This document shows positions 1 to 64,000 of a stretch of DNA of 64,000 nucleotides, in pieces. Below the pieces are notes generated by a model. That model did no database searches, had not been told where the DNA came from, and saw only the letters and a program-made list of their open reading frames with translations. Location: the NCBI GenBank assembly GCA_020831775.1, contig JAFIFZ010000041.1:62001-126000 (forward strand), in the 5' to 3' direction. The position numbers and the translations under genes were made by a program. Position 1 is the stretch's first letter, and each line of letters opens with the position of its first letter. This stretch comes from Phycisphaerales bacterium (GTDB taxonomy: Bacteria > Planctomycetota > Phycisphaerae > Phycisphaerales > UBA1924).

Positions 1-235
1 GCTCGGCGCGGACTTCGTTCAGCGAGGGCTCGCCCTCGACGACCATGGTGTAGCGTTCCATGAACGCATCAAGGCTCAGCCCGAGGCGTCGGGCCAGACG
101 CTGCGCCTCTTGCTCGGTGAAGCGGACAAACCCGCTCGGGCCGGTGCAGCAGTTGCCGCACATGGTGCAATTGAAGCGCAGGCCCGGCTCGCCCAGTTCC
201 GGGTCGGCGAACCACTCGGGGCGGTGTTGGTTCAC
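1..235 (-). CDS. YkgJ-family cysteine-cluster protein (5' part only)
   Basis: The first 78 codons of a minus-strand gene that runs off the left window edge. The deduced protein starts MNQHRPEWFADPEL and carries C-T-M-C-G-N-C-C, the CxxCxxCC cluster of the YkgJ/UPF0153 family of putative Zn/Fe-chelating proteins, at about residues 23-30. The start is a GTG at 235 whose GTGA overlaps the stop codon of the upstream phosphatase gene, so the two are translationally coupled. The cluster and the coupling are seen directly; metal binding is known for the family only as a prediction. The rest of the protein cannot be judged from this window. Confidence 0.8.
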   Translation of the reverse strand, partial: MNQHRPEWFADPELGEPGLRFNCTMCGNCCTGPSGFVRFTEQEAQRLARRLGLSLDAFMERYTMVVEGEPSLNEVRAE

Positions 236-1557
236 GCGTCGGCTCCGGGCTTGCCGAGGTAGCGCATCACCACGAGGGTCTGATCGTCGCTCCGGTTGCG
301 TTTGCCGGTGTGCCGGAACAGGGCCGCGTGCACCGAGTCGATCACGCACTCGGGCTCGCCGGTGCAGGATCGCAGGGCCTCATCGAGCCGCTCGACGCCG
401 AACATCTCGCGGTCCGGGCCGAACTCTTCGGTGACGCCGTCGGTGTAGAGCACCAGCGTGTCGCCGCTGTCGAGCTGCAGTTCGTTGCTGACCGCTTCGT
501 ACCCGTCGGCGAAGATGCCCAGGGGCGGGACGGCCTGCCCGTCGATGGCGCGCACCTCTGCGCTGCCCGCCTTCTTGAGGAGGGGCGGGTTGTGCCCGCT
601 GCGAGCGTAGCGGAGCGTGCCGTCCTCGGGGTCGTAGACCGCGAGGAAGGCGGTGACGAACATCCCCTCCAGCTCGGCCTCGACGAGGCGCCGGTTGACA
701 TACGAAATGATCGCGTGGGGCTGAAAGTCAGGGCCGGCGTAGCCGTGCAGGATCGCGTGGAGCATGGCCATGACCGTCGCGGCGGCGGCCCCGTGCCCCG
801 AGACATCGGCGATGAGAATCCCCCACTCGCCGCCCGGCAGGCGGAAGAAGTCGTAGTAATCGCCCCCCGCCTGCTGGCTGGTGAGGTAGCTCGTGGCGAT
901 CGAGAGGCCTGGGATCTCCGGCGTCTTCCTGGGCAGCAGGGTCTGCTGCACGCGGGCGACCTCTTCGAACTGGCGCTCGAGCTGCCTGGTCAGCTCGCGG
1001 TTCTGCTGGAGCGCCAGGAGGTTGCGCGTCGCGGTGCCGACGAGGTTGGCCACGAGGTAGCTCTGCTCGAGGTCGGCGTGGGTGAAGCCTTCGGGGTCGC
1101 GCCGGAAGGTCACGGTCCAGTTCTGCGCCTCGCCCGCGTCGTAGAGCGGGATCGCCAGGCACGAGCCGAGACCCGAAGCCGCGTCGCCGAGCACCGGGTC
1201 GTCGTCGATGCGCAGGTGTGTTCTGAGCTTGGGCTCGGGCGTGGAGATCAGCTCGGCGATCAGCCCGCTCTGGTGGGCGGGGATCTGCGCCCAGTTGCGC
1301 CAAGGGTCTGCCGAGGCGTAGTCCTCGACATCGCCCGCTCTGGTCTGCTGGGGCGAGATCATCCGTGTGATCTTGTACTGCCCCGGCTCGAGCCCGCGCA
1401 CCGACACGGCCATGTGCATGTCGACCTGGCGGATCCGCCGGTAGCCCGTCACGAACGAACGGGTGATCTCGCTCGGGCTCTGGGCGTGGCTGATCTCACG
1501 CAAGAGCTCGCCGAGCACGGCGATCCGCTCCGAAGATGTTCTCGCAATCGGTGCCAT
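232..1557 (-). CDS. GAF-like/PP2C (SpoIIE-type) serine/threonine phosphatase
   Basis: A 441-aa cytoplasmic protein, probably a regulatory phosphatase of the RsbU/SpoIIE class acting on anti-sigma-factor antagonists. The N-terminal half (about 1-190) looks like a GAF sensor and is followed by a short helical linker. The C-terminal PPM domain starts near residue 220 with GGDYYDFFRL, ADVSGHGAAAA (metal-binding Asp and Gly), SGHNPPLL and YTDGVTE. I chose ATG 1557 because a longer reading would run into the next gene and lacks family sequence. A TACCAT box ends 6 nt before this ATG, consistent with a leaderless mRNA. It is coupled downstream to the YkgJ-type gene. The substrate is not visible in the window. 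Confidence 0.9.
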   Translation of the reverse strand: MAPIARTSSERIAVLGELLREISHAQSPSEITRSFVTGYRRIRQVDMHMAVSVRGLEPGQYKITRMISPQQTRAGDVEDYASADPWRNWAQIPAHQSGLIAELISTPEPKLRTHLRIDDDPVLGDAASGLGSCLAIPLYDAGEAQNWTVTFRRDPEGFTHADLEQSYLVANLVGTATRNLLALQQNRELTRQLERQFEEVARVQQTLLPRKTPEIPGLSIATSYLTSQQAGGDYYDFFRLPGGEWGILIADVSGHGAAAATVMAMLHAILHGYAGPDFQPHAIISYVNRRLVEAELEGMFVTAFLAVYDPEDGTLRYARSGHNPPLLKKAGSAEVRAIDGQAVPPLGIFADGYEAVSNELQLDSGDTLVLYTDGVTEEFGPDREMFGVERLDEALRSCTGEPECVIDSVHAALFRHTGKRNRSDDQTLVVMRYLGKPGADA

Positions 1558-1563
1558 CGTGGG

Positions 1564-1569
1564 ATGGTA
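1564..1569 (-). promoter_or_regulatory. Candidate -10 box of a leaderless promoter (PP2C gene)
   Basis: On the minus strand TACCAT is followed by 6 nt (CCCACG) and the ATG at 1557. A start site about 7 nt after the box would fall on the ATG itself. No convincing -35 element is present 17 bp upstream. Confidence 0.4.
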
Positions 1570-1591
1570 CGGACACCCGCGGAGGCGGATT

Positions 1592-2203
1592 TCATCCCGC
1601 GAGCGGTTCCGCCAGCGAAATGGCGCGCGCCAGCATCGACTCCGTCTCAGATTCCACCCGAGAGCGGTCCGCCTCGCCCAGGAGGGGCAGGTTGGCCCGG
1701 ACACTCCACACCGCCCCCCGGCAGGCGCCGACGAGGCCGGCCGCGGCGACGCAGAGATCGCTCCTGAGGTATTTGTTGGATCGCCCGTCGAGCCCGGCGA
1801 TCACCCCCGCCGCCTCCGCCCCGACCCCGAGCATCGCCAAGGGCGGGGCGACCGCAAGCTCCGCCCCGGCCCGGACCCGCTGGGCCCGGTCGGGCGCGTC
1901 TTTGGGCAGGGCCATCGCCTCGTTGAGGACGCCGTACGCCGCGGCGTCCTCGTCGGCCAGGGCCAGGAACATCGCCGAGGCTTTGGCAAGACGCCGGTCG
2001 GCAGACTCCAGCATCGGCTGGTGCTCTTCCAGCGATTTCTTGCCCAGGGAGAAGGACACGACCATGCGTGCGGCGGCGCAGGCGATCGCGGCGCTGACCG
2101 CCGAGGCACCGCCCCCGCCCGGCGTCGGCTGCTTGGAGCCGAGGCGGTCGACAAACTCTGTGAGCGTCATCGAGGCGATGCGCGGGGGGGCGCTCTGGGT
2201 CAT
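1592..2203 (-). CDS. Cyclodeaminase/cyclohydrolase-family protein (FTCD C-terminal type)
   Basis: A 203-aa protein matching the formiminotransferase-cyclodeaminase C-terminal family (FchA-like), which acts on formimino- or methenyl-tetrahydrofolate in one-carbon metabolism. The diagnostic glycine-rich stretch PTPGGGGASAVSAAIACA lies at about residues 27-44, followed by the helical bundle typical of the family. Its length fits free-standing bacterial FchA proteins of about 200 aa. ATG 2203 is preferred because the in-frame extension upstream has no family character and runs towards the rhodanese gene. No formiminotransferase or formate-THF ligase gene lies nearby, so the exact reaction is inferred. 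It sits 64 nt downstream of the rhodanese gene, in the same direction. Confidence 0.85.
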   Translation of the reverse strand: MTQSAPPRIASMTLTEFVDRLGSKQPTPGGGGASAVSAAIACAAARMVVSFSLGKKSLEEHQPMLESADRRLAKASAMFLALADEDAAAYGVLNEAMALPKDAPDRAQRVRAGAELAVAPPLAMLGVGAEAAGVIAGLDGRSNKYLRSDLCVAAAGLVGACRGAVWSVRANLPLLGEADRSRVESETESMLARAISLAEPLAG

Positions 2204-2267
2204 GCGGAGCCAAACCTTCCTTCGGCCGATTTCTTGATCGCCGCCATCGCCCTCGCTCCGGGCCGGC

Positions 2268-3119
2268 TCAGCGCTCGATCGGGACGCCGACGACCGAACC
2301 ATACTCGGTCCACGAGCCGTCGTAGTTCTTCGCGTCCTTGACGCCCAGCAGGTACTTCAGCACGAACCAGGTGTGGCTCGACCGCTCGCCGATGCGGCAG
2401 TACGAGATCGCCTTTCCCGACGGATCGACGCCCGCCCCGTCGAAGTAGATCTGCTTGAGTTCGGCGACGGGCTTGAAGGTGCCGTCGGCCCGGACCGCCG
2501 TCGCCCACGGAACATTCCTCGCACCGGGGATGTGTCCGGCCCGCTGGGCGGTCTCTGTCATGCCCGGCGGCGCGATGACATCGCCGGTGTACTCCGCCGG
2601 ACTGCGGACATCGATCATGGCCTCGCCCTTCTTCGAGGCTTGGAGGACCTCGGGCAGGAAGGCCCGGAGCGAGAGGTCCTGATCGCTCGCGGCGTACGGG
2701 GTCGGCTTCGGGTTCGGCCTGTCAGAGGTGATGGGCTTGTCTTTCTCACTCAGCCATTTCGCCCGCCCGCCGTCCATCAGGCGGACATCGGCGTGCCCGT
2801 ACAGCTTTGCGACCCAGAAGGCGTAGGCTGCGAACCAGTTGTTGTTGTCCCCGTAGCAGACCAGCGTATCGCCCGGACCGACGCCGGCGCCGGACATGAG
2901 CCGCTCGAACCCGTCCTTCGAGACGATGTCGCGGCACATCTGGTCCTGCAGCTCGTGCTGCCAGTCGATCCCCACCGCCCCGGGGATGTGCCCGGCGTTG
3001 TACGCCTGGGTGTCGACATCGACCTCCAGCAGCTTCACGCTCGGGTCATCGAGGCGAGCGTGCACCCAGTCGGTCGAGACGAGCACGCTGTTCGACGCGG
3101 TCTGCGGTTCTGCGGCCAT
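2268..3119 (-). CDS. Two-domain rhodanese, thiosulfate sulfurtransferase
   Basis: A 283-aa sulfurtransferase with tandem rhodanese domains (about 10-130 and 150-280). The N-terminal domain lacks the cysteine loop. The C-terminal domain carries CRIGERSSHTWFVL, with catalytic Cys241 in a CRIGER loop, as in actinobacterial CysA2/SseA thiosulfate sulfurtransferases rather than the CG[S/T]GVT loop of mercaptopyruvate enzymes. Other signatures are AGHIPGA (twice), YGDNNNWFAA and LMDGGRAKW. The start ATG at 3119 has a GGAGG element upstream. It probably moves sulfane sulfur between thiosulfate and thiol acceptors; it has no signal peptide, so it is cytoplasmic. It is the first gene of a minus-strand run leading into the cyclodeaminase and phosphatase genes. 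Confidence 0.92.
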   Translation of the reverse strand: MAAEPQTASNSVLVSTDWVHARLDDPSVKLLEVDVDTQAYNAGHIPGAVGIDWQHELQDQMCRDIVSKDGFERLMSGAGVGPGDTLVCYGDNNNWFAAYAFWVAKLYGHADVRLMDGGRAKWLSEKDKPITSDRPNPKPTPYAASDQDLSLRAFLPEVLQASKKGEAMIDVRSPAEYTGDVIAPPGMTETAQRAGHIPGARNVPWATAVRADGTFKPVAELKQIYFDGAGVDPSGKAISYCRIGERSSHTWFVLKYLLGVKDAKNYDGSWTEYGSVVGVPIER

Positions 3120-3237
3120 GATGACGGTCCTCCGCGATGAGGGTCTCCCGGCCTAAGAGCCGGGCGAGCGGCGATCACCGGCGCAGCATACCCGACGCGG
3201 ATCGCTCTCTGACAGCGAATCTGCAGATCCGCCGGGC

Positions 3238-3684
3238 CTACGCCTCGCGCGAGTCGATCACCAGCGTCACCGGCCCGTCGTTCTCCAGCAGCACATGCAT
3301 GTGGGCCCCGAACACGCCGGTCTTGACAGGAACACCCTGGGCGGCGAGATCGGCCGCGAGCCTGTCGAACTCGGCACGGGACCTGTCCGGGGCCATCGCC
3401 CGATCGAACGAGGGCCTGCGCCCTTTGCGTGTCGAGCCCGCGACGGTGAAGTTGGGCGCCAGCAGCACCTCGCCCCGGACATCCAGCACAGACAGGTTCA
3501 TCTTGCCCGCCTCGTCCTGGAAGATGCGGAGGTTGGCCGTTTTCTCTGCGATGTACACGCGGTCTCGATCTGTATCGTCTTGGTAGATCCCCGCCAGCAC
3601 GACGAGGCCGGGGCCGATCGTCGCGACGCTCTCGCCTTCTACGGTGAGCTGTGCGTGGTTGACGCGTTGGACGATCGCTCGCAT
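3238..3684 (-). CDS. dtd: D-aminoacyl-tRNA deacylase with altered active-site motif
   Basis: A 148-aa protein of normal DTD length that starts MRAIVQRVNHAQLTVEG. The family hydrolyses D-aminoacyl-tRNA (and Gly-tRNA-Ala) as a chirality proofreader. The second cross-subunit motif is intact as NDGPVT (135-140), and KGRRPSF follows the first motif site. The first motif, normally SQFT at residues 77-80, reads PNFT here, so Ser77 and Gln78 are replaced. The gene starts 3 nt after the stop of the permease gene and is probably cotranscribed with it. Whether the variant is still a D-amino-acid deacylase is uncertain; the fold assignment is secure. Confidence 0.88.
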   Translation of the reverse strand: MRAIVQRVNHAQLTVEGESVATIGPGLVVLAGIYQDDTDRDRVYIAEKTANLRIFQDEAGKMNLSVLDVRGEVLLAPNFTVAGSTRKGRRPSFDRAMAPDRSRAEFDRLAADLAAQGVPVKTGVFGAHMHVLLENDGPVTLVIDSREA

Positions 3685-3687
3685 CGG

Positions 3688-5016
3688 TCAGGACACTCCG
3701 TTGTTTGAGGCGGGCGTGAACACGCGCCGGCAGAGAGCCCGGACGACAAGCCCCACGCCCAGCACCGCCGCACCCGCCAGCAGCACGCGCCATTCGATCC
3801 AGAACGCCAGGCCCAGGCACCCGACGAGCCCCGCCCACGCGACCGTGGGGTGGAACAGCCGCTGGCTTCGCTCAAGCCGGATCGCGGCGAGGTTCGTGAT
3901 CGCGTAGTACAGCAGCACGGTGAACGCGCTGAACGACCAGGTCAGGCGCACATCGCCGATGAGCACCAGCCCGGCGATGACGACGCCCGTCAGCACCACC
4001 GCGGCCTGCGGGCTGGCCGACCTCTCGCCGACGCGTGCAAAGACCGGTGGCAAATCGGCCCGGCGCCCCATCGCCAGGACGACGCGCGACAAACCGAGGA
4101 TGAGGTTCAGCAAGACCCCGAGCATCGCCGTCCCCGCCCCGACCACCAGCACCCACGCCAGCCATCGTCCCGCAAAGACATCCGCGGCCGCCTCCAGCGG
4201 CGCCCCTCCCGCCCGCTCGGGCGCGATGGCGTCGGCGCCGGCGCTCGCGACGGCCACCAGCGCCACGGTGATGTAGATCGTCATCGTCGCCAGGAGCGTG
4301 ATGATCATCGCAAGCGGGATCGTCCGGCGGGGCTCGGCGACCTCTTCGCCCAATGTCGCGATGCGCCCGTAGCCGGTGTACGCGACGAACATCAACGCCG
4401 CGGCTTCCAGCAGCCCCGGCACGCCCCCGATCGTGGGAAAGACCGGCGTCAGGTTCTCACCCGCGCCTCTGAGCGCGGCGGGCAGGCCGACAACGACGAA
4501 CAGCGCGAGCACCACCAGCGTGAGCGAAACGATCGCGATGTTCGCGGCGCTGGAACGCCGGATCCCCATGAGCACCAGCAAGGTCAGCAGCACGACCACG
4601 GTCAGGGCGACGACCGTCACCAGATCGCCGTCGCGACCGAACAGGCGGAGGGCGTAGAACGAGACGCCGAGGGCGGCGGTCGCGGCCGAGGCGCTCTTGG
4701 CCGTCAGAAACAACCAGCCCGCCGTAAACCCCAGCAGGGGCGTCAGGCGTCGGTACCCGTACTCGTAGGTCCCCCCGCTGACGGGGTAGGCCGCGGCGAG
4801 CTGGGCGCTGCTCAGCCCGTTGCAGCAGGCGACGACCGCCGCGATCGCGATCGCCAGGACGACCGAGGGCCCCGCGACGCCGGCAGCGATCCCGATGCTG
4901 ACGAAGACCCCCGTCCCGATGATCGAGCCCAGCCCCATCATCACCGCGCCGCCAACGCCGACAGCGCGCCTCAGTTCGCCGCTCGGCGAAGGTTCGGATG
5001 AGGGTGGTTGAGGCAT
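3688..5016 (-). CDS. APC-superfamily amino acid permease
   Basis: A 442-aa integral membrane protein with about twelve hydrophobic segments. The N-terminal AVGVGGAVMMGLGSIIGTGV is the classic APC first-helix motif (GxGxIIGTG), and the second helix carries the PAAPVSGG-like loop (AAAYPVSGGTYEYG). It imports amino acids or organocations by secondary transport; substrate specificity cannot be read from the sequence. I start at ATG 5016, which leaves a short Pro/Ser-rich cytoplasmic tail; a 25-codon longer reading has no support. It is cotranscribed with dtd, perhaps linking amino-acid uptake and D-amino-acid proofreading, though that link is only inference. It is divergent from the DoxX gene. 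Confidence 0.88.
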   Translation of the reverse strand: MPQPPSSEPSPSGELRRAVGVGGAVMMGLGSIIGTGVFVSIGIAAGVAGPSVVLAIAIAAVVACCNGLSSAQLAAAYPVSGGTYEYGYRRLTPLLGFTAGWLFLTAKSASAATAALGVSFYALRLFGRDGDLVTVVALTVVVLLTLLVLMGIRRSSAANIAIVSLTLVVLALFVVVGLPAALRGAGENLTPVFPTIGGVPGLLEAAALMFVAYTGYGRIATLGEEVAEPRRTIPLAMIITLLATMTIYITVALVAVASAGADAIAPERAGGAPLEAAADVFAGRWLAWVLVVGAGTAMLGVLLNLILGLSRVVLAMGRRADLPPVFARVGERSASPQAAVVLTGVVIAGLVLIGDVRLTWSFSAFTVLLYYAITNLAAIRLERSQRLFHPTVAWAGLVGCLGLAFWIEWRVLLAGAAVLGVGLVVRALCRRVFTPASNNGVS

Positions 5017-5114
5017 CGGGAGCGATCCTGCAGCGACCGAAGGCCGGACGCTAGGCTTTGTCTGAGCCCAGGAAGGCTCGACGCCGGCCACCGGGCCGCG
5101 CGAAAGGAGACCCG

Positions 5115-5561
5115 ATGCTCAAGAAACTCGCCAAGACCAAGGCCCCGCCAGCAACGATCCTGATCCGGATCATGGTCGGGGCGGTCTTCATCTCCGAGGG
5201 GATCCAGAAGTTCGTGCGTGCCGAGGAGGTGGGGGCTGGGCGGTTCGAGCGGATCGGCCTGCCGCAGCCGCAGGTGCTCGCCCCGGTCGTCGGCGTCTTC
5301 GAGGTGCTCTGCGGGGCGCTGGTGGTGATCGGGTTGCTGACGCGTCCTGCGGTGGTTCCGCTGCTGGTGATCATGGGCGTGGCGATCTGGATGACGAAGG
5401 TCCCGATCCTGGAAGAAGACGGGTTCTGGGCGATGGCCCACGCTTCTCGGAACGATTTCTGCATGGTGATGGGGAGCCTGTTCCTGCTCTGGGTCGGCGC
5501 CGGCAAGCTTTCTGTAGACAAGAAACTCGGGAGCCCCAAGCCCGTCGCCCCGCCGGCCTGA
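5115..5561 (+). CDS. DoxX-family membrane protein
   Basis: A 148-aa four-helix membrane protein. ILIRIMVGAVFISEGIQKF in the first helix is typical of DoxX/SURF4-like proteins, followed by a second helix with FEVLCGALVVIGLLTR. The family includes subunits of thiosulfate:quinone oxidoreductase and many proteins of unknown role. ATG 5115 is chosen because AAAGGAGA lies 5 nt upstream; the longer reading has no ribosome site and a non-hydrophobic, arginine-rich extension. It is monocistronic, with a strong terminator just downstream. A rhodanese gene lies 2 kb away, but the sequence does not show a functional link. Confidence 0.85.
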   Translation: MLKKLAKTKAPPATILIRIMVGAVFISEGIQKFVRAEEVGAGRFERIGLPQPQVLAPVVGVFEVLCGALVVIGLLTRPAVVPLLVIMGVAIWMTKVPILEEDGFWAMAHASRNDFCMVMGSLFLLWVGAGKLSVDKKLGSPKPVAPPA

Positions 5562-5583
5562 GCCCCGCCCCGCCCTTTTCCAG

Positions 5584-5607
5584 ACGCCCCGTTCACGGGG
5601 CGTTTTT
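5584..5607 (+). terminator. Rho-independent terminator after the DoxX gene
   Basis: ACGCCCCG and CGGGGCGT form an 8-bp stem with a TTCA loop, followed by a run of T. It lies 23 nt after the stop codon. Confidence 0.9.
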
Positions 5608-5715
5608 GTTATCCCGGACTGTCAGAACGGCAAATCCGGGGCGGCCCCGGTGCAAAGTTGACAACCTCCGCCCTGCCGGGCCCGAGGCCGGAATCCTCAG
5701 GCCGATCCGATGGTT

Positions 5716-5730
5716 TGGCACGGACCTTGC
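5716..5730 (+). promoter_or_regulatory. Candidate sigma-54 promoter (-24/-12) upstream of htrA
   Basis: TGGCACG-GACC-TTGC matches the sigma-54 consensus TGGCACG-N4-TTGC at every defined position, with correct GG-to-GC spacing. Transcription would begin near 5742, giving a 5' leader of about 120 nt before the protease ATG at 5865. No competing sigma-70 element of similar quality is nearby: TTGACA at 5658-5663 has no -10 box at 17 bp. A gene for a sigma-54 activator lies 3 kb downstream. Confidence 0.65.
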
Positions 5731-5864
5731 CAACTGCGCAGTGCGCTCAACCCCTCGTCGCAGCGTCTCGATAGCAAGTTTCACGACCCGTCAGCAAGGC
5801 GCCAGTAGACACACACCGAGATAGCCCCGACACCTCGAACCCACCGACCCACGGAGGCAACCAC

Positions 5865-7358
5865 ATGCGCATCCGATGCACACCGAAGCTCATCGCCGCG
5901 GCGGCCTTTCTGGCGATCGCGCCGCAGGCGCTCGCCGGCGCGACCCAGCCCGAGCCCGACGAGCGGACGCAGAGGGCGATCCGCGCCGCCGAGGACATCT
6001 CGCTGGCGTTTTCCTACGCCGCCGAAGCCGTGCGCCCGTCGGTGGTCGGCGTGACCTCGGTCCGCCGTGTCGAAATGCGTCGGGGCAGGCCGGGGCCGCA
6101 GATGCCCGGCGACCCGTTCTTCGACCGGTTCTTCGAGGACTTTTTCGACCGCTTTGCGCCCCCCGGCCAGCGCGACATGCCCCAAGGCGATCGCCCCGGC
6201 CAGCCCCAGCCCGACGACCGCTACTTCGAGCGCCGGGGCGGGGGCAGCGGCTTCATCGTCTCAGAAGAAGGCCACATCCTCACCAACAACCATGTCATCC
6301 AGGACGCCAGCGAGATCACCGTCCGCCTCAACGACGGCACAACACGCTCCGCGACCCTCGTCGGCGCCGACCCGCAGAGCGATCTCGCGGTGATCAAGAT
6401 CGACACCGAGGGCCTCTCGGCGCTTGTCCCCGCGCGCTTCGCCGACTCCGACGCGATCCGTGTGGGCCAGTGGGTCGTCGCCGCCGGCGATCCGTTCGGG
6501 CTCACCTCGACGATCACCGCGGGCGTCATCAGCGCAACCGGGCGCTCGCGCATCGGCCTGATCGACTACGAGGATTTCATCCAGACCGACGCCGCGATCA
6601 ACCCCGGCAACTCCGGCGGGCCCCTTGTCAACCTCCGGGGCGAGGTCGTCGGCGTCAACACCGCCATCGCCTCGCGCACCGGCGGGTTCATGGGCATCGG
6701 CTTCGCCATCCCCAGCAACATGGCCGAGATGGTCATGCGCGAGCTGATCGACCAGGGCGTGGTCACCCGCGGCTGGCTCGGCGTCAGCCTGCAGGACCTC
6801 ACGCCAGAGCTCGCCCGCACCTTCGGCTTTGAGGGCAAGGGCACGCTCATCGGCGATGTGCTCGACGACGGGCCGGCGCAGCAGGCAGGCCTCCAGAGCG
6901 GCGACATCATCGTCCGCTTCGACGGGCGCGAGATCGAGACCATGGAAGACCTGCGCACACGCGTCGCGCGGACCGCGCCGGGGACCGCCGTCCCCGTCGA
7001 GGTCTTCCGCGATGGCGAGACAGTCACCATCAGCGTCGAGCTGGGCACGCGCGAGACCGAGCAGGTCGCCGCGGCGCCGCGCCAAGCGACCGAGCCGCAG
7101 ATCGACCGAGAGCTCGGCTTCTCGCTCCGCGCGGCGCAGTCCGGCCAGGGCGTCACAGTCACCGGCGTCGAGCCGGGCAGCCCCGCCCAGCGACAGGGCT
7201 TCGCGGCCGGCGACACCATCCTCCGCGTGGGCGACACCGAGGTGAACTCCCCCGCCGACTTCCGGCGGGCCCTCCGCGAGCACCGCGAACTGGGCAGCGC
7301 CCGCCTGCTGGTCTCCAGGGGCAACATGCGATCCTTCCGCCTGCTGAGCTTCGACTGA
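5865..7358 (+). CDS. HtrA/DegQ-type periplasmic serine protease
   Basis: A 497-aa Do-family endopeptidase for envelope protein quality control. A signal peptide (MRIRCTPKLIAAAAFLAIAP, cut near ALA-GA) directs it to the periplasm. The trypsin-like triad is His143 (NNHVIQ), Asp173 (QSDLAVIK) and Ser250 (NPGNSGGP). Two PDZ domains follow at about 285-380 and 400-490, the second with a regular GDTILRVGDTEV core. A Gly/Pro/Asp-rich acidic segment with FFDRFFEDFFDRF precedes the protease domain, as in DegP LA loops. ATG 5865 follows GGAGG with good spacing. A near-perfect sigma-54 promoter lies 120 nt upstream, which is unusual because DegP genes are more often under envelope-stress sigma factors. 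Confidence 0.94.
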   Translation: MRIRCTPKLIAAAAFLAIAPQALAGATQPEPDERTQRAIRAAEDISLAFSYAAEAVRPSVVGVTSVRRVEMRRGRPGPQMPGDPFFDRFFEDFFDRFAPPGQRDMPQGDRPGQPQPDDRYFERRGGGSGFIVSEEGHILTNNHVIQDASEITVRLNDGTTRSATLVGADPQSDLAVIKIDTEGLSALVPARFADSDAIRVGQWVVAAGDPFGLTSTITAGVISATGRSRIGLIDYEDFIQTDAAINPGNSGGPLVNLRGEVVGVNTAIASRTGGFMGIGFAIPSNMAEMVMRELIDQGVVTRGWLGVSLQDLTPELARTFGFEGKGTLIGDVLDDGPAQQAGLQSGDIIVRFDGREIETMEDLRTRVARTAPGTAVPVEVFRDGETVTISVELGTRETEQVAAAPRQATEPQIDRELGFSLRAAQSGQGVTVTGVEPGSPAQRQGFAAGDTILRVGDTEVNSPADFRRALREHRELGSARLLVSRGNMRSFRLLSFD

Positions 7359-7386
7359 TCGCCCGGGCGGACCGCACCAATCGAAG

Positions 7387-7418
7387 GCGGGGTGTCCGAA
7401 CGGACGCCCCGCTTCTTT
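7387..7418. terminator. Terminator between convergent genes
   Basis: GCGGGGTGTCC pairs with GGACGCCCCGC (one G-U), with loop GAAC and then TTCTTT on the plus strand. It ends htrA transcription and may also serve the FAD-protein gene coming from the other side. Confidence 0.8.
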
Positions 7419-7428
7419 GCAACGACGC

Positions 7429-8769
7429 TCAGCAAGTCCGGCCGGAGACAAGCGCCGACGCGATCGCGGCCGCCTGCACGCGGAGCTCGGGGACCGCGGT
7501 GGTCTCCCAGAGTTCGCCGCGGCGAAGCGCCCCGATCAGCCAGAGGTCTGTCGGACGCCCGTCGCAATCGAGCGCTCGCCCGAGATCGTCCGACAGCAGT
7601 CCGAGCCCCAAGGGATCGGGCGCGACCTCGCCCCGCTCTGCGAGCCCGCGCACCAGCGCCGACCAGGCCCGCGGATCGGCGTGGGGCCCGGTGCAGAGCA
7701 GGCAAACTTCCGCCTCCAGACAACCTGCGCCGCGCGCGAGTTCGGCGCGGACCTTGCCGCCCCCGCCAGCGAGCCCGATCACCCGAGCCGCGTGCAGCCG
7801 GAGCCGGCCCTCGTCGTGCATGGCGAGGATCCTCGTGTGCACATCCGGCGCGCACCGGTGTCGATGCACATCCCAGAACGGCGCCAGCCTCCGGACAAAC
7901 CGCTCGCGGTCGCGCGTGTGCATCGAGCCCCAGATCCGCTGCGCGTCGGGGCGGTACGCGTCGACCGCCGATCGCCATCCAGCACCCGATGCGAGCACTC
8001 CCCGCATCCATCTCCGCTGTTCTCTGAGCGACGCGCCGACCGGCGGACCTTCCGGGCATGCCCCCGACGGCCCGTGCGGACGCGGAATGAGTCCCCGCAC
8101 CGAAACGGCGTCGATCGGACCCCTGTGCCCTTGCGCATCCAGCGTGATCGCGGCGTCGAGCATCGTCAGACCGGAGCCGACGATCAGCACACGCTCCCCG
8201 CGCCCGATCTTCGCGACCCTCCGACGGCCCTCTTCAGTCCAAGGGTCGATCAGACGACCATCGGCGACAAGGCCCGGATCGGCCGGAGGCGAGGCGGGCG
8301 GACCGAGCCCCAGCGCCAGCACGCACGCGTCGGCGCAGACCGAACCGCCCCCAAAGAGCGAGAGCACAAGGCGGCCATCCTCGCGAACGATCTCAACGAC
8401 TCGCTCGCGCACATGGCTGAACGAGCCGCCCTCGCCCGCTCGCTCGACCGCGTCGTCGAGCACACTCCGGAGGTACTTGGCGTAGAGCGATCGCGGCTGG
8501 AACGAACCCGGGTCGCACCCGCCCGGCCTCTGGCACACCCAGCGATAGAAGTGCTCGTGGTCGTCCGCCCACGCGCCCATCCTCTTGGCGGGCACATTCA
8601 GCAGGTGCAGCGGGTCTTCGGTGGCGTAGGCGGCCCCCTCGCCGAGTCGCTCGGCGGGCTCGATCAGTGTGATCCGGACCGGCTGGTCCCCGCGGCGCAG
8701 CAGGTTCGCGGCAACCATCAGGCCGCTGAACCCACCGCCCACAATCGCAACGCCGAGTGCAGGTCTCAT
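7429..8769 (-). CDS. FAD/NAD(P)-binding protein (NAD_binding_9 type)
   Basis: A 446-aa cytoplasmic flavoprotein of unknown substrate. The N-terminal Rossmann dinucleotide motif is GVAIVGGGFSGLMVAANLL (residues about 6-24), and LNVPAKRMGAWADDHEHFYRW is the family hallmark after the second strand. A second NAD(P)-type site, ERVLIVGSGLTMLDAAI, lies near residue 185. Such proteins resemble HpyO-like N-hydroxylases and YdhS-type oxidoreductases, but neither activity can be claimed here. The start is ATG 8769; a GTG 12 nt upstream is possible. It is transcribed divergently from the sigma-54 activator gene across a 200-bp AT-rich intergenic region, so the activator may regulate it. Confidence 0.8.
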   Translation of the reverse strand: MRPALGVAIVGGGFSGLMVAANLLRRGDQPVRITLIEPAERLGEGAAYATEDPLHLLNVPAKRMGAWADDHEHFYRWVCQRPGGCDPGSFQPRSLYAKYLRSVLDDAVERAGEGGSFSHVRERVVEIVREDGRLVLSLFGGGSVCADACVLALGLGPPASPPADPGLVADGRLIDPWTEEGRRRVAKIGRGERVLIVGSGLTMLDAAITLDAQGHRGPIDAVSVRGLIPRPHGPSGACPEGPPVGASLREQRRWMRGVLASGAGWRSAVDAYRPDAQRIWGSMHTRDRERFVRRLAPFWDVHRHRCAPDVHTRILAMHDEGRLRLHAARVIGLAGGGGKVRAELARGAGCLEAEVCLLCTGPHADPRAWSALVRGLAERGEVAPDPLGLGLLSDDLGRALDCDGRPTDLWLIGALRRGELWETTAVPELRVQAAAIASALVSGRTC

Positions 8770-8910
8770 CCGACCCGCCACGCGTCCTGCTCGATCTCGT
8801 CGTCACCCGTGGGGTCGTCTTCTTTGGGTGGTGTGTTGAGGAGCCTCATCCCAGTGCTGAGGCAATCCTCGTACCAGCAGCGACACCACGATCCAGAGGC
8901 CCAAGGCATG

Positions 8911-8946
8911 TATTTATAGGACTATAGGCTATAACCACAATATACT
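8911..8946 (+). promoter_or_regulatory. AT-rich divergent promoter/operator with nested repeats
   Basis: In an otherwise GC-rich region, 8915-8933 reads TATAG-GA-CTATAG-G-CTATA: a perfect CTATAG palindrome flanked by TATAG and CTATA arms. TATACT at 8941-8946 is a good -10 box for the activator gene, with a start near 8953. The repeats sit just upstream of it, as an operator would. Confidence 0.45.
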
Positions 8947-8968
8947 GCAGTTTTTTCTGTGTTATGCT

Positions 8969-10327
8969 GTGGCTAGCCGTACTATTTCGCGGATGCGTAC
9001 CGACCGCACAACCATCGGCCTCGGGTTCTGGCGGGTGTGCTTCGCCGCCGACGATCCTGAGGGCGCCGTGCGGGCGATCGCGGCGGCCTCCTGCGGCGGG
9101 CTGGAAGGGCTGCAGTTGCTGCACGCGGACCTTGCCGAGGCGGGGCCGGGCGTTCGGACGCTCAGGGATCGGGAGCGAACGCTCGGGACACTGGTGTGTG
9201 CGAACGCCGCTCCGGGGCTGTTGGACGCCGCGGCGGAGGCCTTGGCCCGGTTTCTGTCGCTGCACACGACGATCGAATCACTTCGGACGCACCGGCTTGC
9301 GGCGGAAGCCGAGCGGGCGGCCGCTCTGCGTCGCCTCGGTCGCGAGGGGCTGACGCCGCGATTGATCGGCCAGGACCGCGGGCTGCGTGGGGTGATGGAG
9401 CGGGTGTCGATGGTGGCGTGCGCAGAGCTGCCTGTGTTGATCCTGGGCGAGACGGGCTCGGGCAAAGAGGTCATCGCCCGGTCCATCCACGACGCGTCGG
9501 CCCGGAGCGCCGGGCCGTTCATCCGCGTCAACTGCGGCGCGATCCCCGCCGAGCTGATCGACTCGCAGCTCTTCGGGCACGAGCGGGGCAGCTTCACAGG
9601 CGCGACCGAGACTAGGAGAGGATGGTTCGAGCGGGCCGAGGGGGGGACGCTGCTGCTCGACGAGGTTGGGGAGCTGACGCCCGCGGCCCAGGTGAGGCTG
9701 CTCCGCGTGCTGCAGGACGGCTCATTCGAACGGGTCGGCGGGCAGGCGCACCTGCGTTGCGACTGCCGAGTGATCGCCGCGACGCACCGGGATCTCCCGG
9801 GGCTTGTGCAGGAGGGACGATTCCGCCAGGACCTTTGGTACCGGCTCGCGGTGTTCCCGATCGTGATCCCGCCGCTGCGCGAGCGGGCCGAGGACATGCG
9901 CGAGCTCGCAGAGCACTTCACCGAACGGGCCTGCGTGCGTTTCGGCATGCCCCCGCTGCGTCTGACCGAGCGCGACCTGGACCTGCTGTGCGCGTACCGG
10001 TGGCCCGGCAACATCCGCGAGCTTGCGGCGGTCATCGACAGGGCGGTGCTGCTGGGCAAGGGCGGGGGCATCGAGGTCGCCCGGGCGCTGGGCATGACCA
10101 GCGGACACCTGCCGTCAGAGCCGGAGCCACGAACGCATCGAGACGGCTTCGAGACACTCAACCACGCCATGCGACGGCACATCGAGTCGGCGCTGACGGT
10201 GACCGGCGGGCGGATCGAGGGCGATCGAGGTGCGGCCGAACTGCTCGGCATCAATCCTCAGACACTCCGCGCGAGGATGCGAAAGCTCGGCATCGACTGG
10301 ACCCGTTTCAGGCCCGACCCGCGCTGA
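8969..10327 (+). CDS. Sigma-54-dependent transcriptional activator (AAA+ and Fis-type HTH)
   Basis: A 452-aa bacterial enhancer-binding protein. The N-terminal sensory region (1-130) has no receiver domain and is not recognisable. The AAA+ domain (about 130-365) has Walker A GETGSGKE (160-167), the sigma-54 contact loop GSFTGA (207-212, a tolerated variant of GAFTGA), Walker B LLLDEVGE and an arginine-finger region. A Fis-like helix-turn-helix closes the protein (AAELLGINPQTLRARMRKLG). The start is either GTG 8969 or ATG 8993; neither has a clear ribosome site. The sigma-54 promoter at 5716 is a candidate target, as is the divergent FAD-protein gene; both links are inferred. Confidence 0.9.
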   Translation: MASRTISRMRTDRTTIGLGFWRVCFAADDPEGAVRAIAAASCGGLEGLQLLHADLAEAGPGVRTLRDRERTLGTLVCANAAPGLLDAAAEALARFLSLHTTIESLRTHRLAAEAERAAALRRLGREGLTPRLIGQDRGLRGVMERVSMVACAELPVLILGETGSGKEVIARSIHDASARSAGPFIRVNCGAIPAELIDSQLFGHERGSFTGATETRRGWFERAEGGTLLLDEVGELTPAAQVRLLRVLQDGSFERVGGQAHLRCDCRVIAATHRDLPGLVQEGRFRQDLWYRLAVFPIVIPPLRERAEDMRELAEHFTERACVRFGMPPLRLTERDLDLLCAYRWPGNIRELAAVIDRAVLLGKGGGIEVARALGMTSGHLPSEPEPRTHRDGFETLNHAMRRHIESALTVTGGRIEGDRGAAELLGINPQTLRARMRKLGIDWTRFRPDPR

Positions 10328-10353
10328 TCCGCCCGACTAGACTTGTGCTGCAC

Positions 10354-10378
10354 GGGGCGGCGGGAAGGCCGCCCCTTT
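10354..10378 (+). terminator. Terminator after the sigma-54 activator gene
   Basis: GGGGCGGC and GCCGCCCC form an 8-bp stem with a GGGAAG loop, followed by TTT. Confidence 0.75.
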
Positions 10379-10446
10379 GTATGCGCCCTGTATGCGCCAG
10401 CTTCTCGCGCAGTCTTCCTGCGCCGAACCGTTCGATCGATCCCGGT

Positions 10447-12027
10447 ATGTCCGCACTTTCAGACAGTTCACTGGGCCTGCAGCCCGAACCGTTCGTCTCC
10501 TTGCCGCGCGAGGCCGCAGGCGCCGGGGTCGCCGCGGTTATGGTCACCTGGAACCGCAGGAACGTTCTGGAGAGCTCGATCCGCGCGGTCTGCGAGGCCG
10601 CGGCACGCGCTCCACTGCCAGTGCACCTCATCGTCGTCGACAACGCCTCGACCGACGGCACCGGCGAGCACCTGTCCGAACGCTGGCGCCCCGACAGCCA
10701 GCTCCGCAACGAGACCGCCCGGCCAGAGTCGCCGAAGTTCGTCGTGCTCGAACCCGCGGCTGGCCGCAGGCCATCGGGCGCCCGCGACGACGGCCTCGCC
10801 TCGTTCACGCTCGTGCGCAACAGCGAAAACCTCGGGGGTTGCGGCGGCTACCTCACGGGCATGCTCGCGGCCCGACGCATCTTCACCGGCCCCGCGCCCA
10901 AAGACGCCGAACGGATGCTCTGGCTCATCGACGACGACGCGACCGTCACGCCCGACTGCCTGGCGAAGATGCTTCAAACGATGCGCTCGGACGCGAAGAT
11001 CGGTGCGGTGGGCAGCCGCATGGCCGACCCTGCGAACCCCGGCTCGACGCTCGAAGGCCCGGTCTACTTCAGCCACAAGTCCGGCCTGCTGACCCCCACA
11101 CCGGACCACACGCCCGACGACGATCCCGACCGCCCCAGGCCGACATCGGGCGTGGTCGAGGCGGACCTGTGCGCCGCTTCGTGTCTGTTGGTGCGCGAAG
11201 CCGCGGCGGCCGACGCGGGGCTCTGGGACCACCGCTACTTCATCAACGGCGACGACGCGGAATGGTGCCTGCGCATCAAGAGCAAGGGGTGGAAGGTCGT
11301 CTGCGATCTCGACGCGGTGCACCTGCACGAGCCGTGGAGCGCGAAGGTCTCGCCCGTGCGAGAGTACTACCGCAGGCGGAACCTCTTCTGGCTCTGGCAG
11401 CGTCACCTGCCGCGGGATCGGTACCGCGCGCTGGCGCGCGAGCGGCTGCTCAAGTACGCCGGGCTGTGCGTCAGGCAAGCCGCCAGGCGCAAGCGGTACG
11501 AATCGGTGCTGACGGAGCGAGCCGCCCGCGACGCGATGCGCTCGCGCGGGGGCAGGCTCACGGTCCCCGCCCCGGAGCGGCTGGAACTCGAAGAGGCACT
11601 GCGCCGCCTGCCGCGCGGCGCCAGCGTGCTGCTGGTCGTGCCCGGGCCAAGGGCAAGGAAGATGGCCGAGCGCTGGCTGGCTCAAGCGCCGAAGGAACTG
11701 GTCGAGCGCACGATCGCGCTGACCTCCACCGCGATCGACCACCCGTGCAAACTGCCGATGCACGGATCGAGGGCGGGCCTCTTGCGTCTGCACGCGGCGC
11801 TCTTGCGTCGGCGGGTGCGTGCCGTGGTCGTGTTCGACGGCAGGTGCGAGACGCCGATCCTGATCGGGCGCGAGACATGGCGTGCTGACGAGCAGGGCGC
11901 AACAGCTATCGAACCGGGCGGATCGCTGGTCGTGCTCGGCTCGCTGGCGGGCGCGATCCCGCTTGCGCTGCGGGCGCTCTTTGGCAGGACGAGCCCGCCC
12001 CCACCCCCCGAGGTGCTGCGCTGGTGA
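10447..12027 (+). CDS. GT2-family glycosyltransferase, galactofuranosyltransferase-like
   Basis: A 526-aa cytoplasmic or peripheral GT-A enzyme. Residues 30-300 form the GT2 domain: AVMVTWNRRNVLESSI, VVDNASTDGTGEHL, NSENLGGCGGY, then the metal-binding triad in LWLIDDDATVTPDCL (Asp162-164). DDAEWCLRIKSKGWKVV, HLHEPWS and YYRRRNLFW reproduce the DxE...R...G and YYxxRN pattern of GlfT1/GlfT2-like enzymes, which add UDP-galactofuranose. The C-terminal 180 residues contain a second Rossmann-like segment (ASVLLVVPGPRARKMAERWL) I cannot assign. A UDP-galactopyranose mutase gene lies 26 kb away and would supply the donor. ATG 10447 is chosen because the family sequence begins soon after it. It converges on the alarmone hydrolase gene with a 7-nt gap. 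Confidence 0.82.
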   Translation: MSALSDSSLGLQPEPFVSLPREAAGAGVAAVMVTWNRRNVLESSIRAVCEAAARAPLPVHLIVVDNASTDGTGEHLSERWRPDSQLRNETARPESPKFVVLEPAAGRRPSGARDDGLASFTLVRNSENLGGCGGYLTGMLAARRIFTGPAPKDAERMLWLIDDDATVTPDCLAKMLQTMRSDAKIGAVGSRMADPANPGSTLEGPVYFSHKSGLLTPTPDHTPDDDPDRPRPTSGVVEADLCAASCLLVREAAAADAGLWDHRYFINGDDAEWCLRIKSKGWKVVCDLDAVHLHEPWSAKVSPVREYYRRRNLFWLWQRHLPRDRYRALARERLLKYAGLCVRQAARRKRYESVLTERAARDAMRSRGGRLTVPAPERLELEEALRRLPRGASVLLVVPGPRARKMAERWLAQAPKELVERTIALTSTAIDHPCKLPMHGSRAGLLRLHAALLRRRVRAVVVFDGRCETPILIGRETWRADEQGATAIEPGGSLVVLGSLAGAIPLALRALFGRTSPPPPPEVLRW

Positions 12028-12034
12028 AGCGGGC

Positions 12035-12613
12035 TCAGGCGCTCTGCATCCCGGCTTCGATGCGGTCGGCCAGCTCGCCGACGATGGCGATGGCGCGCTG
12101 CAGCTCGGGCCGGCCCGAGTCGTCGCGCTGGGCGATCTCGATCGCACGCCTCGCTCGCGAGACGGCCCGGCGTGTCGCCTTCGCCTCGCCGACAATGTCG
12201 CAGCAGTTGTCGTAGGTGTCGGCGAGCTTGACGAGCTTGACGCGCCAGCCAGCGTTTTCGAGGCGCTGGTCGTAGTCGGCCTCGCGCTCCGGCTCGGGCA
12301 GCAGCATGTTTTTGGTTAGAGCCGCGACCGCCTCGGCCACCGGGCGACCGAAACGCTTGTCGATGTCGTCGAAGTCCGTCGGCGTGTCCTCGATCGTGTC
12401 GTGCAGCACGGCGGCGGTGATCGCCTCCTCGTCGTCGCAGCCGAAGACATGCAGGACGGTCATCGCCACGCGCACAACATGGGCGACAAAGGGGGTCTTG
12501 CCGTCTTTGCGGCGCTGCTGGTCGTGGGCGCGGGCGGCGAACGAGACCGCCTTCTGCCACATCGGCCGCCCGAGCCCGCGAGCGTCCCCGCTTCTGTCGC
12601 CGGCGACGCTCAT
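12035..12613 (-). CDS. Small alarmone hydrolase-like HD-domain protein
   Basis: A 192-aa single-domain HD phosphohydrolase like the hydrolase half of SpoT (SAH/MESH1 type), predicted to degrade (p)ppGpp in the cytoplasm. AHDQQRRKDGKTPFVAHVVR matches the SpoT N-terminal helix with the first metal His. AVLHDTIEDTPTDFDDI holds the HD pair and the ED diad. RVKLVKLADTYDN holds the last metal Asp (KLAD). No synthetase or TGS/ACT domains are present. Its ATG at 12613 overlaps the stop of the GH35 gene (ATGA), so it is translationally coupled to that gene; the functional reason is unclear. Confidence 0.88.
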   Translation of the reverse strand: MSVAGDRSGDARGLGRPMWQKAVSFAARAHDQQRRKDGKTPFVAHVVRVAMTVLHVFGCDDEEAITAAVLHDTIEDTPTDFDDIDKRFGRPVAEAVAALTKNMLLPEPEREADYDQRLENAGWRVKLVKLADTYDNCCDIVGEAKATRRAVSRARRAIEIAQRDDSGRPELQRAIAIVGELADRIEAGMQSA

Positions 12614-15381
12614 CGGATCACGCTTCTCCCTGAAGGCTCGTGAACCAGGCGACACTTGCCCGGGTGCCCGCCTCGCTCGTCGAAGAGCAGCAGCTCGTTC
12701 GGCCCGTCGGCGTTCAGCCAGCACTCGGGCAGCCAGACGCGGTGCTGGGGCGGCACGGGCGTGCCGTCGAAGGTCGAGACCCAGTAGCGCCCGAGGTGGC
12801 GCCCGTTGAGGTAGACCTGTCCCTTGGTCAGGCTGTTGAGTTCGAGGAAGAGCGGGACGCCCGCCTCCGCCGGGTCGAAATTGCAGCGCCACCACGCGGG
12901 GCAGGCGGCGCCTTCCATGTGCGCCTTGGCGACGGGCTCGTAGGCCGCCTCCGAGGGCGCCTCCCACTTGGCGAAGGCCCAATCGGCTTTGTCGGTCACG
13001 GCGCTGACGCCTTCGAGCACGCGGACGGCGGTGCCCATGCCCTTGATCGCCGCGCCGAGCGTCTCGGCGTCCAGCTCGTCGACGAAGGCGACCTCGATCG
13101 AGTTGTTGCCCCGGGTGAGGTGCTCTTCATCGAGGAAGATGTGGCCCGTCCAGCCGGTTTCGAGGAAACGCAGCGGCGTGTCGTTGACGATCAGCACGGC
13201 ACGCGCCGGGAAGTGGTCGACGCCGAGGATGATCGGCGACTTCTTGCGGTGCATGAACGCCCACTGCACACGCTCGGTCGAGGTCACATCCCCCTCGCGG
13301 ACCTCCCACAGTGGCTTGCGGAACTCCAGCAGGTTCAATGGCGAGCTCTCGACCTGCTTGTGCTTGACGCCCTTGAGCGGCGCAACCTCCCACAGATCGC
13401 GCACAAGACCCTTCTTGTCGCCCAGGTCAGCGCCCGTCGAGTACCGCCCGAGGTTGTCGGCCAGCACCACCACCTGACGCACGCCCTTCTTCAAGGGCAG
13501 CGCAAGCTCGTCCACCGAGCCCGGGCCGAACCCGAGCAAACCCGTCTCCTCGCCATCAACAAAGACCAGCAGCCGATCGCCCGAGCAGGGCGCGATCACC
13601 TTGGGCTTGCGCGTCGCCCCAGATCGGATCGTGATGCGGTACCAACCGTACCCAGTCTGTGCGCCCAGAGGCGTGAGGTCGGCCGGGCCGTCGATCGCGG
13701 CGTAGCGCGGGCTGCTCCCGTCGATGTGCTCGCGCGTCTCGGCGCACTCCCAGCCAGAGAGGTTCGGCGCCTTGGGGCCCTTCGGCGGTTTGGAGGCGCC
13801 GGTCGTGGTCGACTGCTCGCCCTCGGCGTTGAAGACCGTGCAGTTGCGACCCTCGGGGATCGGCTGGTTGTCTGCGGTCATCCCGGCGCAGCCGAGATAG
13901 ACCGCCTCGTCGGTCGCGTACACCTTGTCGACCTGCTGCTCGGAGCAGACGACGATCGTCACGCCCTCGTGGTCGATCACCTCGGGCGTCTTGCCCTTGG
14001 GCACATTGATCTCGATCGGCGAGCCGTTGATCGAGACCAGCCCCTCGCTCCCCGAAGGACCGAAGAGCACCAGCGTCCGCCCGACGAGCGTCAGGGCGTT
14101 GAGGTTGGTGTAATCGAGCCTCGACCGGCCGGTCAGGTGCACATCGAACAGGCACCACGCGACCGCCTGCTCGCCAAGCGTCACCGGCAGCGAGGAGCCC
14201 CCCGCGAGCAGCAGCGAGCTGTGCTTGACGGCGCCGTGCGGCCCCGCAGGGTCGGCCCCGAAGACGAACACGCACGCGCCCTGCTGGCCCGAGACATGCG
14301 AGATCGAGACGCCAGAGCCCCCGCGACCGCCTCCGGCATGATCGGGGTCGAGCACCACAGGCCGGTACTCGGGGTTGGCGTGGGAAAACACCTTGCCGAA
14401 CGCCGAGGCGAACATCGAGATGCGCCGGACCGCCCCGTACGACACACCGGGCGTGCCCGCCTCGGTGACGGGCGCGTGCCGGTCGTTGCTCTGGGCGACA
14501 AACCTCGACGACCCGCCGGGCAGGCGCCCGCCGGAGAAGCCGAAGTTGGTGCCCCCGCAGAACGGGTCGATGTTGTACTGCCCGCACCCGGCGAGGATCT
14601 CCGCCAGGCGACGCTGCACCGCCATCGGCTCGGGCGGGCCCGCGTCCGCCTCGGAAAAGACAGAGGGCCCCGTCACCGAAAAATCGACCACGAGCCTCGG
14701 CTGGTCGGGCTTCACGGCCGCGAGCTGGCGCATCACCGTCAGCATCGCCTCAGACCCCGACCAGCAGTCGATCTCGCCCTCGACGCCCTGCCAGAGGTTG
14801 TTGCTGTTGACGGTCGGGACATTCAGCCCGTTTTCGCGGAGGTAGCGGTGCAGCTCGCCGAGATAGCCCCGGGCCTCGTCGTCGTGCCCGCAGGTCCAAT
14901 GGGCCTCGTTCTGCACGAGCAGGAGGGGCCCGCCCTGGCCCGGGCTGGTCACCTGCAGGTCACGGATCTGGCCCGCAAGGGCCGTCAGGAACTTCCCCGC
15001 GGCCTCAAGAAAGGGCTGGTTGGCCGAGCGGAGCTTCAAATCTGGGTTCGAGAGCAGCCACGCCGGCAGGCCCCCCATGTCCCACCCCGACCCGATATAG
15101 GGGCCCGGGCGGAGGATGCAGACCATCCCCGCCTGACCGATCAGCTCAACAAAGTGCCGGACATCGTTCTGACCCTCAAAGTCGTACGCGCCGGGCCTCG
15201 GCTCGTGGCGCGACCAGAAGACGGGCGTTTCGATGCAGTTCAGGCCGGCGTGGCGTGCGGCGGCGATCCGATCACGCCAACACTCGCGGGGCACTCTGGC
15301 GTAATGGATCGATCCACTGACAAGCCAGATCCGTCGGCCGTCGAGCATAAAGCTGCGTCCGTCGTAGGTGACTGAGGGCAT
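12610..15381 (-). CDS. GH35 beta-galactosidase-like protein with altered nucleophile site
   Basis: A 923-aa protein whose N-terminal 330 residues follow the GH35 TIM barrel: SGSIHYARVPRECWRDRI, ETPVFWSRHEPRPGAYDFEG, RPGPYIGSGWDMGGLPAWLL and CGGTNFGFSGG. The acid/base region reads LLLVQNEAHW, with Glu159 where families have ENEYG. The nucleophile region, usually SEFYTGWLDHWG, reads VVDFSVTGPSVF, putting Asp233 in place of the glutamate. The C-terminal half contains beta-sandwich and jelly-roll domains, including a closing GH35-type lectin fold (LTKGQVYLNGRHLGRYW). There is no signal peptide, so the protein appears cytoplasmic. It is coupled to the alarmone hydrolase gene downstream. The fold is confident; hydrolytic activity is doubtful. 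Confidence 0.85.
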   Translation of the reverse strand: MPSVTYDGRSFMLDGRRIWLVSGSIHYARVPRECWRDRIAAARHAGLNCIETPVFWSRHEPRPGAYDFEGQNDVRHFVELIGQAGMVCILRPGPYIGSGWDMGGLPAWLLSNPDLKLRSANQPFLEAAGKFLTALAGQIRDLQVTSPGQGGPLLLVQNEAHWTCGHDDEARGYLGELHRYLRENGLNVPTVNSNNLWQGVEGEIDCWSGSEAMLTVMRQLAAVKPDQPRLVVDFSVTGPSVFSEADAGPPEPMAVQRRLAEILAGCGQYNIDPFCGGTNFGFSGGRLPGGSSRFVAQSNDRHAPVTEAGTPGVSYGAVRRISMFASAFGKVFSHANPEYRPVVLDPDHAGGGRGGSGVSISHVSGQQGACVFVFGADPAGPHGAVKHSSLLLAGGSSLPVTLGEQAVAWCLFDVHLTGRSRLDYTNLNALTLVGRTLVLFGPSGSEGLVSINGSPIEINVPKGKTPEVIDHEGVTIVVCSEQQVDKVYATDEAVYLGCAGMTADNQPIPEGRNCTVFNAEGEQSTTTGASKPPKGPKAPNLSGWECAETREHIDGSSPRYAAIDGPADLTPLGAQTGYGWYRITIRSGATRKPKVIAPCSGDRLLVFVDGEETGLLGFGPGSVDELALPLKKGVRQVVVLADNLGRYSTGADLGDKKGLVRDLWEVAPLKGVKHKQVESSPLNLLEFRKPLWEVREGDVTSTERVQWAFMHRKKSPIILGVDHFPARAVLIVNDTPLRFLETGWTGHIFLDEEHLTRGNNSIEVAFVDELDAETLGAAIKGMGTAVRVLEGVSAVTDKADWAFAKWEAPSEAAYEPVAKAHMEGAACPAWWRCNFDPAEAGVPLFLELNSLTKGQVYLNGRHLGRYWVSTFDGTPVPPQHRVWLPECWLNADGPNELLLFDERGGHPGKCRLVHEPSGRSVIR

Positions 15382-15566
15382 TTAAGTCTCCGTTGCGTCT
15401 CGACAAGGGCCGCGCCGGGTGTACGCCGGCCCGCTTCCGCGGGTCGTGTGGGGCCGGATAGCGAACATATCCCGGGCAAATCGGCGTCGAAACTGGCGTT
15501 CGATGCGGAACTGAGAGGATAGGAGGCACCCCGGCCCGCGGCAATTCTGGAAGGGTTCTGGTCTGG

Positions 15567-15596
15567 TGCAACACTCGATCCCGCATGCGGTATAGT
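15567..15596 (+). promoter_or_regulatory. Possible sigma-70 promoter of the TolC-type gene
   Basis: TATAGT at 15591-15596 is a good -10 box. The -35 (TGCAAC, 18 bp upstream) is weak. The TTG start codon lies 47 nt downstream behind a GGAGGT ribosome site. Confidence 0.4.
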
Positions 15597-15642
15597 CCGC
15601 TCCGGCTCTCCCTCACCGCTTTGTTATCGGAGGTCACCGCCC

Positions 15643-17475
15643 TTGCACCCAGGCGTCCGCGCATCGACCGTCCCCGCCCGCCGGCCCAGATGGCCGAAGA
15701 CCGCAGGGGCCGCCGCTCTCCTCCTTGCATGCGCGTCGATCTGGGGGTGCACGGGCGGCATGGAGTCGATCGACCGACGCACGCTCAAGCTGCTGGAGGA
15801 ACGCTCCAAAGCCCTCGGCGTCGAGACCCGGAGCCCGCCGATCCGCTACAGCGACACCCGCACCGGGCGAGACGACTTCCGCAATCCGGGCACGCTGAAC
15901 CCCGACGCGAGCGATCTGGGTTTCCGCCAGGCGGCCGAGGACAGAGATGTCGCCGCACGCCTGGCCGCGGCGGACCAGATCGACCCGGACGACCCCGACC
16001 CGATCCTCATCAACATTTTCGACGCGCTGCGCATCGCCCAGGAGTCGGCGCGCGAGTTCATGACCGCCGAGGAGGAGTATGTCCTCGCGGCGATCCGCGT
16101 GCTGATCGAGCGCCACCTCTGGTCGCCCCGACTCTTCAACGACACGACCGTCGGCGTTGCGCGGAGCGGGACGGGCAGCGGCGCCGACACCACGCTGCGC
16201 ATCATCAACGAGATGCGCGCCCGCCAGCGCCTCCCCTTCGGGGGTCAGGTCGAAGCCTCCTGGATCTACCGCGCCACCGACCAGCTCCGCTCCGCCTCTA
16301 CCGAGGGGTACATCCAGTCGTCGACTTTGGCGCTGACGGCCGACATCCCGCTGCTCCGCGGCGCCGGCATGATCGCGCGTGAAGACCTCATCCAGGCCGA
16401 GCGGAACCTGATCTACGCCGCGCGGCGCTTCGAGCGCTTCCGGCGTCAGTTCCTTGTCGACATCTCCAACGACTTCTTCAGCCTGCTGGAGCTTCAGGCG
16501 GTGATCGAGAGCCAGGAGACGCGTCTGATCAACCAGCAGCGTCTGCTGCGGCGAACCGAGGCGAGCGTCGAGGCCGGGCGCCGCGCCGCGTTCGAGCTCG
16601 CCGAGGTCGACAACGAAGTCCGCGCCACGCTCTCGCGGCTCGAATCGCTCCGCGAGCAGTACCGCCTGAACCTCGACCGCTTCCGCATCCGCCTCGGTCT
16701 CGACACCGACCAGCCGATCGAGATCGACCGCACGCCCTTCTTCCTGCCCGAGCCGGACATCACGCCCGACGAGGCTGCGGCGCTCGCGTTGGAGTACCGC
16801 CTGGACCTGCAGATCCAGCGCGACCAGCTCGGCGATTCACGCCGCGCACTCGCCAACGCCAGAAACCGCGTCCTGCCCGACCTCGACCTGACCGGACGCG
16901 TCGGCCTCGACGGCGACGGCGCCTCCGGCCTCGTGTACGACTTCGGCGAGACCAACTACAACGTCGGCGTTACCTTCGGCCTCCCGCTCGACCGCGAGAT
17001 CGAACGCCTCGGCGTCCGCCAAGCGTCGATCAACCTCGAACAACGCCGCCGCAGCTACGAGCAGTTCCGCGATCAGGTGATCGTCAACGCCCGCCAGTCC
17101 GTCCGGGCCATCGAACTCGCCCGCCTGCAGCTCACCCTCGCCGAGGAGCGGATCAACATCACCATCCAGCGCCTGCGCGAGCAGGAGCTCAAGGAAGACG
17201 AGATCAGCGCCGACGACATCATCCGAGCGCAGGACGCCCTCACCGACGCACAGAACGCGCGCGACAGCGAACTGACCAATCTCAGAAACGCCGTCCTCAA
17301 CTTCCTCCTCCAGACCGACCAGCTCCGCGTCGCGCCCGACGGCACGCTCCTCCCCCTCCCGGGCATGGGCGACCCCGACCAGGAACCCGAGATCGACACC
17401 GAGCCCGACCGCGAGTTCGAATCCCCCGGCGGCGTGCCAACCCCAGAGCCCAATGAAGAAAATCCCGAGAACTGA
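15643..17475 (+). CDS. TolC-family outer-membrane efflux lipoprotein
   Basis: A 610-aa outer-membrane channel component for tripartite efflux or type I secretion. The N-terminus (ALLLACASIWGC) contains two possible lipobox cysteines, Cys30 and Cys36. Two long alpha-helical repeats (about 130-330 and 350-560) with heptad-rich segments such as LRGAGMIAREDLIQAERNL and NVGVTFGLPLDREIERLGVR match the outer-membrane efflux protein family. The start is a TTG at 15643 with GGAGGT 8 nt upstream. The final 45 residues form an acidic, proline-rich tail (PEPNEENPEN) unlike standard TolC. No inner-membrane pump or adaptor gene is next to it; the nearest exporters are the ABC gene at 25.4 kb and the MFS gene at 19 kb. 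Confidence 0.9.
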   Translation: MHPGVRASTVPARRPRWPKTAGAAALLLACASIWGCTGGMESIDRRTLKLLEERSKALGVETRSPPIRYSDTRTGRDDFRNPGTLNPDASDLGFRQAAEDRDVAARLAAADQIDPDDPDPILINIFDALRIAQESAREFMTAEEEYVLAAIRVLIERHLWSPRLFNDTTVGVARSGTGSGADTTLRIINEMRARQRLPFGGQVEASWIYRATDQLRSASTEGYIQSSTLALTADIPLLRGAGMIAREDLIQAERNLIYAARRFERFRRQFLVDISNDFFSLLELQAVIESQETRLINQQRLLRRTEASVEAGRRAAFELAEVDNEVRATLSRLESLREQYRLNLDRFRIRLGLDTDQPIEIDRTPFFLPEPDITPDEAAALALEYRLDLQIQRDQLGDSRRALANARNRVLPDLDLTGRVGLDGDGASGLVYDFGETNYNVGVTFGLPLDREIERLGVRQASINLEQRRRSYEQFRDQVIVNARQSVRAIELARLQLTLAEERINITIQRLREQELKEDEISADDIIRAQDALTDAQNARDSELTNLRNAVLNFLLQTDQLRVAPDGTLLPLPGMGDPDQEPEIDTEPDREFESPGGVPTPEPNEENPEN

Positions 17476-17544
17476 TCACCGACGAACGCTCGCGCGTGCC
17501 GTCTGTGCAGCGGGGGCCTCGGCTCCAAATCAGACGCGCTCGTA

Positions 17545-18423
17545 TCAGCGCCGCCGACGCATCGCGGCCAGACCTGCCCCCATGCCGAGCAAGCCGAGGA
17601 AGCCCGGCGCCGGGATCACCGCGAGGCTATACACCTCGTTCGTGAAGCCGAGCGCCCCAATCGGGCTAGCCAGACCGGTGTTCAGATCGATGGTGTAAAA
17701 TGTGGGGTTGATTCCGTTGATCCCGCTCAGGATGGCATAGGCGGTATCCACACCGCTACCCGAGGTATGGATGTCGAATCCCGTGAAAGTGTCGGTGTTC
17801 ACGCCCAACGGGCCGACGGTGTTTAGTGTTCCGTCGTTGTTGGCGATCGTCACCAGCACATTGAGTCCGTAGTCGATGCCAAACTGCTGCGTCGTGGTCG
17901 CTCCGGCAAAGTTTTGCGTGTATCCGATGTCAATAATACTCGGATTGGCGTTCTCGTTGACATCACCGGGTGCGTAGAACACATCGGTGAAGGCGGCTGC
18001 GGTGCCGGCATTGGGGTTGAAGACGATGTTCTGATTGCTGTCCGTGATGACCCGGGCGCGGTCGATCGTCGGATTAAAGTCCATGCCGAGCTGGGAGGTG
18101 TTGGTCGGTGCTCCGGAAGCGCCGACCGACTCAAGCGTGAGCTGCCCGGTATTCAGGTCGACCGTGTAGAACGAGTCCGTGCTATCGAGATAGCCGTAGA
18201 GCTGGCCGGTTGCCGGGCGGAAGTCGATGGCGTTCAAAGAGCTGGCCGCGCCGCTGAAGTTGCCGACGACCGTAGCATTTGACGGGTCGTTGCTCGAGAA
18301 ACGGATAAGTGACGATCCTCCGTTTCCGATTGCATAGACCGTCAACTGCGCGTGCGCCGCCGACGCAGCCAAGAATGCACCGAATCCTGCCGAGATGAGC
18401 ACCGCTTCTTTTCTACGAATCAT
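17545..18423 (-). CDS. Secreted DUF4394-type protein with PEP-CTERM-like tail
   Basis: A 292-aa exported protein. It has a signal peptide (ending AASAAHA-Q) and a DUF4394-like core of short beta-propeller-type repeats that recur as LxxIDFRPATGQLYG, DLNTGQLT, FNPTIDRARV and TIDLNTGLASPIG. The tail is IPAPGFLGLLGMGAGLAAMR plus three arginines, the layout of PEP-CTERM/exosortase sorting signals in the IPAPG variant seen in Phycisphaerae. ATG 18423 has an AGAGGT site upstream. Codon use and base composition are visibly less GC-rich than in neighbours (many T- and A-ending codons), suggesting a more recent arrival or relaxed selection. Its biological role is unknown. Confidence 0.8.
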   Translation of the reverse strand: MIRRKEAVLISAGFGAFLAASAAHAQLTVYAIGNGGSSLIRFSSNDPSNATVVGNFSGAASSLNAIDFRPATGQLYGYLDSTDSFYTVDLNTGQLTLESVGASGAPTNTSQLGMDFNPTIDRARVITDSNQNIVFNPNAGTAAAFTDVFYAPGDVNENANPSIIDIGYTQNFAGATTTQQFGIDYGLNVLVTIANNDGTLNTVGPLGVNTDTFTGFDIHTSGSGVDTAYAILSGINGINPTFYTIDLNTGLASPIGALGFTNEVYSLAVIPAPGFLGLLGMGAGLAAMRRRR

Positions 18424-18989
18424 GAGAACCTCTTGGTGTTCGAATTTACTACGAACTGATGAGTTTGGCCGCTTGGCATGCGTCGCCGTGACGAGTTTCA
18501 AGCGACAGAACGAGAAGGCTGGATTCGGGAAGCGGCAATCCGCTTTTCGGAACCAGCATCGGATCAATTTTCACTTCCAACACGCATCCGCATCGTTGCA
18601 GACTGTCATCAGATTACTGCAATGTGCGGACATAAGGCATCCGGTCAAGTACCCATGTGAATAGTTCCAAACACCCTAATGCACCGTCTGATGGCGACCC
18701 AGTGCGTGCTACAGCAGATGTAGAGCTAAAATCATGAAGGACCTATCCTGAGTGTGCTGAGCACTTACAGAGCAACTCGTCGCCGAGGCTGGCGAGTTGG
18801 CCGGACTCTGCTCACGGCTTGGTCGATGTCTTCCGCAGGCGCTTAGGGCACAGCTTCCACCACCGGTGTGGCGTGAAGGTCTGGCTTAGGCGATTTGATC
18901 ATATGATCGCCGCCAGAAATGCGATCAACAACGAGCGGGACGCGCGTTGAACAGTCTGTCGCGGCAATCTCCCGGAAGCCTCGATATCC
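18424..18989. other. 566-bp lower-GC intergenic stretch, no convincing gene
   Basis: The stretch lies upstream of both flanking minus-strand genes' territory and is clearly less GC-rich than the surroundings. The only long plus-strand open stretch (about 18736-18950, no start codon, ending NAINNERDAR) has no family resemblance I recognise. It may be a decayed gene. I see no terminal inverted repeats or transposase remnant. Confidence 0.5.
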
Positions 18990-20279
18990 CTACCGCGCCG
19001 TCTCCTGCAGCAGCCGCCCCGAGACCAGCGCCGACACCCCCGCCGACGCGGCCAGCATCACCGCCACCACCAGCATCGCGCTCTGCAGCCCCGCGACGCG
19101 GATCACCCCCTCGCACAGCAGGGGCCCGACAAACGCGAACCCCCACGACCCGCCGAGCATCAGGCCCGAGGCCATGCTCGTGCGATGGGGAAGCAGCCGC
19201 TGCGCCACCGCGACTGTTACAGGCACAGGCCCGGCGTACCCGAACCCCGTCGCAAAGACCAGCCCGACCGCGAGGGGCAGGAGCAATCGCGGGTCTTCGA
19301 GCATCTCGATCAGTTCGGGGCTGAACGCCATCAGGGCCATCGCCCCTGCGCCCGCCAGGGGCACGGAGATCAGCACGCTCTTCTCAAGCCCCCGCTTGAC
19401 CATCACGCCCAGCACGAGCCCGCCGACCGCCATCCCGAACTGCCTCGCCGCGAGCATCCAGCCGTTGAGGTCTCCCGCCTGCGCCGCCATCGCGGCATCA
19501 AACCCCGCCGCACCGTTGCGCTCCAGCGTGAACGCCTGCGACCATCGCAAGAGCAGGTAGATCAGCGAGGCGTCGCAGGTAAAGCGCAGCACATTGCCCG
19601 CGTACAGCAGCCAGACCGCCCGCCAGCGTTCGCCTGCATTCTCCGGGACCGGCGTGCGTGTTTCTTTCGTGCCGTCGCCCTCGTGGTGCGAGACGCCCCG
19701 CAGAGCGAGCGCCGCACCCGCCGCGACCAGCACCACCGGCACATACAGCCAGTGGATGTTTTCGAGCCCGACGCGCGAGACCGCCAGCGGACCGAGCCGG
19801 TAGCCGACGACCGCCCCCATCATCCCCGCGACGAAGAAAAACGCCACACCCAGCGCTCGCCGACGCCCGCAGAGCTTGCCGACCGCCGCCGCGGCAGGCG
19901 GGTGGAACGCCCCCACGCCCAGCGACGCGACAATCTGCAAGACCAGCAACTGCTCGAAGCTCGTCACCTGCCCGACCGAGCCGAACGCCCCGGCCGCGAG
20001 CAGGATCCCCCCCACCGCGACCAGGCGCGGGGCGAACCGGTCGGCGAACCATGCCGCGACGGGCTGCACCAGCCCCGAGCAGGCCGCCCCGACCGCGACG
20101 ATCAGCGCCGTCTGCCCGGGCGTCATCTCGAGGCGGGCTTCCAGCACCGCCAGGATCGCCAGCACGATGGCGGGCATCGAGTCGACCACGGCGTGCGTCC
20201 CGACGATCGAGCCGGCGCGCACCTTCTTCCCCGCCCGGGTCGGGCCCGCCGGAACGCCGATGGTCGTGTGGTCTCTCAT
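18990..20279 (-). CDS. MFS transporter, fosmidomycin-resistance (Fsr)-like
   Basis: A 429-aa twelve-helix major facilitator protein. The first helix reads VGTHAVVDSMPAIVLAILAVL, like the HxxxDxYxxxLPxLLP helix of the Fsr family. The loop between helices 2 and 3 (WFADRFAPRLVAVGG) is a variant of the MFS motif A. The family exports drugs or small metabolites by proton antiport; the substrate here is unknown. ATG 20279 gives a short basic N-terminus; the 42-codon longer reading looks non-coding. It is monocistronic and divergent from the M14 carboxypeptidase gene. Confidence 0.85.
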   Translation of the reverse strand: MRDHTTIGVPAGPTRAGKKVRAGSIVGTHAVVDSMPAIVLAILAVLEARLEMTPGQTALIVAVGAACSGLVQPVAAWFADRFAPRLVAVGGILLAAGAFGSVGQVTSFEQLLVLQIVASLGVGAFHPPAAAAVGKLCGRRRALGVAFFFVAGMMGAVVGYRLGPLAVSRVGLENIHWLYVPVVLVAAGAALALRGVSHHEGDGTKETRTPVPENAGERWRAVWLLYAGNVLRFTCDASLIYLLLRWSQAFTLERNGAAGFDAAMAAQAGDLNGWMLAARQFGMAVGGLVLGVMVKRGLEKSVLISVPLAGAGAMALMAFSPELIEMLEDPRLLLPLAVGLVFATGFGYAGPVPVTVAVAQRLLPHRTSMASGLMLGGSWGFAFVGPLLCEGVIRVAGLQSAMLVVAVMLAASAGVSALVSGRLLQETAR

Positions 20280-20420
20280 CTGAAAAATCAGGGCCCCGAC
20301 GGGCCGGAAGCGGGGATTGTTGGCAGGGATCGGTCCCCCAACGCGGCGGGGCACCGCATCGGACGCCGCCTCGGCGACAAGGCCCCGATACCTATCTTCT
20401 TGCAAACAGGGCAGATCGCC

Positions 20421-20485
20421 TTTCTGCGCCGGGCGATCTCGTGTAGATTGTCTTCGAGGGCCCGCGGCGAAGGGGATGCGGGCCC
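20421..20485 (+). promoter_or_regulatory. Weak promoter and leader hairpin before the M14 gene
   Basis: TTTCTG-N17-TAGATT (20421-20449) is a possible promoter. It is followed by GGGCCCGC/GCGGGCCC (20458-20465 and 20478-20485), an 8-bp stem with a 12-nt loop in the leader, 68 nt before the ATG. Confidence 0.3.
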
Positions 20486-20553
20486 ACGGGGTTCATGTGC
20501 GGGCGCTCGATCCACGCAGGCCCGCGCGATTCTGTCTATCCGGGGTTTGATCC

Positions 20554-22308
20554 ATGCCAAGGCACACGCACCGATTCGCCGCCGTCACGGCCTGCTCGCT
20601 CTCACTCCTCGCGGGCATCGCCCCGGCCCAGAGCATCTACGACGGGCAGAAGGTCGTCGAAGTCGCGCCCGAGAACCTCCGCCAGTTCCGCGCCGTCATG
20701 GCGATCGTCGACGATGTCTGGACGCACACCGTCGTGATGGACCGGCCCTTCGAGGTCCGCGTCGGCCCCGAAGAGCGCGAAGCGCTCCAGGAACTCGGCG
20801 TCCCGATGCGCGTCGTCATCGACGACCTGCAGGCGCTGGTCGACCAGGAACGCGCCGCCATCGACGCGATCCACGCCATGGACGACCCCAACTTCTTCCT
20901 CTCATACCACCGCTACGACGCGATCGAGCAGTTCACCATCGACCTCGCGGCCGACAACCCCGCCCTCGTCAGCCAGCGCATCATCGGCCAGTCGCACGAA
21001 GACCGGAACATCCGCGTGCTGACCATCACCGGCCCCGGCGACCCGACGGGCCGCCCCGTCGTCTTCCTGACCGGCGGGCAGCACGCGCGAGAGTGGATCA
21101 GCCCCGCCGCCTCGATGTACACCGCCCAGAAGCTCGTCGAGGGCTACGCCGTCGACCCGCGGATCACCACGCTCATGGACCGCGCCGTCTTCATGATCGT
21201 CCCCCTGACCAACCCCGACGGGTACGAGTACTGCTGGACCGACGAACGCTTCTGGCGCAAAAACAAGTGGCGCACCGCCAACGGCACGCTCCGAGGCGTC
21301 GACCTGAACCGAAACTGGGACATCAACTTCGGGGGCCAGGGCTCCAGCGGCAACACCACCAGCCAGACCTACCGAGGCCCCTTCGCGTTCAGCGAGCCCG
21401 AGACCGTCGCCGTCCGCGATGAACTGCTCAGCATCAACAACCTCGTGATGCACATCGATGTGCACTCGTACAGCCAGTATGTCCTGTGGCCCTACGGCTT
21501 TTCGACCGACCCGCTCCCCGAGCCCGACGCCACATTCTTCCCCGCATTCAGCCAGGAACTCGCCGACACGATGTACGCGCTCGACGGCGTCGAGTACCTC
21601 GCCTTCAACTCCATGACCGGCCTCTACCCAGCCAGCGGCACACACAAGGACTGGGTCTACGACGCGACCGGCGCCTACTCGTGGACCTACGAACTCCGCC
21701 CCGCCGCGGGCGCCGGAATCGGCGGCTTCGTCCTGCCCACCGAGCAGATCATCCCCAACAGCGAGGAACTGCTCGAATCCGTCCTGGTCATGGCCGAGGC
21801 CGGCACCCTCCCCGTCCGCCTCAGAAGACCCCACGCCATCCCCGACGCGCTGGTCGCCGGTGAGACCAACCCGATTGTCTTCAGGGTCGCCGACGGCTAC
21901 GCGACCGCCAACCCCGACGCCACGACCGTCCTCGTCCGCTTCGACGGGTACAACGACTTCCAGGAACTGCTCTACACCGACTCCGACGGCTTCAGCATCG
22001 TCAACATCCCCGGCGCCGCCTGCGGACGCGAGATCGAGCTCTACTTCCTCCTCCAGTCCACAGATCAGCAGACCGTCCAGTTCCCCGAGGCCGGCGCCGT
22101 CACCCTCGCCTTCCAGAACGCCGACGGCTCGCCCTGCCAGACCCACCCCGCCGACCTCAACGCCGACGGCGTCGTCGACGCCGACGACTTCTTCATCTTC
22201 CTCGACGCCTTCGCCAACGCCGACCCGCTCGCCGACCTCAACTACGACGGCGTGATCGACGCCGATGACTTCTTCGCCTTCCTCCGGCTCTTTGCCCAGG
22301 GCTCGTGA
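20554..22308 (+). CDS. Secreted M14 zinc carboxypeptidase with dockerin-type repeats
   Basis: A 584-aa exported metallocarboxypeptidase. A signal peptide ends near APAQ-S. A propeptide-like segment (30-115) is followed by the M14 domain: zinc ligands His177 and Glu180 in GGQHAREW, His304 in HIDVHSYSQY, substrate Arg253 in GVDLNRNWD, and the catalytic Glu in YSWTYELRP. After a beta-rich segment, two calcium-loop repeats (DLNADGVVDADDFF and DLNYDGVIDADDFF) close the protein. Unlike its three dockerin-bearing neighbours it ends FAQGS, not GC, so the terminal cysteine is missing. It probably trims C-terminal residues from extracellular peptides. The start ATG at 20554 gives a normal signal peptide. 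Confidence 0.92.
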   Translation: MPRHTHRFAAVTACSLSLLAGIAPAQSIYDGQKVVEVAPENLRQFRAVMAIVDDVWTHTVVMDRPFEVRVGPEEREALQELGVPMRVVIDDLQALVDQERAAIDAIHAMDDPNFFLSYHRYDAIEQFTIDLAADNPALVSQRIIGQSHEDRNIRVLTITGPGDPTGRPVVFLTGGQHAREWISPAASMYTAQKLVEGYAVDPRITTLMDRAVFMIVPLTNPDGYEYCWTDERFWRKNKWRTANGTLRGVDLNRNWDINFGGQGSSGNTTSQTYRGPFAFSEPETVAVRDELLSINNLVMHIDVHSYSQYVLWPYGFSTDPLPEPDATFFPAFSQELADTMYALDGVEYLAFNSMTGLYPASGTHKDWVYDATGAYSWTYELRPAAGAGIGGFVLPTEQIIPNSEELLESVLVMAEAGTLPVRLRRPHAIPDALVAGETNPIVFRVADGYATANPDATTVLVRFDGYNDFQELLYTDSDGFSIVNIPGAACGREIELYFLLQSTDQQTVQFPEAGAVTLAFQNADGSPCQTHPADLNADGVVDADDFFIFLDAFANADPLADLNYDGVIDADDFFAFLRLFAQGS

Positions 22309-22337
22309 TCGGTCCCGAGGGCGGGAGCCGCGCCAAG

Positions 22338-22376
22338 AGTTGACAACCACCCCGGTCTCCCGAATAGTTGAGACCG
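22338..22376 (+). promoter_or_regulatory. Sigma-70 promoter with operator-like inverted repeat (heme oxygenase)
   Basis: TTGACA (22340-22345), a 17-bp spacer and AATAGT (22363-22368) form a strong promoter. CGGTCTC (22353-22359) and GAGACCG (22370-22376) form a perfect 7-bp inverted repeat with a 10-bp centre that straddles the -10 box, where a repressor would block polymerase. The start would fall near 22375, about 40 nt before the ATG. Confidence 0.7.
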
Positions 22377-22415
22377 AGTCGCAACGCGACCCGGCCCACC
22401 CGAGGAGTTCCCGAG

Positions 22416-23075
22416 ATGTCTACCGAAGCCGCGGCCGACCGCTCGCTCATCACCGAGCGACTCCGCACCGAAACCCGCGACCTGCACACCAAGGCCGAGA
22501 AGGCCCCGCTCCAGGAGGCTCTGGTCAAGGGCAAGCTCCCCCGCGAGGTCTACGCCGACATGCTCGAACAGATGCTGCTCGTCCACCGCGCGCTGGAGCA
22601 GGCGATCCGCGAGCACCGCTCCAGCGTCCCCGCCATGGCCGTTGTCGTCACCGACGAGCAGTTCCAGGAGCCCTACATCCTCGAAGATCTGGCCCACTTC
22701 GGGCGTGATCCCGGTTCGATCACGGCCCTGCCCGAGACCCGCGAGGCCGTCGCCGAGATCCGACGCACCGCCCGCGAGGAACCCCTCGGCCTGCTCGGCC
22801 TGCACTATGTGCTCGAAGGCTCCAACAACGGCAACCGCTTCATCGCCAAGGCCGCCGCTCCCGCCATGGGCCTGAGCGAGTCCGGCGGGCTCCGCTACCT
22901 GCTGCCCTACGGCGACCGCCAGCCCCAGGTCTGGGGCGCGTTCAAGGAGAACCTCGCCGCCTGCGAGCTCTCCGACAGCGAGAAGGACACCCTCGTCGAG
23001 GCCGCCAAGCGGATGTTCGAGATCGTTTTTCGGGTCCACTCTGGGCTGCACCGGGCCAAAATGCCCGGCGGCTGA
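22416..23075 (+). CDS. Biliverdin-producing heme oxygenase
   Basis: A 219-aa soluble enzyme of normal heme-oxygenase length, which opens heme to biliverdin with release of iron and CO. His24 in RDLHTKAEKAPL is the proximal heme ligand. GLLGLHYVLEGSNNGNRFI covers the distal helix with its glycine-rich kink (family GSxxGG). ATG 22416 follows GAGGAG with 8-nt spacing. It is monocistronic, with its own promoter, an operator-like repeat over the -10 box and a strong terminator. The role could be iron acquisition, heme turnover or bilin supply. A CpcT/CpeT-family protein is encoded 17 kb away, but no bilin-binding protein is visible. Confidence 0.92.
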   Translation: MSTEAAADRSLITERLRTETRDLHTKAEKAPLQEALVKGKLPREVYADMLEQMLLVHRALEQAIREHRSSVPAMAVVVTDEQFQEPYILEDLAHFGRDPGSITALPETREAVAEIRRTAREEPLGLLGLHYVLEGSNNGNRFIAKAAAPAMGLSESGGLRYLLPYGDRQPQVWGAFKENLAACELSDSEKDTLVEAAKRMFEIVFRVHSGLHRAKMPGG

Positions 23076-23107
23076 GCGACGCCCACCCAACAAAGCCCCC
23101 CCTCCCT

Positions 23108-23150
23108 CACGGGCCCCGCGGACATTCTCCCGGGGCCCGTGAACTTTTTT
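23108..23150 (+). terminator. Strong terminator after the heme oxygenase gene
   Basis: CACGGGCCCCG (23108-23118) pairs perfectly with CGGGGCCCGTG (23131-23141), followed by AAC and six T. Confidence 0.93.
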
Positions 23151-23270
23151 GGGAAAGTGCGCGCTGGGCCGGGAACTAAAAGCGGGTTTGTGCGTCAAAA
23201 CACCCACCGGGGCGATTACGGGGAGTCGCGGCTCGCGAAGGCAGGGCATCGCCGGAGCTCTCCAAGGGCC

Positions 23271-23357
23271 GGCCGGGGGGAGCATCTCCTCCAGACCCCC
23301 CGGCCCTGCCCGCGCATTGAACCGGCCGGCCTCGAACGGGGCCGGCCGGTCGTTTCT
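23271..23357 (+). ncRNA. Candidate small RNA or double hairpin between convergent genes
   Basis: After the heme oxygenase terminator come two further perfect stems. GGCCGGGGGG/CCCCCCGGCC (23271-23280, 23296-23305) has a 15-nt loop containing TCTCCTCC. ACCGGCCGGCC/GGCCGGCCGGT (23321-23331, 23340-23350) is followed by CGTTTCTTT, like a terminator on the plus strand. The pyrimidine loop is complementary to a Shine-Dalgarno sequence. No clear promoter is visible, so this may equally be a back-up terminator pair for the flanking genes. Confidence 0.35.
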
Positions 23358-23375
23358 TTGCGTGGGGACCGACGC

Positions 23376-25280
23376 CTAGCCCTTCTTCTCGGGCACCAGC
23401 GGTGCGTCGGGGGTCTCTTCGCCGGGCGGGTCGCCCTCGTCGATCGTCTCGGGGTTGTCGATGTCGCCGTAGAGGCGTTCGACCTCTTCCTCGGTGAGCA
23501 GCGCGCCCTCGGTGTGGGCCACGACCCCGCAGACCGCCGCGTCGCCGGTCACATTGCAAGCCGTGCGGCACATGTCCAGCAGGCGGTCGACGCCGAGGAT
23601 GATCGCGATGCCCTCGACGGGGATGTTCGCGCTCTGAAGCACGATCACCAGCATGACCATGCCAGCGCCGGGGACGCCCGCGGTGCCGATCGACGCCAGC
23701 GTCGCGGTCAGCACGATCGTGAGCTGCTGGGCGATGGTCAGGTCCAGGGCGAAGAGCTGGGCGATGAAGACCGCCGCCACACCCTGGTACAGCGCCGTCC
23801 CGTCCATGTTGATCGTGGCGCCCACGGGCAGGACGAAGCTGACGACCTCTTCCTTCACGCCAAGACGCCGCTCGCAGCACTCCATCGTGACCGGCAGCGT
23901 CGCGGCCGAGCTCGACGAGCTGAACGCCAGGAGCTGCGCCGGCGCGATCGCTCCGAAGAACCTCCCGTAACGCACCGGCGTGATCAGCCGCAGCAGCCCG
24001 GGGTACACGACGAACATCATGATCGCCAGCCCCAGCAGCACGCAGAAGGCGTAGTAGATCAGCATGCCCAGGATCTCCAGCCCGAGGCTGGCGACCACCG
24101 GCACGATCAGCGCAAAGACCGCGTAGGGCGCCGTGAGCATCAGCAGCATCACGAGCTTGATGATCACATCCGTCAGCGTCTGGAAGAAGGCGACCACCGG
24201 CGCCGACTTGCGTCCGGGGATCAGCGTGAGCCCGATCCCGATGATCAGGCCGATGAAGACGACCTGGAGCATCTCGGCGTTGGCCATCGCGTCGAACGGG
24301 TTGGTCGGGACGATGCTCTGCAGGAACTCCCAGACATTGGGCGGGTCTTCCACCCGGGCCTCGGCGCCCTCGATCATCGAGTCAAAGTACGCCTGGTGGC
24401 GTTCGCTCGTCACCTTGCCCGGGCCGATCAGGTTCGCCAGGGTCAGGCCGATGGTGATCGCTAGAGCGGTGGTGCAGATGTAGATGCCGATCGTCTTGCC
24501 GCCGATGCGCCCGAGCTTGGCCGTGTCGTTCAGGCTCGCCACGCCCGCGATCAGGCTGAACAGCACGATCGGCACCGCGATGAACAGCAGCGACCGCTTG
24601 AAGAGCTCGCCGACCATGTTGTTCAGGTTCGCCACCAGCTTGGGGATCGCGGCCGCGAAGCCCGCGTCGGCGTTGGGGTCCTCGACCGCCAGGGGCAGGA
24701 CCACCCGACGCACCTCGGCCGCCAGCGCCTCGTCGTCGGGAGGCTGGATCGGGCGGACGGCGTAATTGGACCGCTCGTCGATCGTCTCCAGCGCCGTGTC
24801 GATCCGCTCAAGCAGCCACGCCCTCGCCTCGGCACGCTGCTCGGGATCGATGGCGGGCGCGGGCGGCGGGTCCTGCGATGGATCCTGTGATGGATCAGGG
24901 GCCGGGTCCTCTGCCGGATCGGTTTCCTGCTGTTCCGCCTCGTCGGCGTCCACCTCCATCACGATGATCGGGTCGAGCAGCCACGCGATCACGCGACCGG
25001 TGTACGCGTTGCTCGGGGGCTTGAGGGGCTGCGCCCCGTCTCCGACGCCCAGGTCCTCGATCTCGGTTCGCAGCCAGTCGACCGCGTCGCGCGAGCGGTC
25101 CGGCGGGCGATCGCCCAGCTCCCCCGGCGCGCCCCTCAGATAGCTCGTGTGGTCGCCGACGCCGAGATGCCCCCAGGTGTAGGGCGTCCAGGTCCAGTTG
25201 AGGATCAGCCCGACGACGATGCCGAGAACCAAGCCGATGATGATCTGCCAGTGCAGCGCGAGTCTGGAGGTTTTGCCCAT
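23376..25280 (-). CDS. Dicarboxylate/amino-acid:cation symporter (GltP/DAACS) with large insertion
   Basis: A 634-aa inner-membrane symporter, about 200 residues longer than usual GltP proteins. Helix 1 is normal (LHWQIIIGLVLGIVVGLILN, 9-28), but residues about 31-215 before helix 2 are hydrophilic, with a low-complexity Asp/Pro/Glu stretch (DPAEDPAPDPSQDPSQDPPP) and a helical part. The core then resumes with SLLFIAVPIVLFSLIAGV. The substrate and cation signatures are intact: SSSSAATLPVTMECCE (serine-rich hairpin), NMDGTALYQG, and the C-terminal DRLLDMCRTACNVTGDA. It probably takes up glutamate, aspartate or C4-dicarboxylates with H+ or Na+. The acidic C-terminal tail is also long. The start ATG at 25280 has AGGAG upstream. 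Confidence 0.9.
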   Translation of the reverse strand: MGKTSRLALHWQIIIGLVLGIVVGLILNWTWTPYTWGHLGVGDHTSYLRGAPGELGDRPPDRSRDAVDWLRTEIEDLGVGDGAQPLKPPSNAYTGRVIAWLLDPIIVMEVDADEAEQQETDPAEDPAPDPSQDPSQDPPPAPAIDPEQRAEARAWLLERIDTALETIDERSNYAVRPIQPPDDEALAAEVRRVVLPLAVEDPNADAGFAAAIPKLVANLNNMVGELFKRSLLFIAVPIVLFSLIAGVASLNDTAKLGRIGGKTIGIYICTTALAITIGLTLANLIGPGKVTSERHQAYFDSMIEGAEARVEDPPNVWEFLQSIVPTNPFDAMANAEMLQVVFIGLIIGIGLTLIPGRKSAPVVAFFQTLTDVIIKLVMLLMLTAPYAVFALIVPVVASLGLEILGMLIYYAFCVLLGLAIMMFVVYPGLLRLITPVRYGRFFGAIAPAQLLAFSSSSSAATLPVTMECCERRLGVKEEVVSFVLPVGATINMDGTALYQGVAAVFIAQLFALDLTIAQQLTIVLTATLASIGTAGVPGAGMVMLVIVLQSANIPVEGIAIILGVDRLLDMCRTACNVTGDAAVCGVVAHTEGALLTEEEVERLYGDIDNPETIDEGDPPGEETPDAPLVPEKKG

Positions 25281-25401
25281 CGGTGGCTCCTGTAGTTTGT
25301 CGGCTTCGGGCCCGGCGCCCGGCCCGCGCGTGGCCGCACACCATACCGGCAGAGCCAGCCCCCCGCCATATCGCCCCGAACGCTCCGTGACCGCCGGGGC
25401 G

Positions 25402-25407
25402 TAGCAT
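25402..25407 (+). promoter_or_regulatory. Candidate -10 box of a leaderless promoter (ABC exporter)
   Basis: TAGCAT followed by 6 nt (CGACCA) and ATG 25414. No ribosome site precedes the ATG, and no clear -35 is present. Confidence 0.4.
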
Positions 25408-25413
25408 CGACCA

Positions 25414-27354
25414 ATGCACTCACGCGCCGGCAGCGGACGCCGCTTTAGACAGTACAGGATCGAACGGCGCTCGCGACGGCCCGATCAGCAGGTCGCCCCC
25501 GACGGCCCCCAGCCCGAACCGGGTGCGCGCCCGCGGAGCCACCGCCCGGCCTTCTCGCTCGCGTCGAGGTTTATCGGGCTGCTCGACCGCCGCCAACGCA
25601 TCACCATGGTGCTCGCCCTCTGCACGCTGACTGTCAGCACCCTGCTCGGGCTGGCGATGCCCTATTCCACCAAGATCGCCATCGACTTCATCCTGCTGGA
25701 CACCCCAGGCCCCGAGGGCCTGCCAGATTCGCTCGGCCTGCCCACCGACCGGATGAGCCTGCTCTGGATCCTCTCGGGTGCGATGGTCGCGATCACGATC
25801 GTCAGCGTCAGCGTCGGGATGTGGGGCCGCTGGCAGACGACCCGGCTGACCAAAAGGGTGCAGATCTCGGTCCGCAGGCGAGTCTTCGCCCACGCCGTCC
25901 GACTCCCCCTGCACCGGGCCCAGGCCCTCAAGTCCGGCGGGGTGGCGAGCATCCTGCGCGAGGACGCCGGGGGCGTGGGCGAGTTGCTGTTCAGCATGGT
26001 CTACAACCCGTGGCGGGCCATCGTCCAAGTCAGCCTCACCATGGTCATCCTCGCGCTGACCGACTGGCGCCTGGTGATCGGCTCGCTGGTCCTCCTCCCA
26101 ACGATCTGGATGACCCACCGGGCTTGGATCAACCGCCTGCGCCCGATGTGGCGCGACATCCGCCTGAGCCGCCAACGCATCGACGGGCACTCGACAGAAG
26201 TCTTCGCGGGCCTGCGCGTCGTCCGCGGGTTCGGGCGCGAGACCGGCGAGGCCTCACGCTTCGTCGGCGGCAACGCCTTCATGATGCGCCAGGAGATCCT
26301 CGCCTGGTGGTGGAGCCGCGGACTCGAAATCGTCTGGCAGCTCCTGATCCCCATCGCCTCCTCGGCGATCCTGCTCTACGGCGGGTGGCAGGTGATCGAG
26401 GGCAACCTCACCATCGGCGACCTGATGATGTTCACCGCCTACCTGCTGATGCTGCTCGGCCCGGTCGAGTCTCTGGTCGTCAGCGCCACGAACATCCAGA
26501 ACCAGCTCGCCGGCCTCGACCGCGTGCTGGACCTTATCTCTGAGCCGCTCGAACACGAGTCGGTTGCCCCCGGCGCGACGCGCCTGGACCGCGACCGCGT
26601 CGCCGGCGAGGTCACGCTCGATTCGGTCTCGTTTGTCTACCCCGGTTCGGAGAAGCCGGTGCTCGAGGAGATCGACGCGGTCGTGCCATCCGGCTCGATC
26701 GTCGCGCTCGTCGGCGCCAGCGGCGCGGGCAAGACGACGCTGTGCAACCTCGTCGCGAGGTTCTACCTGCCCACGAAGGGACGCGTGCTGCTCGACGGGA
26801 TCGACACGCGCGACATCCGACCCGACGACTACCGCTCGATCCTCGGCATCGTCGAGCAGGATGTCTTCCTCTTCGACGGGACGATCCGCGACAACATCGC
26901 CTATGCGAGGCGCGACGCGACAGAGCGCGAGATCGTCGAAGCCGCGCAGACCGCAAACGCCCACACCTTCATCACCGACACGCCAGACGGGTACGACACC
27001 CTGATCGGCGAGCGGGGCGTCCGCCTGTCGGGCGGGCAGCGCCAGCGCATCGCCATCGCCCGGGCGATCCTGGCCGACCCGAGGATCCTCATCCTCGACG
27101 AGGCGACGAGCAACCTCGACAGCGAGTCGGAGCGCCTGATCCAGAGCGCGATGCGCGAGCTGATGAAGGGCCGCACGACATTCATCATCGCCCACCGCCT
27201 GAGCACAATCCGCGACGCCGACCTCGTCCTCGTGCTCGAAGCGGGCCGGATCGCCGAGCGGGGCGGGTACGAGGAGCTCGCCGAGGCCGGCGGCAGGTTC
27301 TCGGAACTGCTGCGGATCCAGCAGACCGGGTCCGCAGACGCCCCGATCCGCTGA
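25414..27354 (+). CDS. ABC exporter, fused permease and ATPase (MsbA-like)
   Basis: A 646-aa half-transporter. The first 60 residues are basic and proline-rich. Six transmembrane helices follow (about 75-360), then the nucleotide-binding domain: Walker A GASGAGKTTLCN, Q-loop VEQDVFLF, signature LSGGQRQRIAIARAI, Walker B LILDEATSNLD and switch His in IIAHRLSTI. The protein would work as a homodimer, exporting a lipid, drug or peptide; the substrate is not evident. ATG 25414 lacks a ribosome site but has a TAGCAT box ending 6 nt upstream, consistent with leaderless expression; starts inside the basic region are possible alternatives. Confidence 0.93.
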   Translation: MHSRAGSGRRFRQYRIERRSRRPDQQVAPDGPQPEPGARPRSHRPAFSLASRFIGLLDRRQRITMVLALCTLTVSTLLGLAMPYSTKIAIDFILLDTPGPEGLPDSLGLPTDRMSLLWILSGAMVAITIVSVSVGMWGRWQTTRLTKRVQISVRRRVFAHAVRLPLHRAQALKSGGVASILREDAGGVGELLFSMVYNPWRAIVQVSLTMVILALTDWRLVIGSLVLLPTIWMTHRAWINRLRPMWRDIRLSRQRIDGHSTEVFAGLRVVRGFGRETGEASRFVGGNAFMMRQEILAWWWSRGLEIVWQLLIPIASSAILLYGGWQVIEGNLTIGDLMMFTAYLLMLLGPVESLVVSATNIQNQLAGLDRVLDLISEPLEHESVAPGATRLDRDRVAGEVTLDSVSFVYPGSEKPVLEEIDAVVPSGSIVALVGASGAGKTTLCNLVARFYLPTKGRVLLDGIDTRDIRPDDYRSILGIVEQDVFLFDGTIRDNIAYARRDATEREIVEAAQTANAHTFITDTPDGYDTLIGERGVRLSGGQRQRIAIARAILADPRILILDEATSNLDSESERLIQSAMRELMKGRTTFIIAHRLSTIRDADLVLVLEAGRIAERGGYEELAEAGGRFSELLRIQQTGSADAPIR

Positions 27355-27380
27355 GAACACGCTCTCATCCGACGAGAGGC

Positions 27381-27452
27381 TTGCACGCCCCCGCCCTCTC
27401 CGCTACCTTGGCGCGATCGGAAAAATTGACGCGCCGGCGTCTCGGCCGGCGC
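27381..27452 (+). promoter_or_regulatory. Promoter and leader hairpin before the trypsin-like protease
   Basis: TTGCAC (27381-27386), 17 bp, TACCTT (27404-27409). The leader contains GCGCCGGC/GCCGGCGC (27431-27438, 27445-27452), an 8-bp stem with a 6-nt loop, before the GGAGAG ribosome site and ATG 27504. Confidence 0.4.
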
Positions 27453-27503
27453 TCATTGGGGGTCTTTGGCAACGGCCGCTTCGGCCTCTCGGAGAGTTGT
27501 GAG

Positions 27504-30500
27504 ATGAAGCAATCGATCGTTCGCGGCCTGTTGGTCGCGGCAGTGGCGGCGGGCGCTCCCTTCGCCGCGGCACAACCAGACCCCCAGACCGTCGCCAAAG
27601 AGGGCGGGCCCAAGCCCCTTTCCGAAGTCGAGCTCCGCAGAGCCGAGGTCGAGGCCTGGTACACCACCCGCAGATTCCAAGGCCCCTCGCCCGAGGTCAT
27701 CTACGGCGACGACGATCGTCGCGACATCTATGAGATCAGCGACCCCTTCCTGCTTGGGCTCGCCCAGGCCGCCGCGGTCGTCGTCAACACCAACGAGCTG
27801 ACCTTCAACGGCAACGGGACCGTGACGCTGAACACCCGGCGTTGGACGGAGCGCTTCGGGACCCCGATCTGCCCCGACGAGCCGTTCGTCGGCCAGATGC
27901 AGATCGGCTTCTGCTCCGCGTTCCTGGTCGGCTCGGACCTGATCGTGACGGCCGGGCACTGCGTCTCGGCCAACGACATCGGAAGCGTCGCGTTCGTCTT
28001 CGGGTTCGACCAGCTCGGCCCGACGACCGACCCCGATGTGGTCGTGCCCGAGAGCCATGTGTATGTGATGTCCGACCTCGTCGACCGCGCCCTGGGCGGC
28101 GGGCTGGACCACTCGCTGGTCCGCGTCGACCGCGATGTGGCCGGCTTCAACCCCGTGCCCCTCAGCCGCACCGGCGGCCCCTCGATCGGCACCCCGCTGG
28201 TCATGATCGGCCACCCCGTCGTGCTGCCCAAGAAGGTCGACGACGGCGGGCAGGTCCTCGATGTTCCCAATCCCGGCTTCTTCACCGCCAACCTCGACGC
28301 GTACGGCGGAAACTCCGGCTCGATGGTTGTCAACGCCCTGACCGGCGAGGTCGAGGGCATCCTCGTCCGCGGCGCGCCGGACTTCGTCACCTCCGGCGGG
28401 TGCGTCCGCTCAAATGTCCTGCCCAATACCGGGGTGAACGGCGAAGAGGTCTCGAAGGTCGGCGCGTTCGCCTCCCTCGTGCCTCCCCTCGGCATCACCG
28501 TCAGCAACTTCGGCCTCGTCGAGCACATCGGCCCGACCGGCGGCCCGTTCAGCAACCCGAGCGTCACCTACACCATCGAGAACGCCTCGCAGAACCCCTC
28601 GGATTACAGCGTCAGCCTCATCGGTTCCGGCCCGCTGCTGCTCAACGGCTCGACCTCGGGCCTCTCGGGCACGCTCGGCCCCAACGAGTCGATCACAGTC
28701 GAGGTCTCCGTCAGCGCCGACGCCGGCTCGCTCGCACGGGGCTTCTACAACGCCACGCTCAGCGTCGACGACCTGACCTCCAGCCGCAACCACTCGCGCA
28801 ACCATGTGCTCGAGATCGGCCAGGCCCGGATCGGTGTCAGCCCCGAGACCGACATCTTCGGCAGCGGCCCCGTGGGCGGCCCGATCAGCGCCGGCGGCTC
28901 CTACACCGTCACCAGCGAGCGCCCGACGCCCGCCACCGTCCGCATCAGCGCCGATCAGCCCTGGGTCGAAATCGACGGCCAGAGCTCCATCGAGTTCGAC
29001 CTGACCTTCGACGGCGACTCTCGCGCCTTCTCCGTCGACACCAACTCGCTTGTCAACAACCTGCCCGCGGGCATCCAGAACGCGACGATCACGATCGAGA
29101 ACATGACCAACAACGCGGGCGACACCTCCCGCGAGGTCACGCTCGATGTCGGCCGCTTCGTGATCCCCGCCACCGACACCCCCGTTGGCATCTTCGACAA
29201 CCAGACCTCGTTCAGCCATGTGGATGTCAACGAGGTCTTCTGCGTCGGCGATGTCGAGGTTGAGGTGGTGATCTTCCACACCTGGATCGGCGACCTGCAT
29301 GTCGACCTGATCTCGCCTGCGGGCACCGTCGTCCGCCTGCACGACCGCACCGGCGGGAGCTCAGACGACATCATCCTGACCTACTCCGACAGCGTGACCC
29401 CGCCCGACGGCCCGGGCATGCTCGCCGACTTCATCGGCGAGGCGGCCCAGGGACGCTGGACCCTCCGTGTGCACGACAACGCCGCCGGCGACCAGGGCGA
29501 GATCGCCCACTGGGCCCTCCGCGTCGCCGCCTCGGCCGACCCCTGCCCGCCCTCAGCCGGCGACATGCAGGTCGCGACCGAAGGCGGTCCGGTCAGCATC
29601 ACGCTCGACGGACGCTCGGGCGACACCGGCGTCGTCTACTCAATCGACTCGCTGCCCTCTCACGGCTCGCTCTCCCTCCCCAGCGGCTCGCCGATCAACG
29701 CCCCCGGCGCAATCACCGGGCGCGAGGTCATCTACACCCCCACGCCGGGCTACGCCGGCCCCGACAGCTTCGGCTTCAGCCTCAGCGACAACGGCGGGAA
29801 CGCCTCGGCGACCGTCTCGCTCCTGGTGGGCACGCCGCAGGTCGTCTTCGAGGAACTCCTCGACACCGACCCGATGTGGCAGACCGCCGGCGAGTGGCAG
29901 TTCGGCGCACCGACGGGCGCCACCTCGAACCCGTTCGCCGCGCACACCGGCTCGTTCATCTACGGGTACAACCTCTTCGGCAACTACAGCAACAACATGC
30001 CCGCGACGCCCCTGACCGCCGGGCCGATCGACCTGACCGGCGTGATCGGCGCCGAGCTGGAGTTCGCCTCGTGGCTCGCCATCGAAAGCTCACGCTGGGA
30101 CGCCGCCTCGCTGGAGGTCTCCGGCGACGGGTTCACCTGGACGACCATCTGGGAGTACGACGGCCCGACCGTCCAGCCCTCGCAATGGTCGGTCGTCGCC
30201 TACGACATCTCCGACATCGCCGACGACAAGGACAGCGTCTACATCCGCTGGAACATGGGCCCGACGGACGGGTCGGTGGTTTACGGCGGATGGAGCATCG
30301 ACGATGTGCGGATTCGTGGTATATTGACAGGTGCGGGCCCGACCTGCCCGCCCGACCTCAACGGCGACGGCGTCGTTGACGCCGACGACTTCTTCCTCTT
30401 CCTGCAGCTCTTCGCCGCAGGCGACTTGCGAGCGGACTTCAACAACGACGGCGTGATCGACGCCGACGACTTCTTCGCCTTCCTCAGCGCCTTCGCCGCC

Positions 30501-30509
30501 GGCTGCTGA
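27504..30509 (+). CDS. Secreted trypsin-like multidomain protease with GC-type dockerin
   Basis: A 1001-aa exported protein. Signal peptide MKQSIVRGLLVAAVAAGAPF ends near AAAQ. The trypsin-like domain (about 125-320) has His152 (VTAGHC), Asp202 (LDHSLVRV) and Ser271 (GGNSGS). Next come beta-sandwich segments, a proprotein-convertase-type P domain (WIGDLHVDLISPAGTVVRL ... RWTLRVHDNAAGDQGEIAHW), a cadherin/Ig-like domain (YTPTPGYAGPDSFGF), and a MAM/jelly-roll-like segment ending YGGWSIDDVRI. The C-terminus is a paired calcium-loop module, DLNGDGVVDADDFF and DFNNDGVIDADDFF, ending FAAGC. It is probably surface-associated through this end and degrades extracellular protein. GGAGAG precedes ATG 27504; a long open frame further upstream is non-coding. 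Confidence 0.92.
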   Translation: MKQSIVRGLLVAAVAAGAPFAAAQPDPQTVAKEGGPKPLSEVELRRAEVEAWYTTRRFQGPSPEVIYGDDDRRDIYEISDPFLLGLAQAAAVVVNTNELTFNGNGTVTLNTRRWTERFGTPICPDEPFVGQMQIGFCSAFLVGSDLIVTAGHCVSANDIGSVAFVFGFDQLGPTTDPDVVVPESHVYVMSDLVDRALGGGLDHSLVRVDRDVAGFNPVPLSRTGGPSIGTPLVMIGHPVVLPKKVDDGGQVLDVPNPGFFTANLDAYGGNSGSMVVNALTGEVEGILVRGAPDFVTSGGCVRSNVLPNTGVNGEEVSKVGAFASLVPPLGITVSNFGLVEHIGPTGGPFSNPSVTYTIENASQNPSDYSVSLIGSGPLLLNGSTSGLSGTLGPNESITVEVSVSADAGSLARGFYNATLSVDDLTSSRNHSRNHVLEIGQARIGVSPETDIFGSGPVGGPISAGGSYTVTSERPTPATVRISADQPWVEIDGQSSIEFDLTFDGDSRAFSVDTNSLVNNLPAGIQNATITIENMTNNAGDTSREVTLDVGRFVIPATDTPVGIFDNQTSFSHVDVNEVFCVGDVEVEVVIFHTWIGDLHVDLISPAGTVVRLHDRTGGSSDDIILTYSDSVTPPDGPGMLADFIGEAAQGRWTLRVHDNAAGDQGEIAHWALRVAASADPCPPSAGDMQVATEGGPVSITLDGRSGDTGVVYSIDSLPSHGSLSLPSGSPINAPGAITGREVIYTPTPGYAGPDSFGFSLSDNGGNASATVSLLVGTPQVVFEELLDTDPMWQTAGEWQFGAPTGATSNPFAAHTGSFIYGYNLFGNYSNNMPATPLTAGPIDLTGVIGAELEFASWLAIESSRWDAASLEVSGDGFTWTTIWEYDGPTVQPSQWSVVAYDISDIADDKDSVYIRWNMGPTDGSVVYGGWSIDDVRIRGILTGAGPTCPPDLNGDGVVDADDFFLFLQLFAAGDLRADFNNDGVIDADDFFAFLSAFAAGC

Positions 30510-30537
30510 ACCGGCACACTTGCTCGTCAACACTCCC

Positions 30538-30572
30538 CACGCCCCGGCCCCAAAGCCGGGGCGTGGCTTATT
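30538..30572 (+). terminator. Terminator after the trypsin-like protease gene
   Basis: CACGCCCCGGC and GCCGGGGCGTG form an 11-bp stem with a CCCAAA loop, followed by a short T-containing tail. Confidence 0.8.
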
Positions 30573-30802
30573 GGACCTCGAAGACCAACGATCACGCAAC
30601 GCGCGAATGTCAGGGTTGGGCCTTGACCGCGCGGGCCTGTCCAAGTAGTTTCCATCCAGCGAAGTTTCGAGCACTGCTGTTGTTGCAGCCGCGCCGGGCC
30701 TGTCGAGTCCAATAACGCAAGGCGATGGCCCGCCGGGGTCTCCCCGTCACGCTTGCCATTGCCAGAAACTGTCCCCGGGGAGGGGAGCAGACGGAGAACC
30801 CC

Positions 30803-32842
30803 ATGCACGCCAGACGAATCTCGGCCGCGGCAGGCCTCGCCCTGACGCTCGCCTTTGCGGGCATCGCTCAGGCGACCCCCGATGTCCCGATCAACCCCGA
30901 GGACATCCCGTTTTACGACTTCGAGGTCTCCTCCGGCCTCGTCCGCGCCGAGCGCGGCGACGGGCGCACCGTCGTCTGGGCCCGCGAGATCCATGTGCCC
31001 GAGGCGGGCTGGCTCCGCCTCCAGTTCGAGGATGTGCTCCTCGGCGGCGCGCCCGGTTCCGACGACGGCGCCATCCTCCGCATCACCTCGCTGCACGACG
31101 GCGCCCTGCAGCACCTCAACCAGGTCCACATCGGGCAGTGGCAGGAAACCAGCGCCTACTTCAACGGCGACACCGTCCTCGTCGAGATCATCGCCTCCCA
31201 CGAGTCCGGCCACAACCAGGTCACTGTGGTCGGCGCGTGGGCCGGCGGCGAGATGGCCCAGCCCGAGTCGATCTGCGGCGGCAGCGACGACCGCGAGCTC
31301 AGCTTCGATAACCGTGCCGCGCGATACCTCCCCGCCGGCTGCACCGCGTGGATCTTCGACGACGCGTTCTCCTGCGTCGGCTCGGCCGGTCACTGCGTGC
31401 AGGCCAACGGCATCATCCAGTTCAATGTCCCCCTCTCCAGCGGCGCATCCTTCGGCCAGATCAACCACCCGCCGCCCGAAGACCAGTACGCCGTCGACCC
31501 CGAGTCCATGCAGATGGAAAACTCCGGCGTCGGTCAGGACTGGGCTTACTTCGGCGTCTTCCCCAACTCCGAGACGGGGCTGAGGCCCTATCAGGCCTAC
31601 GGCGTGCGCTACCAACTCTCGCTCACAGCGCCGACCCACGGGCCCGACAAGAACATCCGCATCACCGGCTTCGGCACCACCAGTTCGCCCGTTGACCCCA
31701 CTTGGTACCTCGCCCAGAAGACCCATGTCGGCCCGTACGACCTGCTCTCGGGCAGCATCATCTATCACTCCGCCGACACCACCGGAGGCAACTCCGGCTC
31801 GGCCATCCTCTGGGAAGAAGAGAACATCGTCATCGGCGTGCACTCCCACGCCGGGTGCGGGCTCGGCAGCGTCAACCCGCCCGCCAACAGAGGCACCGCC
31901 ATCAACCGCTCCACATGGCGCCAGGCCCTCGACAGCCCCCAGGGCGTCTGCCAGGGACCGCCACCGCCCCCCAAGCGCCCGCTCTTCATCGGCACCAACA
32001 CACAGCTCCGCGTCGGCTCGATCGACATGGATACCGGCCGATTCATCCAGGCAGCCGAGATGGGCCTGAACATCAGGGGCATGGCCTTCGACCGCAACAG
32101 CGACCTGCACTTCATGGCCAGCGGCGTCGGCCCCGTGCTCTACTCCATGCACGACAAGACTCTTGAGGTCGAGCAGATCGGCACCATCGTCGGCGCTCCG
32201 CGCATCGACTCGCTCGCCTACGACCCCATCAGCGACACCCTCTACGGCACAGACATGACCAGCGGCCAGCTCTTCACCATCGACACGCAGACCGCCGCCG
32301 CGACGCCCGTCGGCGTCGGCCAGGGCGGCTCGGTGGCGGGCCTCGCCTTCGACGCCAACACCGGCACGCTCTACGGCGCCCGCGACATGTTCCCCAACGC
32401 CTTCCTCATCGAGTTCGACACCACCGACGGCTCGTACACCACCATCGGCAGCCTCGGCAGCGGCTTCTGGAACATCGACGGCCTCGCCTGGTGCGAGGAC
32501 GGCGACTCGCTCATCGGCGTCAACGACTTCAACAACACCGTCTACGAGATCGACCGCCTCACGGGCGCAGCCACCGCGATCACCGTCGCGCAGACAGCCC
32601 TCGGCCCGACCTTCGGCCTCTCCTGCAGCCTCCCCCGATGCTTCGCAGACTTCACGGGCTCGACCGATCCCGAAGACCCGGCCTACGGCAGGCCCGACGG
32701 TGTTGTCGACGCCGACGACTTCTTCTACTTCCTCCAGATGTTCGCCGCGGGCAACCGCGTCATCGCCGACCTCAACGGCGACGGCACGGTCGACGCCGAC
32801 GACTTCTTCCTCTTCCTCGACCTCTTTGCGCAGGGCTGCTGA
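30803..32842 (+). CDS. Secreted trypsin-like protease with propeller-like domain and GC-type dockerin
   Basis: A 679-aa exported protein with a signal peptide ending AGIAQA. A jelly-roll-like N-terminal segment (25-145) precedes the trypsin-like domain: His in VGSAGHC, Asp in GQDWAYFGV, Ser in GGNSGSAI, and a paired Cys in SHAGCG. Residues about 395-620 form a repetitive beta-propeller-like region (SLAYDPISDTLYGTD, LAFDANTGTLYGARD). The C-terminus has two calcium loops; the first is the variant DFTGSTDPEDPAYGRPDG followed by VVDADDFF, the second DLNGDGTVDADDFF, ending FAQGC. GGAG lies 7 nt before ATG 30803. It follows its paralogue directly but has its own transcription unit between terminators. 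Confidence 0.9.
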   Translation: MHARRISAAAGLALTLAFAGIAQATPDVPINPEDIPFYDFEVSSGLVRAERGDGRTVVWAREIHVPEAGWLRLQFEDVLLGGAPGSDDGAILRITSLHDGALQHLNQVHIGQWQETSAYFNGDTVLVEIIASHESGHNQVTVVGAWAGGEMAQPESICGGSDDRELSFDNRAARYLPAGCTAWIFDDAFSCVGSAGHCVQANGIIQFNVPLSSGASFGQINHPPPEDQYAVDPESMQMENSGVGQDWAYFGVFPNSETGLRPYQAYGVRYQLSLTAPTHGPDKNIRITGFGTTSSPVDPTWYLAQKTHVGPYDLLSGSIIYHSADTTGGNSGSAILWEEENIVIGVHSHAGCGLGSVNPPANRGTAINRSTWRQALDSPQGVCQGPPPPPKRPLFIGTNTQLRVGSIDMDTGRFIQAAEMGLNIRGMAFDRNSDLHFMASGVGPVLYSMHDKTLEVEQIGTIVGAPRIDSLAYDPISDTLYGTDMTSGQLFTIDTQTAAATPVGVGQGGSVAGLAFDANTGTLYGARDMFPNAFLIEFDTTDGSYTTIGSLGSGFWNIDGLAWCEDGDSLIGVNDFNNTVYEIDRLTGAATAITVAQTALGPTFGLSCSLPRCFADFTGSTDPEDPAYGRPDGVVDADDFFYFLQMFAAGNRVIADLNGDGTVDADDFFLFLDLFAQGC

Positions 32843-32879
32843 GCTCCAGCGAGTCCGGAAACACACCCAGTCCCCCCTC

Positions 32880-32913
32880 CGCGTCCTGTTCAAGCCGAAC
32901 AGGACGCGTTTTT
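32880..32913 (+). terminator. Strong terminator after the second trypsin-like gene
   Basis: CGCGTCCTGTTC and GAACAGGACGCG form a perfect 12-bp stem with an AAGCC loop, then five T. Confidence 0.95.
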
Positions 32914-32945
32914 ATGACGCCCGCCCGCCAGCCGCCTGTTCGGTC

Positions 32946-32974
32946 TTGATCCGCCTGTCCGCTTTCTCTACTCT
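32946..32974 (+). promoter_or_regulatory. Candidate sigma-70 promoter
   Basis: TTGATC, 17 bp, TACTCT, about 110 nt before the next start codon. It is of the same type (TAnnnT box) as other promoters in the window. Confidence 0.45.
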
Positions 32975-33084
32975 GATAGGAACGCCCGGTTCAGGTGGAT
33001 TCCCGGCCGGGCCCGAACCCCCATCGCCTGCGCCCCTCCGGGCTGCGCCGGCGTGAACGAAGAAAATCGATGAGAGGATCACAC

Positions 33085-34593
33085 ATGCGTATGCAGCGAT
33101 TCGGAGCTGTCTGTGCCGCGGGCGTCGTCGCCGCGGCGGGCCTTGCACAGGGCCAGGTCGAAGTCATCTATGCGGGCGACCCCGAGAGCGGGAAGGCTGC
33201 GGTCCCGGATCGCCCCGACCTTGTCTTCCGTGCGCCGCTGGCCAGCTTCCAGCGGCTCGCGGGCTCTTCGAACGGCGCGAATTGGGCGTTTAAGGCCTTC
33301 GCCGACAAGACCGACGGCTCGGAAACCGGTATTGACATCCTCGTGACCGGCTCGGGCGTCAACGGACAGACCTTCATCGCCGAAGACGACAGCGCCGACT
33401 TCCTCCCCAACTTCACCGGCTGGGACTTCTTCGACTCCGACATCGGCGTCGCCAACGACGGACGCGTCTACTTCGGCTATCGCGCCCAAGGCGGCACCGT
33501 CACCAACGCCAACAACGAGGGCCTCGCGGTCTACAACCCCACGACCAACGAGTTCACCGACCTCGTCAACGGCGCCGACATCGCGCCCGGCGCGATGATC
33601 TCCAGCGGCAACGGGAACTTCGGCAACAGCCTCCGCGTCACCGCCGTCACCGGCAACGACAACGCGATCGTTTATGCCGGCAACCTGAGCGTCGGCTTCA
33701 ACCTCAACCGCGGCGTCTGGCTCGGGTTCCCCCTCTCCAGCCAGCCGATCCTCCAGATCGGGACCGAAGTCGGGCCCAACGACTTCCTCCGCACGATCAG
33801 AGCTATCGGCAACTCCTCCGCCCTCTCGGCGGACGGAACAGCCTGGGCGCACCTCGGAGCGATCCGCTTCGGCGAACACCCGGGCGACCCGGCCTTCCAG
33901 CCCCGCGATGTTGTCTATGTCACCGGGAACATCGAGATCGAAGCCGGCGACCTCATCGGCGGGCAGCCCGTCGATGCGCTCAACGCGGTGTCCATGTCAG
34001 ATAACGGCACATGGTTCGTCATCGGGCGCTTCGAGAACGGCGACTCTTTCGCCAGCCAGGGCACGAATCTGATCCTCCGCTCCGGCGACACCGTCCCCGG
34101 CGGCGCGACAGGCGAGGTCGTCGACACCATCAGCGTCATCAAGGGCTACGACAACGGCGATCGTCTCTGGATCCTCAACACCACCGGGCCCGATGGCGAC
34201 TCCCGGGTCGTCGTCCTCAACGACACCGTCCTCGCACGCCAGGGCGACCCCGTCGACCTCAACGGCAACGGACAGTTCGACAACGACACATTCATCCGTG
34301 CCTTTAACACCAACAATCTCTTCCTCGGCGCCGACGACTTTGTCTACGCCATCATCAACATCGAGGCCGGCGACGGATCCAACCGCGGCAACGCCTTCGT
34401 CAGAATGGCCACCGATCCCGCCCCGACCTGCCCCGCCGACCTCAACGGCGACGGCGTCGTCGATGCAGACGACTTCTTCCTCTTCCTTCAGCTCTTCGCC
34501 GACGGCGATCCACGCGCCGACATCAACAACGACGGCGTGATCGACGCCGACGACTTCTTCGAGTACCTCAACCTCTTCGCCCAGGGCTGCTAA
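33085..34593 (+). CDS. Secreted protein of unknown function with GC-type dockerin
   Basis: A 502-aa exported protein. The signal peptide is MRMQRFGAVCAAGVVAAAGL and cuts near AQGQ. The body (30-440) is an all-beta, Asn/Gly/Asp-rich repeat region in which phrases such as DSDIGVANDGRVYFG, ALSADGTAWAHLG and AVSMSDNGTWFVIGRF recur about every 50-60 residues, suggesting a beta-propeller. I do not recognise the family. The C-terminus carries CPADLNGDGVVDADDFF and DINNDGVIDADDFF, ending FAQGC. ATG 33085 is preferred to ATG 33070 because AGAGGA lies 6 nt before it. It sits in tandem with the other dockerin-bearing genes but is separately transcribed. Confidence 0.85.
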   Translation: MRMQRFGAVCAAGVVAAAGLAQGQVEVIYAGDPESGKAAVPDRPDLVFRAPLASFQRLAGSSNGANWAFKAFADKTDGSETGIDILVTGSGVNGQTFIAEDDSADFLPNFTGWDFFDSDIGVANDGRVYFGYRAQGGTVTNANNEGLAVYNPTTNEFTDLVNGADIAPGAMISSGNGNFGNSLRVTAVTGNDNAIVYAGNLSVGFNLNRGVWLGFPLSSQPILQIGTEVGPNDFLRTIRAIGNSSALSADGTAWAHLGAIRFGEHPGDPAFQPRDVVYVTGNIEIEAGDLIGGQPVDALNAVSMSDNGTWFVIGRFENGDSFASQGTNLILRSGDTVPGGATGEVVDTISVIKGYDNGDRLWILNTTGPDGDSRVVVLNDTVLARQGDPVDLNGNGQFDNDTFIRAFNTNNLFLGADDFVYAIINIEAGDGSNRGNAFVRMATDPAPTCPADLNGDGVVDADDFFLFLQLFADGDPRADINNDGVIDADDFFEYLNLFAQGC

Positions 34594-34629
34594 AGCCCCG
34601 CGTCGCCCGACAACACGGTCCACCAACCG

Positions 34630-34660
34630 ACGCCCCGGTCTTCAACGCCGGGGCGTCTTT
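34630..34660 (+). terminator. Terminator after the dockerin-bearing protein gene
   Basis: ACGCCCCGG and CCGGGGCGT form a 9-bp stem (34630-34638, 34648-34656), followed by CTTT. Confidence 0.8.
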
Positions 34661-34680
34661 CTGCGCCGCCCGCCTTCCGC

Positions 34681-34686
34681 TACGCT
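34681..34686 (+). promoter_or_regulatory. Candidate -10 box of a leaderless promoter (decarboxylase)
   Basis: TACGCT followed by 6 nt (CTTGCC) and ATG 34693. A weak TTTCTG lies 17 bp upstream, inside the T-tract of the preceding terminator. Confidence 0.4.
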
Positions 34687-34692
34687 CTTGCC

Positions 34693-36219
34693 ATGATCGA
34701 CCCACCTCCGCCGCCCGGGCACATGACCCCAGACGAGTTCCGCAAGCGCGGCGCCCAGCTCATCGAGTACATCGCCCGCTACATGGAGACCGTCGAAGAC
34801 CGCCCGGTGCTCTCGAAGGCGGACCCCGGCGACACCGCCGCGATGCTCCCCGAGCACCCGCCATCAGAGCCCGGGGGCGACTCCGAGTGGGACCGCATCT
34901 TCGAAGACCTCGAACGCATCGTCCAGCCTGGTGTCACCCACTGGCAGCACCCCGGCTTCTTCGGCTACTTCCCCGCCAACGCCTCGGGCCCCGCGATCCT
35001 CGGCGAACTGCTCTCGGCGGGGCTCGGCGTCCAGGGCATGCTCTGGCGCACAAGCCCCGCCTGCACCGAGATCGAAACACGCATGCTCGACTGGATGGCC
35101 GAGGCCTGCGAACTCCCCGCCGACTTCCGCTCGACCAGCGACAACGGCGGCGGCGTCATCCAGGGCACCGCCAGCGAGTCCACCCTCATCGCCCTCGTCG
35201 CCGCACGACGGCGCGTCCAGCGCCTCGGGCTGGAGGGCGAACCAGTCGTCTACGCCTCGACGCAGGCGCACTCGTCGGTGATCAAGGCCGCGATGATCGC
35301 CGGGATCGCCCGGGGCCAGCGCGACAACGAGCGCGTCCGCCTCATCGAGACCGACGACACCCACGCGATGCGGGCCGATGTGCTGGCCGTCGCCATCGAA
35401 CGCGACATCAAGGCGGGCAGGGCTCCGGTCTTTGTCTGCTCGACCGTCGGCTCGACAGCGTCCACCGCCGTCGATCCGCTGGGCGAGATCGCTCGGGCCG
35501 CAAGGGCCGTCGGCTTCAAGGGCTGGCTGCACGCCGACGGCGCCCACTCGGGGGCCGCGGCTGTCTGCCCCGAGCACCGCTGGATGCTCTCTGGGCTCGA
35601 CCTCTACGACTCCTACTGCTTCAACCCGCACAAGCAGCTCCTGACCAACTTCGACTGCGACCTCTTCTGGACCAGCGACCGCTCGACCCTCGTCGACGCG
35701 CTGAGCATCCTCCCCGAGTACCTGCGCAACGCCGAGACCGAGTCCGGCCGCGTGATCGACTACCGCGACTGGCAGATCCCCCTGGGGCGACGGTTCAGAG
35801 CGCTGAAGCTCTGGTTCGTCGTCCGCCATTACGGGATCGAGGGCCTGCGAGCCCACATCCGCCACGCGACCGCCCTGGCCTCGGCCCTGGAGGCGAGGAT
35901 CGCCGAGGATGCTCGCCTGGAACTCTGCGCCCCGCGCCCGTTCAACCTCGTCTGCTTCCGCCCCCGCCCCCGCCCCCTCCCCGGCGAGAGCTTCGCCGAC
36001 ACCGACGCCCGCACCGCCCTGCTGCTCGAACGCCTGAATGCAACAGGCGAGGTCTTCCTCACCCACGCCGCACTCCCCGCAGGCGGGGGCGAGCCCGACC
36101 GCATCGTGATCCGCGCCGCCATCGGCGGGACCGCCACACGCATCGAGCATGTCACGAGGCTCTGGGAATTGATCGACGCCGAGACCGACAGGCTCGGCGA
36201 TGGCCGGGCCCGGGCGTGA
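34693..36219 (+). CDS. PLP-dependent aromatic-L-amino-acid-type decarboxylase
   Basis: A 508-aa group II decarboxylase (DDC family), cytoplasmic. Family signatures in order: HPGFFGYFPANASGPAILGE, MLWRTSPACTEIE, GVIQGTASESTLIAL, AHSSVIKAAM, the PLP-pyridine Asp in WLHADGAHSGAAAVCPEHRW, and the Schiff-base Lys314 in FNPHKQLLTNFDC. The HVDAAYAG segment of classical DDC reads HADGAHSG, a change next to the PLP-binding Asp. The C-terminal YRDWQIPLGRRFRALKLW is typical. It converts an aromatic amino acid (Trp, Tyr, Phe or DOPA type) to its amine; the exact substrate is not visible. A TACGCT box ends 6 nt before the ATG and there is no ribosome site, suggesting a leaderless mRNA. Confidence 0.92.
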   Translation: MIDPPPPPGHMTPDEFRKRGAQLIEYIARYMETVEDRPVLSKADPGDTAAMLPEHPPSEPGGDSEWDRIFEDLERIVQPGVTHWQHPGFFGYFPANASGPAILGELLSAGLGVQGMLWRTSPACTEIETRMLDWMAEACELPADFRSTSDNGGGVIQGTASESTLIALVAARRRVQRLGLEGEPVVYASTQAHSSVIKAAMIAGIARGQRDNERVRLIETDDTHAMRADVLAVAIERDIKAGRAPVFVCSTVGSTASTAVDPLGEIARAARAVGFKGWLHADGAHSGAAAVCPEHRWMLSGLDLYDSYCFNPHKQLLTNFDCDLFWTSDRSTLVDALSILPEYLRNAETESGRVIDYRDWQIPLGRRFRALKLWFVVRHYGIEGLRAHIRHATALASALEARIAEDARLELCAPRPFNLVCFRPRPRPLPGESFADTDARTALLLERLNATGEVFLTHAALPAGGGEPDRIVIRAAIGGTATRIEHVTRLWELIDAETDRLGDGRARA

Positions 36220-36244
36220 CAGCCGATCCCCGTTCGGCTAGCCT
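36216..36244 (+). promoter_or_regulatory. Promoter of the lipoprotein gene, overlapping the upstream stop codon
   Basis: GTGACA (36216-36221), 17 bp, TAGCCT (36239-36244). The -35 contains the decarboxylase stop codon. GTG start codons follow 4 and 7 nt after the -10 box, as in a leaderless gene. Confidence 0.5.
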
Positions 36245-36248
36245 CCGC

Positions 36249-36908
36249 GTGGTGAAGACCTTTCCCCCCAGATTCACGGCTCTCCTCGCGCTCCTCCTCG
36301 CCGTCGGCCTCCTACCAGGCTGCTCGATGCGGGGCGCAGCCCCCTCGCCCGAAATCGGCGTCGCCCCCGGGCGCTACGCCGAGGCCTTCGAGGCCGCACG
36401 CGAGGCGCTGATCGAGGCCCGCTTCGAGCTCGAACGCGTGGACGCCGCGGCGGGCGTCATCACCACCCGCCCGAAGCAGTCCGCCGGCGCGTTCACCTTC
36501 TGGGACACCGAGCAGTCCACCCCCGCCCAGCAACTGGAAGACACGCTCCACCCCCAGCGCCGCCTCGTCCGCGTCAGCTTCCTCCCCCCAGAGCCACCCG
36601 ACGACGAACGCATCGAGTCGCAGGCCATGGCTCCCACCCACATGCCCGACCTCCGGGGCCATGAGGACGGGCTCCGCCTGTCCGTCGAGGTCGTCATCGA
36701 GCGGCGGAACCGCCCCAACCGGCGCATCGAGACCGAGTCGATCCGGCGCAGCAGCTCCTTCGTCGACACCGGGCTCTACCCAAGGCGGATGACGCCCGAG
36801 TACTGGGTCGCGGTGCGCCGAGACACCAACCTCGCCCGACGCATCGCCGGCAGGATCCAGGAACGCCTGGGCGACGCCCCGCAAGCCCCCGCCGAACCCG
36901 CTTCCTGA
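36249..36908 (+). CDS. Lipoprotein of unknown function
   Basis: A 219-aa predicted lipoprotein. The signal ends with LLAVGLLPGC, placing the lipidated Cys at residue 25. The mature part has an alpha-beta segment (YAEAFEAAREALIEARFELE) that resembles small envelope domains reading variable, sporadic folds, followed by ERVDAAAGVITTRPKQSAG and a region with two basic strands (EVVIERRNRPNRRIETES). I do not recognise the family. The start is one of two adjacent GTG codons (36249 or 36252); there is no ribosome site, but a GTGACA/TAGCCT promoter lies immediately upstream. It starts 30 nt after the decarboxylase and ends at a bidirectional terminator. Confidence 0.7.
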   Translation: MVKTFPPRFTALLALLLAVGLLPGCSMRGAAPSPEIGVAPGRYAEAFEAAREALIEARFELERVDAAAGVITTRPKQSAGAFTFWDTEQSTPAQQLEDTLHPQRRLVRVSFLPPEPPDDERIESQAMAPTHMPDLRGHEDGLRLSVEVVIERRNRPNRRIETESIRRSSSFVDTGLYPRRMTPEYWVAVRRDTNLARRIAGRIQERLGDAPQAPAEPAS

Positions 36909-36933
36909 CCCTTTCCGCACCGGCGCAAGAAAA

Positions 36934-36959
36934 ACGGCCCGCCGAGGATGGCGGGCCGT
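36934..36959. terminator. Bidirectional terminator
   Basis: ACGGCCCGCC and GGCGGGCCGT form a 10-bp stem with loop GAGGAT. A run of A precedes it (T-tract for the minus strand), and TCTGTGTTT follows on the plus strand. Confidence 0.88.
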
Positions 36960-36985
36960 CTGTGTTTGACTGGATCGGTTCCGGT

Positions 36986-37915
36986 TCAGACCGCGTCGCG
37001 GTTCATCGCCCGGGCGACTTCCTTCTCGTTCAGCGCCGCCTCGGTCCCCGTCAGACGCAGCGTCTGGTTCGCGAACGGCTTGGGCGCGATCTCGATCGCG
37101 TCGGCGCCGCGATGGCGGATCCGCGTCCCACGCGGGAGGTGGCCGAGCGCACGGGCGATCAGCTCGCCGCGGCTGGACGCGTTCAGCTTCCGGTGCAGGT
37201 TCTTGACATGGTCGTGCACCGTGTGCGGGCTGCGACCCAGCGAATCGGCGATCTGACGCACGCTCTTGCCGAGCGAGAGCTGGTCGAGCACCTGCTGCTC
37301 ACGCTCGGTCAGCCAGTTGCTCGTCCCGGTCGAGACCGGGCCGACAGCCAGCAGCGTCCGGCGAACGAGCAGCGGCAGCGTCGCGCCGAGCTGCTGCACA
37401 TGGTGATCGTGCACCAGGCTCCGCGTCGGGGCGATCAGCGTCATCAGCACGCGGCCCTTCTCGGCCTCGCCGAGCTTGCCGACGCCGACGAGCAATCCGC
37501 CGACCTGCAGGTCGCCCATCACCTTGCCCAGGGGGCCCAGGCGCCAGTCGCGCCCGCCGAGCAGGCGCTCGGCCGGGCCGATCAGCGGCGACTGACCGAG
37601 CTGGTCCAGATCCGGCGCAAAGCCCAGAGCAACCAGCCTGTCGGCCCGCGCCCTGATGCCCGCCAAGTCCGCGGACTCGACCTGATCGGAGTGGCTGGCG
37701 ACGCCAACCGCTTCGATGGTGTCGATCACGCCGCCACCATCGATCGAGCAGATGATGGTCACCGCGATCGACGCATTGCCGATAGACGCCATCGCCTCAG
37801 AGGCAAGATCCGCCCAATCGAGCGTCGCCACCGCCGGAAGCCCGCAGAGCGCCTCCGTCAATAGCGAGGTGCGCTCGAGCGTGCGCTGAAGTTCACGACC
37901 GGACTCGATGGACAT
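36986..37915 (-). CDS. LuxR-type HTH transcriptional regulator
   Basis: A 309-aa DNA-binding regulator. The N-terminal 195 residues may form a sensor fold (SIAVTIICSIDGGGVIDTIEAV, then a region of mixed strands) with no recognised ligand motif. The C-terminal helix-turn-helix, about residues 200-257, is textbook LuxR/GerE: LTEREQQVLDQLSLGKSVRQ, then IADSLGRSPHTVHDHVKNLH. A 50-residue tail follows, longer than usual. ATG 37915 is chosen because GGAGG lies 9 nt upstream; a TTG two codons earlier would be too close to it. It is divergent from the UDP-galactopyranose mutase gene, with a 379-bp repeat-rich region between, making that gene a candidate target. Confidence 0.85.
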   Translation of the reverse strand: MSIESGRELQRTLERTSLLTEALCGLPAVATLDWADLASEAMASIGNASIAVTIICSIDGGGVIDTIEAVGVASHSDQVESADLAGIRARADRLVALGFAPDLDQLGQSPLIGPAERLLGGRDWRLGPLGKVMGDLQVGGLLVGVGKLGEAEKGRVLMTLIAPTRSLVHDHHVQQLGATLPLLVRRTLLAVGPVSTGTSNWLTEREQQVLDQLSLGKSVRQIADSLGRSPHTVHDHVKNLHRKLNASSRGELIARALGHLPRGTRIRHRGADAIEIAPKPFANQTLRLTGTEAALNEKEVARAMNRDAV

Positions 37916-38294
37916 GTGCAAGGCCCTCCAGATCAGAAGATCTACTCACGAGTGTTCCCGCCCCCAGCGGGCCCGCGGGACCACCAGATCCCGCGATGAA
38001 AAAATCGAATTCTTCCGTCGGCTTCGGTGTACGAAACACCCTACAAGACTACCGGATCAGGGCGTTCACCTGCCACTGCAGAGATTATCGTACTTCCTAT
38101 ATCGGGGGCTTGAGCAACCGAGGTGTTTTACCCAGAGAAACCCCTAGAGATACGGAATAGTGCGTGGGCCAACCGCCTAACAGGCCCAGTAGTTCCCCTG
38201 GTTAGGGCTTCGTCCGAGGCCGAGCCACCCCCTCAGCGCCTAAAACTCCTATTGCCGCAGAGGACCCGCAGGGACGAGCCCGCGCGAGACCCAC
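37916..38294. promoter_or_regulatory. Divergent control region between luxR-type and glf genes
   Basis: This 379-bp stretch is less GC-rich than its flanks. It holds CGCGGGA/TCCCGCG (37974-37980, 37989-37995) in the leader of the regulator, GGTGT-ACGAA-ACACC (38026-38040), which looks like a small operator, and TGGGCC/GGCCCA (38165-38170, 38183-38188) on the glf side. No promoter is convincing. No ribosome site of quality precedes ATG 38295. Confidence 0.4.
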
Positions 38295-39848
38295 ATGCAC
38301 CAGAATCCCCCGCCGTCCGCCGAACCGGTGATCCCCGCCGGCACGCAGCCCCGCATCCTGATCCTCGGCGCAGGCCCCACCGGCCTCGGCGCCGCCTACA
38401 GGCTCAAGGAGCTCGGCTACAAGAATTTTGTCGTCGTCGACAGAAACGACAAGGCCGGCGGCCTCGCCCGCTCCTTCACCGATGACCACGGCTTCACCTG
38501 GGACATCGGCGGGCATGTCATGTTCAGCCACTACGACTACTACGACCAGCTCTTCGAGAAGATGATGGGCGACGAGTTCACCCTCAACAACCGCGAGAGC
38601 TGGGTCCGCATGATGGACCGCTGGGTCCCCTACCCCTTCCAGAACAACATCAAGTACCTCCCCCGCGAGGTCGCCTGCGAGTGCCTCATCGGCCTCATCA
38701 GGGCCCAGGCGACCGGCCCCGGGCCCGCCGAGGCCAAGAACTTCGGCGAGTTCATCGACGCCGTCTTCGGCGAGGGCATCGCCAAGTACTTCATGCGTCC
38801 GTACAACTTCAAGGTCTGGGCCCACCCCCCCGAGATGATGAACAAGACCTGGATCGGCGAGCGCGTCGCCGTCCTCGACTACGAGCGCGCCCTCCGAAAC
38901 CTCGTCATGGACACCGACGACTACGGCTGGGGCCCCAACAACCAGTTCAAGTACCCCCTCCGGGGCGGCACCGGCGAGTTCTACAAGCGCATCGGCGACG
39001 CCGTCAGCGAGCACCTCTCCCTCGGACGCGAGCTCGTCGAGATCGACCTCGCCTCCAAGACCGCCCGCTTCGCCGACGGCTCTGAAGAGAAGTACGACCT
39101 GCTGCTCTCGGCGATGCCGATCGATCGGCTCTGCAACGACATCTTGAAAGACCAGGCGCCGGCTCACATCCGCGAGACGGCCGCACGCCTGCTGCACTCG
39201 GGCGGGTACATGGTCGGCGTGGGCATCAAGCGTCCCTGCCCGAGCACCAAGAGCTGGATGTACTTCCCCGAGGACAACTGCCCCTTCTACCGCGTCACCT
39301 ACCTCAGCAACTACTCGCCCAACATGACCCCCGACAAAGAGAAGTTCTACTCGCTCCTCTGCGAGACCAGCCACTCCGACCACAAGCCCGTCGACGAGGC
39401 CAAGGTCATCGAGGACACCATCACAGGCCTGGAAAACGCGGGCCTGCTCGAGCCCGGCGAGCGCGACGACATCGTCACCACCTGGTGCTACCACGCCGAC
39501 TACAGCTACCCCACGCCCAGCGTCGAGCGCGACGAGATCCTCGCAGAGGTCATCCCCTGGCTGGAGCAGCACGGCATCTACAGCCGCGGTCGCTTCGGCA
39601 TGTGGAAGTACGAGGTCTCCAACACCGACCACACCCTCATGCAGGGCGTCGAGTTGGTCAACCGCTGGCTCAAGGGCGAGCCCGAGACCACCATCGGCAT
39701 CGTGTACCAGTCCACCGAGGACGGGCGCAAGGCCGCGACCCACGAGCGCTCATCGGTCGCGGGCTCGGGCGAGAAACGCCTCAAGCCGGTCGTCGTGTCT
39801 GGCTCGGGCGAAGCCGCGGGCGCTCGGCGGTCGCCAAAGACCGACTGA
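38295..39848 (+). CDS. glf: UDP-galactopyranose mutase, eukaryotic-type
   Basis: A 517-aa flavoenzyme predicted to interconvert UDP-galactopyranose and UDP-galactofuranose. The FAD-binding motif is RILILGAGPTGLGAAYRL (GAGPTG at 25-30). The remaining signatures follow those I recall for fungal/trypanosomatid mutases rather than the roughly 390-aa bacterial Glf: GGHVMFSHYDYYD, WVPYPFQNNIKYLP, FMRPYNFKVWA, GPNNQFKYPLRGGTGEFY, MYFPEDNCPFYR, SNYSPNM, YPTPSVERDEIL and SRGRFGMWKYEV with NTDHTLMQGVE. Annotation pipelines may call it a protoporphyrinogen-oxidase-like or amine oxidoreductase. It has no signal peptide. It is followed after 22 nt by the CpcT/CpeT-family lipoprotein gene. A GT2 enzyme able to use UDP-galactofuranose is encoded at 10.4 kb. 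Confidence 0.85.
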   Translation: MHQNPPPSAEPVIPAGTQPRILILGAGPTGLGAAYRLKELGYKNFVVVDRNDKAGGLARSFTDDHGFTWDIGGHVMFSHYDYYDQLFEKMMGDEFTLNNRESWVRMMDRWVPYPFQNNIKYLPREVACECLIGLIRAQATGPGPAEAKNFGEFIDAVFGEGIAKYFMRPYNFKVWAHPPEMMNKTWIGERVAVLDYERALRNLVMDTDDYGWGPNNQFKYPLRGGTGEFYKRIGDAVSEHLSLGRELVEIDLASKTARFADGSEEKYDLLLSAMPIDRLCNDILKDQAPAHIRETAARLLHSGGYMVGVGIKRPCPSTKSWMYFPEDNCPFYRVTYLSNYSPNMTPDKEKFYSLLCETSHSDHKPVDEAKVIEDTITGLENAGLLEPGERDDIVTTWCYHADYSYPTPSVERDEILAEVIPWLEQHGIYSRGRFGMWKYEVSNTDHTLMQGVELVNRWLKGEPETTIGIVYQSTEDGRKAATHERSSVAGSGEKRLKPVVVSGSGEAAGARRSPKTD

Positions 39849-39870
39849 CCACCAACAGAGGAGCCGAAGC

Positions 39871-40554
39871 ATGCCCCGCCCACGCCCGCTTTCCCGCCTG
39901 TTCGCCGGCGCCCTGCTGCTGGCTGCCCCCGCCATCGCCCTCAACGGCTGCGCCTCGGACCTCCACACGGAAGGAGAAATCCATCCAACTCCCCATTTCG
40001 TGGCCAGGGCCGAGCCACTCGCCGGCTGGATGACCGGCTCGTTCTCCAACGAGGCCCAGGCGGCAGAAGCCCCCGACCGCTTCGCGAAGGTCCAGATGCA
40101 CATCGTGCGGATCTGGCCCGAGCGCAACGACGGCGTCTGGATGTACATCGAGCAGGCGCTCGCCGCCGAGCCCCAGAGCCCCTACCGCCAACGGATCTAC
40201 CGCCTGACGCCGGCCGAGGAAAGCGTGTTTGAGCTGGACACCTTCCAGCTCCCCGAACGCGCCCGTTTCGTCGGCGCCTGGCGGAAAGACGAGCCCTTGG
40301 CCGACCTCGACCCCGACCGTGTCGACCGGCTCGACGGATGCACCGTCGTGATCCACGCCGACGGAGCGGACAGCTTCCGGGGCTCGACGATCGGCCGGGG
40401 CTGCTCCAGCCAGTTATCGGGCGCCAGCTACGCCACCAGCCACATCCGCATCTCTCCCAGCCGCATCGAATCCTGGGACCGCGGCTTCAACGCTCGGGGC
40501 GAGCAGGTCTGGGGCGCCGTCGACAGCGGGTACATTTTCGACCGCGTCGATTGA
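39871..40554 (+). CDS. CpcT/CpeT-family (T-type chromophore lyase fold) lipoprotein
   Basis: A 227-aa protein. The signal ends AIALNGC, with a probable lipidated Cys27, so it is placed in the periplasm. The mature part follows the CpcT/CpeT family: LAGWMTGSFSNEAQAAE, then MYIEQALAAEPQSPYRQRIY, then LDGCTVVIHADGADSFRGST, GRGCSSQLSGASYATSHI and SWDRGFNARGEQVWG. In cyanobacteria this fold attaches bilins to phycobiliprotein Cys155; non-photosynthetic bacteria carry homologues of unknown function. It is cotranscribed with the UDP-galactopyranose mutase (22-nt gap, GAGGAG ribosome site). Lyase activity in this organism is not supported by any visible phycobiliprotein; the fold may serve another ligand. 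Confidence 0.82.
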   Translation: MPRPRPLSRLFAGALLLAAPAIALNGCASDLHTEGEIHPTPHFVARAEPLAGWMTGSFSNEAQAAEAPDRFAKVQMHIVRIWPERNDGVWMYIEQALAAEPQSPYRQRIYRLTPAEESVFELDTFQLPERARFVGAWRKDEPLADLDPDRVDRLDGCTVVIHADGADSFRGSTIGRGCSSQLSGASYATSHIRISPSRIESWDRGFNARGEQVWGAVDSGYIFDRVD

Positions 40555-40793
40555 GCCGCCAGGCCCATTCCGGACGCCTGCGGTGACAACCTGGGGAAAC
40601 TTTGTCGTTTGCGGACGAGGGATCGTTTCGCGCGGATCTGCGGGTTGTGCGGATTTCTCGGATCTTCCCGCCGACTGGCTGGTGATCCGGCGAAACCGGT
40701 GCACACTTGGGAGGAAACGCGGCGGCGTGGGGCCGCAGAATGGTGTTTGCCCTGATCGGCCCTGAGGCCTGATGGGCCCTGACGGAAGGTGTG

Positions 40794-40827
40794 GTCCTGT
40801 AGGACACTGCCGCAGTTGTGGCTGCGG
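40794..40827 (+). promoter_or_regulatory. Two inverted repeats upstream of a hypothetical gene
   Basis: GTCCT-GT-AGGAC (40794-40805) is operator-like. CCGCAG-TTGTGG-CTGCGG (40810-40827) can form a hairpin ending 8 nt before ATG 40835, where it would affect translation. Upstream, 40555-40793 shows nothing else I can assign. Confidence 0.35.
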
Positions 40828-40834
40828 ACTCACA

Positions 40835-41506
40835 ATGAGCGCGATCCCCCGCCAAACAGAACCGCCAGTGCTCGCCGAGGTCTGGCAGCCCGAGGTGCTG
40901 CAGATTCTCGATGAAGAGCATCTGGTCGCGTGGTCCGGTTCGCCGAAGCATCGCGTCCGGTTCGCCTCGGCGCTGACCCATTTCATCGACGGCCTCCGCG
41001 ACGCGGAGGTCTTCGTGCTCCACGGGCGCTTCATCCACGACATCGATTCGTTCTGCCACCAACTCGAGCGGCTGATCCCCGGCGAGCGCCTGGAGCGACG
41101 CATCGACGGACCGAACGGGATCGTCTCGATGCTCCGCGGGCGCCCCATCTTCCCCGGCAGGCCCGCCAGCCGCTACCGCTTCTACATCTGGCACGACGCC
41201 GACGCGATGCTCAAGGCGAACCCGCGGCTCTTTGGGCGCCTGGTCGACGCGATGCTCGGCGTCGCGGCCGAATCGGAATTCGTCGACGACGACCTGCTGC
41301 TGCTCCAGCGTGCGATCTTCGTCGGCGGCCCATCGCTGGAACGCTACGCCCGCGAGCCCGGGAGCCAGTTCCGCACCTGGTTCGACGACGGGCACGCCGA
41401 ACCCTTCTGGCAGACGGTCACAGGCCAGCGGGCGCCCCTCGCCCGCCCGCTGCGCATCGAATCGCTCGAATCCGACGCCGAGCTCCAAGGCCGGAGCGTC
41501 GGCTGA
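40835..41506 (+). CDS. Conserved-looking hypothetical protein
   Basis: A 223-aa soluble protein with no signal peptide or membrane segment. It has a well-mixed alpha/beta composition and third-position GC like its neighbours, so it is clearly coding. Notable segments are VFVLHGRFIHDIDSFCHQL, IDGPNGIVSMLRGRPIFPGR, RYRFYIWHDADAMLKANPRL and LLLLQRAIFVGGPSLERYA. The first is faintly reminiscent of the barstar N-terminus, but the rest is not, and I do not assign a family. ATG 40835 is chosen as the last good start before the conserved-looking part. A palindrome and a hairpin lie just upstream, and a strong terminator downstream, so it is a single-gene unit. Confidence 0.7.
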   Translation: MSAIPRQTEPPVLAEVWQPEVLQILDEEHLVAWSGSPKHRVRFASALTHFIDGLRDAEVFVLHGRFIHDIDSFCHQLERLIPGERLERRIDGPNGIVSMLRGRPIFPGRPASRYRFYIWHDADAMLKANPRLFGRLVDAMLGVAAESEFVDDDLLLLQRAIFVGGPSLERYAREPGSQFRTWFDDGHAEPFWQTVTGQRAPLARPLRIESLESDAELQGRSVG

Positions 41507-41576
41507 CGGGGACGAACAACACAGACCAGACCTCTGGCACGGGGGCCACGATCGTCCGCCCGTGAGGAGGGAGAAG

Positions 41577-41614
41577 CGGTAGGGCGGCCGAAAGGCTGCT
41601 CTGCCGGTTTTTTT
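41577..41614 (+). terminator. Strong terminator after the hypothetical gene
   Basis: CGGTAGGGCGGCC and GGCTGCTCTGCCG pair over 13 bp (three G-U) around a GAAA tetraloop, followed by G and seven T. Confidence 0.9.
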
Positions 41615-41648
41615 ATCTCGGCCGACACCGGACCCGGGCAAAAGCCGA

Positions 41649-41654
41649 TAGAAT
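41649..41654 (+). promoter_or_regulatory. -10 box of the 71-aa/DUF2335 operon
   Basis: TAGAAT (as GATAGAAT), then GGAGG at 41663-41667, 9 nt before ATG 41677. The -35 region is weak. Confidence 0.45.
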
Positions 41655-41676
41655 CGGGCGTTGGAGGACTTCGAAC

Positions 41677-41892
41677 ATGCGGGCAGGCAGAAACTTCTGG
41701 CTCGGATTCGGCTCGGTCTTGGATGTCTGGCCGAGCAGTGCCGCACGCTCACGCCTCCGGTTCGACCTGCCTTCCAACGAGGACTCGCTGCGCCGGGATT
41801 GGCTCAAGACCGGCCAAGATGTTCAAGAAGCGCTGCGGCTCTTCCGTGAGCAGACCGGCGTTCGCGCGCCGAAGGATGTCTCCGAGCGATGA
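41677..41892 (+). CDS. 71-aa hypothetical protein, first gene of a coupled pair
   Basis: A small basic-to-neutral protein beginning MRAGRNFWLGFGSVLDVWP and ending GVRAPKDVSER. It has a hydrophobic N-terminus too short for a membrane span and a predicted helical C-terminal half (DSLRRDWLKTGQDVQEALRL). A GGAGG ribosome site at 41663, a -10-like box and a strong upstream terminator support it as real. Its stop overlaps the ATG of the DUF2335 gene (ATGA), so the two are translationally coupled. I do not recognise a family. A toxin-antitoxin role is possible from the layout alone but nothing else supports it. Confidence 0.7.
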   Translation: MRAGRNFWLGFGSVLDVWPSSAARSRLRFDLPSNEDSLRRDWLKTGQDVQEALRLFREQTGVRAPKDVSER

Positions 41893-42416
41893 CCGCCGGA
41901 GACCCCGGCGAGCGCGAACAGCGCCCCGTTCATCAGCAAGCACAGGACAGCGAGCAGGACTTCGCCGTTCCGCCAGGCGTAAGCCTGTCGCGGTTCGAGT
42001 CGTTTGTCCATGTGGGTCCGCTCCCGACGCCGGAGATGCTCAAGGGATATGAAGAGATCGCGAAGGACTTTCCAGAGCGGTTGCTTGCGATGTCCGAGCG
42101 TCAAGCCGCCCACCGCATCGCGCAGGAATCCAAGCTCGTCGAAGCACAGATCGCTGATCTTCGCGCTGATCGCCACGAGCGCCGCATGGGGCAGCTTTTC
42201 GGATTGATCATCGCGTTGGGCGGCTTCACCGTTTGCGGCGTCTCGGTCGCTTTCGACCACCCCGATGTCGCCAAGTGGATCGGCACTGGGACACTCCTCG
42301 GGCTCGTCACGGTGATGGTCACCGGCAGAGCGTTCGCCGGGAGAGCCCGCCGCCAAGAGGACGATCCGGCGGACGCCAGCGATTCCCAGCCGACACAGGA
42401 AGGTCGTCCTTCTTGA
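41889..42416 (+). CDS. DUF2335-type predicted membrane protein
   Basis: A 175-aa protein with the DUF2335 layout. A hydrophilic N-terminus with VHVGPLPTPEMLKGYEEIAK and FPERLLAMSERQAAHRIAQE leads into a helical stretch (SKLVEAQIADLRADRHERRM). Two membrane helices follow (GQLFGLIIALGGFTVCGVSV and WIGTGTLLGLVTVMVTG), then a hydrophilic tail. The family is widespread, of unknown function, and often occurs in accessory regions. The ATG overlaps the stop of the 71-aa gene. RsmD begins 31 nt later, so the pair may be transcribed into rsmD. Confidence 0.82.
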   Translation: MTAGDPGEREQRPVHQQAQDSEQDFAVPPGVSLSRFESFVHVGPLPTPEMLKGYEEIAKDFPERLLAMSERQAAHRIAQESKLVEAQIADLRADRHERRMGQLFGLIIALGGFTVCGVSVAFDHPDVAKWIGTGTLLGLVTVMVTGRAFAGRARRQEDDPADASDSQPTQEGRPS

Positions 42417-42447
42417 CTCCCGCCCTCCAACCCGCTTTCGTCGCCCG

Positions 42448-43215
42448 ATGAGGATCATCGGCGGTGAATTCAAACGGCGGCGGCTCCACACCCCAAGGGA
42501 CGCCTCGACCACGCGCCCCATGCCCGATCTGGTCCGCCAGGCGGTCTTCAACCTCCTGCGCGGGCACTTCGAGGGCGAGGCGGTGCTCGACGCCTTCTCG
42601 GGCACCGGCGCGATCGGGCTGGAGGCCGTCAGCCGCGGCGCCGCCCGCGTCGTCCTGATCGAGAAAGACCGGCGCATCGCCAAACTCGTCGAGCAGAACA
42701 TCGAGGACCTGGGCTGCGCCGATCGGGCGGAGCTGGTCGTCGGCGACGCGCTCGGCCCGGCCGCCCTGATGCGCTGCCCCGACCCGGTCCACATCATCTT
42801 TCTGGATCCCCCCTACCCCCTCGTGCGCGATCCGGATGGGTGGGAGCGGTTCGTCCGCCAGTTCGAGCGGCTGATCGCCAAGCTGGACGACACGGGGTAT
42901 GCCGTTTTGAGGACTCCTTGGCCCTTTTTCCACGAGGCCCCCGCCCCGCCGCCGGAGCCGGAAGTCGACGAGAGCGTGGTTTACGATCTGGACCGTGACG
43001 GCCCGCTGGACGCCGAGGGCATCGAGGCCCTCGCCAACGAGCCCGACAACGAGGCGCCGGTCCAAGAACATGACCAGCCGCCGCCCAAGACGCCCGTTGA
43101 CCTGAACTTTTCCTTCGCCGTGGGGCCCGAGACGCACATCTACGGCAAGTCGGCGGTTCACCTGTACATGAAGCGACCCCCCGCAGACCGGGGGACGGAG
43201 GAACGAGACGAATGA
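42448..43215 (+). CDS. rsmD: 16S rRNA (guanine966-N2)-methyltransferase RsmD
   Basis: A 255-aa SAM-dependent methyltransferase modifying G966 of 16S rRNA in the 30S subunit. MRIIGGEFKRRRLHTP, RPMPDLVRQAVFNLL (usual TRPT.d.vREalFNiL), the SAM loop LDAFSGTGAIGLEAVSRGA and the catalytic LDPPYPL (DPPY) are all present. It is about 60 residues longer than typical RsmD because an acidic Pro/Glu-rich stretch (about 165-225, APAPPPEPEVDESVVYDLDR) is inserted before the final strand KSAVHLYMK. Its stop overlaps the ATG of the M16 gene (ATGA), so the two are coupled. Confidence 0.92.
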   Translation: MRIIGGEFKRRRLHTPRDASTTRPMPDLVRQAVFNLLRGHFEGEAVLDAFSGTGAIGLEAVSRGAARVVLIEKDRRIAKLVEQNIEDLGCADRAELVVGDALGPAALMRCPDPVHIIFLDPPYPLVRDPDGWERFVRQFERLIAKLDDTGYAVLRTPWPFFHEAPAPPPEPEVDESVVYDLDRDGPLDAEGIEALANEPDNEAPVQEHDQPPPKTPVDLNFSFAVGPETHIYGKSAVHLYMKRPPADRGTEERDE

Positions 43216-44681
43216 ACGCCACAAGACTGCTGCTGATCGCCTGCCTCCTGCTGCTGCCCATTCCCGCGCTCGCCGAGCCCGAGGGCCTCGACGCGCTCCT
43301 GGGCGAGAAGCCCGCGCCCGGCCATGTCGAGGAGATGACCCAGCACGAGGACCCGGAGGTCTGGGCCTTCTGGCTCTCCAACGGCGTCCGCGTGATCGTC
43401 ATGCCGCACGGCCAGGGGGCGGGCATGATCGAGGCTTCGGTGCAGGTCAGCGGGGGACGGCTGATCGAGGGCCCGGGCGAGGCGGGGATGGCCGAGGCCG
43501 CCTCTGCGATGCTGATGCAGCCCGAGACCGGGGCGCACAGCGCCCGGGCGATCCGTGAGGCCCTGGGGGCCAAGCGTGTGCAATTCTCGGGGCAGATGGC
43601 GCCCGACGCGATCCAGTACCGGCTCCGCGCCACGCCCGAAACGCTTGAGGACGGCTTCCGCGTGATGCACGCCGTGCTGAACGACCCGAGCGTCGACGCG
43701 GCCAACCTCCGGCGCTGGAAGCAGGTGCAGCGCCAGCGGATCACGCTCTCGACCGAGTCGGCCACGGCGATGTTCGCCCGCCAGCTCGGGCTGGTGATCA
43801 GCCCCGAACGGGGCGGCCCGATGCACCCGCTCGACGACGCGGACATCGCCGCGATCGAGGCCGAGGCCCTGCAGTCGTGGATGCGGACCGCCTTTGCCGA
43901 GCGTCCGATCGAGATCGCGATCGTCGGCGATGTCGAGGTCGAGCCGACGATGGACTTGGTGCGCCGGTACTTCGGCTCGCTGCCCGGGCGCGAGCGTCCT
44001 TCTCCCGAGGTGCTCCGCCCCTACTCAGAGAAGATCGCCTCGCCCGAAGGGGCCGTGAGCTCCGAGGCGTGGGTCGAGAGCGACTCGCCCCGGTCGATGT
44101 CGCTGGCGGGATTCCGCGGGCCGGAGATCGCCGACATCCGCACCGTCCGTGCCCTGCACATCGCCCAGTACGCGCTGGGCAGTCGGTTGGACTCGGAGCT
44201 CCGCATGGCCGAGAAGGCGACCGCGGTCGTCGCCCGCACCATGCCCGCCGAAGGGCCTTCGAGCCTCGGCGTTTTCTTCCTCGGCGCGATGATCGCGCCT
44301 GGCAAGGCCTCCGAGATGGCCGACATCCTGCACACCCACCTCGAACGCTTCGCGACCGAGGGCCCCACCGAGGGCGAGATGGAGATCGCACTCCAGGCCA
44401 TCGAGAACGAGCTCGACGGCGCCTGGATGGGCCACTCGTACTGGGCCCACAATGTGCTCGGCGCCGTCACCAGGCGCGGCATCGCCATCGAAGACGCCCT
44501 CGTCCGCATCGAAGACTACAAGCCGATCACCGACGAAGAGGTCCGCGAGCGCTTCGCCGCCTTCATGGACCCCGAGCGACGCATCACCGTCGTCATCGAG
44601 ACGATCGAGCCGTTCGTCGAGGCAGAGACCGAAGGCCCCAAGCCCGACCAGGCCGAGTCCAAAGACGAGAGCGGCGACTGA
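43212..44681 (+). CDS. M16-family peptidase-like protein lacking the zinc motif
   Basis: A 489-aa exported protein. The signal peptide (TRLLLIACLLLLPIPALAEP) leads to a two-lobed M16 fold (about 45-240 and 250-470). The conserved opening LSNGVRVIVMPHG and the strand VQVSGGRLIEGPGEAGMAEA are clear, but the inverted zinc motif HxxEH reads G92-M-A-E95-A here, so both histidines are gone. The protein is therefore probably a non-catalytic partner or binding subunit, as known for one partner in several heterodimeric M16 pairs. No second M16 gene lies in the window. It is translationally coupled to rsmD, and its C-terminus is acidic (DQAESKDESGD). Confidence 0.87.
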   Translation: MNATRLLLIACLLLLPIPALAEPEGLDALLGEKPAPGHVEEMTQHEDPEVWAFWLSNGVRVIVMPHGQGAGMIEASVQVSGGRLIEGPGEAGMAEAASAMLMQPETGAHSARAIREALGAKRVQFSGQMAPDAIQYRLRATPETLEDGFRVMHAVLNDPSVDAANLRRWKQVQRQRITLSTESATAMFARQLGLVISPERGGPMHPLDDADIAAIEAEALQSWMRTAFAERPIEIAIVGDVEVEPTMDLVRRYFGSLPGRERPSPEVLRPYSEKIASPEGAVSSEAWVESDSPRSMSLAGFRGPEIADIRTVRALHIAQYALGSRLDSELRMAEKATAVVARTMPAEGPSSLGVFFLGAMIAPGKASEMADILHTHLERFATEGPTEGEMEIALQAIENELDGAWMGHSYWAHNVLGAVTRRGIAIEDALVRIEDYKPITDEEVRERFAAFMDPERRITVVIETIEPFVEAETEGPKPDQAESKDESGD

Positions 44682-44734
44682 CCCCCAGCGGCACCCAGCC
44701 ACACCCTGTCACGCCGAGCACCGCGAACGAAAAA

Positions 44735-44771
44735 ACCGGCCGGACCTCAGGGTCCGGCCGGTTCTGTTTTT
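44735..44771. terminator. Bidirectional terminator between the M16 gene and atpG
   Basis: ACCGGCCGGACC and GGTCCGGCCGGT form a perfect 12-bp stem with a TCAG loop. A run of six A precedes it and TCTGTTTTT follows, so it serves both strands. Confidence 0.95.
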
Positions 44772-44791
44772 GCTTCAGTCCGAGCGGTCTA

Positions 44792-45676
44792 CTACAGAGC
44801 CGCGGCGCCGGAGATGATCTCGGTCAGCTCGGTGGTGATCTGGGCCTGGCGGGCGCGGTTGTACCTGCGGCTGAGGTCCTTGCCCATCTTGCCGGCGTTG
44901 TCGGTCGCGGACTTCATCGCGATCATGCGGGCGACACGCTCTGAAACGATCGCGTCGTTGAACGCCTGGAAGAGAACGGTGCGGACCGCCGTCGGGACGA
45001 TCGCCTCCAGCAGCGAGGCCTCGTCGGGCGAGAACTCGAACTGGAGCGAACGCGTCGAAGCCTCAGCCCCGCCCTCGGCGCCCTCGGTCGTCGGCGCCTT
45101 GAAAGGCAGGAGCTGCAGGATCTCGGGCTTCTGGCGACCCGCCGAGATGTACTTCATGTAGATCACGCGGATCGCGGAGAACTCGCCCGACGCGTACCGC
45201 TCGGTGTACTCGGCCGCGAGCTTCTGCACCTCTTCCAGCTTCGGCTTGTCGCCGAACTGGGCGTGGTGGCGGTCGACGCCGATGCTGTTGAACTTCAGGA
45301 CGCCCAGGCCCTTCTTGCCGATCACCTCGATGGCGCCCGAAGAGGCCTTCTCGTTGGCCCGCAGGTGGCGGAGGGCGGTGCGGAGGATCGAGCCGTTGTA
45401 AGGCCCGCACAGCCCGCGGTCGCTTGAGATGATCAGCGTGAGCTCGGGCTTGCTTTCGGCGCCGCTGACGCCCGAGAGCAGCGGGTGGTCCGCCCCCTCC
45501 ATGCGTGAGAGCTGGCCGACGAGATCGAGCAGGGCCTGGGTGTAGGGCTTGCTCGCCGTCGCGGCCTGCTGGGCGCGGCTGAACTTGCTCGTGGCGATCA
45601 TCTGCATCGTGCGGGTGATCCGCTTGATGTTGCCGACCGCCTTCATCCGCTTCTTGATTTCGCGTGACTTGGCCAT
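44792..45676 (-). CDS. atpG: F-type ATP synthase gamma subunit, isolated gene
   Basis: A 294-aa protein of normal length, the rotary central stalk of F1. The N-terminal helix MAKSREIKKRMKAVGNIKRI and TRTMQMIATSKFSRAQQAA, the core LTLIISSDRGLCGPYNGSI and the C-terminal helix IAMKSATDNAGKMGKDLSRR with YNRARQAQITTELTEIISGA are all standard. No other atp gene flanks it, which is unusual since atpG normally sits between atpA and atpD. It has its own candidate leaderless promoter (TACACT, 8 nt before ATG) and an inverted repeat beyond that. Whether another copy exists in a full operon elsewhere cannot be seen. Confidence 0.96.
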   Translation of the reverse strand: MAKSREIKKRMKAVGNIKRITRTMQMIATSKFSRAQQAATASKPYTQALLDLVGQLSRMEGADHPLLSGVSGAESKPELTLIISSDRGLCGPYNGSILRTALRHLRANEKASSGAIEVIGKKGLGVLKFNSIGVDRHHAQFGDKPKLEEVQKLAAEYTERYASGEFSAIRVIYMKYISAGRQKPEILQLLPFKAPTTEGAEGGAEASTRSLQFEFSPDEASLLEAIVPTAVRTVLFQAFNDAIVSERVARMIAMKSATDNAGKMGKDLSRRYNRARQAQITTELTEIISGAAAL

Positions 45677-45684
45677 GGGCGGAC

Positions 45685-45711
45685 AGTGTAGGTGCGACCT
45701 CGGTCGAGGTC
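45685..45711 (-). promoter_or_regulatory. Candidate leaderless promoter and inverted repeat of atpG
   Basis: On the minus strand TACACT (45690-45685) ends 8 nt before ATG 45676. GACCTC-GGTC-GAGGTC (45696-45711) lies just upstream of it, in the usual -35 zone, and could be an operator. Confidence 0.42.
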
Positions 45712-45870
45712 ATGGGGCGCCCTCCGTCGGCGGGCGAGAGGGTCGAGCAGGCGATCAGGAGAGCGGAGAGGGCGGACGCCGATCTCTGAGCGAAGCGAAG
45801 AGTCGGGTCGGTGGTTCTTGTTTGCCCGATAACGAATGATCGTTTTTTGATAGGATCGCCCGCAAGCCCA

Positions 45871-46671
45871 TCAAATCGTCAATCCGTCAAACGCCAGGTT
45901 CATCCCCTCTGGCAGCTCCGCATCGGTCTCCGCGTGGCGGAGTTCGTGGTTCATGTGGACGAACCAGGTCTGCTCCGCCTCGACCTCCGCCGCGACCGAG
46001 ACCGCCTGCCCGAGCGTGAAGTGCGTCGGGTGCTTCCGATGGCGCAGGGCGTCGAGCACGAGGGTCTTCAGGCCGGTCAGATAGCGCCACGACTCGGGCG
46101 GGATCGCCGAGACGTCCGTGCAGTACGCCAGCGGGAGGCAGTCGCTCTTGACACGGTCAGAGTCGATGCGGTAGCCCAGGACCGGCAGCCGCCCGTGCAG
46201 CAGGCGGAAGGGCGTGATGTTCAGGCCGTAGAGATTCAGCACCCGCTCGGGCCCGATCCTGTGGGTGATGAGCGAGGCGACGAAGCTGTCGTTGATGTTC
46301 TTGTGCTTCTCGAAGATGTGTGCGTAGACGCGGTAGAGGTGTTCGAGGGTGTTCTGCTCGGCGTAGATGTCGATCGGGCCCTGCATCGTCACATTGAAAC
46401 GCCGGACCTCGTCGAGCCCCCATGTGTGGTCGACATGGTTGTGGGTGAACAGGATCGCGTCGCAGCGGTCGAGCTTGTTGGTCAGCGCCTGCTGGCGGAT
46501 GTCCGGCCCGCAGTCGAACAGGACGGCTCGCTCATGGCCTTCGGGGTCGGTCCAACGCATCACCGCGCTGGTGCGAAGACGCCGATCGCGCGGGTCGTCC
46601 GACGACCAGTCGTTCATCCCGATCGCCGGCACGCCCGCCGAAGTCCCGGTGCCCAGAAAAGTAAAACGCAT
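45871..46671 (-). CDS. PhnP-like metallo-beta-lactamase-fold hydrolase
   Basis: A 266-aa cytoplasmic MBL-fold phosphodiesterase-like enzyme. It opens FTFLGTGTSAGVPAIG, as PhnP and related proteins do, with the metal motif THNHVDHTWGLDEVR (HxHxDH). Further ligands are in LLHGRLPVLGYRID, then YCTDVSAIPPESWRYL and FVHMNHELRH. PhnP cleaves cyclic ribose phosphates; without a phn cluster here, the substrate stays open (it may also act on other cyclic phosphodiesters). TACCCT ends 8 nt before the ATG, with no ribosome site. A 29-bp inverted repeat lies just upstream, between it and the M3 peptidase gene. Confidence 0.88.
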   Translation of the reverse strand: MRFTFLGTGTSAGVPAIGMNDWSSDDPRDRRLRTSAVMRWTDPEGHERAVLFDCGPDIRQQALTNKLDRCDAILFTHNHVDHTWGLDEVRRFNVTMQGPIDIYAEQNTLEHLYRVYAHIFEKHKNINDSFVASLITHRIGPERVLNLYGLNITPFRLLHGRLPVLGYRIDSDRVKSDCLPLAYCTDVSAIPPESWRYLTGLKTLVLDALRHRKHPTHFTLGQAVSVAAEVEAEQTWFVHMNHELRHAETDAELPEGMNLAFDGLTI

Positions 46672-46679
46672 CGGGGGTG

Positions 46680-46685
46680 AGGGTA
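46680..46685 (-). promoter_or_regulatory. Candidate -10 box of a leaderless promoter (PhnP-like gene)
   Basis: Minus-strand TACCCT followed by 8 nt (CACCCCCG) and ATG 46671. No -35 element is evident. Confidence 0.38.
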
Positions 46686-46691
46686 GAGATC

Positions 46692-46782
46692 TGTGGCACT
46701 GGCGGCTTGCCCGCCAGTGTTTTCTGTCGGGTACTCATTGAGCGAGCGGGGAGACACTGGCGGGCAAGCCGCCAGTGCCACA
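46692..46782. repeat. Perfect 29-bp inverted repeat (REP/BIME-like)
   Basis: Positions 46692-46720 and 46754-46782 are exact reverse complements separated by 33 bp. Each arm is itself a palindrome with core ACTGGCGG-GCAAG-CCGCCAGT. From memory, this core recurs in intergenic regions of planctomycete genomes. The unit lies between the stop codon of the M3 gene and the start of the PhnP-like gene. Confidence 0.9.
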
Positions 46783-46797
46783 AAGCCCTCGCCACAC

Positions 46798-48555
46798 TCA
46801 CTCCGGCAGCTTCTCCAGCTCGCGCTCGGCCCGGTCGACCAGGCGTCCGACAATCTCGGGCCCGAAGTCGAAGGGCAGGCCCGCGGCCTTGAACAGTTCC
46901 GGCAGCGGGCGCGAGCCGCCGAGGGCGAGCGCTTCGATGTACGCGTCGATCGCGCTCTTCTCACCCTTCTCCATCGCGTGCAGCCAGACGCCCATCGCGC
47001 CGAGCTGGGCGATGCCGTACTCGATGTAGTAGAAGGGCGAGCCGTAGAGGTGCCCCTGGCGCTGCCAGGTCGTCTCGCGGAAACGGGGGTTCAGGCCGGA
47101 GAAATCGACCTTCGCCCGCCCCATGTACCCGAAGCGGTCGTCGAGCTCGAGCCAGATGTCCGTCCGCTCCTTGCGGGTGTGGTCGGGCTTGGCGTACAGC
47201 TTGTGCTGGAAGAGATCGATGGTGGCGATCCACGAGAGGATGCTCACCGAGCTTTCGATGTGCTGGCGTACCGCGCGTCCGTGGTCGATCTCGTCGGGGT
47301 AGAAGCCGTCCTTGCCGCCCCAGTAGGGCATCGTCATGAACTCCATCGCCATCGACGCGACCTCGCAGAACTCGATCGGCGCGTGGCGGTAGTGCACCAG
47401 CGGCTCCTCGACGAGCAGCATCGAGTGGAACGCGTGCCCGGCCTCGTGCACCATCGTCTCGACATCGCGCTGCACCCCCGCCGCGTTCATGAAGATGAAC
47501 GGACGACGGGTGTAGTCGCGCATGTACTGGTATCCGCCCGGCGCCTTGCCCTTGCGGCTGTCCAGATCGAGGTACACGCCCTCGGCCTCGCCCTCGCCGG
47601 GCAGCCCCTCGCCCAACACCTCGAACATCTCCGCCAAACGGTTGTCGAGCTTCTCGAACGCCCGCATCGACTTGTCGAACAGCTCGTGCCCGCCCTTGAA
47701 CGGGCGCAGCGGCCCCCGTCCCTTGGGGTCCACGCTCAGGTCCCAAGGACGCAGCGAATGCACGCCCAGAGCCTCACGCCTGCGCTCCGACAGCCGCTTG
47801 TTGAACGGCACGACATGCTTCTCGCACGCCTCGTGGAAGGCCTGGCAGTGCTCGGGCCCATAGTCAAAACGCATCTTGCTCTTGAAGGCGTAGCCGATGA
47901 AGTTGTCGAACCCCGCGTTCAGAGCCATCTTGTGCCGACGCTGGACCATCTTGTCGAGCAGCTCGTCGAGCTTGTCGGCGTCCTGCAGGCGGCGCTCCGA
48001 GACCGTCTTCCACGCCGCCTCGCGCACCTGGCGGTCGGGCGACTCCTGGTAGACCGCCATCTGCGGCAGCGTCTTCTCCTCGCCCTCGAACTCGACGGTC
48101 ATCTCGCCGGTGATCTGCCCGTACTCCTGCGCGAGCTTGGCGAGCTCGGTCTGGATCGGCACATTGTCGGGGCGGAAGAGCTCGACCTCGGCCTTCGTGT
48201 CGCGCAGGATCACCTCATAGCGGCGCTGGTCGAGCTTGTGCTCGCCCGAGAGCTGCACGAACCTCTTGTCCAGCTCGAACAGGCGGGGCTTGAGCTTCGG
48301 CGGGATCTTCTCGACAAAGTCGGTGTACGCCCGCTGGGCCGCCTTGTCGTTCGTCCGGCGGCTCATGCTGATGTAGCGATCGGCCATCGCCTCGTCGCAC
48401 GCCGCTTCGAGTTCTGAGCGGTCCGCCAGCCAGCGCTCCAGATCCGACGCCGAGGAGACCGTCCGGTTCTGCAGGTCGTCGAGCAGGGCCTCGACCTGAG
48501 GCCAATCGGACGCGTCGAACTCGGCGGGGATGAAGTCGGTCGCCTGGGCCGGCAT
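46798..48555 (-). CDS. M3-family oligoendopeptidase
   Basis: A 585-aa zinc metallopeptidase like oligoendopeptidase F/PepF. The zinc motif HEAGH is at 370-374 in ETMVHEAGHAFHSML, and the third ligand is expected in EFCEVASMAMEFMT. GYAFKSKMRFDYGPEH, DLSVDPKGRGPLRPF and LYGSPFYYIEYGIAQLGA are typical family blocks, the last holding the substrate-contacting Tyr and His region. No signal peptide is present, so it is a cytoplasmic peptidase degrading short peptides. ATG 48555 is preferred over an in-frame GTG 18 nt upstream because GAGGAG lies 8 nt before it. Confidence 0.93.
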   Translation of the reverse strand: MPAQATDFIPAEFDASDWPQVEALLDDLQNRTVSSASDLERWLADRSELEAACDEAMADRYISMSRRTNDKAAQRAYTDFVEKIPPKLKPRLFELDKRFVQLSGEHKLDQRRYEVILRDTKAEVELFRPDNVPIQTELAKLAQEYGQITGEMTVEFEGEEKTLPQMAVYQESPDRQVREAAWKTVSERRLQDADKLDELLDKMVQRRHKMALNAGFDNFIGYAFKSKMRFDYGPEHCQAFHEACEKHVVPFNKRLSERRREALGVHSLRPWDLSVDPKGRGPLRPFKGGHELFDKSMRAFEKLDNRLAEMFEVLGEGLPGEGEAEGVYLDLDSRKGKAPGGYQYMRDYTRRPFIFMNAAGVQRDVETMVHEAGHAFHSMLLVEEPLVHYRHAPIEFCEVASMAMEFMTMPYWGGKDGFYPDEIDHGRAVRQHIESSVSILSWIATIDLFQHKLYAKPDHTRKERTDIWLELDDRFGYMGRAKVDFSGLNPRFRETTWQRQGHLYGSPFYYIEYGIAQLGAMGVWLHAMEKGEKSAIDAYIEALALGGSRPLPELFKAAGLPFDFGPEIVGRLVDRAERELEKLPE

Positions 48556-48725
48556 GAAGGGCGCTCCTCTCACAGAAGGTCGAATGGCTCAAAAGGAACC
48601 CCATGCTATTCGAGCCGCCCAATCTCCGCACACCCCCTCCCCGCGCACACCCACGCACCCGTCAGATCCGCCCTCGCTCAGACCGCCCGAGGACGGGGCG
48701 AAGGGCCGGCACAGGGCGGCGCACG

Positions 48726-48749
48726 AAAAAACCCGGGCCGAGGCCCGGG
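48726..48749 (-). terminator. Terminator of the ClpP-fold gene pair
   Basis: On the minus strand, CCCGGGCC-TC-GGCCCGGG is followed by a run of T (AAAAAA at 48726-48731 on the plus strand). Confidence 0.88.
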
Positions 48750-48799
48750 CTGTTCGTTCGCGTATGCGAGATGAGAAAGTCCGGAAATCCGGGGGAGGA

Positions 48800-50077
48800 T
48801 CAGCCGAGGCGGCGGATCATCTCCTCCTGCTCGCGGTACCACTCCCAGAAGCCGTCCTCGTCGGTCCCGAAGACGAACAGGGCGAAGTTGGGGTTGTTGC
48901 GGACCATCCCGCCGATCTGACGCAGCGCGTCGCGGGCCCGGTTCAGGAACGGCCCGCGCTCCTCGCGAGGACGATTCTGCGCCACCGCCAGCGAGGTCTG
49001 GAACCGGTCAACATAGTTGTTGAGGTTCCGCTCGTCACGCTCGACGCGGTCGCGGAAGCGGAGGATCTCCCGCTCGGCGCGGCTGATCGGGTAGCCGAAG
49101 CCACGCTCCTGCTCGCCGACCCAGATCACCTCGGTCAGGCCCATCGCCTTGGCGAGCTCGTCGACATTGTCCGCCGTGCCCCTGGAGAACCCGAACCGCT
49201 TGGCGGTCTGCGAGTTGAAGGTGAGCACACGCCCGCCGGGGTTGACGATGTGGTCGCCCGAGTGGTCCTGGTACCAGGTGACGCGCCCGTGCTCGTCGAA
49301 GGAGGCCGAGAGGGGCACATCGATCTGCATCGCCCGCATGATGGCGTGGTCGTACCCGCCGCGGTCGGAGATCTGCTCCATGATGTAGAGCGCCTCTTCC
49401 AGCACGCGGTCGGAGATCGCCTTGCCCGACGCGCCGTAGAAGCCCGTGCAGGCCCCATAGGCGCCGGTGGTCATGAAGTAGATCTCTTCGACAGTGTGGG
49501 CGGTCATGGCGGCCGCCGAGATCGCCGAATCGATCCACGCCACGACGCGGAACTTAGGCTTGAGCTCTTCTTCGATGAGGTCGCTGAGGCGCTCGATCTC
49601 CAGCAGCGCACCGCCGCCGGAATTGATCCGCAGCACCAAGATCTCGATCCCGTCCTCTTCGAGCTGAGGAATCTGGCGCCGGACAGACTCGGCGGTCATG
49701 TACAGACCGACCATGTCCTTGCCCGACCCGCCGCCGAGGGTGATCACCGCGGCGCGGGGGGCGCCGGTGGCGCCGGACTCGCGGGGCTGCTCACGCCGCT
49801 CGGTGCGGCGTTGGTTCTGCGGTGTGTCGTCGGCCTGGGCGCCGACATTGCGCTCGATCTTCTGGATCTGCGAGGCGCGGTAGATCACCTCGTTGACGAT
49901 CCCGCCCTGGCGGACCTCGAACCAGATGTACCCGTCGAGCTCCTGCTTGATCGTCCCCTCGACGACCGTGCCGTCGGTCAGCGTCACCCGGTCGTTCGCC
50001 CACGACGCGGCCGTGAGCGAGATCGACAAGATCGCAGCCACCAGCAGGCTCAGCAGCTTTGTCATTCGAATGGTCAT
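48800..50077 (-). CDS. Exported ClpP/NfeD-fold serine-protease-like protein (paralogue 1)
   Basis: A 425-aa protein with a signal peptide (LLSLLVAAILSISLTAASWA). A small N-terminal beta domain (DRVTLTDGTVVEGTIKQELD) and a linker precede a ClpP/crotonase-type core of about 200 residues: AAVITLGGGSGKDMVGLYMT, LVLRINSGGGALLEIERL, VVAWIDSAISAAAMTAHTVE and EIYFMTTGAYGACTGFYG. This is the layout of the membrane serine proteases SppA/NfeD, with Ser in DSAISAAA as a candidate nucleophile, but no clear Lys or His partner can be assigned. The C-terminus is coiled-coil-like. It lies 42 nt after its paralogue and is cotranscribed with it. Confidence 0.75.
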   Translation of the reverse strand: MTIRMTKLLSLLVAAILSISLTAASWANDRVTLTDGTVVEGTIKQELDGYIWFEVRQGGIVNEVIYRASQIQKIERNVGAQADDTPQNQRRTERREQPRESGATGAPRAAVITLGGGSGKDMVGLYMTAESVRRQIPQLEEDGIEILVLRINSGGGALLEIERLSDLIEEELKPKFRVVAWIDSAISAAAMTAHTVEEIYFMTTGAYGACTGFYGASGKAISDRVLEEALYIMEQISDRGGYDHAIMRAMQIDVPLSASFDEHGRVTWYQDHSGDHIVNPGGRVLTFNSQTAKRFGFSRGTADNVDELAKAMGLTEVIWVGEQERGFGYPISRAEREILRFRDRVERDERNLNNYVDRFQTSLAVAQNRPREERGPFLNRARDALRQIGGMVRNNPNFALFVFGTDEDGFWEWYREQEEMIRRLG

Positions 50078-50119
50078 GGTGTAAACACCCTCCTGATTGG
50101 TGTGTCAGAAACCGGCGGC

Positions 50120-51559
50120 TCAGCGACGGTCCGCCATCTGCTCCAGCTTGATCCGCTCGATGATCCGCTGGATCTCCTCGACCGGCGGAACGCCGAGGAA
50201 CGGGTTGATCGAGCCGTCGAAACGACGGATCAGAGGCAGGATCTGTTGTTCGAGCGTCCGGATCTGGCGCCCGCGGGCGCGGGTCCGCTCGTTGTAATCG
50301 CCCTGCACCTGGATCTCCTGGAACTCACGGAAGAGCTGGCGGAGGCGACGCTCGGAGTTGACGAGGTCGCGCGACCACCCGGCGACGATCCGCTCGGCGC
50401 GCTCGTCGACGCGGGTGAAGTTCCGGCCGACGCCGATCTCCAGCAGAAGGTCGTCCAGCGTCCGCACGGTGCCCCGCGAGACGCCAAGGGTCAGCGCCAG
50501 GTCGGCGGTCATCGTCAGCGTGTCGTTGCCCTCGCCTCGGACGATCTGCTCGATCGTGTCGGCGTTCTCGCCCCGGCCGTCGTCGGTCAGCAGGATCTCG
50601 CCGCGGCCGGCGTCGGGCCAGCCCTGGCGGAAGACCGGGCGTCCGCCCTCGAGCCGGTACGACCAGACCTGGCGACGCATGGCCATCGCCTCGATGATTT
50701 CGGGCGGATACTCGCCGGCGATCGCGATGCCCTTGGCGATCTCGATGTTCGCGGAGATCAGCTTCTGACGCACCACCTCGTCCATCCCGCCGAAGAGCAG
50801 GTCGAGGTTCCCCACGCCGCCCATCCGGCCGGACGGGTGGAAGTAGATCTCACGGGAAATCAGGGGCAGGAAGCACGAGCCGCCCAACGCCTGCTTGACC
50901 CAGAACACCACGCGAGGCGGGGTGTCGAAAATCTGCTGCATGTCCACCCGCAGCAGATGCATGATGTCGTCGGTCATCTGCATTTCGCTGAAGTGGCCCT
51001 CGTCCTGGCCCTGCTCGCGACGCTGCTCCTGGATGAACGCGAAGTACGAACGCAGGTCCAGTGTGATCACCAGCACATCCGCCCGCTGACGCGCCGCGTC
51101 CTCCAGCGCCTCGCGCATGGGGGTCGCGGCCATGTCGCGGCCGAAGTGGCCCTTAAACTCGGCGACATAGACGCGGGCGGCGTCATCGCCGCGGTCGGCC
51201 CGGCGGGCCTCTGCGCGGTCGGGGCGACGGTCCTGCGCCTGTCGATCTTCCTGAGCGGCGGCCTCGCCACGCTTGACGCTCAGCACTTCGCGCTTTTCAA
51301 AGGTCATCACCGTCTGGATACCGTGGACCGAGACCCGCATCTTGATGTGCGAATCGGTCTCCTCCAGAATCTCGCCTCTGAATTCACGGCTGTCACGCAA
51401 AAGGATATGGTCCGACGCCGAGAGCATCACAGCGGCTGTGGCCTGCTGCGACACCACCGGCACACCGGTCAGCACCGCGGCGCCGACCACCAGCGAAGCG
51501 ACCGCCCCCCTGAGGAGGCCCGAGCCAAGCCAGCGACGCTTCTTCTGTTCAGTCTTCAT
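50120..51559 (-). CDS. Exported ClpP/NfeD-fold protein (paralogue 2)
   Basis: A 479-aa protein with a basic N-terminus and a long signal (LRGAVASLVVGAAVLTGVPV). The same small beta domain follows (DHILLRDSREFRGEILEETD), then a charged linker rich in Arg, Asp and Ala, then the ClpP-like core: VYVAEFKGHFGRDMAATPMR, DVLVITLDLRSYFAFI, PPRVVFWVKQALGGSCFLPL and SREIYFHPSGRMGGVGN. The GGSC position aligns with the serine of paralogue 1. The C-terminus is helical (ERRLRQLFREFQEIQVQGDY). ATG 51559 has GGAG upstream. It is the first gene of the pair and has a leader of about 250 nt. The function is unknown; a paired complex is inferred from the tandem layout. Confidence 0.72.
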   Translation of the reverse strand: MKTEQKKRRWLGSGLLRGAVASLVVGAAVLTGVPVVSQQATAAVMLSASDHILLRDSREFRGEILEETDSHIKMRVSVHGIQTVMTFEKREVLSVKRGEAAAQEDRQAQDRRPDRAEARRADRGDDAARVYVAEFKGHFGRDMAATPMREALEDAARQRADVLVITLDLRSYFAFIQEQRREQGQDEGHFSEMQMTDDIMHLLRVDMQQIFDTPPRVVFWVKQALGGSCFLPLISREIYFHPSGRMGGVGNLDLLFGGMDEVVRQKLISANIEIAKGIAIAGEYPPEIIEAMAMRRQVWSYRLEGGRPVFRQGWPDAGRGEILLTDDGRGENADTIEQIVRGEGNDTLTMTADLALTLGVSRGTVRTLDDLLLEIGVGRNFTRVDERAERIVAGWSRDLVNSERRLRQLFREFQEIQVQGDYNERTRARGRQIRTLEQQILPLIRRFDGSINPFLGVPPVEEIQRIIERIKLEQMADRR

Positions 51560-52036
51560 ATCACGCAACTCCGCTCGATGCCGTCCGCCCCCGCTCAGAT
51601 GCCGGGACACTCTGCTTGAAAACCGTGCCGCCCGCGAGGCTGTTCCGCCATCTCCGAGCGAGATCGAAGAGCCGGGCGATGCCGACCCACCGGCACGGTG
51701 TAGAACGACCCAACGCCGAGCCCGGTTCGGTCGACATCCTCGACCGGCCGCGCTCGATCACCTTCTAGAAAGAGTCCGTCCAAAGCTTCCGCCCGGGCGG
51801 CCCCGCTCCGTCATACCGTCAGTCTACAACAACGATGCTTCCGGGCCAATGCCTTTGTACCCGAAAGACCGCCCTGCAGCGACCGGCTCCTGCCCATACG
51901 GGCCAGACCGCCCTTCTGATCCGGCGAACCTGCCCATGAGCACCCGAACGGGGTATAAACCGATCGGCCCGCCCGTCTGTTCCGTCGGCCGCGGGCAAAC
52001 CCCGGATTTCCATGCGTCGGGCGACCCGCAACGGGG
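51560..52036 (-). promoter_or_regulatory. Promoter and long leader of the ClpP-fold gene pair
   Basis: A minus-strand promoter candidate TTGGCC (51849-51844), 17 bp, TAGACT (51826-51821) would start transcription near 51814, leaving a leader of about 255 nt before ATG 51559. The rest, up to the CCA-enzyme stop at 52037, shows no gene, tRNA or strong terminator. Confidence 0.45.
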
Positions 52037-53389
52037 TCAGGCCGGACCGCTTTCGTCCTCGTCCTCGCCGACCTCCACCGCCAGCAGGCGGGCGAGTTCG
52101 ATCGCTTCGGGCGTCGTCGCGACCCGGTCTTCGAGCTGGGCGTCGTAGACCGCGTCGAGCACCCGCTTGAAGACCGGCCCGGGGGCGAACCCCGCCTCGA
52201 TCAGCGTCCGACCGTCGACCAACGGCTCTGGGGCCAGGCCCGAGGGGGTCCGCTGGAGCTGTTCGACCTGGGTTCGGATGCGGGCCCCCTCCTCGGGGTT
52301 TTCGGACGCGACGATCCGCAGCGATTCGAGGAACCAGTCCGATGCCGCGGCCCGCTTCTGCGCCGCAGTCGACATCGTCGGCCACCCCCGGAGCAGGTGG
52401 GCGACGCCGTCGAGCACGGCTTTCAACCCGTCGCGCTCCTCATTGGAAAGATTCAACGCCTCGCGGTAGCGGGCGACGAGGGGGGCGATCTGTGTTGCCT
52501 CGATGATCGAGCCACGGTCGATCGCCCACGCGGCCAATCGAGTCCAATAACGAGATTCGTCTCCGATCCGGCCGAGCCGCTTCGGCGCGGCCTTGCGGCT
52601 CGGCTCCAGCAGCACCGGCTCGTCGAGCCCGAGGTACTGGAGCGTCCACGCCGCCAGGTGCCGGCTGGGGTGGCCGAGCATGCGGCGCAGCTCGTCGCCG
52701 ATGCGCTCGCGGCTAACGCCCCGAAGTTCAGAGGCGTGGCGCCGGATCGCCTCGGCGGTCTCCTCGTCGAGGTCGAACCCGTAGCGGGAGGCGAAGCGGA
52801 CCGCCCGCAACGCCCGCAGGTGGTCCTCGGCCAGTCGCTTGTCGGGGTCGCCGACGGCGCGGATCACCTTGCGCTGGATGTCTTCCAGCCCGCCGACAAA
52901 GTCGATGACCAGGCCCTGCTCGGTGTAGCGCTCCGCTGCGCCCGGGTGGCGGGGCTCGGCTCTGACGGGCTCATTGCCGTTGGGATCGCCGGTGGGGTCT
53001 CGTTGATCGAGGGGGTCGAGGAAGAGGGCGTTGATGGTGAAGTCGCGACGCTGGGCGTCGAGCTGGGGGGTGCTGAAGACGACGGTGTCGGGTCGGCGGC
53101 TGTCGGTGTAGGGGCCGTCGGAGCGGAAGGTCGCGACCTCGATCGCGACGCCGTCCTGCTTGACGAGCACGACGCCGAAGCTGACACCGACCTCCTGGGT
53201 CTTGGGAAAGAGGGCCTGGACGCGGTCGGGCGTGGCGTCGGTGGCGATGTCGTAGTCCTTGGCGACCGAGCCGATGAGCAGGTCGCGCACGCACCCCCCC
53301 GCGAGGTAGGCGGTGTGCCCGGCGTCGCGGAGGACGCGGATGATCCCCAGGGCGGCGCGGGAGGCTCGATCGGGCGAAGGCTCGCTCAC
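52037..53389 (-). CDS. cca: CCA tRNA nucleotidyltransferase (class II)
   Basis: A 450-aa enzyme that builds and repairs the 3' CCA end of tRNAs without a template. The head domain has AYLAGGCVRDLLIG and DYDIATDATPDRVQALF (DxD-type catalytic pair), FGVVLVKQDGVAIEVATFR, and RRDFTINALFLDP; the RNA-binding segment DKRLAEDHLRALRAVRFASR follows. The C-terminal body and tail are longer than in archaeal-type enzymes, with no HD motif visible. The start is GTG 53389 (VSEPSPDRASRAALG): the family sequence begins right after it and there is no ATG nearby. A TACAGT box ends 6 nt before this GTG. It is divergent from the Nif3-like gene. Confidence 0.9.
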   Translation of the reverse strand: MSEPSPDRASRAALGIIRVLRDAGHTAYLAGGCVRDLLIGSVAKDYDIATDATPDRVQALFPKTQEVGVSFGVVLVKQDGVAIEVATFRSDGPYTDSRRPDTVVFSTPQLDAQRRDFTINALFLDPLDQRDPTGDPNGNEPVRAEPRHPGAAERYTEQGLVIDFVGGLEDIQRKVIRAVGDPDKRLAEDHLRALRAVRFASRYGFDLDEETAEAIRRHASELRGVSRERIGDELRRMLGHPSRHLAAWTLQYLGLDEPVLLEPSRKAAPKRLGRIGDESRYWTRLAAWAIDRGSIIEATQIAPLVARYREALNLSNEERDGLKAVLDGVAHLLRGWPTMSTAAQKRAAASDWFLESLRIVASENPEEGARIRTQVEQLQRTPSGLAPEPLVDGRTLIEAGFAPGPVFKRVLDAVYDAQLEDRVATTPEAIELARLLAVEVGEDEDESGPA

Positions 53390-53395
53390 GCGCGG

Positions 53396-53401
53396 ACTGT
53401 A
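53396..53401 (-). promoter_or_regulatory. Candidate -10 box of a leaderless promoter (cca)
   Basis: Minus-strand TACAGT followed by 6 nt (CCGCGC) and GTG 53389; no ribosome site and no clear -35. Confidence 0.4.
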
Positions 53402-53504
53402 CGCGATTCTCCGCCCGAGCCTGTGTTGAGGGCGGGCGTCCGGGGCGGGCGTTCGCCCCCTAGGCTGATGCTCGGGCCCAGAGCCCGCCCGGGAGGAATG
53501 GCCG

Positions 53505-54641
53505 ATGCTGGTCGCAGATCTGATCAACGCGATGGAGATGATCGCCCCGCTCTCGTACGCGGAGCCCTGGGACCGCGTGGGCCTGCACCTGGGCCGGCCT
53601 CGGACCGAGCTGGACGGGCCGGTCCTGCTGACGATCGACCTGACCGAGGCGGTGCTGCACGAGGCGATCGAGTCGGGCGTGCGCGCGATCGTCGCGTACC
53701 ACCCGCCGATCTGGGAGCCGCTCAAGAGCGTGACCAACGCCTCGGCCAAGGAACGCATCATCCTCGGGGCCGCGGAGGCCAGGATCGCCATCTACTCGGC
53801 GCACACGGCGCTCGACAGCGTCCCCGGGGGCGTGACCGACTGGCTCTGCGAGGGGATCAGCGGCTCAGAAGAGCCGGGCAAGATCCACGGCGACTGCCGC
53901 TCGATGAGCCCCGCCGCCGATGGCGAGCACGAGGTCAAAATCGTCACCTTCCTCCCCGAGAGCTCGCTGGAGACGGTCCGCAACGCGCTGGCGACGGCCG
54001 GGGCGGGGCGGATCGGCGAGTACTCGCTGTGCACCTTCAGCTCGCGCGGCACCGGCACCTTCCTCGGCTCCGACGCGAGCAACCCCGCGATCGGCCAGTC
54101 CGGGCGGCTTGAGCAGGTCGAAGAGCTGCGGCTGGAAACCGTCTGCCCCAAAGAAGCGCTGCCCCTGGCGCTTGAAACCCTCCGCGCGTTTCACCCTTAC
54201 GAAGAACCCGCGATCGATGTGTACGAGCTGGCGCCCAAGCCTCGCCGGACCGCGGGCGCTGGCCGGCGCCTCGTGCTGGACCAGCCCGCGACGGTGGCCG
54301 AGATCGCCGAGCGGCTGAAGAAGCACCTCGGGCGTGCGCGGATCCGTGCGGCGATCCTCGGTGAGGACAAGCCCGTCTCGCGGATCGCGGTGGTGCCCGG
54401 CGCGGGCGAATCGATGGCGCCGCTCGCCAGACGGATCGGCTCGGAACTGTTTTTCACGGGCGAGATGCGCCACCACCAGGTCAACGCGGCGCTCGATGCG
54501 GGGATGAGCGTGCTGCTCGCCGGGCACACCAACACCGAGCGTGGCTATCTGCCGCGGCTGGCCCAGTCGCTGCGTGATCGGCTGCCTGGCGCAGAGATCC
54601 GCCTGTCGACCGAGGACCGCGACCTGCTGACGGTGATGTGA
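53505..54641 (+). CDS. Nif3-like dinuclear metal-centre protein (YqfO type)
   Basis: A 378-aa cytoplasmic protein of the Nif3/DUF34 family, with the longer YqfO-like form carrying an inserted CutA/PII-like domain (about 125-230, including EVKIVTFLPESSLETVRNAL and RIGEYSLCTFSSRGTGTFLG). The metal site is seen in AEPWDRVGLHLGR, VAYHPPIWEPLKS and SAHTALDSVPGGVTDWL near the front, and FFTGEMRHHQVNAALDAGMS and LLAGHTNTERGYLP near the end. The family binds two metal ions; its reaction is still debated. ATG 53505 follows GGGAGGA with good spacing. TAGGCT at 53461 could be its -10 box. Confidence 0.92.
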   Translation: MLVADLINAMEMIAPLSYAEPWDRVGLHLGRPRTELDGPVLLTIDLTEAVLHEAIESGVRAIVAYHPPIWEPLKSVTNASAKERIILGAAEARIAIYSAHTALDSVPGGVTDWLCEGISGSEEPGKIHGDCRSMSPAADGEHEVKIVTFLPESSLETVRNALATAGAGRIGEYSLCTFSSRGTGTFLGSDASNPAIGQSGRLEQVEELRLETVCPKEALPLALETLRAFHPYEEPAIDVYELAPKPRRTAGAGRRLVLDQPATVAEIAERLKKHLGRARIRAAILGEDKPVSRIAVVPGAGESMAPLARRIGSELFFTGEMRHHQVNAALDAGMSVLLAGHTNTERGYLPRLAQSLRDRLPGAEIRLSTEDRDLLTVM

Positions 54642-54651
54642 GCCCGGAGTC

Positions 54652-55143
54652 TCAGCCGCCCAGGTCGAGCACGCCCTCGTCGCTGAACGAGGTTTTGGGC
54701 CTGCTGACGCCTGTGTCGAAGAGGGTTTCTGCCAGCGCGCCCGGCGCGAGGTAGGTCACCTCGCCCCGCAGGGTGTAGCGCACGCGGCCTTGGAGCCCTT
54801 CGATGTCTTCGGCCCGCAGCACCACCGGCAGGCGGAAGGTCTGGCGTCCGAACCGCCGGACCGACGCCTCGGAAGAGCGGACGCCGCGGAAGACCTCGCG
54901 CCCTTCCAGCGAGAAGCGGTAGCGGACCTCGCGGAGGGGGAGCTCGCGGTCGTTGCGGTTGGCCGCCTCGATCTGGAAGACGACGACGCGGCCTTCGTCT
55001 GTCACCTCGCCCAGCGAGGCGTCGGTGACGCTGAGGCGGGGGGAGGAGACGGTCGAGCAGCCCGCGCCGACCGCCAGGGCGAGAAGCAACGCCGTGGCGC
55101 CGAGCCGGGATCGTCCGCTGGGTGGTCTGTGGTGTCCGGTCAT
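54652..55143 (-). CDS. LEA14-like lipoprotein
   Basis: A 163-aa protein whose signal ends LLLALAVGAGC, giving a lipidated Cys29. The mature domain follows the LEA type 2/water-stress fold: a beta sandwich of about 120 residues with SPRLSVTDASLGEVT, VVVFQIEAANRNDRELPL, REVRYRFSLEGREVFRGVRS and RFGRQTFRLPVVLRAED. Such domains occur in bacterial envelope proteins of unknown role. ATG 55143 is required for the signal sequence; the long frame further upstream in the same phase is not coding. It lies 14 nt after the DUF5658-type gene and is probably cotranscribed. Confidence 0.78.
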   Translation of the reverse strand: MTGHHRPPSGRSRLGATALLLALAVGAGCSTVSSPRLSVTDASLGEVTDEGRVVVFQIEAANRNDRELPLREVRYRFSLEGREVFRGVRSSEASVRRFGRQTFRLPVVLRAEDIEGLQGRVRYTLRGEVTYLAPGALAETLFDTGVSRPKTSFSDEGVLDLGG

Positions 55144-55157
55144 CTGGCCGGAGCGTA

Positions 55158-55685
55158 TCACCGGCGGGCGATGGCCGTCGCCCGGTCGTCCCGCCACTTG
55201 GTCATGCAGACCCAGCCTTCGGGCCGCTCGACGCCGTGGCTGTCCTGGTAGAGCATCGAGATGTAGGGGGTCATCTCGTGGACGCGGTCTGTGTAGACCT
55301 TCCACTGGACCGCCAGGGCCCCAAGCGCGATGAAGCAGACCCACGCCGCGGCTTCGGAGAGCTTCCTTTTGGAAAAGCAGAGGAAGATCGCGGCGGGGAG
55401 CAGCACCATGGCGAGCTTCCACGCCCCGAGCACCCATGGCGAGCCCTGCTCGATGACCAGGCGGGCGACGGGGTTTGCCTCGACCATGCCGGTGCTGAGC
55501 AGGAAGGTCAGGGTGAAGTAGAGGTCCGCGATGCTGAGCACGACGATCGCGAAGACGAGCATCGCGACCCGGCGCGTTCGTGCGAGCTCGGCCGGCGACA
55601 CGACTCGCGACACGGTGGAGGGCCGATCGGCCCCCCGCCAGAGCGGGCGCCTCAAGATCGGGCTGGGCCGGTGGATCGCGAGCAT
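55158..55685 (-). CDS. DUF5658-like small membrane protein
   Basis: A 175-aa protein with about three membrane helices. MLVFAIVVLSIADLYFTLTF and GMVEANPVARLVIEQGSPWV (the NP motif after helix 1) match the DUF5658 layout, followed by AWKLAMVLLPAAIFLCF and a third helix. The C-terminus (VERPEGWVCMTKWRDD) is hydrophilic. The first 40 residues are basic and may not be translated: ATG 55685, a GTG at VVSPAELA and the ATG of MLVFAIVV are all possible starts. Function unknown. It is divergent from the giant beta-propeller gene. Confidence 0.65.
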   Translation of the reverse strand: MLAIHRPSPILRRPLWRGADRPSTVSRVVSPAELARTRRVAMLVFAIVVLSIADLYFTLTFLLSTGMVEANPVARLVIEQGSPWVLGAWKLAMVLLPAAIFLCFSKRKLSEAAAWVCFIALGALAVQWKVYTDRVHEMTPYISMLYQDSHGVERPEGWVCMTKWRDDRATAIARR

Positions 55686-55781
55686 CGTGGCGGAGATCGG
55701 CCCCGCGACGCCGGATCTGTCGCTCCGAACCCGATGTGCGGATCCCCCGTGTTCCGGTCGGGTCGGTCGTGCCGATGCGGG

Positions 55782-55787
55782 TATGCT
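55782..55787 (+). promoter_or_regulatory. Candidate -10 box of a leaderless promoter (propeller protein)
   Basis: TATGCT followed by 5 nt (CAGGC) and ATG 55793; no ribosome site precedes the ATG. Confidence 0.42.
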
Positions 55788-55792
55788 CAGGC

Positions 55793-58700
55793 ATGGTCCG
55801 AAAGCGCCACCGGGTCGTTTGCGCCGGGGCTGCCCCGGCGTTCCTTGGGTTCGTGCTCTGCCTGACCGGCGCAGCGCCCGCCCAGTTCATCAACCCCCGG
55901 GGTTCGACGCCGGTGCCGGTGTATGCGGACGACTCGACGGCGGCCCGCCACGCCTTAGACCGGCTCTCGGACCTGATCGCGGGGGGCAACGAGGGCGAGG
56001 CGGTCCGATCGCTGCAGCGTCTGCTGGATGATTCGGGCGATCGCGTGCTGGAGGTCGAGGGGGACTCGGACCTGTACATCTCCGTGCGCGAGCATGTGCA
56101 CCGGCGCCTGCTGGCCAACCCGGAGTTGCTGGAGCGGTACCGGCGTGCGCAGGAGCCCGAAGCCGCCCGCCAGCTCGAAGCCGGGCGTGAGCGACTGGTC
56201 GAGCAGACGCGGCTGCTGACACCTTCTGGCTATGAAGCAGCGCTGCGTGTGGCCCAGCTCGACATCGAGAGCGCGAGGTTCGACGCCGCACGCTTCATGC
56301 TGATGCAGCTGGAACCGCACCCGGACCGCCGGGGGCGCAGCGGGGCGGACGCAGCGCGGCTGATGCTGCTCCTGGCGAGGTACAGCGATCGCGCGGATGT
56401 GCAAGAGGCGGCGGACCGCTGGTCGGCCGAGGCGGGGCTTGAGGAGACAGAGCGTTCACGGATCTCCGGCCCGCCCGGGGTCGAGATGGTCCGGCTCGAC
56501 CCGACCACCGCCTCGCCTCGCATTGACCTGAACGAGATCGTCGCCCGCCCGATCCAGTCGGTGCGGATCGATCCGGACGCGCCCGCTGTGGGCATCAACA
56601 CAAGGCCATCGGGACCCTGGGCCCTGCCGGCCTTGGTGGGCGACGACCTGTTCATCAGCGACGGCGTGCGGGTGGTCTCGCTGGACCGCTTCACGCTCTC
56701 GCACCGCTGGGCGACGGAGATCGCCAGGGCGAGCCCGCGCGGGACGAGCACGCCCGACCGCTTCCGGCGCAGGGCCGAGCGCCCGGTGCAGCCGCGATCG
56801 GTCGCGGTCGGCGACGGGCTGGTGTTCACGACGACCGGGCACGGCCCGGCCTTCGAGGCCGACCGGCCCGACGTCGTCAAGGCGCTGGACCGCCGCACGG
56901 GCGAGGTGGTCTGGTCGTTCCACCCGATGGAGGCGTTCGACCAGTTCGCCGGGGCTGAGTCCGACGGGATCGTGCGTCACCACGAGGGGACGGTGGTCTT
57001 TGCGGCGCAGATCCGCCCGGACGACCGGCGTCTGTGGTCGTACCGGCTCTTCGGGCTGGATGCGTCGACCGGCGAGGTGCGCTGGTCACGCCTGATCGGG
57101 ACGGCGGGCTCGGTCGGGTGGAGCGCCGCTCCGGTCCGCCCGACGATCCAGCGCGTCAAGGACGGGGTGGTCTACCGGTCCGACAGCTTCGGGCTCATCA
57201 GCGCGATCGAGACCGCGACGGGGCGTGTGCGCTGGGTCCGCCGGCGCACGGTCGAGGCGTACGGGATGACGCCCGACCTCCGTCCGGCGTTCGCTCCGTC
57301 CCCGGAGTTTGTGGGCGGCCGGCTGGTGGTTCTGTCCGGCGATGCGGGCTCGATCATGCTGCTCGACCCCGAGACTGGCAAGCTGCACCACGAGATCGAG
57401 GCGGTCCGCCTGAGCTCGCCCGCGATGGCGCTGGCGGTGGGCGACTGGATCGCGCTGTTGGGCAATCAGGGTGTGCGCTTCCTCCACGCCGACGACCCGG
57501 ACCCGACCAAGGTCGTCGACGGCCCGCAGGTCTCGCTCGACGGGCTGAGCGGCCGGCCGTTGTCCGACGGGGAGCGTCTGCTCTTGCCCATGGCCACGGG
57601 GATGGGTGTCGTTGATCCGAGCGACCCCAGGCGTCTGGAGCGCATCGAGCTGGATCGGGGTGGCGTGATCCTCGCGGCCGAGGGGCAGGTGCTGGTTTCG
57701 TCGACCGAACGCCTGCACAGCTACCTCGCGTGGGAGTCGGCCCAGCGGACGCTCAATGCTCGCCTGCAGAGCGACCGCGAAGACCCCGAGCCCGCCCTGA
57801 CGCTTGCGGAGCTGGCGTACCTGGCGGGCCGCAACGAACTGATCGAGGGCGCTGTGGCGGAGTTGATCGAACGCCTGGCCCGAGCGAACGCTGATGAGGC
57901 AAAGGAAGTGCGCCGGCGCAGCTTCCGGTCGGTTCTGGAGATGCTCGAGCCGACGGGGCGCCGGGCGGAGCGGGCGGCGCTGGCGCTTGAGGTACGGGCC
58001 GGGCTGATCGGCCACCTGCTGGACCTTGCCTCGACGCCCGAAGAGCGGGTTTCGGGCCTGCTGGTGAAGGGATTGCTCGCCGAATCGGCCGAAGACGGGG
58101 GCGGTGCGCTTGAGGTGTACCAGGGGATCCTGGCCGACACCGATCTCGCGGCTTCGACCTGGCGGGGGCCGAGCGCCGTGCTGCGTGCTGACATGGAGAC
58201 CACCCGTCGCATCCGTCGAGTGCTCAGCGCGTCGGGGGGCGGGCTGTACGAGCCATACGAACGAGAGGCGGCTCGCAAGGCCGAGGCGCTTGGCGAGGAC
58301 GCCGACGCCGCTGCGCTCTTGGAGCTGGCGTCGAGGTTCCCCGCGGCTTCGGTCTCGGCGGAGCTGTGGCTGCGGGCCTCGCGGCTGGCGGAGCGGGACC
58401 ACGAGGCCGAGCGGGCCCTGCTCGCGTCGATGGACACGATGGCCGAGCGTTCGGCGGCGGGCATGCGGGTGGACATGGAGGTCGCGGGGGAGGTCTCGGG
58501 CAGGCTGGCCCGATCGCTGATCGAGCAGGGTCGCCCGCAGGCCGCGGCAAGGGTGCTCGACCGCGCCGCGCGTGCGTTCCCCGACGCCACGCTGACGGCC
58601 GGCGGCGAGCCGATCGATTCAGAGGCGCTGCGGAGCCGCGTCACCGAGGTGCTGGGCGACATGGCGTGGCGACCGCGGATCGGGCGCGAGATCGGGCGTC

Positions 58701-59950
58701 CTGCGGCGACCTTCGAGGGCGCGTCGATCGCGCGGCCGATGCTGACCTCGGGTGTGCCGGTCGCGCCGAGGTACATCGTGCTCAGGCGTGAAGATTCGCT
58801 GGCGGTCGTTGAGCCCGACGAGGGCGAGGCGTCGCGGATCCGCGAGCGCTGGTCGCGTCCGGCCGCACCGGTTTCGAGCGTGCTCAGGGCCGACCGGGAG
58901 GGCGTGATCGTTTACGAGACCGCCGAAGAGGAGCAGCGGCTGGTGCGCCTGGACGCCGAGACCGGGCGCGAGTTCTGGACGCTCTCGGTCGACACGTTGC
59001 TGGAGCGTGCCGGGGAGACCCGCGTGAGCCTGAGGCTGGTCGGCGAGGTGCGCCCGGACGATCTGGTCGCGGCTTCGACGGACCGGACCCTCGTGCTGGC
59101 CCGGCGCGCCGGCGACACGGTGGCGATCGATATCGAGACCGGGCGGACGCTCTGGCGGCGCGACCGGGGCGAGACGCTGGTGCACACGCTGATCGCGGGG
59201 TCGGGCGTGGTCGCGATCGGGACGCAGGACACCTCGCTGAACGCGTCGACGGGGGTCGCGGTCGTCGACGAGCGGACCGGGGAACGCGTCGCGGCGCTGA
59301 CAGAGTCGGAACTGGTCCCGGGCGGGATGCGGTGGTTGCGTCTGACCGATTCGCGCGTGCTGATCGTGGGCCTTGAGGACCGGGTCGCGGCGTTTGACCT
59401 GACCAGGGGCGAACGCCTCTGGGCGCACGCCGGCGGCTCCTCGGCGGGCAGCGTCGACGCTTGGCTGACGGGAGGACGCGTCGCGGTGCTCACGCCCGAA
59501 CGCGGGCTGTCGCTGATCGAGACCGAGACGGGCGAGCGCGTGTCGCAGCTCGAAACCGATGCGGCGCTCATCTCCTCGGGGCCGACGGAGCTGGTCTCGA
59601 TCGACGGGCGTGACGCGTTTGTGTCCGCCAGCGGCGTGCTGCTGCTCGACGACCGGGGCGCGGTCGCGGGGAGAGACGCGGTCTCGGGAGCGGGGGCGGT
59701 CGATTCGTTCGCGATGCCGGGCGTTGCGGCGGATCTGTTCGTGCTGGTCGAGCGCCAGGCGCGCGTCGGCTCGGCAAACCGCGTTCGTCTCGCCGATGCG
59801 AGCGGGCGGTTTGTGTCGCGGCCTACGGCGTTGATCCTGCGTGATGACGACGAGGCCGAGCGTGTGGGCGTGCTCGATGGCGTGGTGATTGTGCAGACGA
59901 GGCTGGGGGTGATCGTGCTGCCGGCGCCGCTCGGCGGGCTCAGCGGATGA
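55793..59950 (+). CDS. Giant exported PQQ-like beta-propeller protein
   Basis: A 1385-aa protein with a signal peptide (VVCAGAAPAFLGFVLCLTGA, cut near APAQ). A helical N-terminal part (45-165, VYADDSTAARHALDRLSDL) resembles tetratricopeptide-like scaffolding. A first PQQ/BamB-type propeller follows (about 215-590, VKALDRRTGEVVWSFHPME, FGLDASTGEVRWSRLIGT, SAIETATGRVRWVRRRT), then a long alpha-helical segment (about 640-960), then a second propeller (about 990-1370, VRLDAETGREFWTLSVDTL, AIDIETGRTLWRRDRGE). Such proteins likely scaffold periplasmic complexes; no catalytic site is visible. ATG 55793 fits the signal peptide. The gene overlaps signal peptidase by 11 bp at the 3' end, tail to tail. 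Confidence 0.88.
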   Translation: MVRKRHRVVCAGAAPAFLGFVLCLTGAAPAQFINPRGSTPVPVYADDSTAARHALDRLSDLIAGGNEGEAVRSLQRLLDDSGDRVLEVEGDSDLYISVREHVHRRLLANPELLERYRRAQEPEAARQLEAGRERLVEQTRLLTPSGYEAALRVAQLDIESARFDAARFMLMQLEPHPDRRGRSGADAARLMLLLARYSDRADVQEAADRWSAEAGLEETERSRISGPPGVEMVRLDPTTASPRIDLNEIVARPIQSVRIDPDAPAVGINTRPSGPWALPALVGDDLFISDGVRVVSLDRFTLSHRWATEIARASPRGTSTPDRFRRRAERPVQPRSVAVGDGLVFTTTGHGPAFEADRPDVVKALDRRTGEVVWSFHPMEAFDQFAGAESDGIVRHHEGTVVFAAQIRPDDRRLWSYRLFGLDASTGEVRWSRLIGTAGSVGWSAAPVRPTIQRVKDGVVYRSDSFGLISAIETATGRVRWVRRRTVEAYGMTPDLRPAFAPSPEFVGGRLVVLSGDAGSIMLLDPETGKLHHEIEAVRLSSPAMALAVGDWIALLGNQGVRFLHADDPDPTKVVDGPQVSLDGLSGRPLSDGERLLLPMATGMGVVDPSDPRRLERIELDRGGVILAAEGQVLVSSTERLHSYLAWESAQRTLNARLQSDREDPEPALTLAELAYLAGRNELIEGAVAELIERLARANADEAKEVRRRSFRSVLEMLEPTGRRAERAALALEVRAGLIGHLLDLASTPEERVSGLLVKGLLAESAEDGGGALEVYQGILADTDLAASTWRGPSAVLRADMETTRRIRRVLSASGGGLYEPYEREAARKAEALGEDADAAALLELASRFPAASVSAELWLRASRLAERDHEAERALLASMDTMAERSAAGMRVDMEVAGEVSGRLARSLIEQGRPQAAARVLDRAARAFPDATLTAGGEPIDSEALRSRVTEVLGDMAWRPRIGREIGRPAATFEGASIARPMLTSGVPVAPRYIVLRREDSLAVVEPDEGEASRIRERWSRPAAPVSSVLRADREGVIVYETAEEEQRLVRLDAETGREFWTLSVDTLLERAGETRVSLRLVGEVRPDDLVAASTDRTLVLARRAGDTVAIDIETGRTLWRRDRGETLVHTLIAGSGVVAIGTQDTSLNASTGVAVVDERTGERVAALTESELVPGGMRWLRLTDSRVLIVGLEDRVAAFDLTRGERLWAHAGGSSAGSVDAWLTGGRVAVLTPERGLSLIETETGERVSQLETDAALISSGPTELVSIDGRDAFVSASGVLLLDDRGAVAGRDAVSGAGAVDSFAMPGVAADLFVLVERQARVGSANRVRLADASGRFVSRPTALILRDDDEAERVGVLDGVVIVQTRLGVIVLPAPLGGLSG

Positions 59951-61637
59951 AGCGCATTCGTCCGGCGTCGGGGACGGGGATGCCGCCGCGGCTTTGGAGC
60001 GAGGGGAAGTAGACGAAGAAGGCCTTGCCGATCATGACCTCGCGCGGGACGACGCCGACGCCCGCGTGGGGGAAGGCGTCGAGCAGCCATGCGTCGGCCT
60101 CGTCCCAGAGGCGTCCGTCGAGGCTGGCGGCGGAGTTGTCGCCTGCGACGAAGAACTGGTCGGGGCCGAGCGTCGGCGTGTTGGCGGGGTGGGTCGCGAG
60201 GGCGGGCTCGCCGGCCATCGAGTGGTTGGATGACTGGTAGTCGGCGGCGCGGAAGTAGAGGTCGCGGTCGAGGGCGACGCGGTGGAGGGTGAAGGGCCCG
60301 CCGGAGAATTCCCACGAGGGCTGGGCCTCGCGGTAGTTGGCCATCCGCCCGTTGACCGATCTTGTGAAGGGGTTGCCCGCGTCGGCGAGGAGGTCGTCGA
60401 GGCGTCGGCCGGTGACGAAGGCGATGCGCTCAGAGGGGTTCCAGTGGTAGGCGCCGCGGTCCTTGCCCCCGGCGACCTTGCGCCCGTCGATGAAGAGCCA
60501 GAGCGCCTGGTCGACATGCCAGAACTCGATGTTGGCGGCGCGTCCGGGGCGGAGGGGCGATGAGAGATCGGCGCTGTCGAGGGTGATCCAGTCCGCCTCG
60601 CCCTCGGGGCGCATGAGCAGGCGGGCGCGGTCGCCGGTGATGTCTGCGGCGAACTCGTGGCCTCTGGCCTTGAGCTTGGCGCGGACCTCGCCCCCCTCAC
60701 GCTCGAAGCTGACGCCGAGTCGCATCCGCAGGTCTGAGACGGGGAAGCGGGGCGGGGCTGCGCCGCGGGTCATGAGCTGGCGGGTCTGGTTGTACGCGAG
60801 GTAGTCGTCGATCGGCCAGTTTTCTGTGTCCCAGAAGATGGAGGTGGGCCCGTCGCTCTCGTAGCGGTAGACGCGGGTGCGGCCGATGGTCCATCCGGAC
60901 CTGTTCGACGAGGCCCGCCAGGGCGAGCGGTAGTCGGAGACATGGGTGTGCGGGGCGTGGGCGCTGTCGAAGAGCGTGTACCAGAGGTCCCGCTGCATGC
61001 GCCTGGGCTTGCGGGCGATCTGCCAGCCGGGGCCGGACCACGGGTTGTCCGCGTTCGAGGCCTGCGCCGCGTCGCGGAAGAAGACATCGCCATCGACGAG
61101 CGCGACCTGCTCGCCCGGGAGGCCCAGGAGCCTCTTGATGTAGTTTTCCTCGGGCTGCGTGGGGTTCTTGAAGACCGAGACATCGAAGCGCTGGGGGCGG
61201 TAGATCGGCTCAACATACTTGAGGACGAAGATGCGGTCGCCGGCCTCGCGGGGGACGCTGACATGCTGGCTGGTGATGCCGCTGCGCGAGCGTCCCGGCG
61301 CGGGGGGCGGGCCGCTCATGGGGTCGTGGACGATGACGGGGTGCTGGGGGGAGCCTTGGACGGGCAGGGGCGGCAGATGCTCTTGGTCGTTGAAGTAGAA
61401 CCAGGGGCCGACATCGAAGTCCGTGCCGGTCTGGGGCGAGCGGAACTTCATGTGTGCGCCCAAGAGCGTCGGCGCCATCGACCCGGTCGGGATGATGAAC
61501 GCCTCGAGCACGAAGCCCCTGAAGATGAAGGCCATGGCGAAGGCGATCACCAGCGAGGTGAGGGTTTCGCGGGTGCTCGCAGACGCGCTGGGGCGGGGGC
61601 GCGCGGAGGATGGGCTGTCGGTCCCGGTCGGGGTCAT
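59940..61637 (-). CDS. lepB: Signal peptidase I with large lectin-like insertion
   Basis: A 565-aa membrane protease that removes signal peptides, more than twice usual bacterial size. A Ser/Pro/Thr-rich tail (1-22) precedes one membrane helix (LTSLVIAFAMAFIFRGFVLE). The catalytic Ser53 is in IIPTGSMAPTLLG and Lys168 in ENYIKRLLGLPGEQVALVDG. Between this box and the closing GPDQFFVAGDNSAASLDGRLW is a segment of about 300 residues; part of it (KLKARGHEFAADITGDRARL ... IEFWHVDQALWLFIDGRKVA) resembles a concanavalin/LamG-type jelly roll. The start is ATG 61637, or GTG 61646. It overlaps the propeller gene's 3' end. Confidence 0.92.
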   Translation of the reverse strand: MTPTGTDSPSSARPRPSASASTRETLTSLVIAFAMAFIFRGFVLEAFIIPTGSMAPTLLGAHMKFRSPQTGTDFDVGPWFYFNDQEHLPPLPVQGSPQHPVIVHDPMSGPPPAPGRSRSGITSQHVSVPREAGDRIFVLKYVEPIYRPQRFDVSVFKNPTQPEENYIKRLLGLPGEQVALVDGDVFFRDAAQASNADNPWSGPGWQIARKPRRMQRDLWYTLFDSAHAPHTHVSDYRSPWRASSNRSGWTIGRTRVYRYESDGPTSIFWDTENWPIDDYLAYNQTRQLMTRGAAPPRFPVSDLRMRLGVSFEREGGEVRAKLKARGHEFAADITGDRARLLMRPEGEADWITLDSADLSSPLRPGRAANIEFWHVDQALWLFIDGRKVAGGKDRGAYHWNPSERIAFVTGRRLDDLLADAGNPFTRSVNGRMANYREAQPSWEFSGGPFTLHRVALDRDLYFRAADYQSSNHSMAGEPALATHPANTPTLGPDQFFVAGDNSAASLDGRLWDEADAWLLDAFPHAGVGVVPREVMIGKAFFVYFPSLQSRGGIPVPDAGRMRFIR

Positions 61638-61659
61638 GGGAGGCACACAGTAGCGGGTT

Positions 61660-62124
61660 TCAGTCGGCGACCGCGGCGGGGTCCTGGCCCTGCTCGATGG
61701 CGGCGATCTTGCGGACGCGCCGGGCGTGCCTGCCGCCCTCGAAGCCGGTGGCCAGCCATCGGTCGACGATCTGGCGGAGCGCCTGCTCGCCCATCAGGTC
61801 GGCCGAGAGGCAGAGGACATTGGCGTCGTTGTGGCTTCGGCTGAGCTCGGCGGTCAACTCGTCGTGGACGACGGCGGCGCGGACGCCCCTGACCTTGTTG
61901 GCGGCGATGGACATGCCGATGCCGGTGCCGCAGAGCAGGATGCCCAGCTCGGCATCGCCCGAAGCGACGGCGCGAGCGACCTCGGCGGCTCGCTCGGGGT
62001 AGTCGCAGGGGGACTCGTCGCAGGGGCCCATCAGACAAACCTCCCGGCCCCCGGCCCTGATGTGCTCGGCGATCTTGCGGGCGGCTTCGAGGCCGCGATG
62101 GTCGGCGCCGATGGCGATGGTCAT
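61660..62124 (-). CDS. rpiB: Ribose-5-phosphate isomerase B
   Basis: A 154-aa enzyme interconverting ribose-5-phosphate and ribulose-5-phosphate in the pentose phosphate pathway. MTIAIGADHRGLEAARKIAE, the catalytic loop LCGTGIGMSIAANKVRGVRA (Cys as base) and SRSHNDANVLCLSADLMG are the standard blocks; length is typical. Its ATG at 62124 overlaps the stop of the Sua5/LMW-PTP gene (ATGA), so it is coupled. This arrangement, Sua5 or LMW-PTP next to rpiB, is common in Gram-positives (ywlC-ywlE-ywlF), supporting both assignments. Confidence 0.96.
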   Translation of the reverse strand: MTIAIGADHRGLEAARKIAEHIRAGGREVCLMGPCDESPCDYPERAAEVARAVASGDAELGILLCGTGIGMSIAANKVRGVRAAVVHDELTAELSRSHNDANVLCLSADLMGEQALRQIVDRWLATGFEGGRHARRVRKIAAIEQGQDPAAVAD

Positions 62125-63239
62125 GGCTGAAGATCCTTGAACCTCTGGGCGATCAGGTCGCGGAGACGGTCTGCTGTCTCTTGGTAGGCGCTGAGCGGCA
62201 TCCCGATCGGGTCGGGGACATCGGCGCCCTCGGGGTCGAGGACGAAGGCGCGGTCGGCGGCGGTCGGGTCGATCGAAAGCACGGCTCGGAGGTGGCCCTC
62301 TGTCATCGCGTAGATGATGTCGGCCTCGGCGACCAGTTCCTTCGAGAGGCCGCGCGAACGGTGGTCGGTCAGGTCGAGCCCTATCGCCTCCATCGCCTCG
62401 ACCGCCTCGGGCGAGGGGCCCGAGCCGCCGGCGCTGGAGGCCCCGGCCGAGAGCACGCGAGTCGGGATCGGGTCGCGCAGCTCTTCGAGCAGGTGCTTGG
62501 CGATCGCCTCGGCCATGGGGCTGCGGCAGGTGTTGCCTGTACAGACAAACAGGATCTTGCGCGAGAGCCTGCGGTCGACGGTCTGTCCGTCGATCGCGCC
62601 TTCGGAAAGAATCTCGTAGCCCCCGGCGGGGGTGAGCCTGATGGTGGTGCTGACGGCGGCGTAGCGGGTCTTGCCCGAATCGAGCACCTCGGCGACGCCC
62701 GCGCCGGTGGCCCCGGCGATGGTCTCTGGGGTGAGCTGGGTGTCGGGCCCCCAGCCGGAAGCGCCCAGGCGCGTGGCGATGACGGGTGCGCCAGCCTCGC
62801 GGAGCAGCTCGGAAGCGACGGCGTCGTCGGGCACGCGGATGGCCAGACGCTGCCCGTCGTCGGCGGCACCCTTGGCGAGGCCGATCCGGCCCCGGATCTC
62901 GTCGATCGCGCCCTCGTCGCCCTCGACAATGAAGGTGACCGGACCGGGGGCGAGGCGGTCGAAGATTCGTTTGTGGGCGTCGAAGGCGGGGCGGACGGCC
63001 CGCTCGACCGACTCGGCGTCGGGGGCGTGCCACGCGCCGGCCCGGCCAGCGCGGTCGTTGTCGCTGAGCTCGCGGAGGAGGCTGACGGCGGCGGGCTCGG
63101 CGCCGATGACCCCGATGCCGTAGACCGTCTCGGTCGGGAAGACGACCGCCTCGCCCCTTCTGAGGGCGTCTGCGGCGCGACGGATCGCGCGGGATCGTTC
63201 TTCCGTGGAGAGTTCGCCGAGGGTCGTGGCGGTGTTCAT
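62121..63239 (-). CDS. Fusion of Sua5/YrdC-type domain and low-molecular-weight protein tyrosine phosphatase
   Basis: A 372-aa two-domain protein. Residues 15-215 form a YrdC/Sua5 domain (threonylcarbamoyl-AMP synthesis for tRNA t6A): VVFPTETVYGIGV, GPVTFIVEG, RLAIRVPDD and AAVSTTIRL. The ATP-binding K-x-R segment after the first motif is not recognisable (LSDNDRAGRAGAWHAPD). Residues 228-372 are a complete LMW-PTP: ILFVCTGNTCRSPMAEAIAK (Cys233, Arg239 of CX5R) and DVPDPIGMPLSAY (general acid Asp343). The start is ATG 63239, behind TTGATC-N17-GATACT. In Bacillus the equivalents are separate neighbouring genes (ywlC, ywlE). It is coupled to rpiB. Confidence 0.9.
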   Translation of the reverse strand: MNTATTLGELSTEERSRAIRRAADALRRGEAVVFPTETVYGIGVIGAEPAAVSLLRELSDNDRAGRAGAWHAPDAESVERAVRPAFDAHKRIFDRLAPGPVTFIVEGDEGAIDEIRGRIGLAKGAADDGQRLAIRVPDDAVASELLREAGAPVIATRLGASGWGPDTQLTPETIAGATGAGVAEVLDSGKTRYAAVSTTIRLTPAGGYEILSEGAIDGQTVDRRLSRKILFVCTGNTCRSPMAEAIAKHLLEELRDPIPTRVLSAGASSAGGSGPSPEAVEAMEAIGLDLTDHRSRGLSKELVAEADIIYAMTEGHLRAVLSIDPTAADRAFVLDPEGADVPDPIGMPLSAYQETADRLRDLIAQRFKDLQP

Positions 63240-63246
63240 GAGGTCG

Positions 63247-63275
63247 AGTATCCGGTGGCGGGCGGTTCGGATCAA
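63247..63275 (-). promoter_or_regulatory. Promoter of the Sua5/LMW-PTP-rpiB operon, leaderless
   Basis: On the minus strand TTGATC (63275-63270), 17 bp, GATACT (63252-63247), then 7 nt and ATG 63239. The -35 overlaps the stop of the DUF393 gene. Confidence 0.55.
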
Positions 63276-63634
63276 TCCCGGGTTCCGGGAGCGATGGCGC
63301 AGACGCCTTCTCTGGCGCGTCGCTCGGCGGTTCTGTTGTACACGATTCTGCCCAGGGCGCTTATTCCGGGGAGATACAGGATCGATGCGGGCAGAAATCC
63401 CAGCGGGGTCTGGAGGATCGCCCGGCGGATGGCGGGGAAGCCGACGAGGACCCGGCCCGTGCGAGTTTGCATGGGCATGCCGCGCATCGCGTCGTCGAGG
63501 GAGACGGGGAGGTCCTGTGTTTGGGTCATGTCTTGGAATTCGAGGCGTTTGAGCCAATCGAGGGCCCGCAGGATGCGGGTTGAGCGTCGGCACATGCCGC
63601 ACTGACCGTCGTAGAAGCAGATATCGCGGGCCAC
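63272..63634 (-). CDS. DUF393 thiol-disulfide oxidoreductase-like protein
   Basis: A 120-aa protein of the DUF393/YuxK family. The diagnostic start is DICFYDGQCGMCRRSTRILR, with the CxxC pair in CGMC, followed by LEFQDMTQTQ (family usually FxDxx) and GMPMQTRTGRVLVGFPAIRR. Its function is unproven; a thioredoxin-like redox role is assumed from the CxxC. The start is GTG 63634, because the family sequence begins here and no ATG lies near. TACCGT ends 7 nt before this GTG. The 115-residue upstream extension in the same frame has no coding character. Confidence 0.85.
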   Translation of the reverse strand: MARDICFYDGQCGMCRRSTRILRALDWLKRLEFQDMTQTQDLPVSLDDAMRGMPMQTRTGRVLVGFPAIRRAILQTPLGFLPASILYLPGISALGRIVYNRTAERRAREGVCAIAPGTRD

Positions 63635-63641
63635 GGAGCGA

Positions 63642-63647
63642 ACGGTA
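63642..63647 (-). promoter_or_regulatory. Candidate -10 box of a leaderless promoter (DUF393 gene)
   Basis: Minus-strand TACCGT followed by 7 nt (TCGCTCC) and GTG 63634; no -35 of quality. Confidence 0.35.
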
Positions 63648-63701
63648 CGCCTTCGGGGGTGGGCGGGTTCAGGGCGAGGGGGGTCGTGGCCGGTAGCGAT
63701 T

Positions 63702-64000
63702 TGGTCGGCGGTGGTTGATCTGGTATGCTTTAGAAGAGTTGCTGGGGGGCGGCGGCCCTTGTCCGGCCAGAGTGGCGGGCAGTTGGCGGGTCGTCGCAAC
63801 AGTTGAGGCCCGGGAGCCGAACAGAGGGATGGCTCCGGGTGAAGCTGCGTCCCCCGGGGGGCACTGGCGTGCGGGCGCGGCGCGTCCTTGTGGGTCGGCC
63901 GTGTTGGAGCGGGAATGATGGTCTGCCGGGCCCGAAGGGCTCCGGCGTCGTCGCACTGGCCTGCGACGGCAGAGCACAAGAGATGGAAGCACGCACCATG
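63702..64000 (+). promoter_or_regulatory. Promoter and structured leader of a gene starting at the window edge
   Basis: TTGGTC (63702-63707), 17 bp, TATGCT (63725-63730) start a plus-strand transcript of about 260 nt before an ATG at 63998-64000, which has GGAAG 8 nt upstream. The leader can form several stems, such as GGGAGCC pairing with GGCTCC near 63813-63838 and a GTCGCA/TGCGAC hairpin near 63950. I do not recognise it as RNase P, SRP, 6S or tmRNA, nor as a known riboswitch. The gene itself lies beyond the window. Confidence 0.35.

Follow-up and report, generated by a model that had tools for sequence, protein, structure and literature searches.

A eukaryotic-type UDP-galactopyranose mutase gene of Phycisphaerales belongs to a family spread across bacterial phyla

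Introduction

How does a planctomycete come to encode a UDP-galactopyranose mutase (UGM) of the fungal and trypanosomatid type, and is the gene a late arrival from a eukaryote or a bacterial inheritance? The question is raised by one open reading frame in the window, a 64,000-nucleotide stretch of a Phycisphaerales genome (assembly 3.55 Mb, 95% complete). UGMs are split into prokaryotic and eukaryotic classes with 14–18% identity between them, the prokaryotic Glf being about 100 residues shorter than the eukaryotic type (PMC3624792). The enzyme kind is already known. A search of open-access papers turned up neither a bacterial example of a eukaryotic-type UGM nor any mention of how broadly the type occurs in bacteria. 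The discovery of eukaryotic GLFs was reportedly published in 2005, and no bacterial member of the type is known to us to have been assayed.

Results

Sequence and predicted fold identify a eukaryotic-type UGM

A preliminary description of this DNA had assigned the gene to the eukaryotic type instead of the shorter bacterial Glf. The 517-aa reading frame was found exactly as described there, running from an ATG start to a TGA stop (Table 1). The translation contains the fungal and trypanosomatid sequence blocks named in that description: WVPYPFQNNI and MRPYNFKVWA match Trypanosoma cruzi UGM (TcUGM) at every residue, and YFPEDNCPFYR is identical to Aspergillus fumigatus UGM (AfUGM). Two positions differ between SRGRFGMWKYEV of the window protein and SRGRFGAWRYEV.

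In a phmmer search of all PDB chains, the best match was TcUGM (4dsg, residues 18–483, E=6e-126), with AfUGM (3uka) at E=4e-110. The next families, namely amine oxidases, protoporphyrinogen oxidase and phytoene desaturase, aligned to the N-terminal FAD motif only, with E values of ~1e-6 or worse. Full-length similarity at the level of the type (~40% or more) is present, the protein being 45% identical to TcUGM over 480 columns and 39% identical to AfUGM, with 47% between the latter two. A profile of 35 bacterial-type rows matched the UGMs at 1e-175 to 1e-163 and everything else at 1e-14 or weaker; bacterial Glf scores 5e-9 against it.

The active site was mapped by the published AfUGM numbering with an identity check on each named residue, across 54 family rows and with residue roles taken from PMC3624792 Table 3 and PMC4192007. 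All AfUGM substrate contacts tested are identical in the window protein (AfUGM to window: Y104 to Y113, F106 to F115, Q107 to Q116, F158 to F166, N163 to N171, W167 to W175, R182 to R190, N207 to N215, Y317 to Y323, R327 to R333, Y419 to Y405, Y453 to Y439 and N457 to N443), as are the flavin contacts H63 (H74) and R447 (R433). The mapped residues are invariant in the 54 rows except F106 (49/54), N207 (53/54) and Y419 (50/54, the rest Phe). Thus the two substrate-phosphate arginines are in place (R190 and R333), together with the tyrosines of the eukaryotic type (Y323, Y405 and Y439), its specific uracil contact Gln107 (Q116), Asn207 of the 200s flap (N215) and the GGH loop beside the flavin (G61-G62-H63 in AfUGM, G72-G73-H74 here). 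The 200s flap has been described as unique to eukaryotic UGMs (PMC3624792). Three FAD-side positions differ from AfUGM: G456 to S442 (from the alignment), Q458 to T444 and S461 to T447.

A template-free AlphaFold (AF2) model, for which 35 sequences from the window and homologous loci were used, has a pLDDT of 86.1 and a pTM of 0.85. By Foldseek, UGMs rank first (4dsg: E 3e-53, TM by target 0.90, rmsd 2.1, 45% identity), and protoporphyrinogen oxidases follow at E 2.5e-24, rmsd 5.5 and 13% identity. The structure prediction suggested earlier as a check returned the UGM fold.

Profile annotation would allow the protein to be an amine or protoporphyrinogen oxidase with only a resemblance to UGM: Pfam places the protein under Amino_oxidase only (PF01593, 60 bits), and no NCBIfam model matches it above cut-off, unnamed PRK07208 models matching below. 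For its relatives, too, no NCBIfam model exceeds the cut-off, and only unnamed PRK07208-type models appear. However, the full-length PDB match to UGM is better by more than 100 orders of magnitude, the fold comparison favors UGM and the UGM-specific contacts are complete. An oxidase identity, which the preliminary description had named as one outcome that would overturn its reading, is ruled out by these three lines and has practically no probability left. The other such outcome, a lack of the two substrate-phosphate arginines, is contradicted by R190 and R333.

The main substrate is a separate matter. A pyranose/furanose mutase could share this fold and mechanism and yet act chiefly on another nucleotide sugar, such as UDP-GalNAc or dTDP-fucose. 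Paralogues at ~30% identity keep most of the contact residues, so the contacts alone leave the sugar unfixed, and a Gemmatimonadota neighborhood holds RmlD-like reductase domains. The Glf class also has variants of this kind, Fcf2 and the Campylobacter UDP-GalNAc mutase. Yet every Galp and uracil contact, Q107 and N207 included, is the same as in the characterized UDP-Galp mutases, and the identity to TcUGM is near that between two proven UDP-Galp mutases (45% and 47%). We consider a different main substrate unlikely.

Together, sequence, fold and substrate contacts agree that the window gene encodes a full-length eukaryotic-type UGM of predicted activity and not a Glf. Short of an assay, all checkable features of the type are in place.

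Table 1 Coordinates of the mutase gene, its mapped residues and its neighbors in the window
Feature	Position	Strand	Basis
Divergent LuxR-type regulator, upstream	36986..37792	-	PF00196; same neighbor in 14 other Phycisphaerales loci
Eukaryotic-type UGM gene (predicted activity)	38295..39848	+	517 aa; sequence and fold match
FAD-binding GxGxxG, residues 25–30 (GAGPTG)	38367..38384	+	Fully or almost fully conserved in 35 relatives
His74 (AfUGM His63), flavin stacking	38514..38516	+	H in 54/54 rows; role from PMC3624792 Table 3
Tyr113-Pro-Phe115-Gln116 (Y104, F106, Q107), uracil contacts	38631..38642	+	Mapping; PMC3624792 Table 3
Arg190 (AfUGM Arg182, TcUGM Arg176), diphosphate and Galp contact	38862..38864	+	R in 54/54
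Asn215 (AfUGM Asn207), Galp contact, 200s flap	38937..38939	+	N in 53/54; PMC3624792
Arg333 (AfUGM and TcUGM Arg327), diphosphate contact	39291..39293	+	R in 54/54
Stretch with Arg433, Tyr439 and Asn443 (R447 FAD phosphate, Y453 diphosphate, N457 Galp)	39591..39623	+	54/54 each
C-terminal tail, residues 469–517, outside the enzyme core	39699..39845	+	Predicted disordered, pLDDT < 50
CpeT/CpcT-family gene, directly downstream; no known sugar-metabolism link	39871..40554	+	PF06206, E=1e-50

Genome context in Phycisphaerales

The composition of the mutase gene is roughly that of its host (GC 0.655 and GC3 0.944, against 0.686 +/- 0.025 and 0.895 +/- 0.032 for the window genes). The planctomycete assignment holds, since a 97% identical gene lies on contig REET01000276.1 of the Phycisphaerales MAG PLM2.Bin57. 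Of 25 genomes sampled from its own family, 15 carry the mutase at 64–98% identity, counting the window genome, so the gene is no contaminant.

No bacterial-type Glf was detected in the window genome: the best TIGR00031 hit reaches 20.9 bits against a cut-off of 303.75 and lies elsewhere, and the mutase gene itself has no TIGR00031 match. The genome carries galE above cut-off (contig C83, 40782) and 17 GT4-type places. About 25 kb upstream of the mutase, the window also holds a GH35 beta-galactosidase gene (923 aa, 12610-15381, minus strand) and a GT2 glycosyltransferase gene (10447-12027, plus strand), neither with any sign of belonging with it.

Neighborhoods were compared over 46 Phycisphaerales loci, with genes from a codon-usage caller. 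An unnamed downstream gene recurs in 24 loci and an upstream lipoprotein-like gene in 18, followed by the divergent LuxR gene, an RsmD-like gene and a pyridoxal decarboxylase gene (14 each). None of the recurring neighbors in these loci is a sugar gene. In the window lineage the neighbors are the decarboxylase, LuxR, CpeT, RsmD-like and peptidase-like genes, which is not a glycan cluster.

The type is widespread in bacteria

Scanning GTDB contigs by pattern yielded at least 559 coding relatives. Among the best 80 of these are sequences from Phycisphaerales, Gemmatimonadota, Chloroflexota, Acidobacteriota, Actinomycetota, Bacteroidota, Myxococcota (Archangium) and Desulfuromonadales, as well as two cyanobacteria-labelled MAGs. 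Relatives at 50–58% identity come from Gemmatimonadota, Chloroflexota, Actinomycetota, Acidobacteriota, Bacteroidota, Myxococcota and others. With TcUGM as the query, bacterial matches reach 53% (Gemmatimonadota) and 51% (Myxococcota), above the identity of TcUGM to AfUGM. The contigs titled Pleurocapsa minor (L105) and Leptolyngbya sp. (L066) carry mutases that fall inside the Chloroflexota and Phycisphaerales clades, and these MAGs are probably mislabelled or contaminated.

The type was also seen in a second family (f50, 46–49% identity) and sporadically elsewhere among the 392 planctomycete genomes sampled, and a further paralogous group at ~30% identity is common. The lists of genomes with Glf and with eukaryotic-type UGM (~19 and 13 of the 392) share no member, but with fewer than one expected by chance the empty overlap does not establish mutual exclusion. 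The mutase gene of one planctomycete relative (L039, G308:C10:45328-46239) is partial with five internal stop codons, reflecting either a decayed copy or assembly errors.

Homologues on plasmids of Streptomyces and Pantoea show 31–38% identity, and the annotated ones are named FAD-dependent oxidoreductase. On two different Streptomyces plasmids (L145, 9016-15962; L146, 2765-9726), a divergent eukaryotic-type UGM (38%) stands first in a conserved run, followed by two unknown genes, a glycosyltransferase gene, another unknown gene, and NUDIX and phosphotransferase genes.

Two phage contigs, IMGVR_UViG_3300044646_001039 (L166, 9998-13038) and IMGVR_UViG_3300046011_008422 (L167, 100-3121), also carry eukaryotic-type UGM genes, whose products are ~48–49% identical to the window protein and 74% to each other. 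They adjoin a ParB/DNA-methyltransferase-like gene and a TET-associated-glycosyltransferase-like gene. The latter matches PF20691 at E=1e-6 in one contig and 0.004 (below cut-off) in the other, and also phrog_842, beta-glucosyl-HMC-alpha-glucosyltransferase. Terminase, portal and capsid genes follow the UGM gene group on L166. Neither contig yielded a TET/JBP or thymidylate-synthase-like gene, and the TET control matched nowhere. These gene contents hint that phage DNA may be decorated with galactofuranose.

The eukaryotic enzymes fall within a mostly bacterial clade

A mixture-model tree was rooted on the ~30% paralogues after three long rows had been excluded; the eukaryotes in it are T. cruzi and A. 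fumigatus only, taken from PDB alignments, the latter without residues 344–354. Phycisphaerales form one clade (support 100/100). The two eukaryotes pair (98/89) within a mostly bacterial clade (96/92) that also contains Myxococcota, Bacteroidota, one Gemmatimonadota copy, the Streptomyces plasmids, one planctomycete and the two phage contigs. Deep branches between bacterial groups have weak support. The comparison of fungal, protist and bacterial mutases proposed in the preliminary description thus sets both eukaryotes apart from Phycisphaerales.

That description had raised a transfer across domains. A recent transfer from a fungus or protist to planctomycetes would account for the high identity to a protist UGM, and the family is labelled eukaryotic in the literature. 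However, a tree constrained to join eukaryotes and Phycisphaerales was rejected (AU p=0.0001), bacterial contigs gave at least 559 pattern matches coding for relatives, the neighbors are conserved in the family and the composition is near-native. A recent transfer is thus very improbable and not supported: the gene is old in its family, the type is widespread in bacteria, and the eukaryotic enzymes sit in a different clade. Vertical descent within Phycisphaerales is supported by the 64–98% identity across family genomes, the fully supported clade and the shared neighbors, and the spread of the type over many bacterial phyla makes the gene an ordinary bacterial inheritance in a planctomycete.

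Alternatively, eukaryotes could long ago have passed the gene to bacteria, once or several times, with later spread among the bacteria, given that eukaryotic rows lie inside the tree and that only two eukaryotes were sampled. Yet bacterial diversity is far greater and surrounds both eukaryotes on the outgroup-rooted tree, and bacterial paralogues exist at ~30% identity as well, making this direction distinctly unlikely. The second origin raised earlier, in which the eukaryotic enzyme goes back to an ancestral bacterial source, fits the tree: placing all bacterial rows together without the eukaryotes was rejected less firmly (AU p=0.02, two eukaryotic sequences). On these sequences, the eukaryotic enzymes appear as a single branch within a bacterial family.

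A GT4-type glycosyltransferase gene accompanies the mutase in other lineages

Of 20 loci from outside Phycisphaerales, 12 carry a GT4-type gene, always of one family, that shares the strand of the mutase and lies no more than two genes away from it, directly upstream in eight. These loci belong to Chloroflexota, Actinomycetota, Gemmatimonadota and one unnamed bacterium, and the GT4 products are 31–56% identical to the Chloroflexota copy in L098. In four Phycisphaerales loci (L080, L081, L084 and L093), a GH1-like and GT4 fusion of ~900 aa lies directly upstream of the mutase. The mutase-GT4 linkage is probably ancestral, because these fusion loci make up the deepest branch of Phycisphaerales. 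Most simply read, mutase and transferase were an ancestral pair and became separated in the window lineage. The adjacency in several bacterial groups and in the deepest Phycisphaerales branch supports a role in galactofuranose transfer. In Gemmatimonadota, a GH1-like/RmlD-like fusion was also seen near the same GT4 and mutase genes.

The nearest homologue of the partner GT4 in the window genome (30% identity) is encoded on contig C81, a different contig from that of the mutase, beside genes that look polysaccharide-related as judged from their translations only. Its product is a candidate partner transferase. Homologues of the partner at 28–31% identity occur in 7 of the 25 own-family genomes, one of them without the mutase, and do not clearly track the mutase.

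Discussion

Our results suggest that the window gene very probably encodes a working UDP-galactopyranose mutase that makes UDP-galactofuranose for a surface glycan, vertically inherited in Phycisphaerales from a multi-phylum bacterial family. Here we infer the activity, substrate, acceptor glycan and partner transferase, and the chemistry is taken over from the characterized enzymes. In the proposed model, UDP-galactose would be supplied by GalE, encoded elsewhere in the genome. N5 of reduced FAD would attack C1 of UDP-galactopyranose to form a flavin-sugar iminium, and the ring would re-close as a furanose to yield UDP-galactofuranose. A glycosyltransferase, most likely of GT4 type and encoded in trans, would then pass galactofuranose to the surface glycan. 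The mutase itself would have been inherited within Phycisphaerales from the wider bacterial family, with no recent eukaryotic uptake. A search of open-access literature, judged partly by titles, found no description of galactofuranose in planctomycetes or the other bacteria concerned, and nothing in it contradicts the earlier remark that this sugar is not a known regular component of planctomycete envelopes.

The two-class picture of UGMs changes once the second class is seen, with its active site intact, in Planctomycetota, Gemmatimonadota, Chloroflexota, Actinomycetota, Acidobacteriota, Bacteroidota and Myxococcota. Genomes without Glf may still produce galactofuranose, and automatic annotation leaves the gene unnamed, with no NCBIfam model above cut-off. 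It is tempting to speculate further that “eukaryotic-type” UGM is a second, old bacterial class, that a Myxococcota-, Bacteroidota- or Gemmatimonadota-like bacterium was the source of the fungal and trypanosomatid enzymes, and that many unsuspected bacteria make galactofuranose; we hold the chances of this broader proposal to be even. The origin of a fungal and protozoan drug target becomes testable, and bacterial homologues of the fungal and trypanosomal enzyme are now on offer for structural and inhibitor work.

Among known systems, the PRK07208-type bacterial FAD proteins (NF005545–NF005549) are the next family outward. They share ~30% identity and most contact residues with the window protein, but some lack Q107, N207, R182 or G62, and they form a separate side of the tree (100/99). 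Bacterial Glf (TIGR00031; E. coli, K. pneumoniae and M. tuberculosis) would share the reaction, and has in common the wider FAD fold and the corresponding catalytic arginines. AfUGM (3uka, 3ute and 3uth), which is a tetramer, shares 39% identity, the tested substrate contacts and the flap residues R182 and N207, whereas the window protein lacks the AfUGM insertion around residues 344–354. TcUGM (4dsg/4dsh) has in common 45% identity over 480 columns, the length class, the tested substrate contacts and the fold (TM 0.90), while the window protein differs in its bacterial host, in a disordered C-terminal tail of 49 residues and in belonging to another clade of the family.
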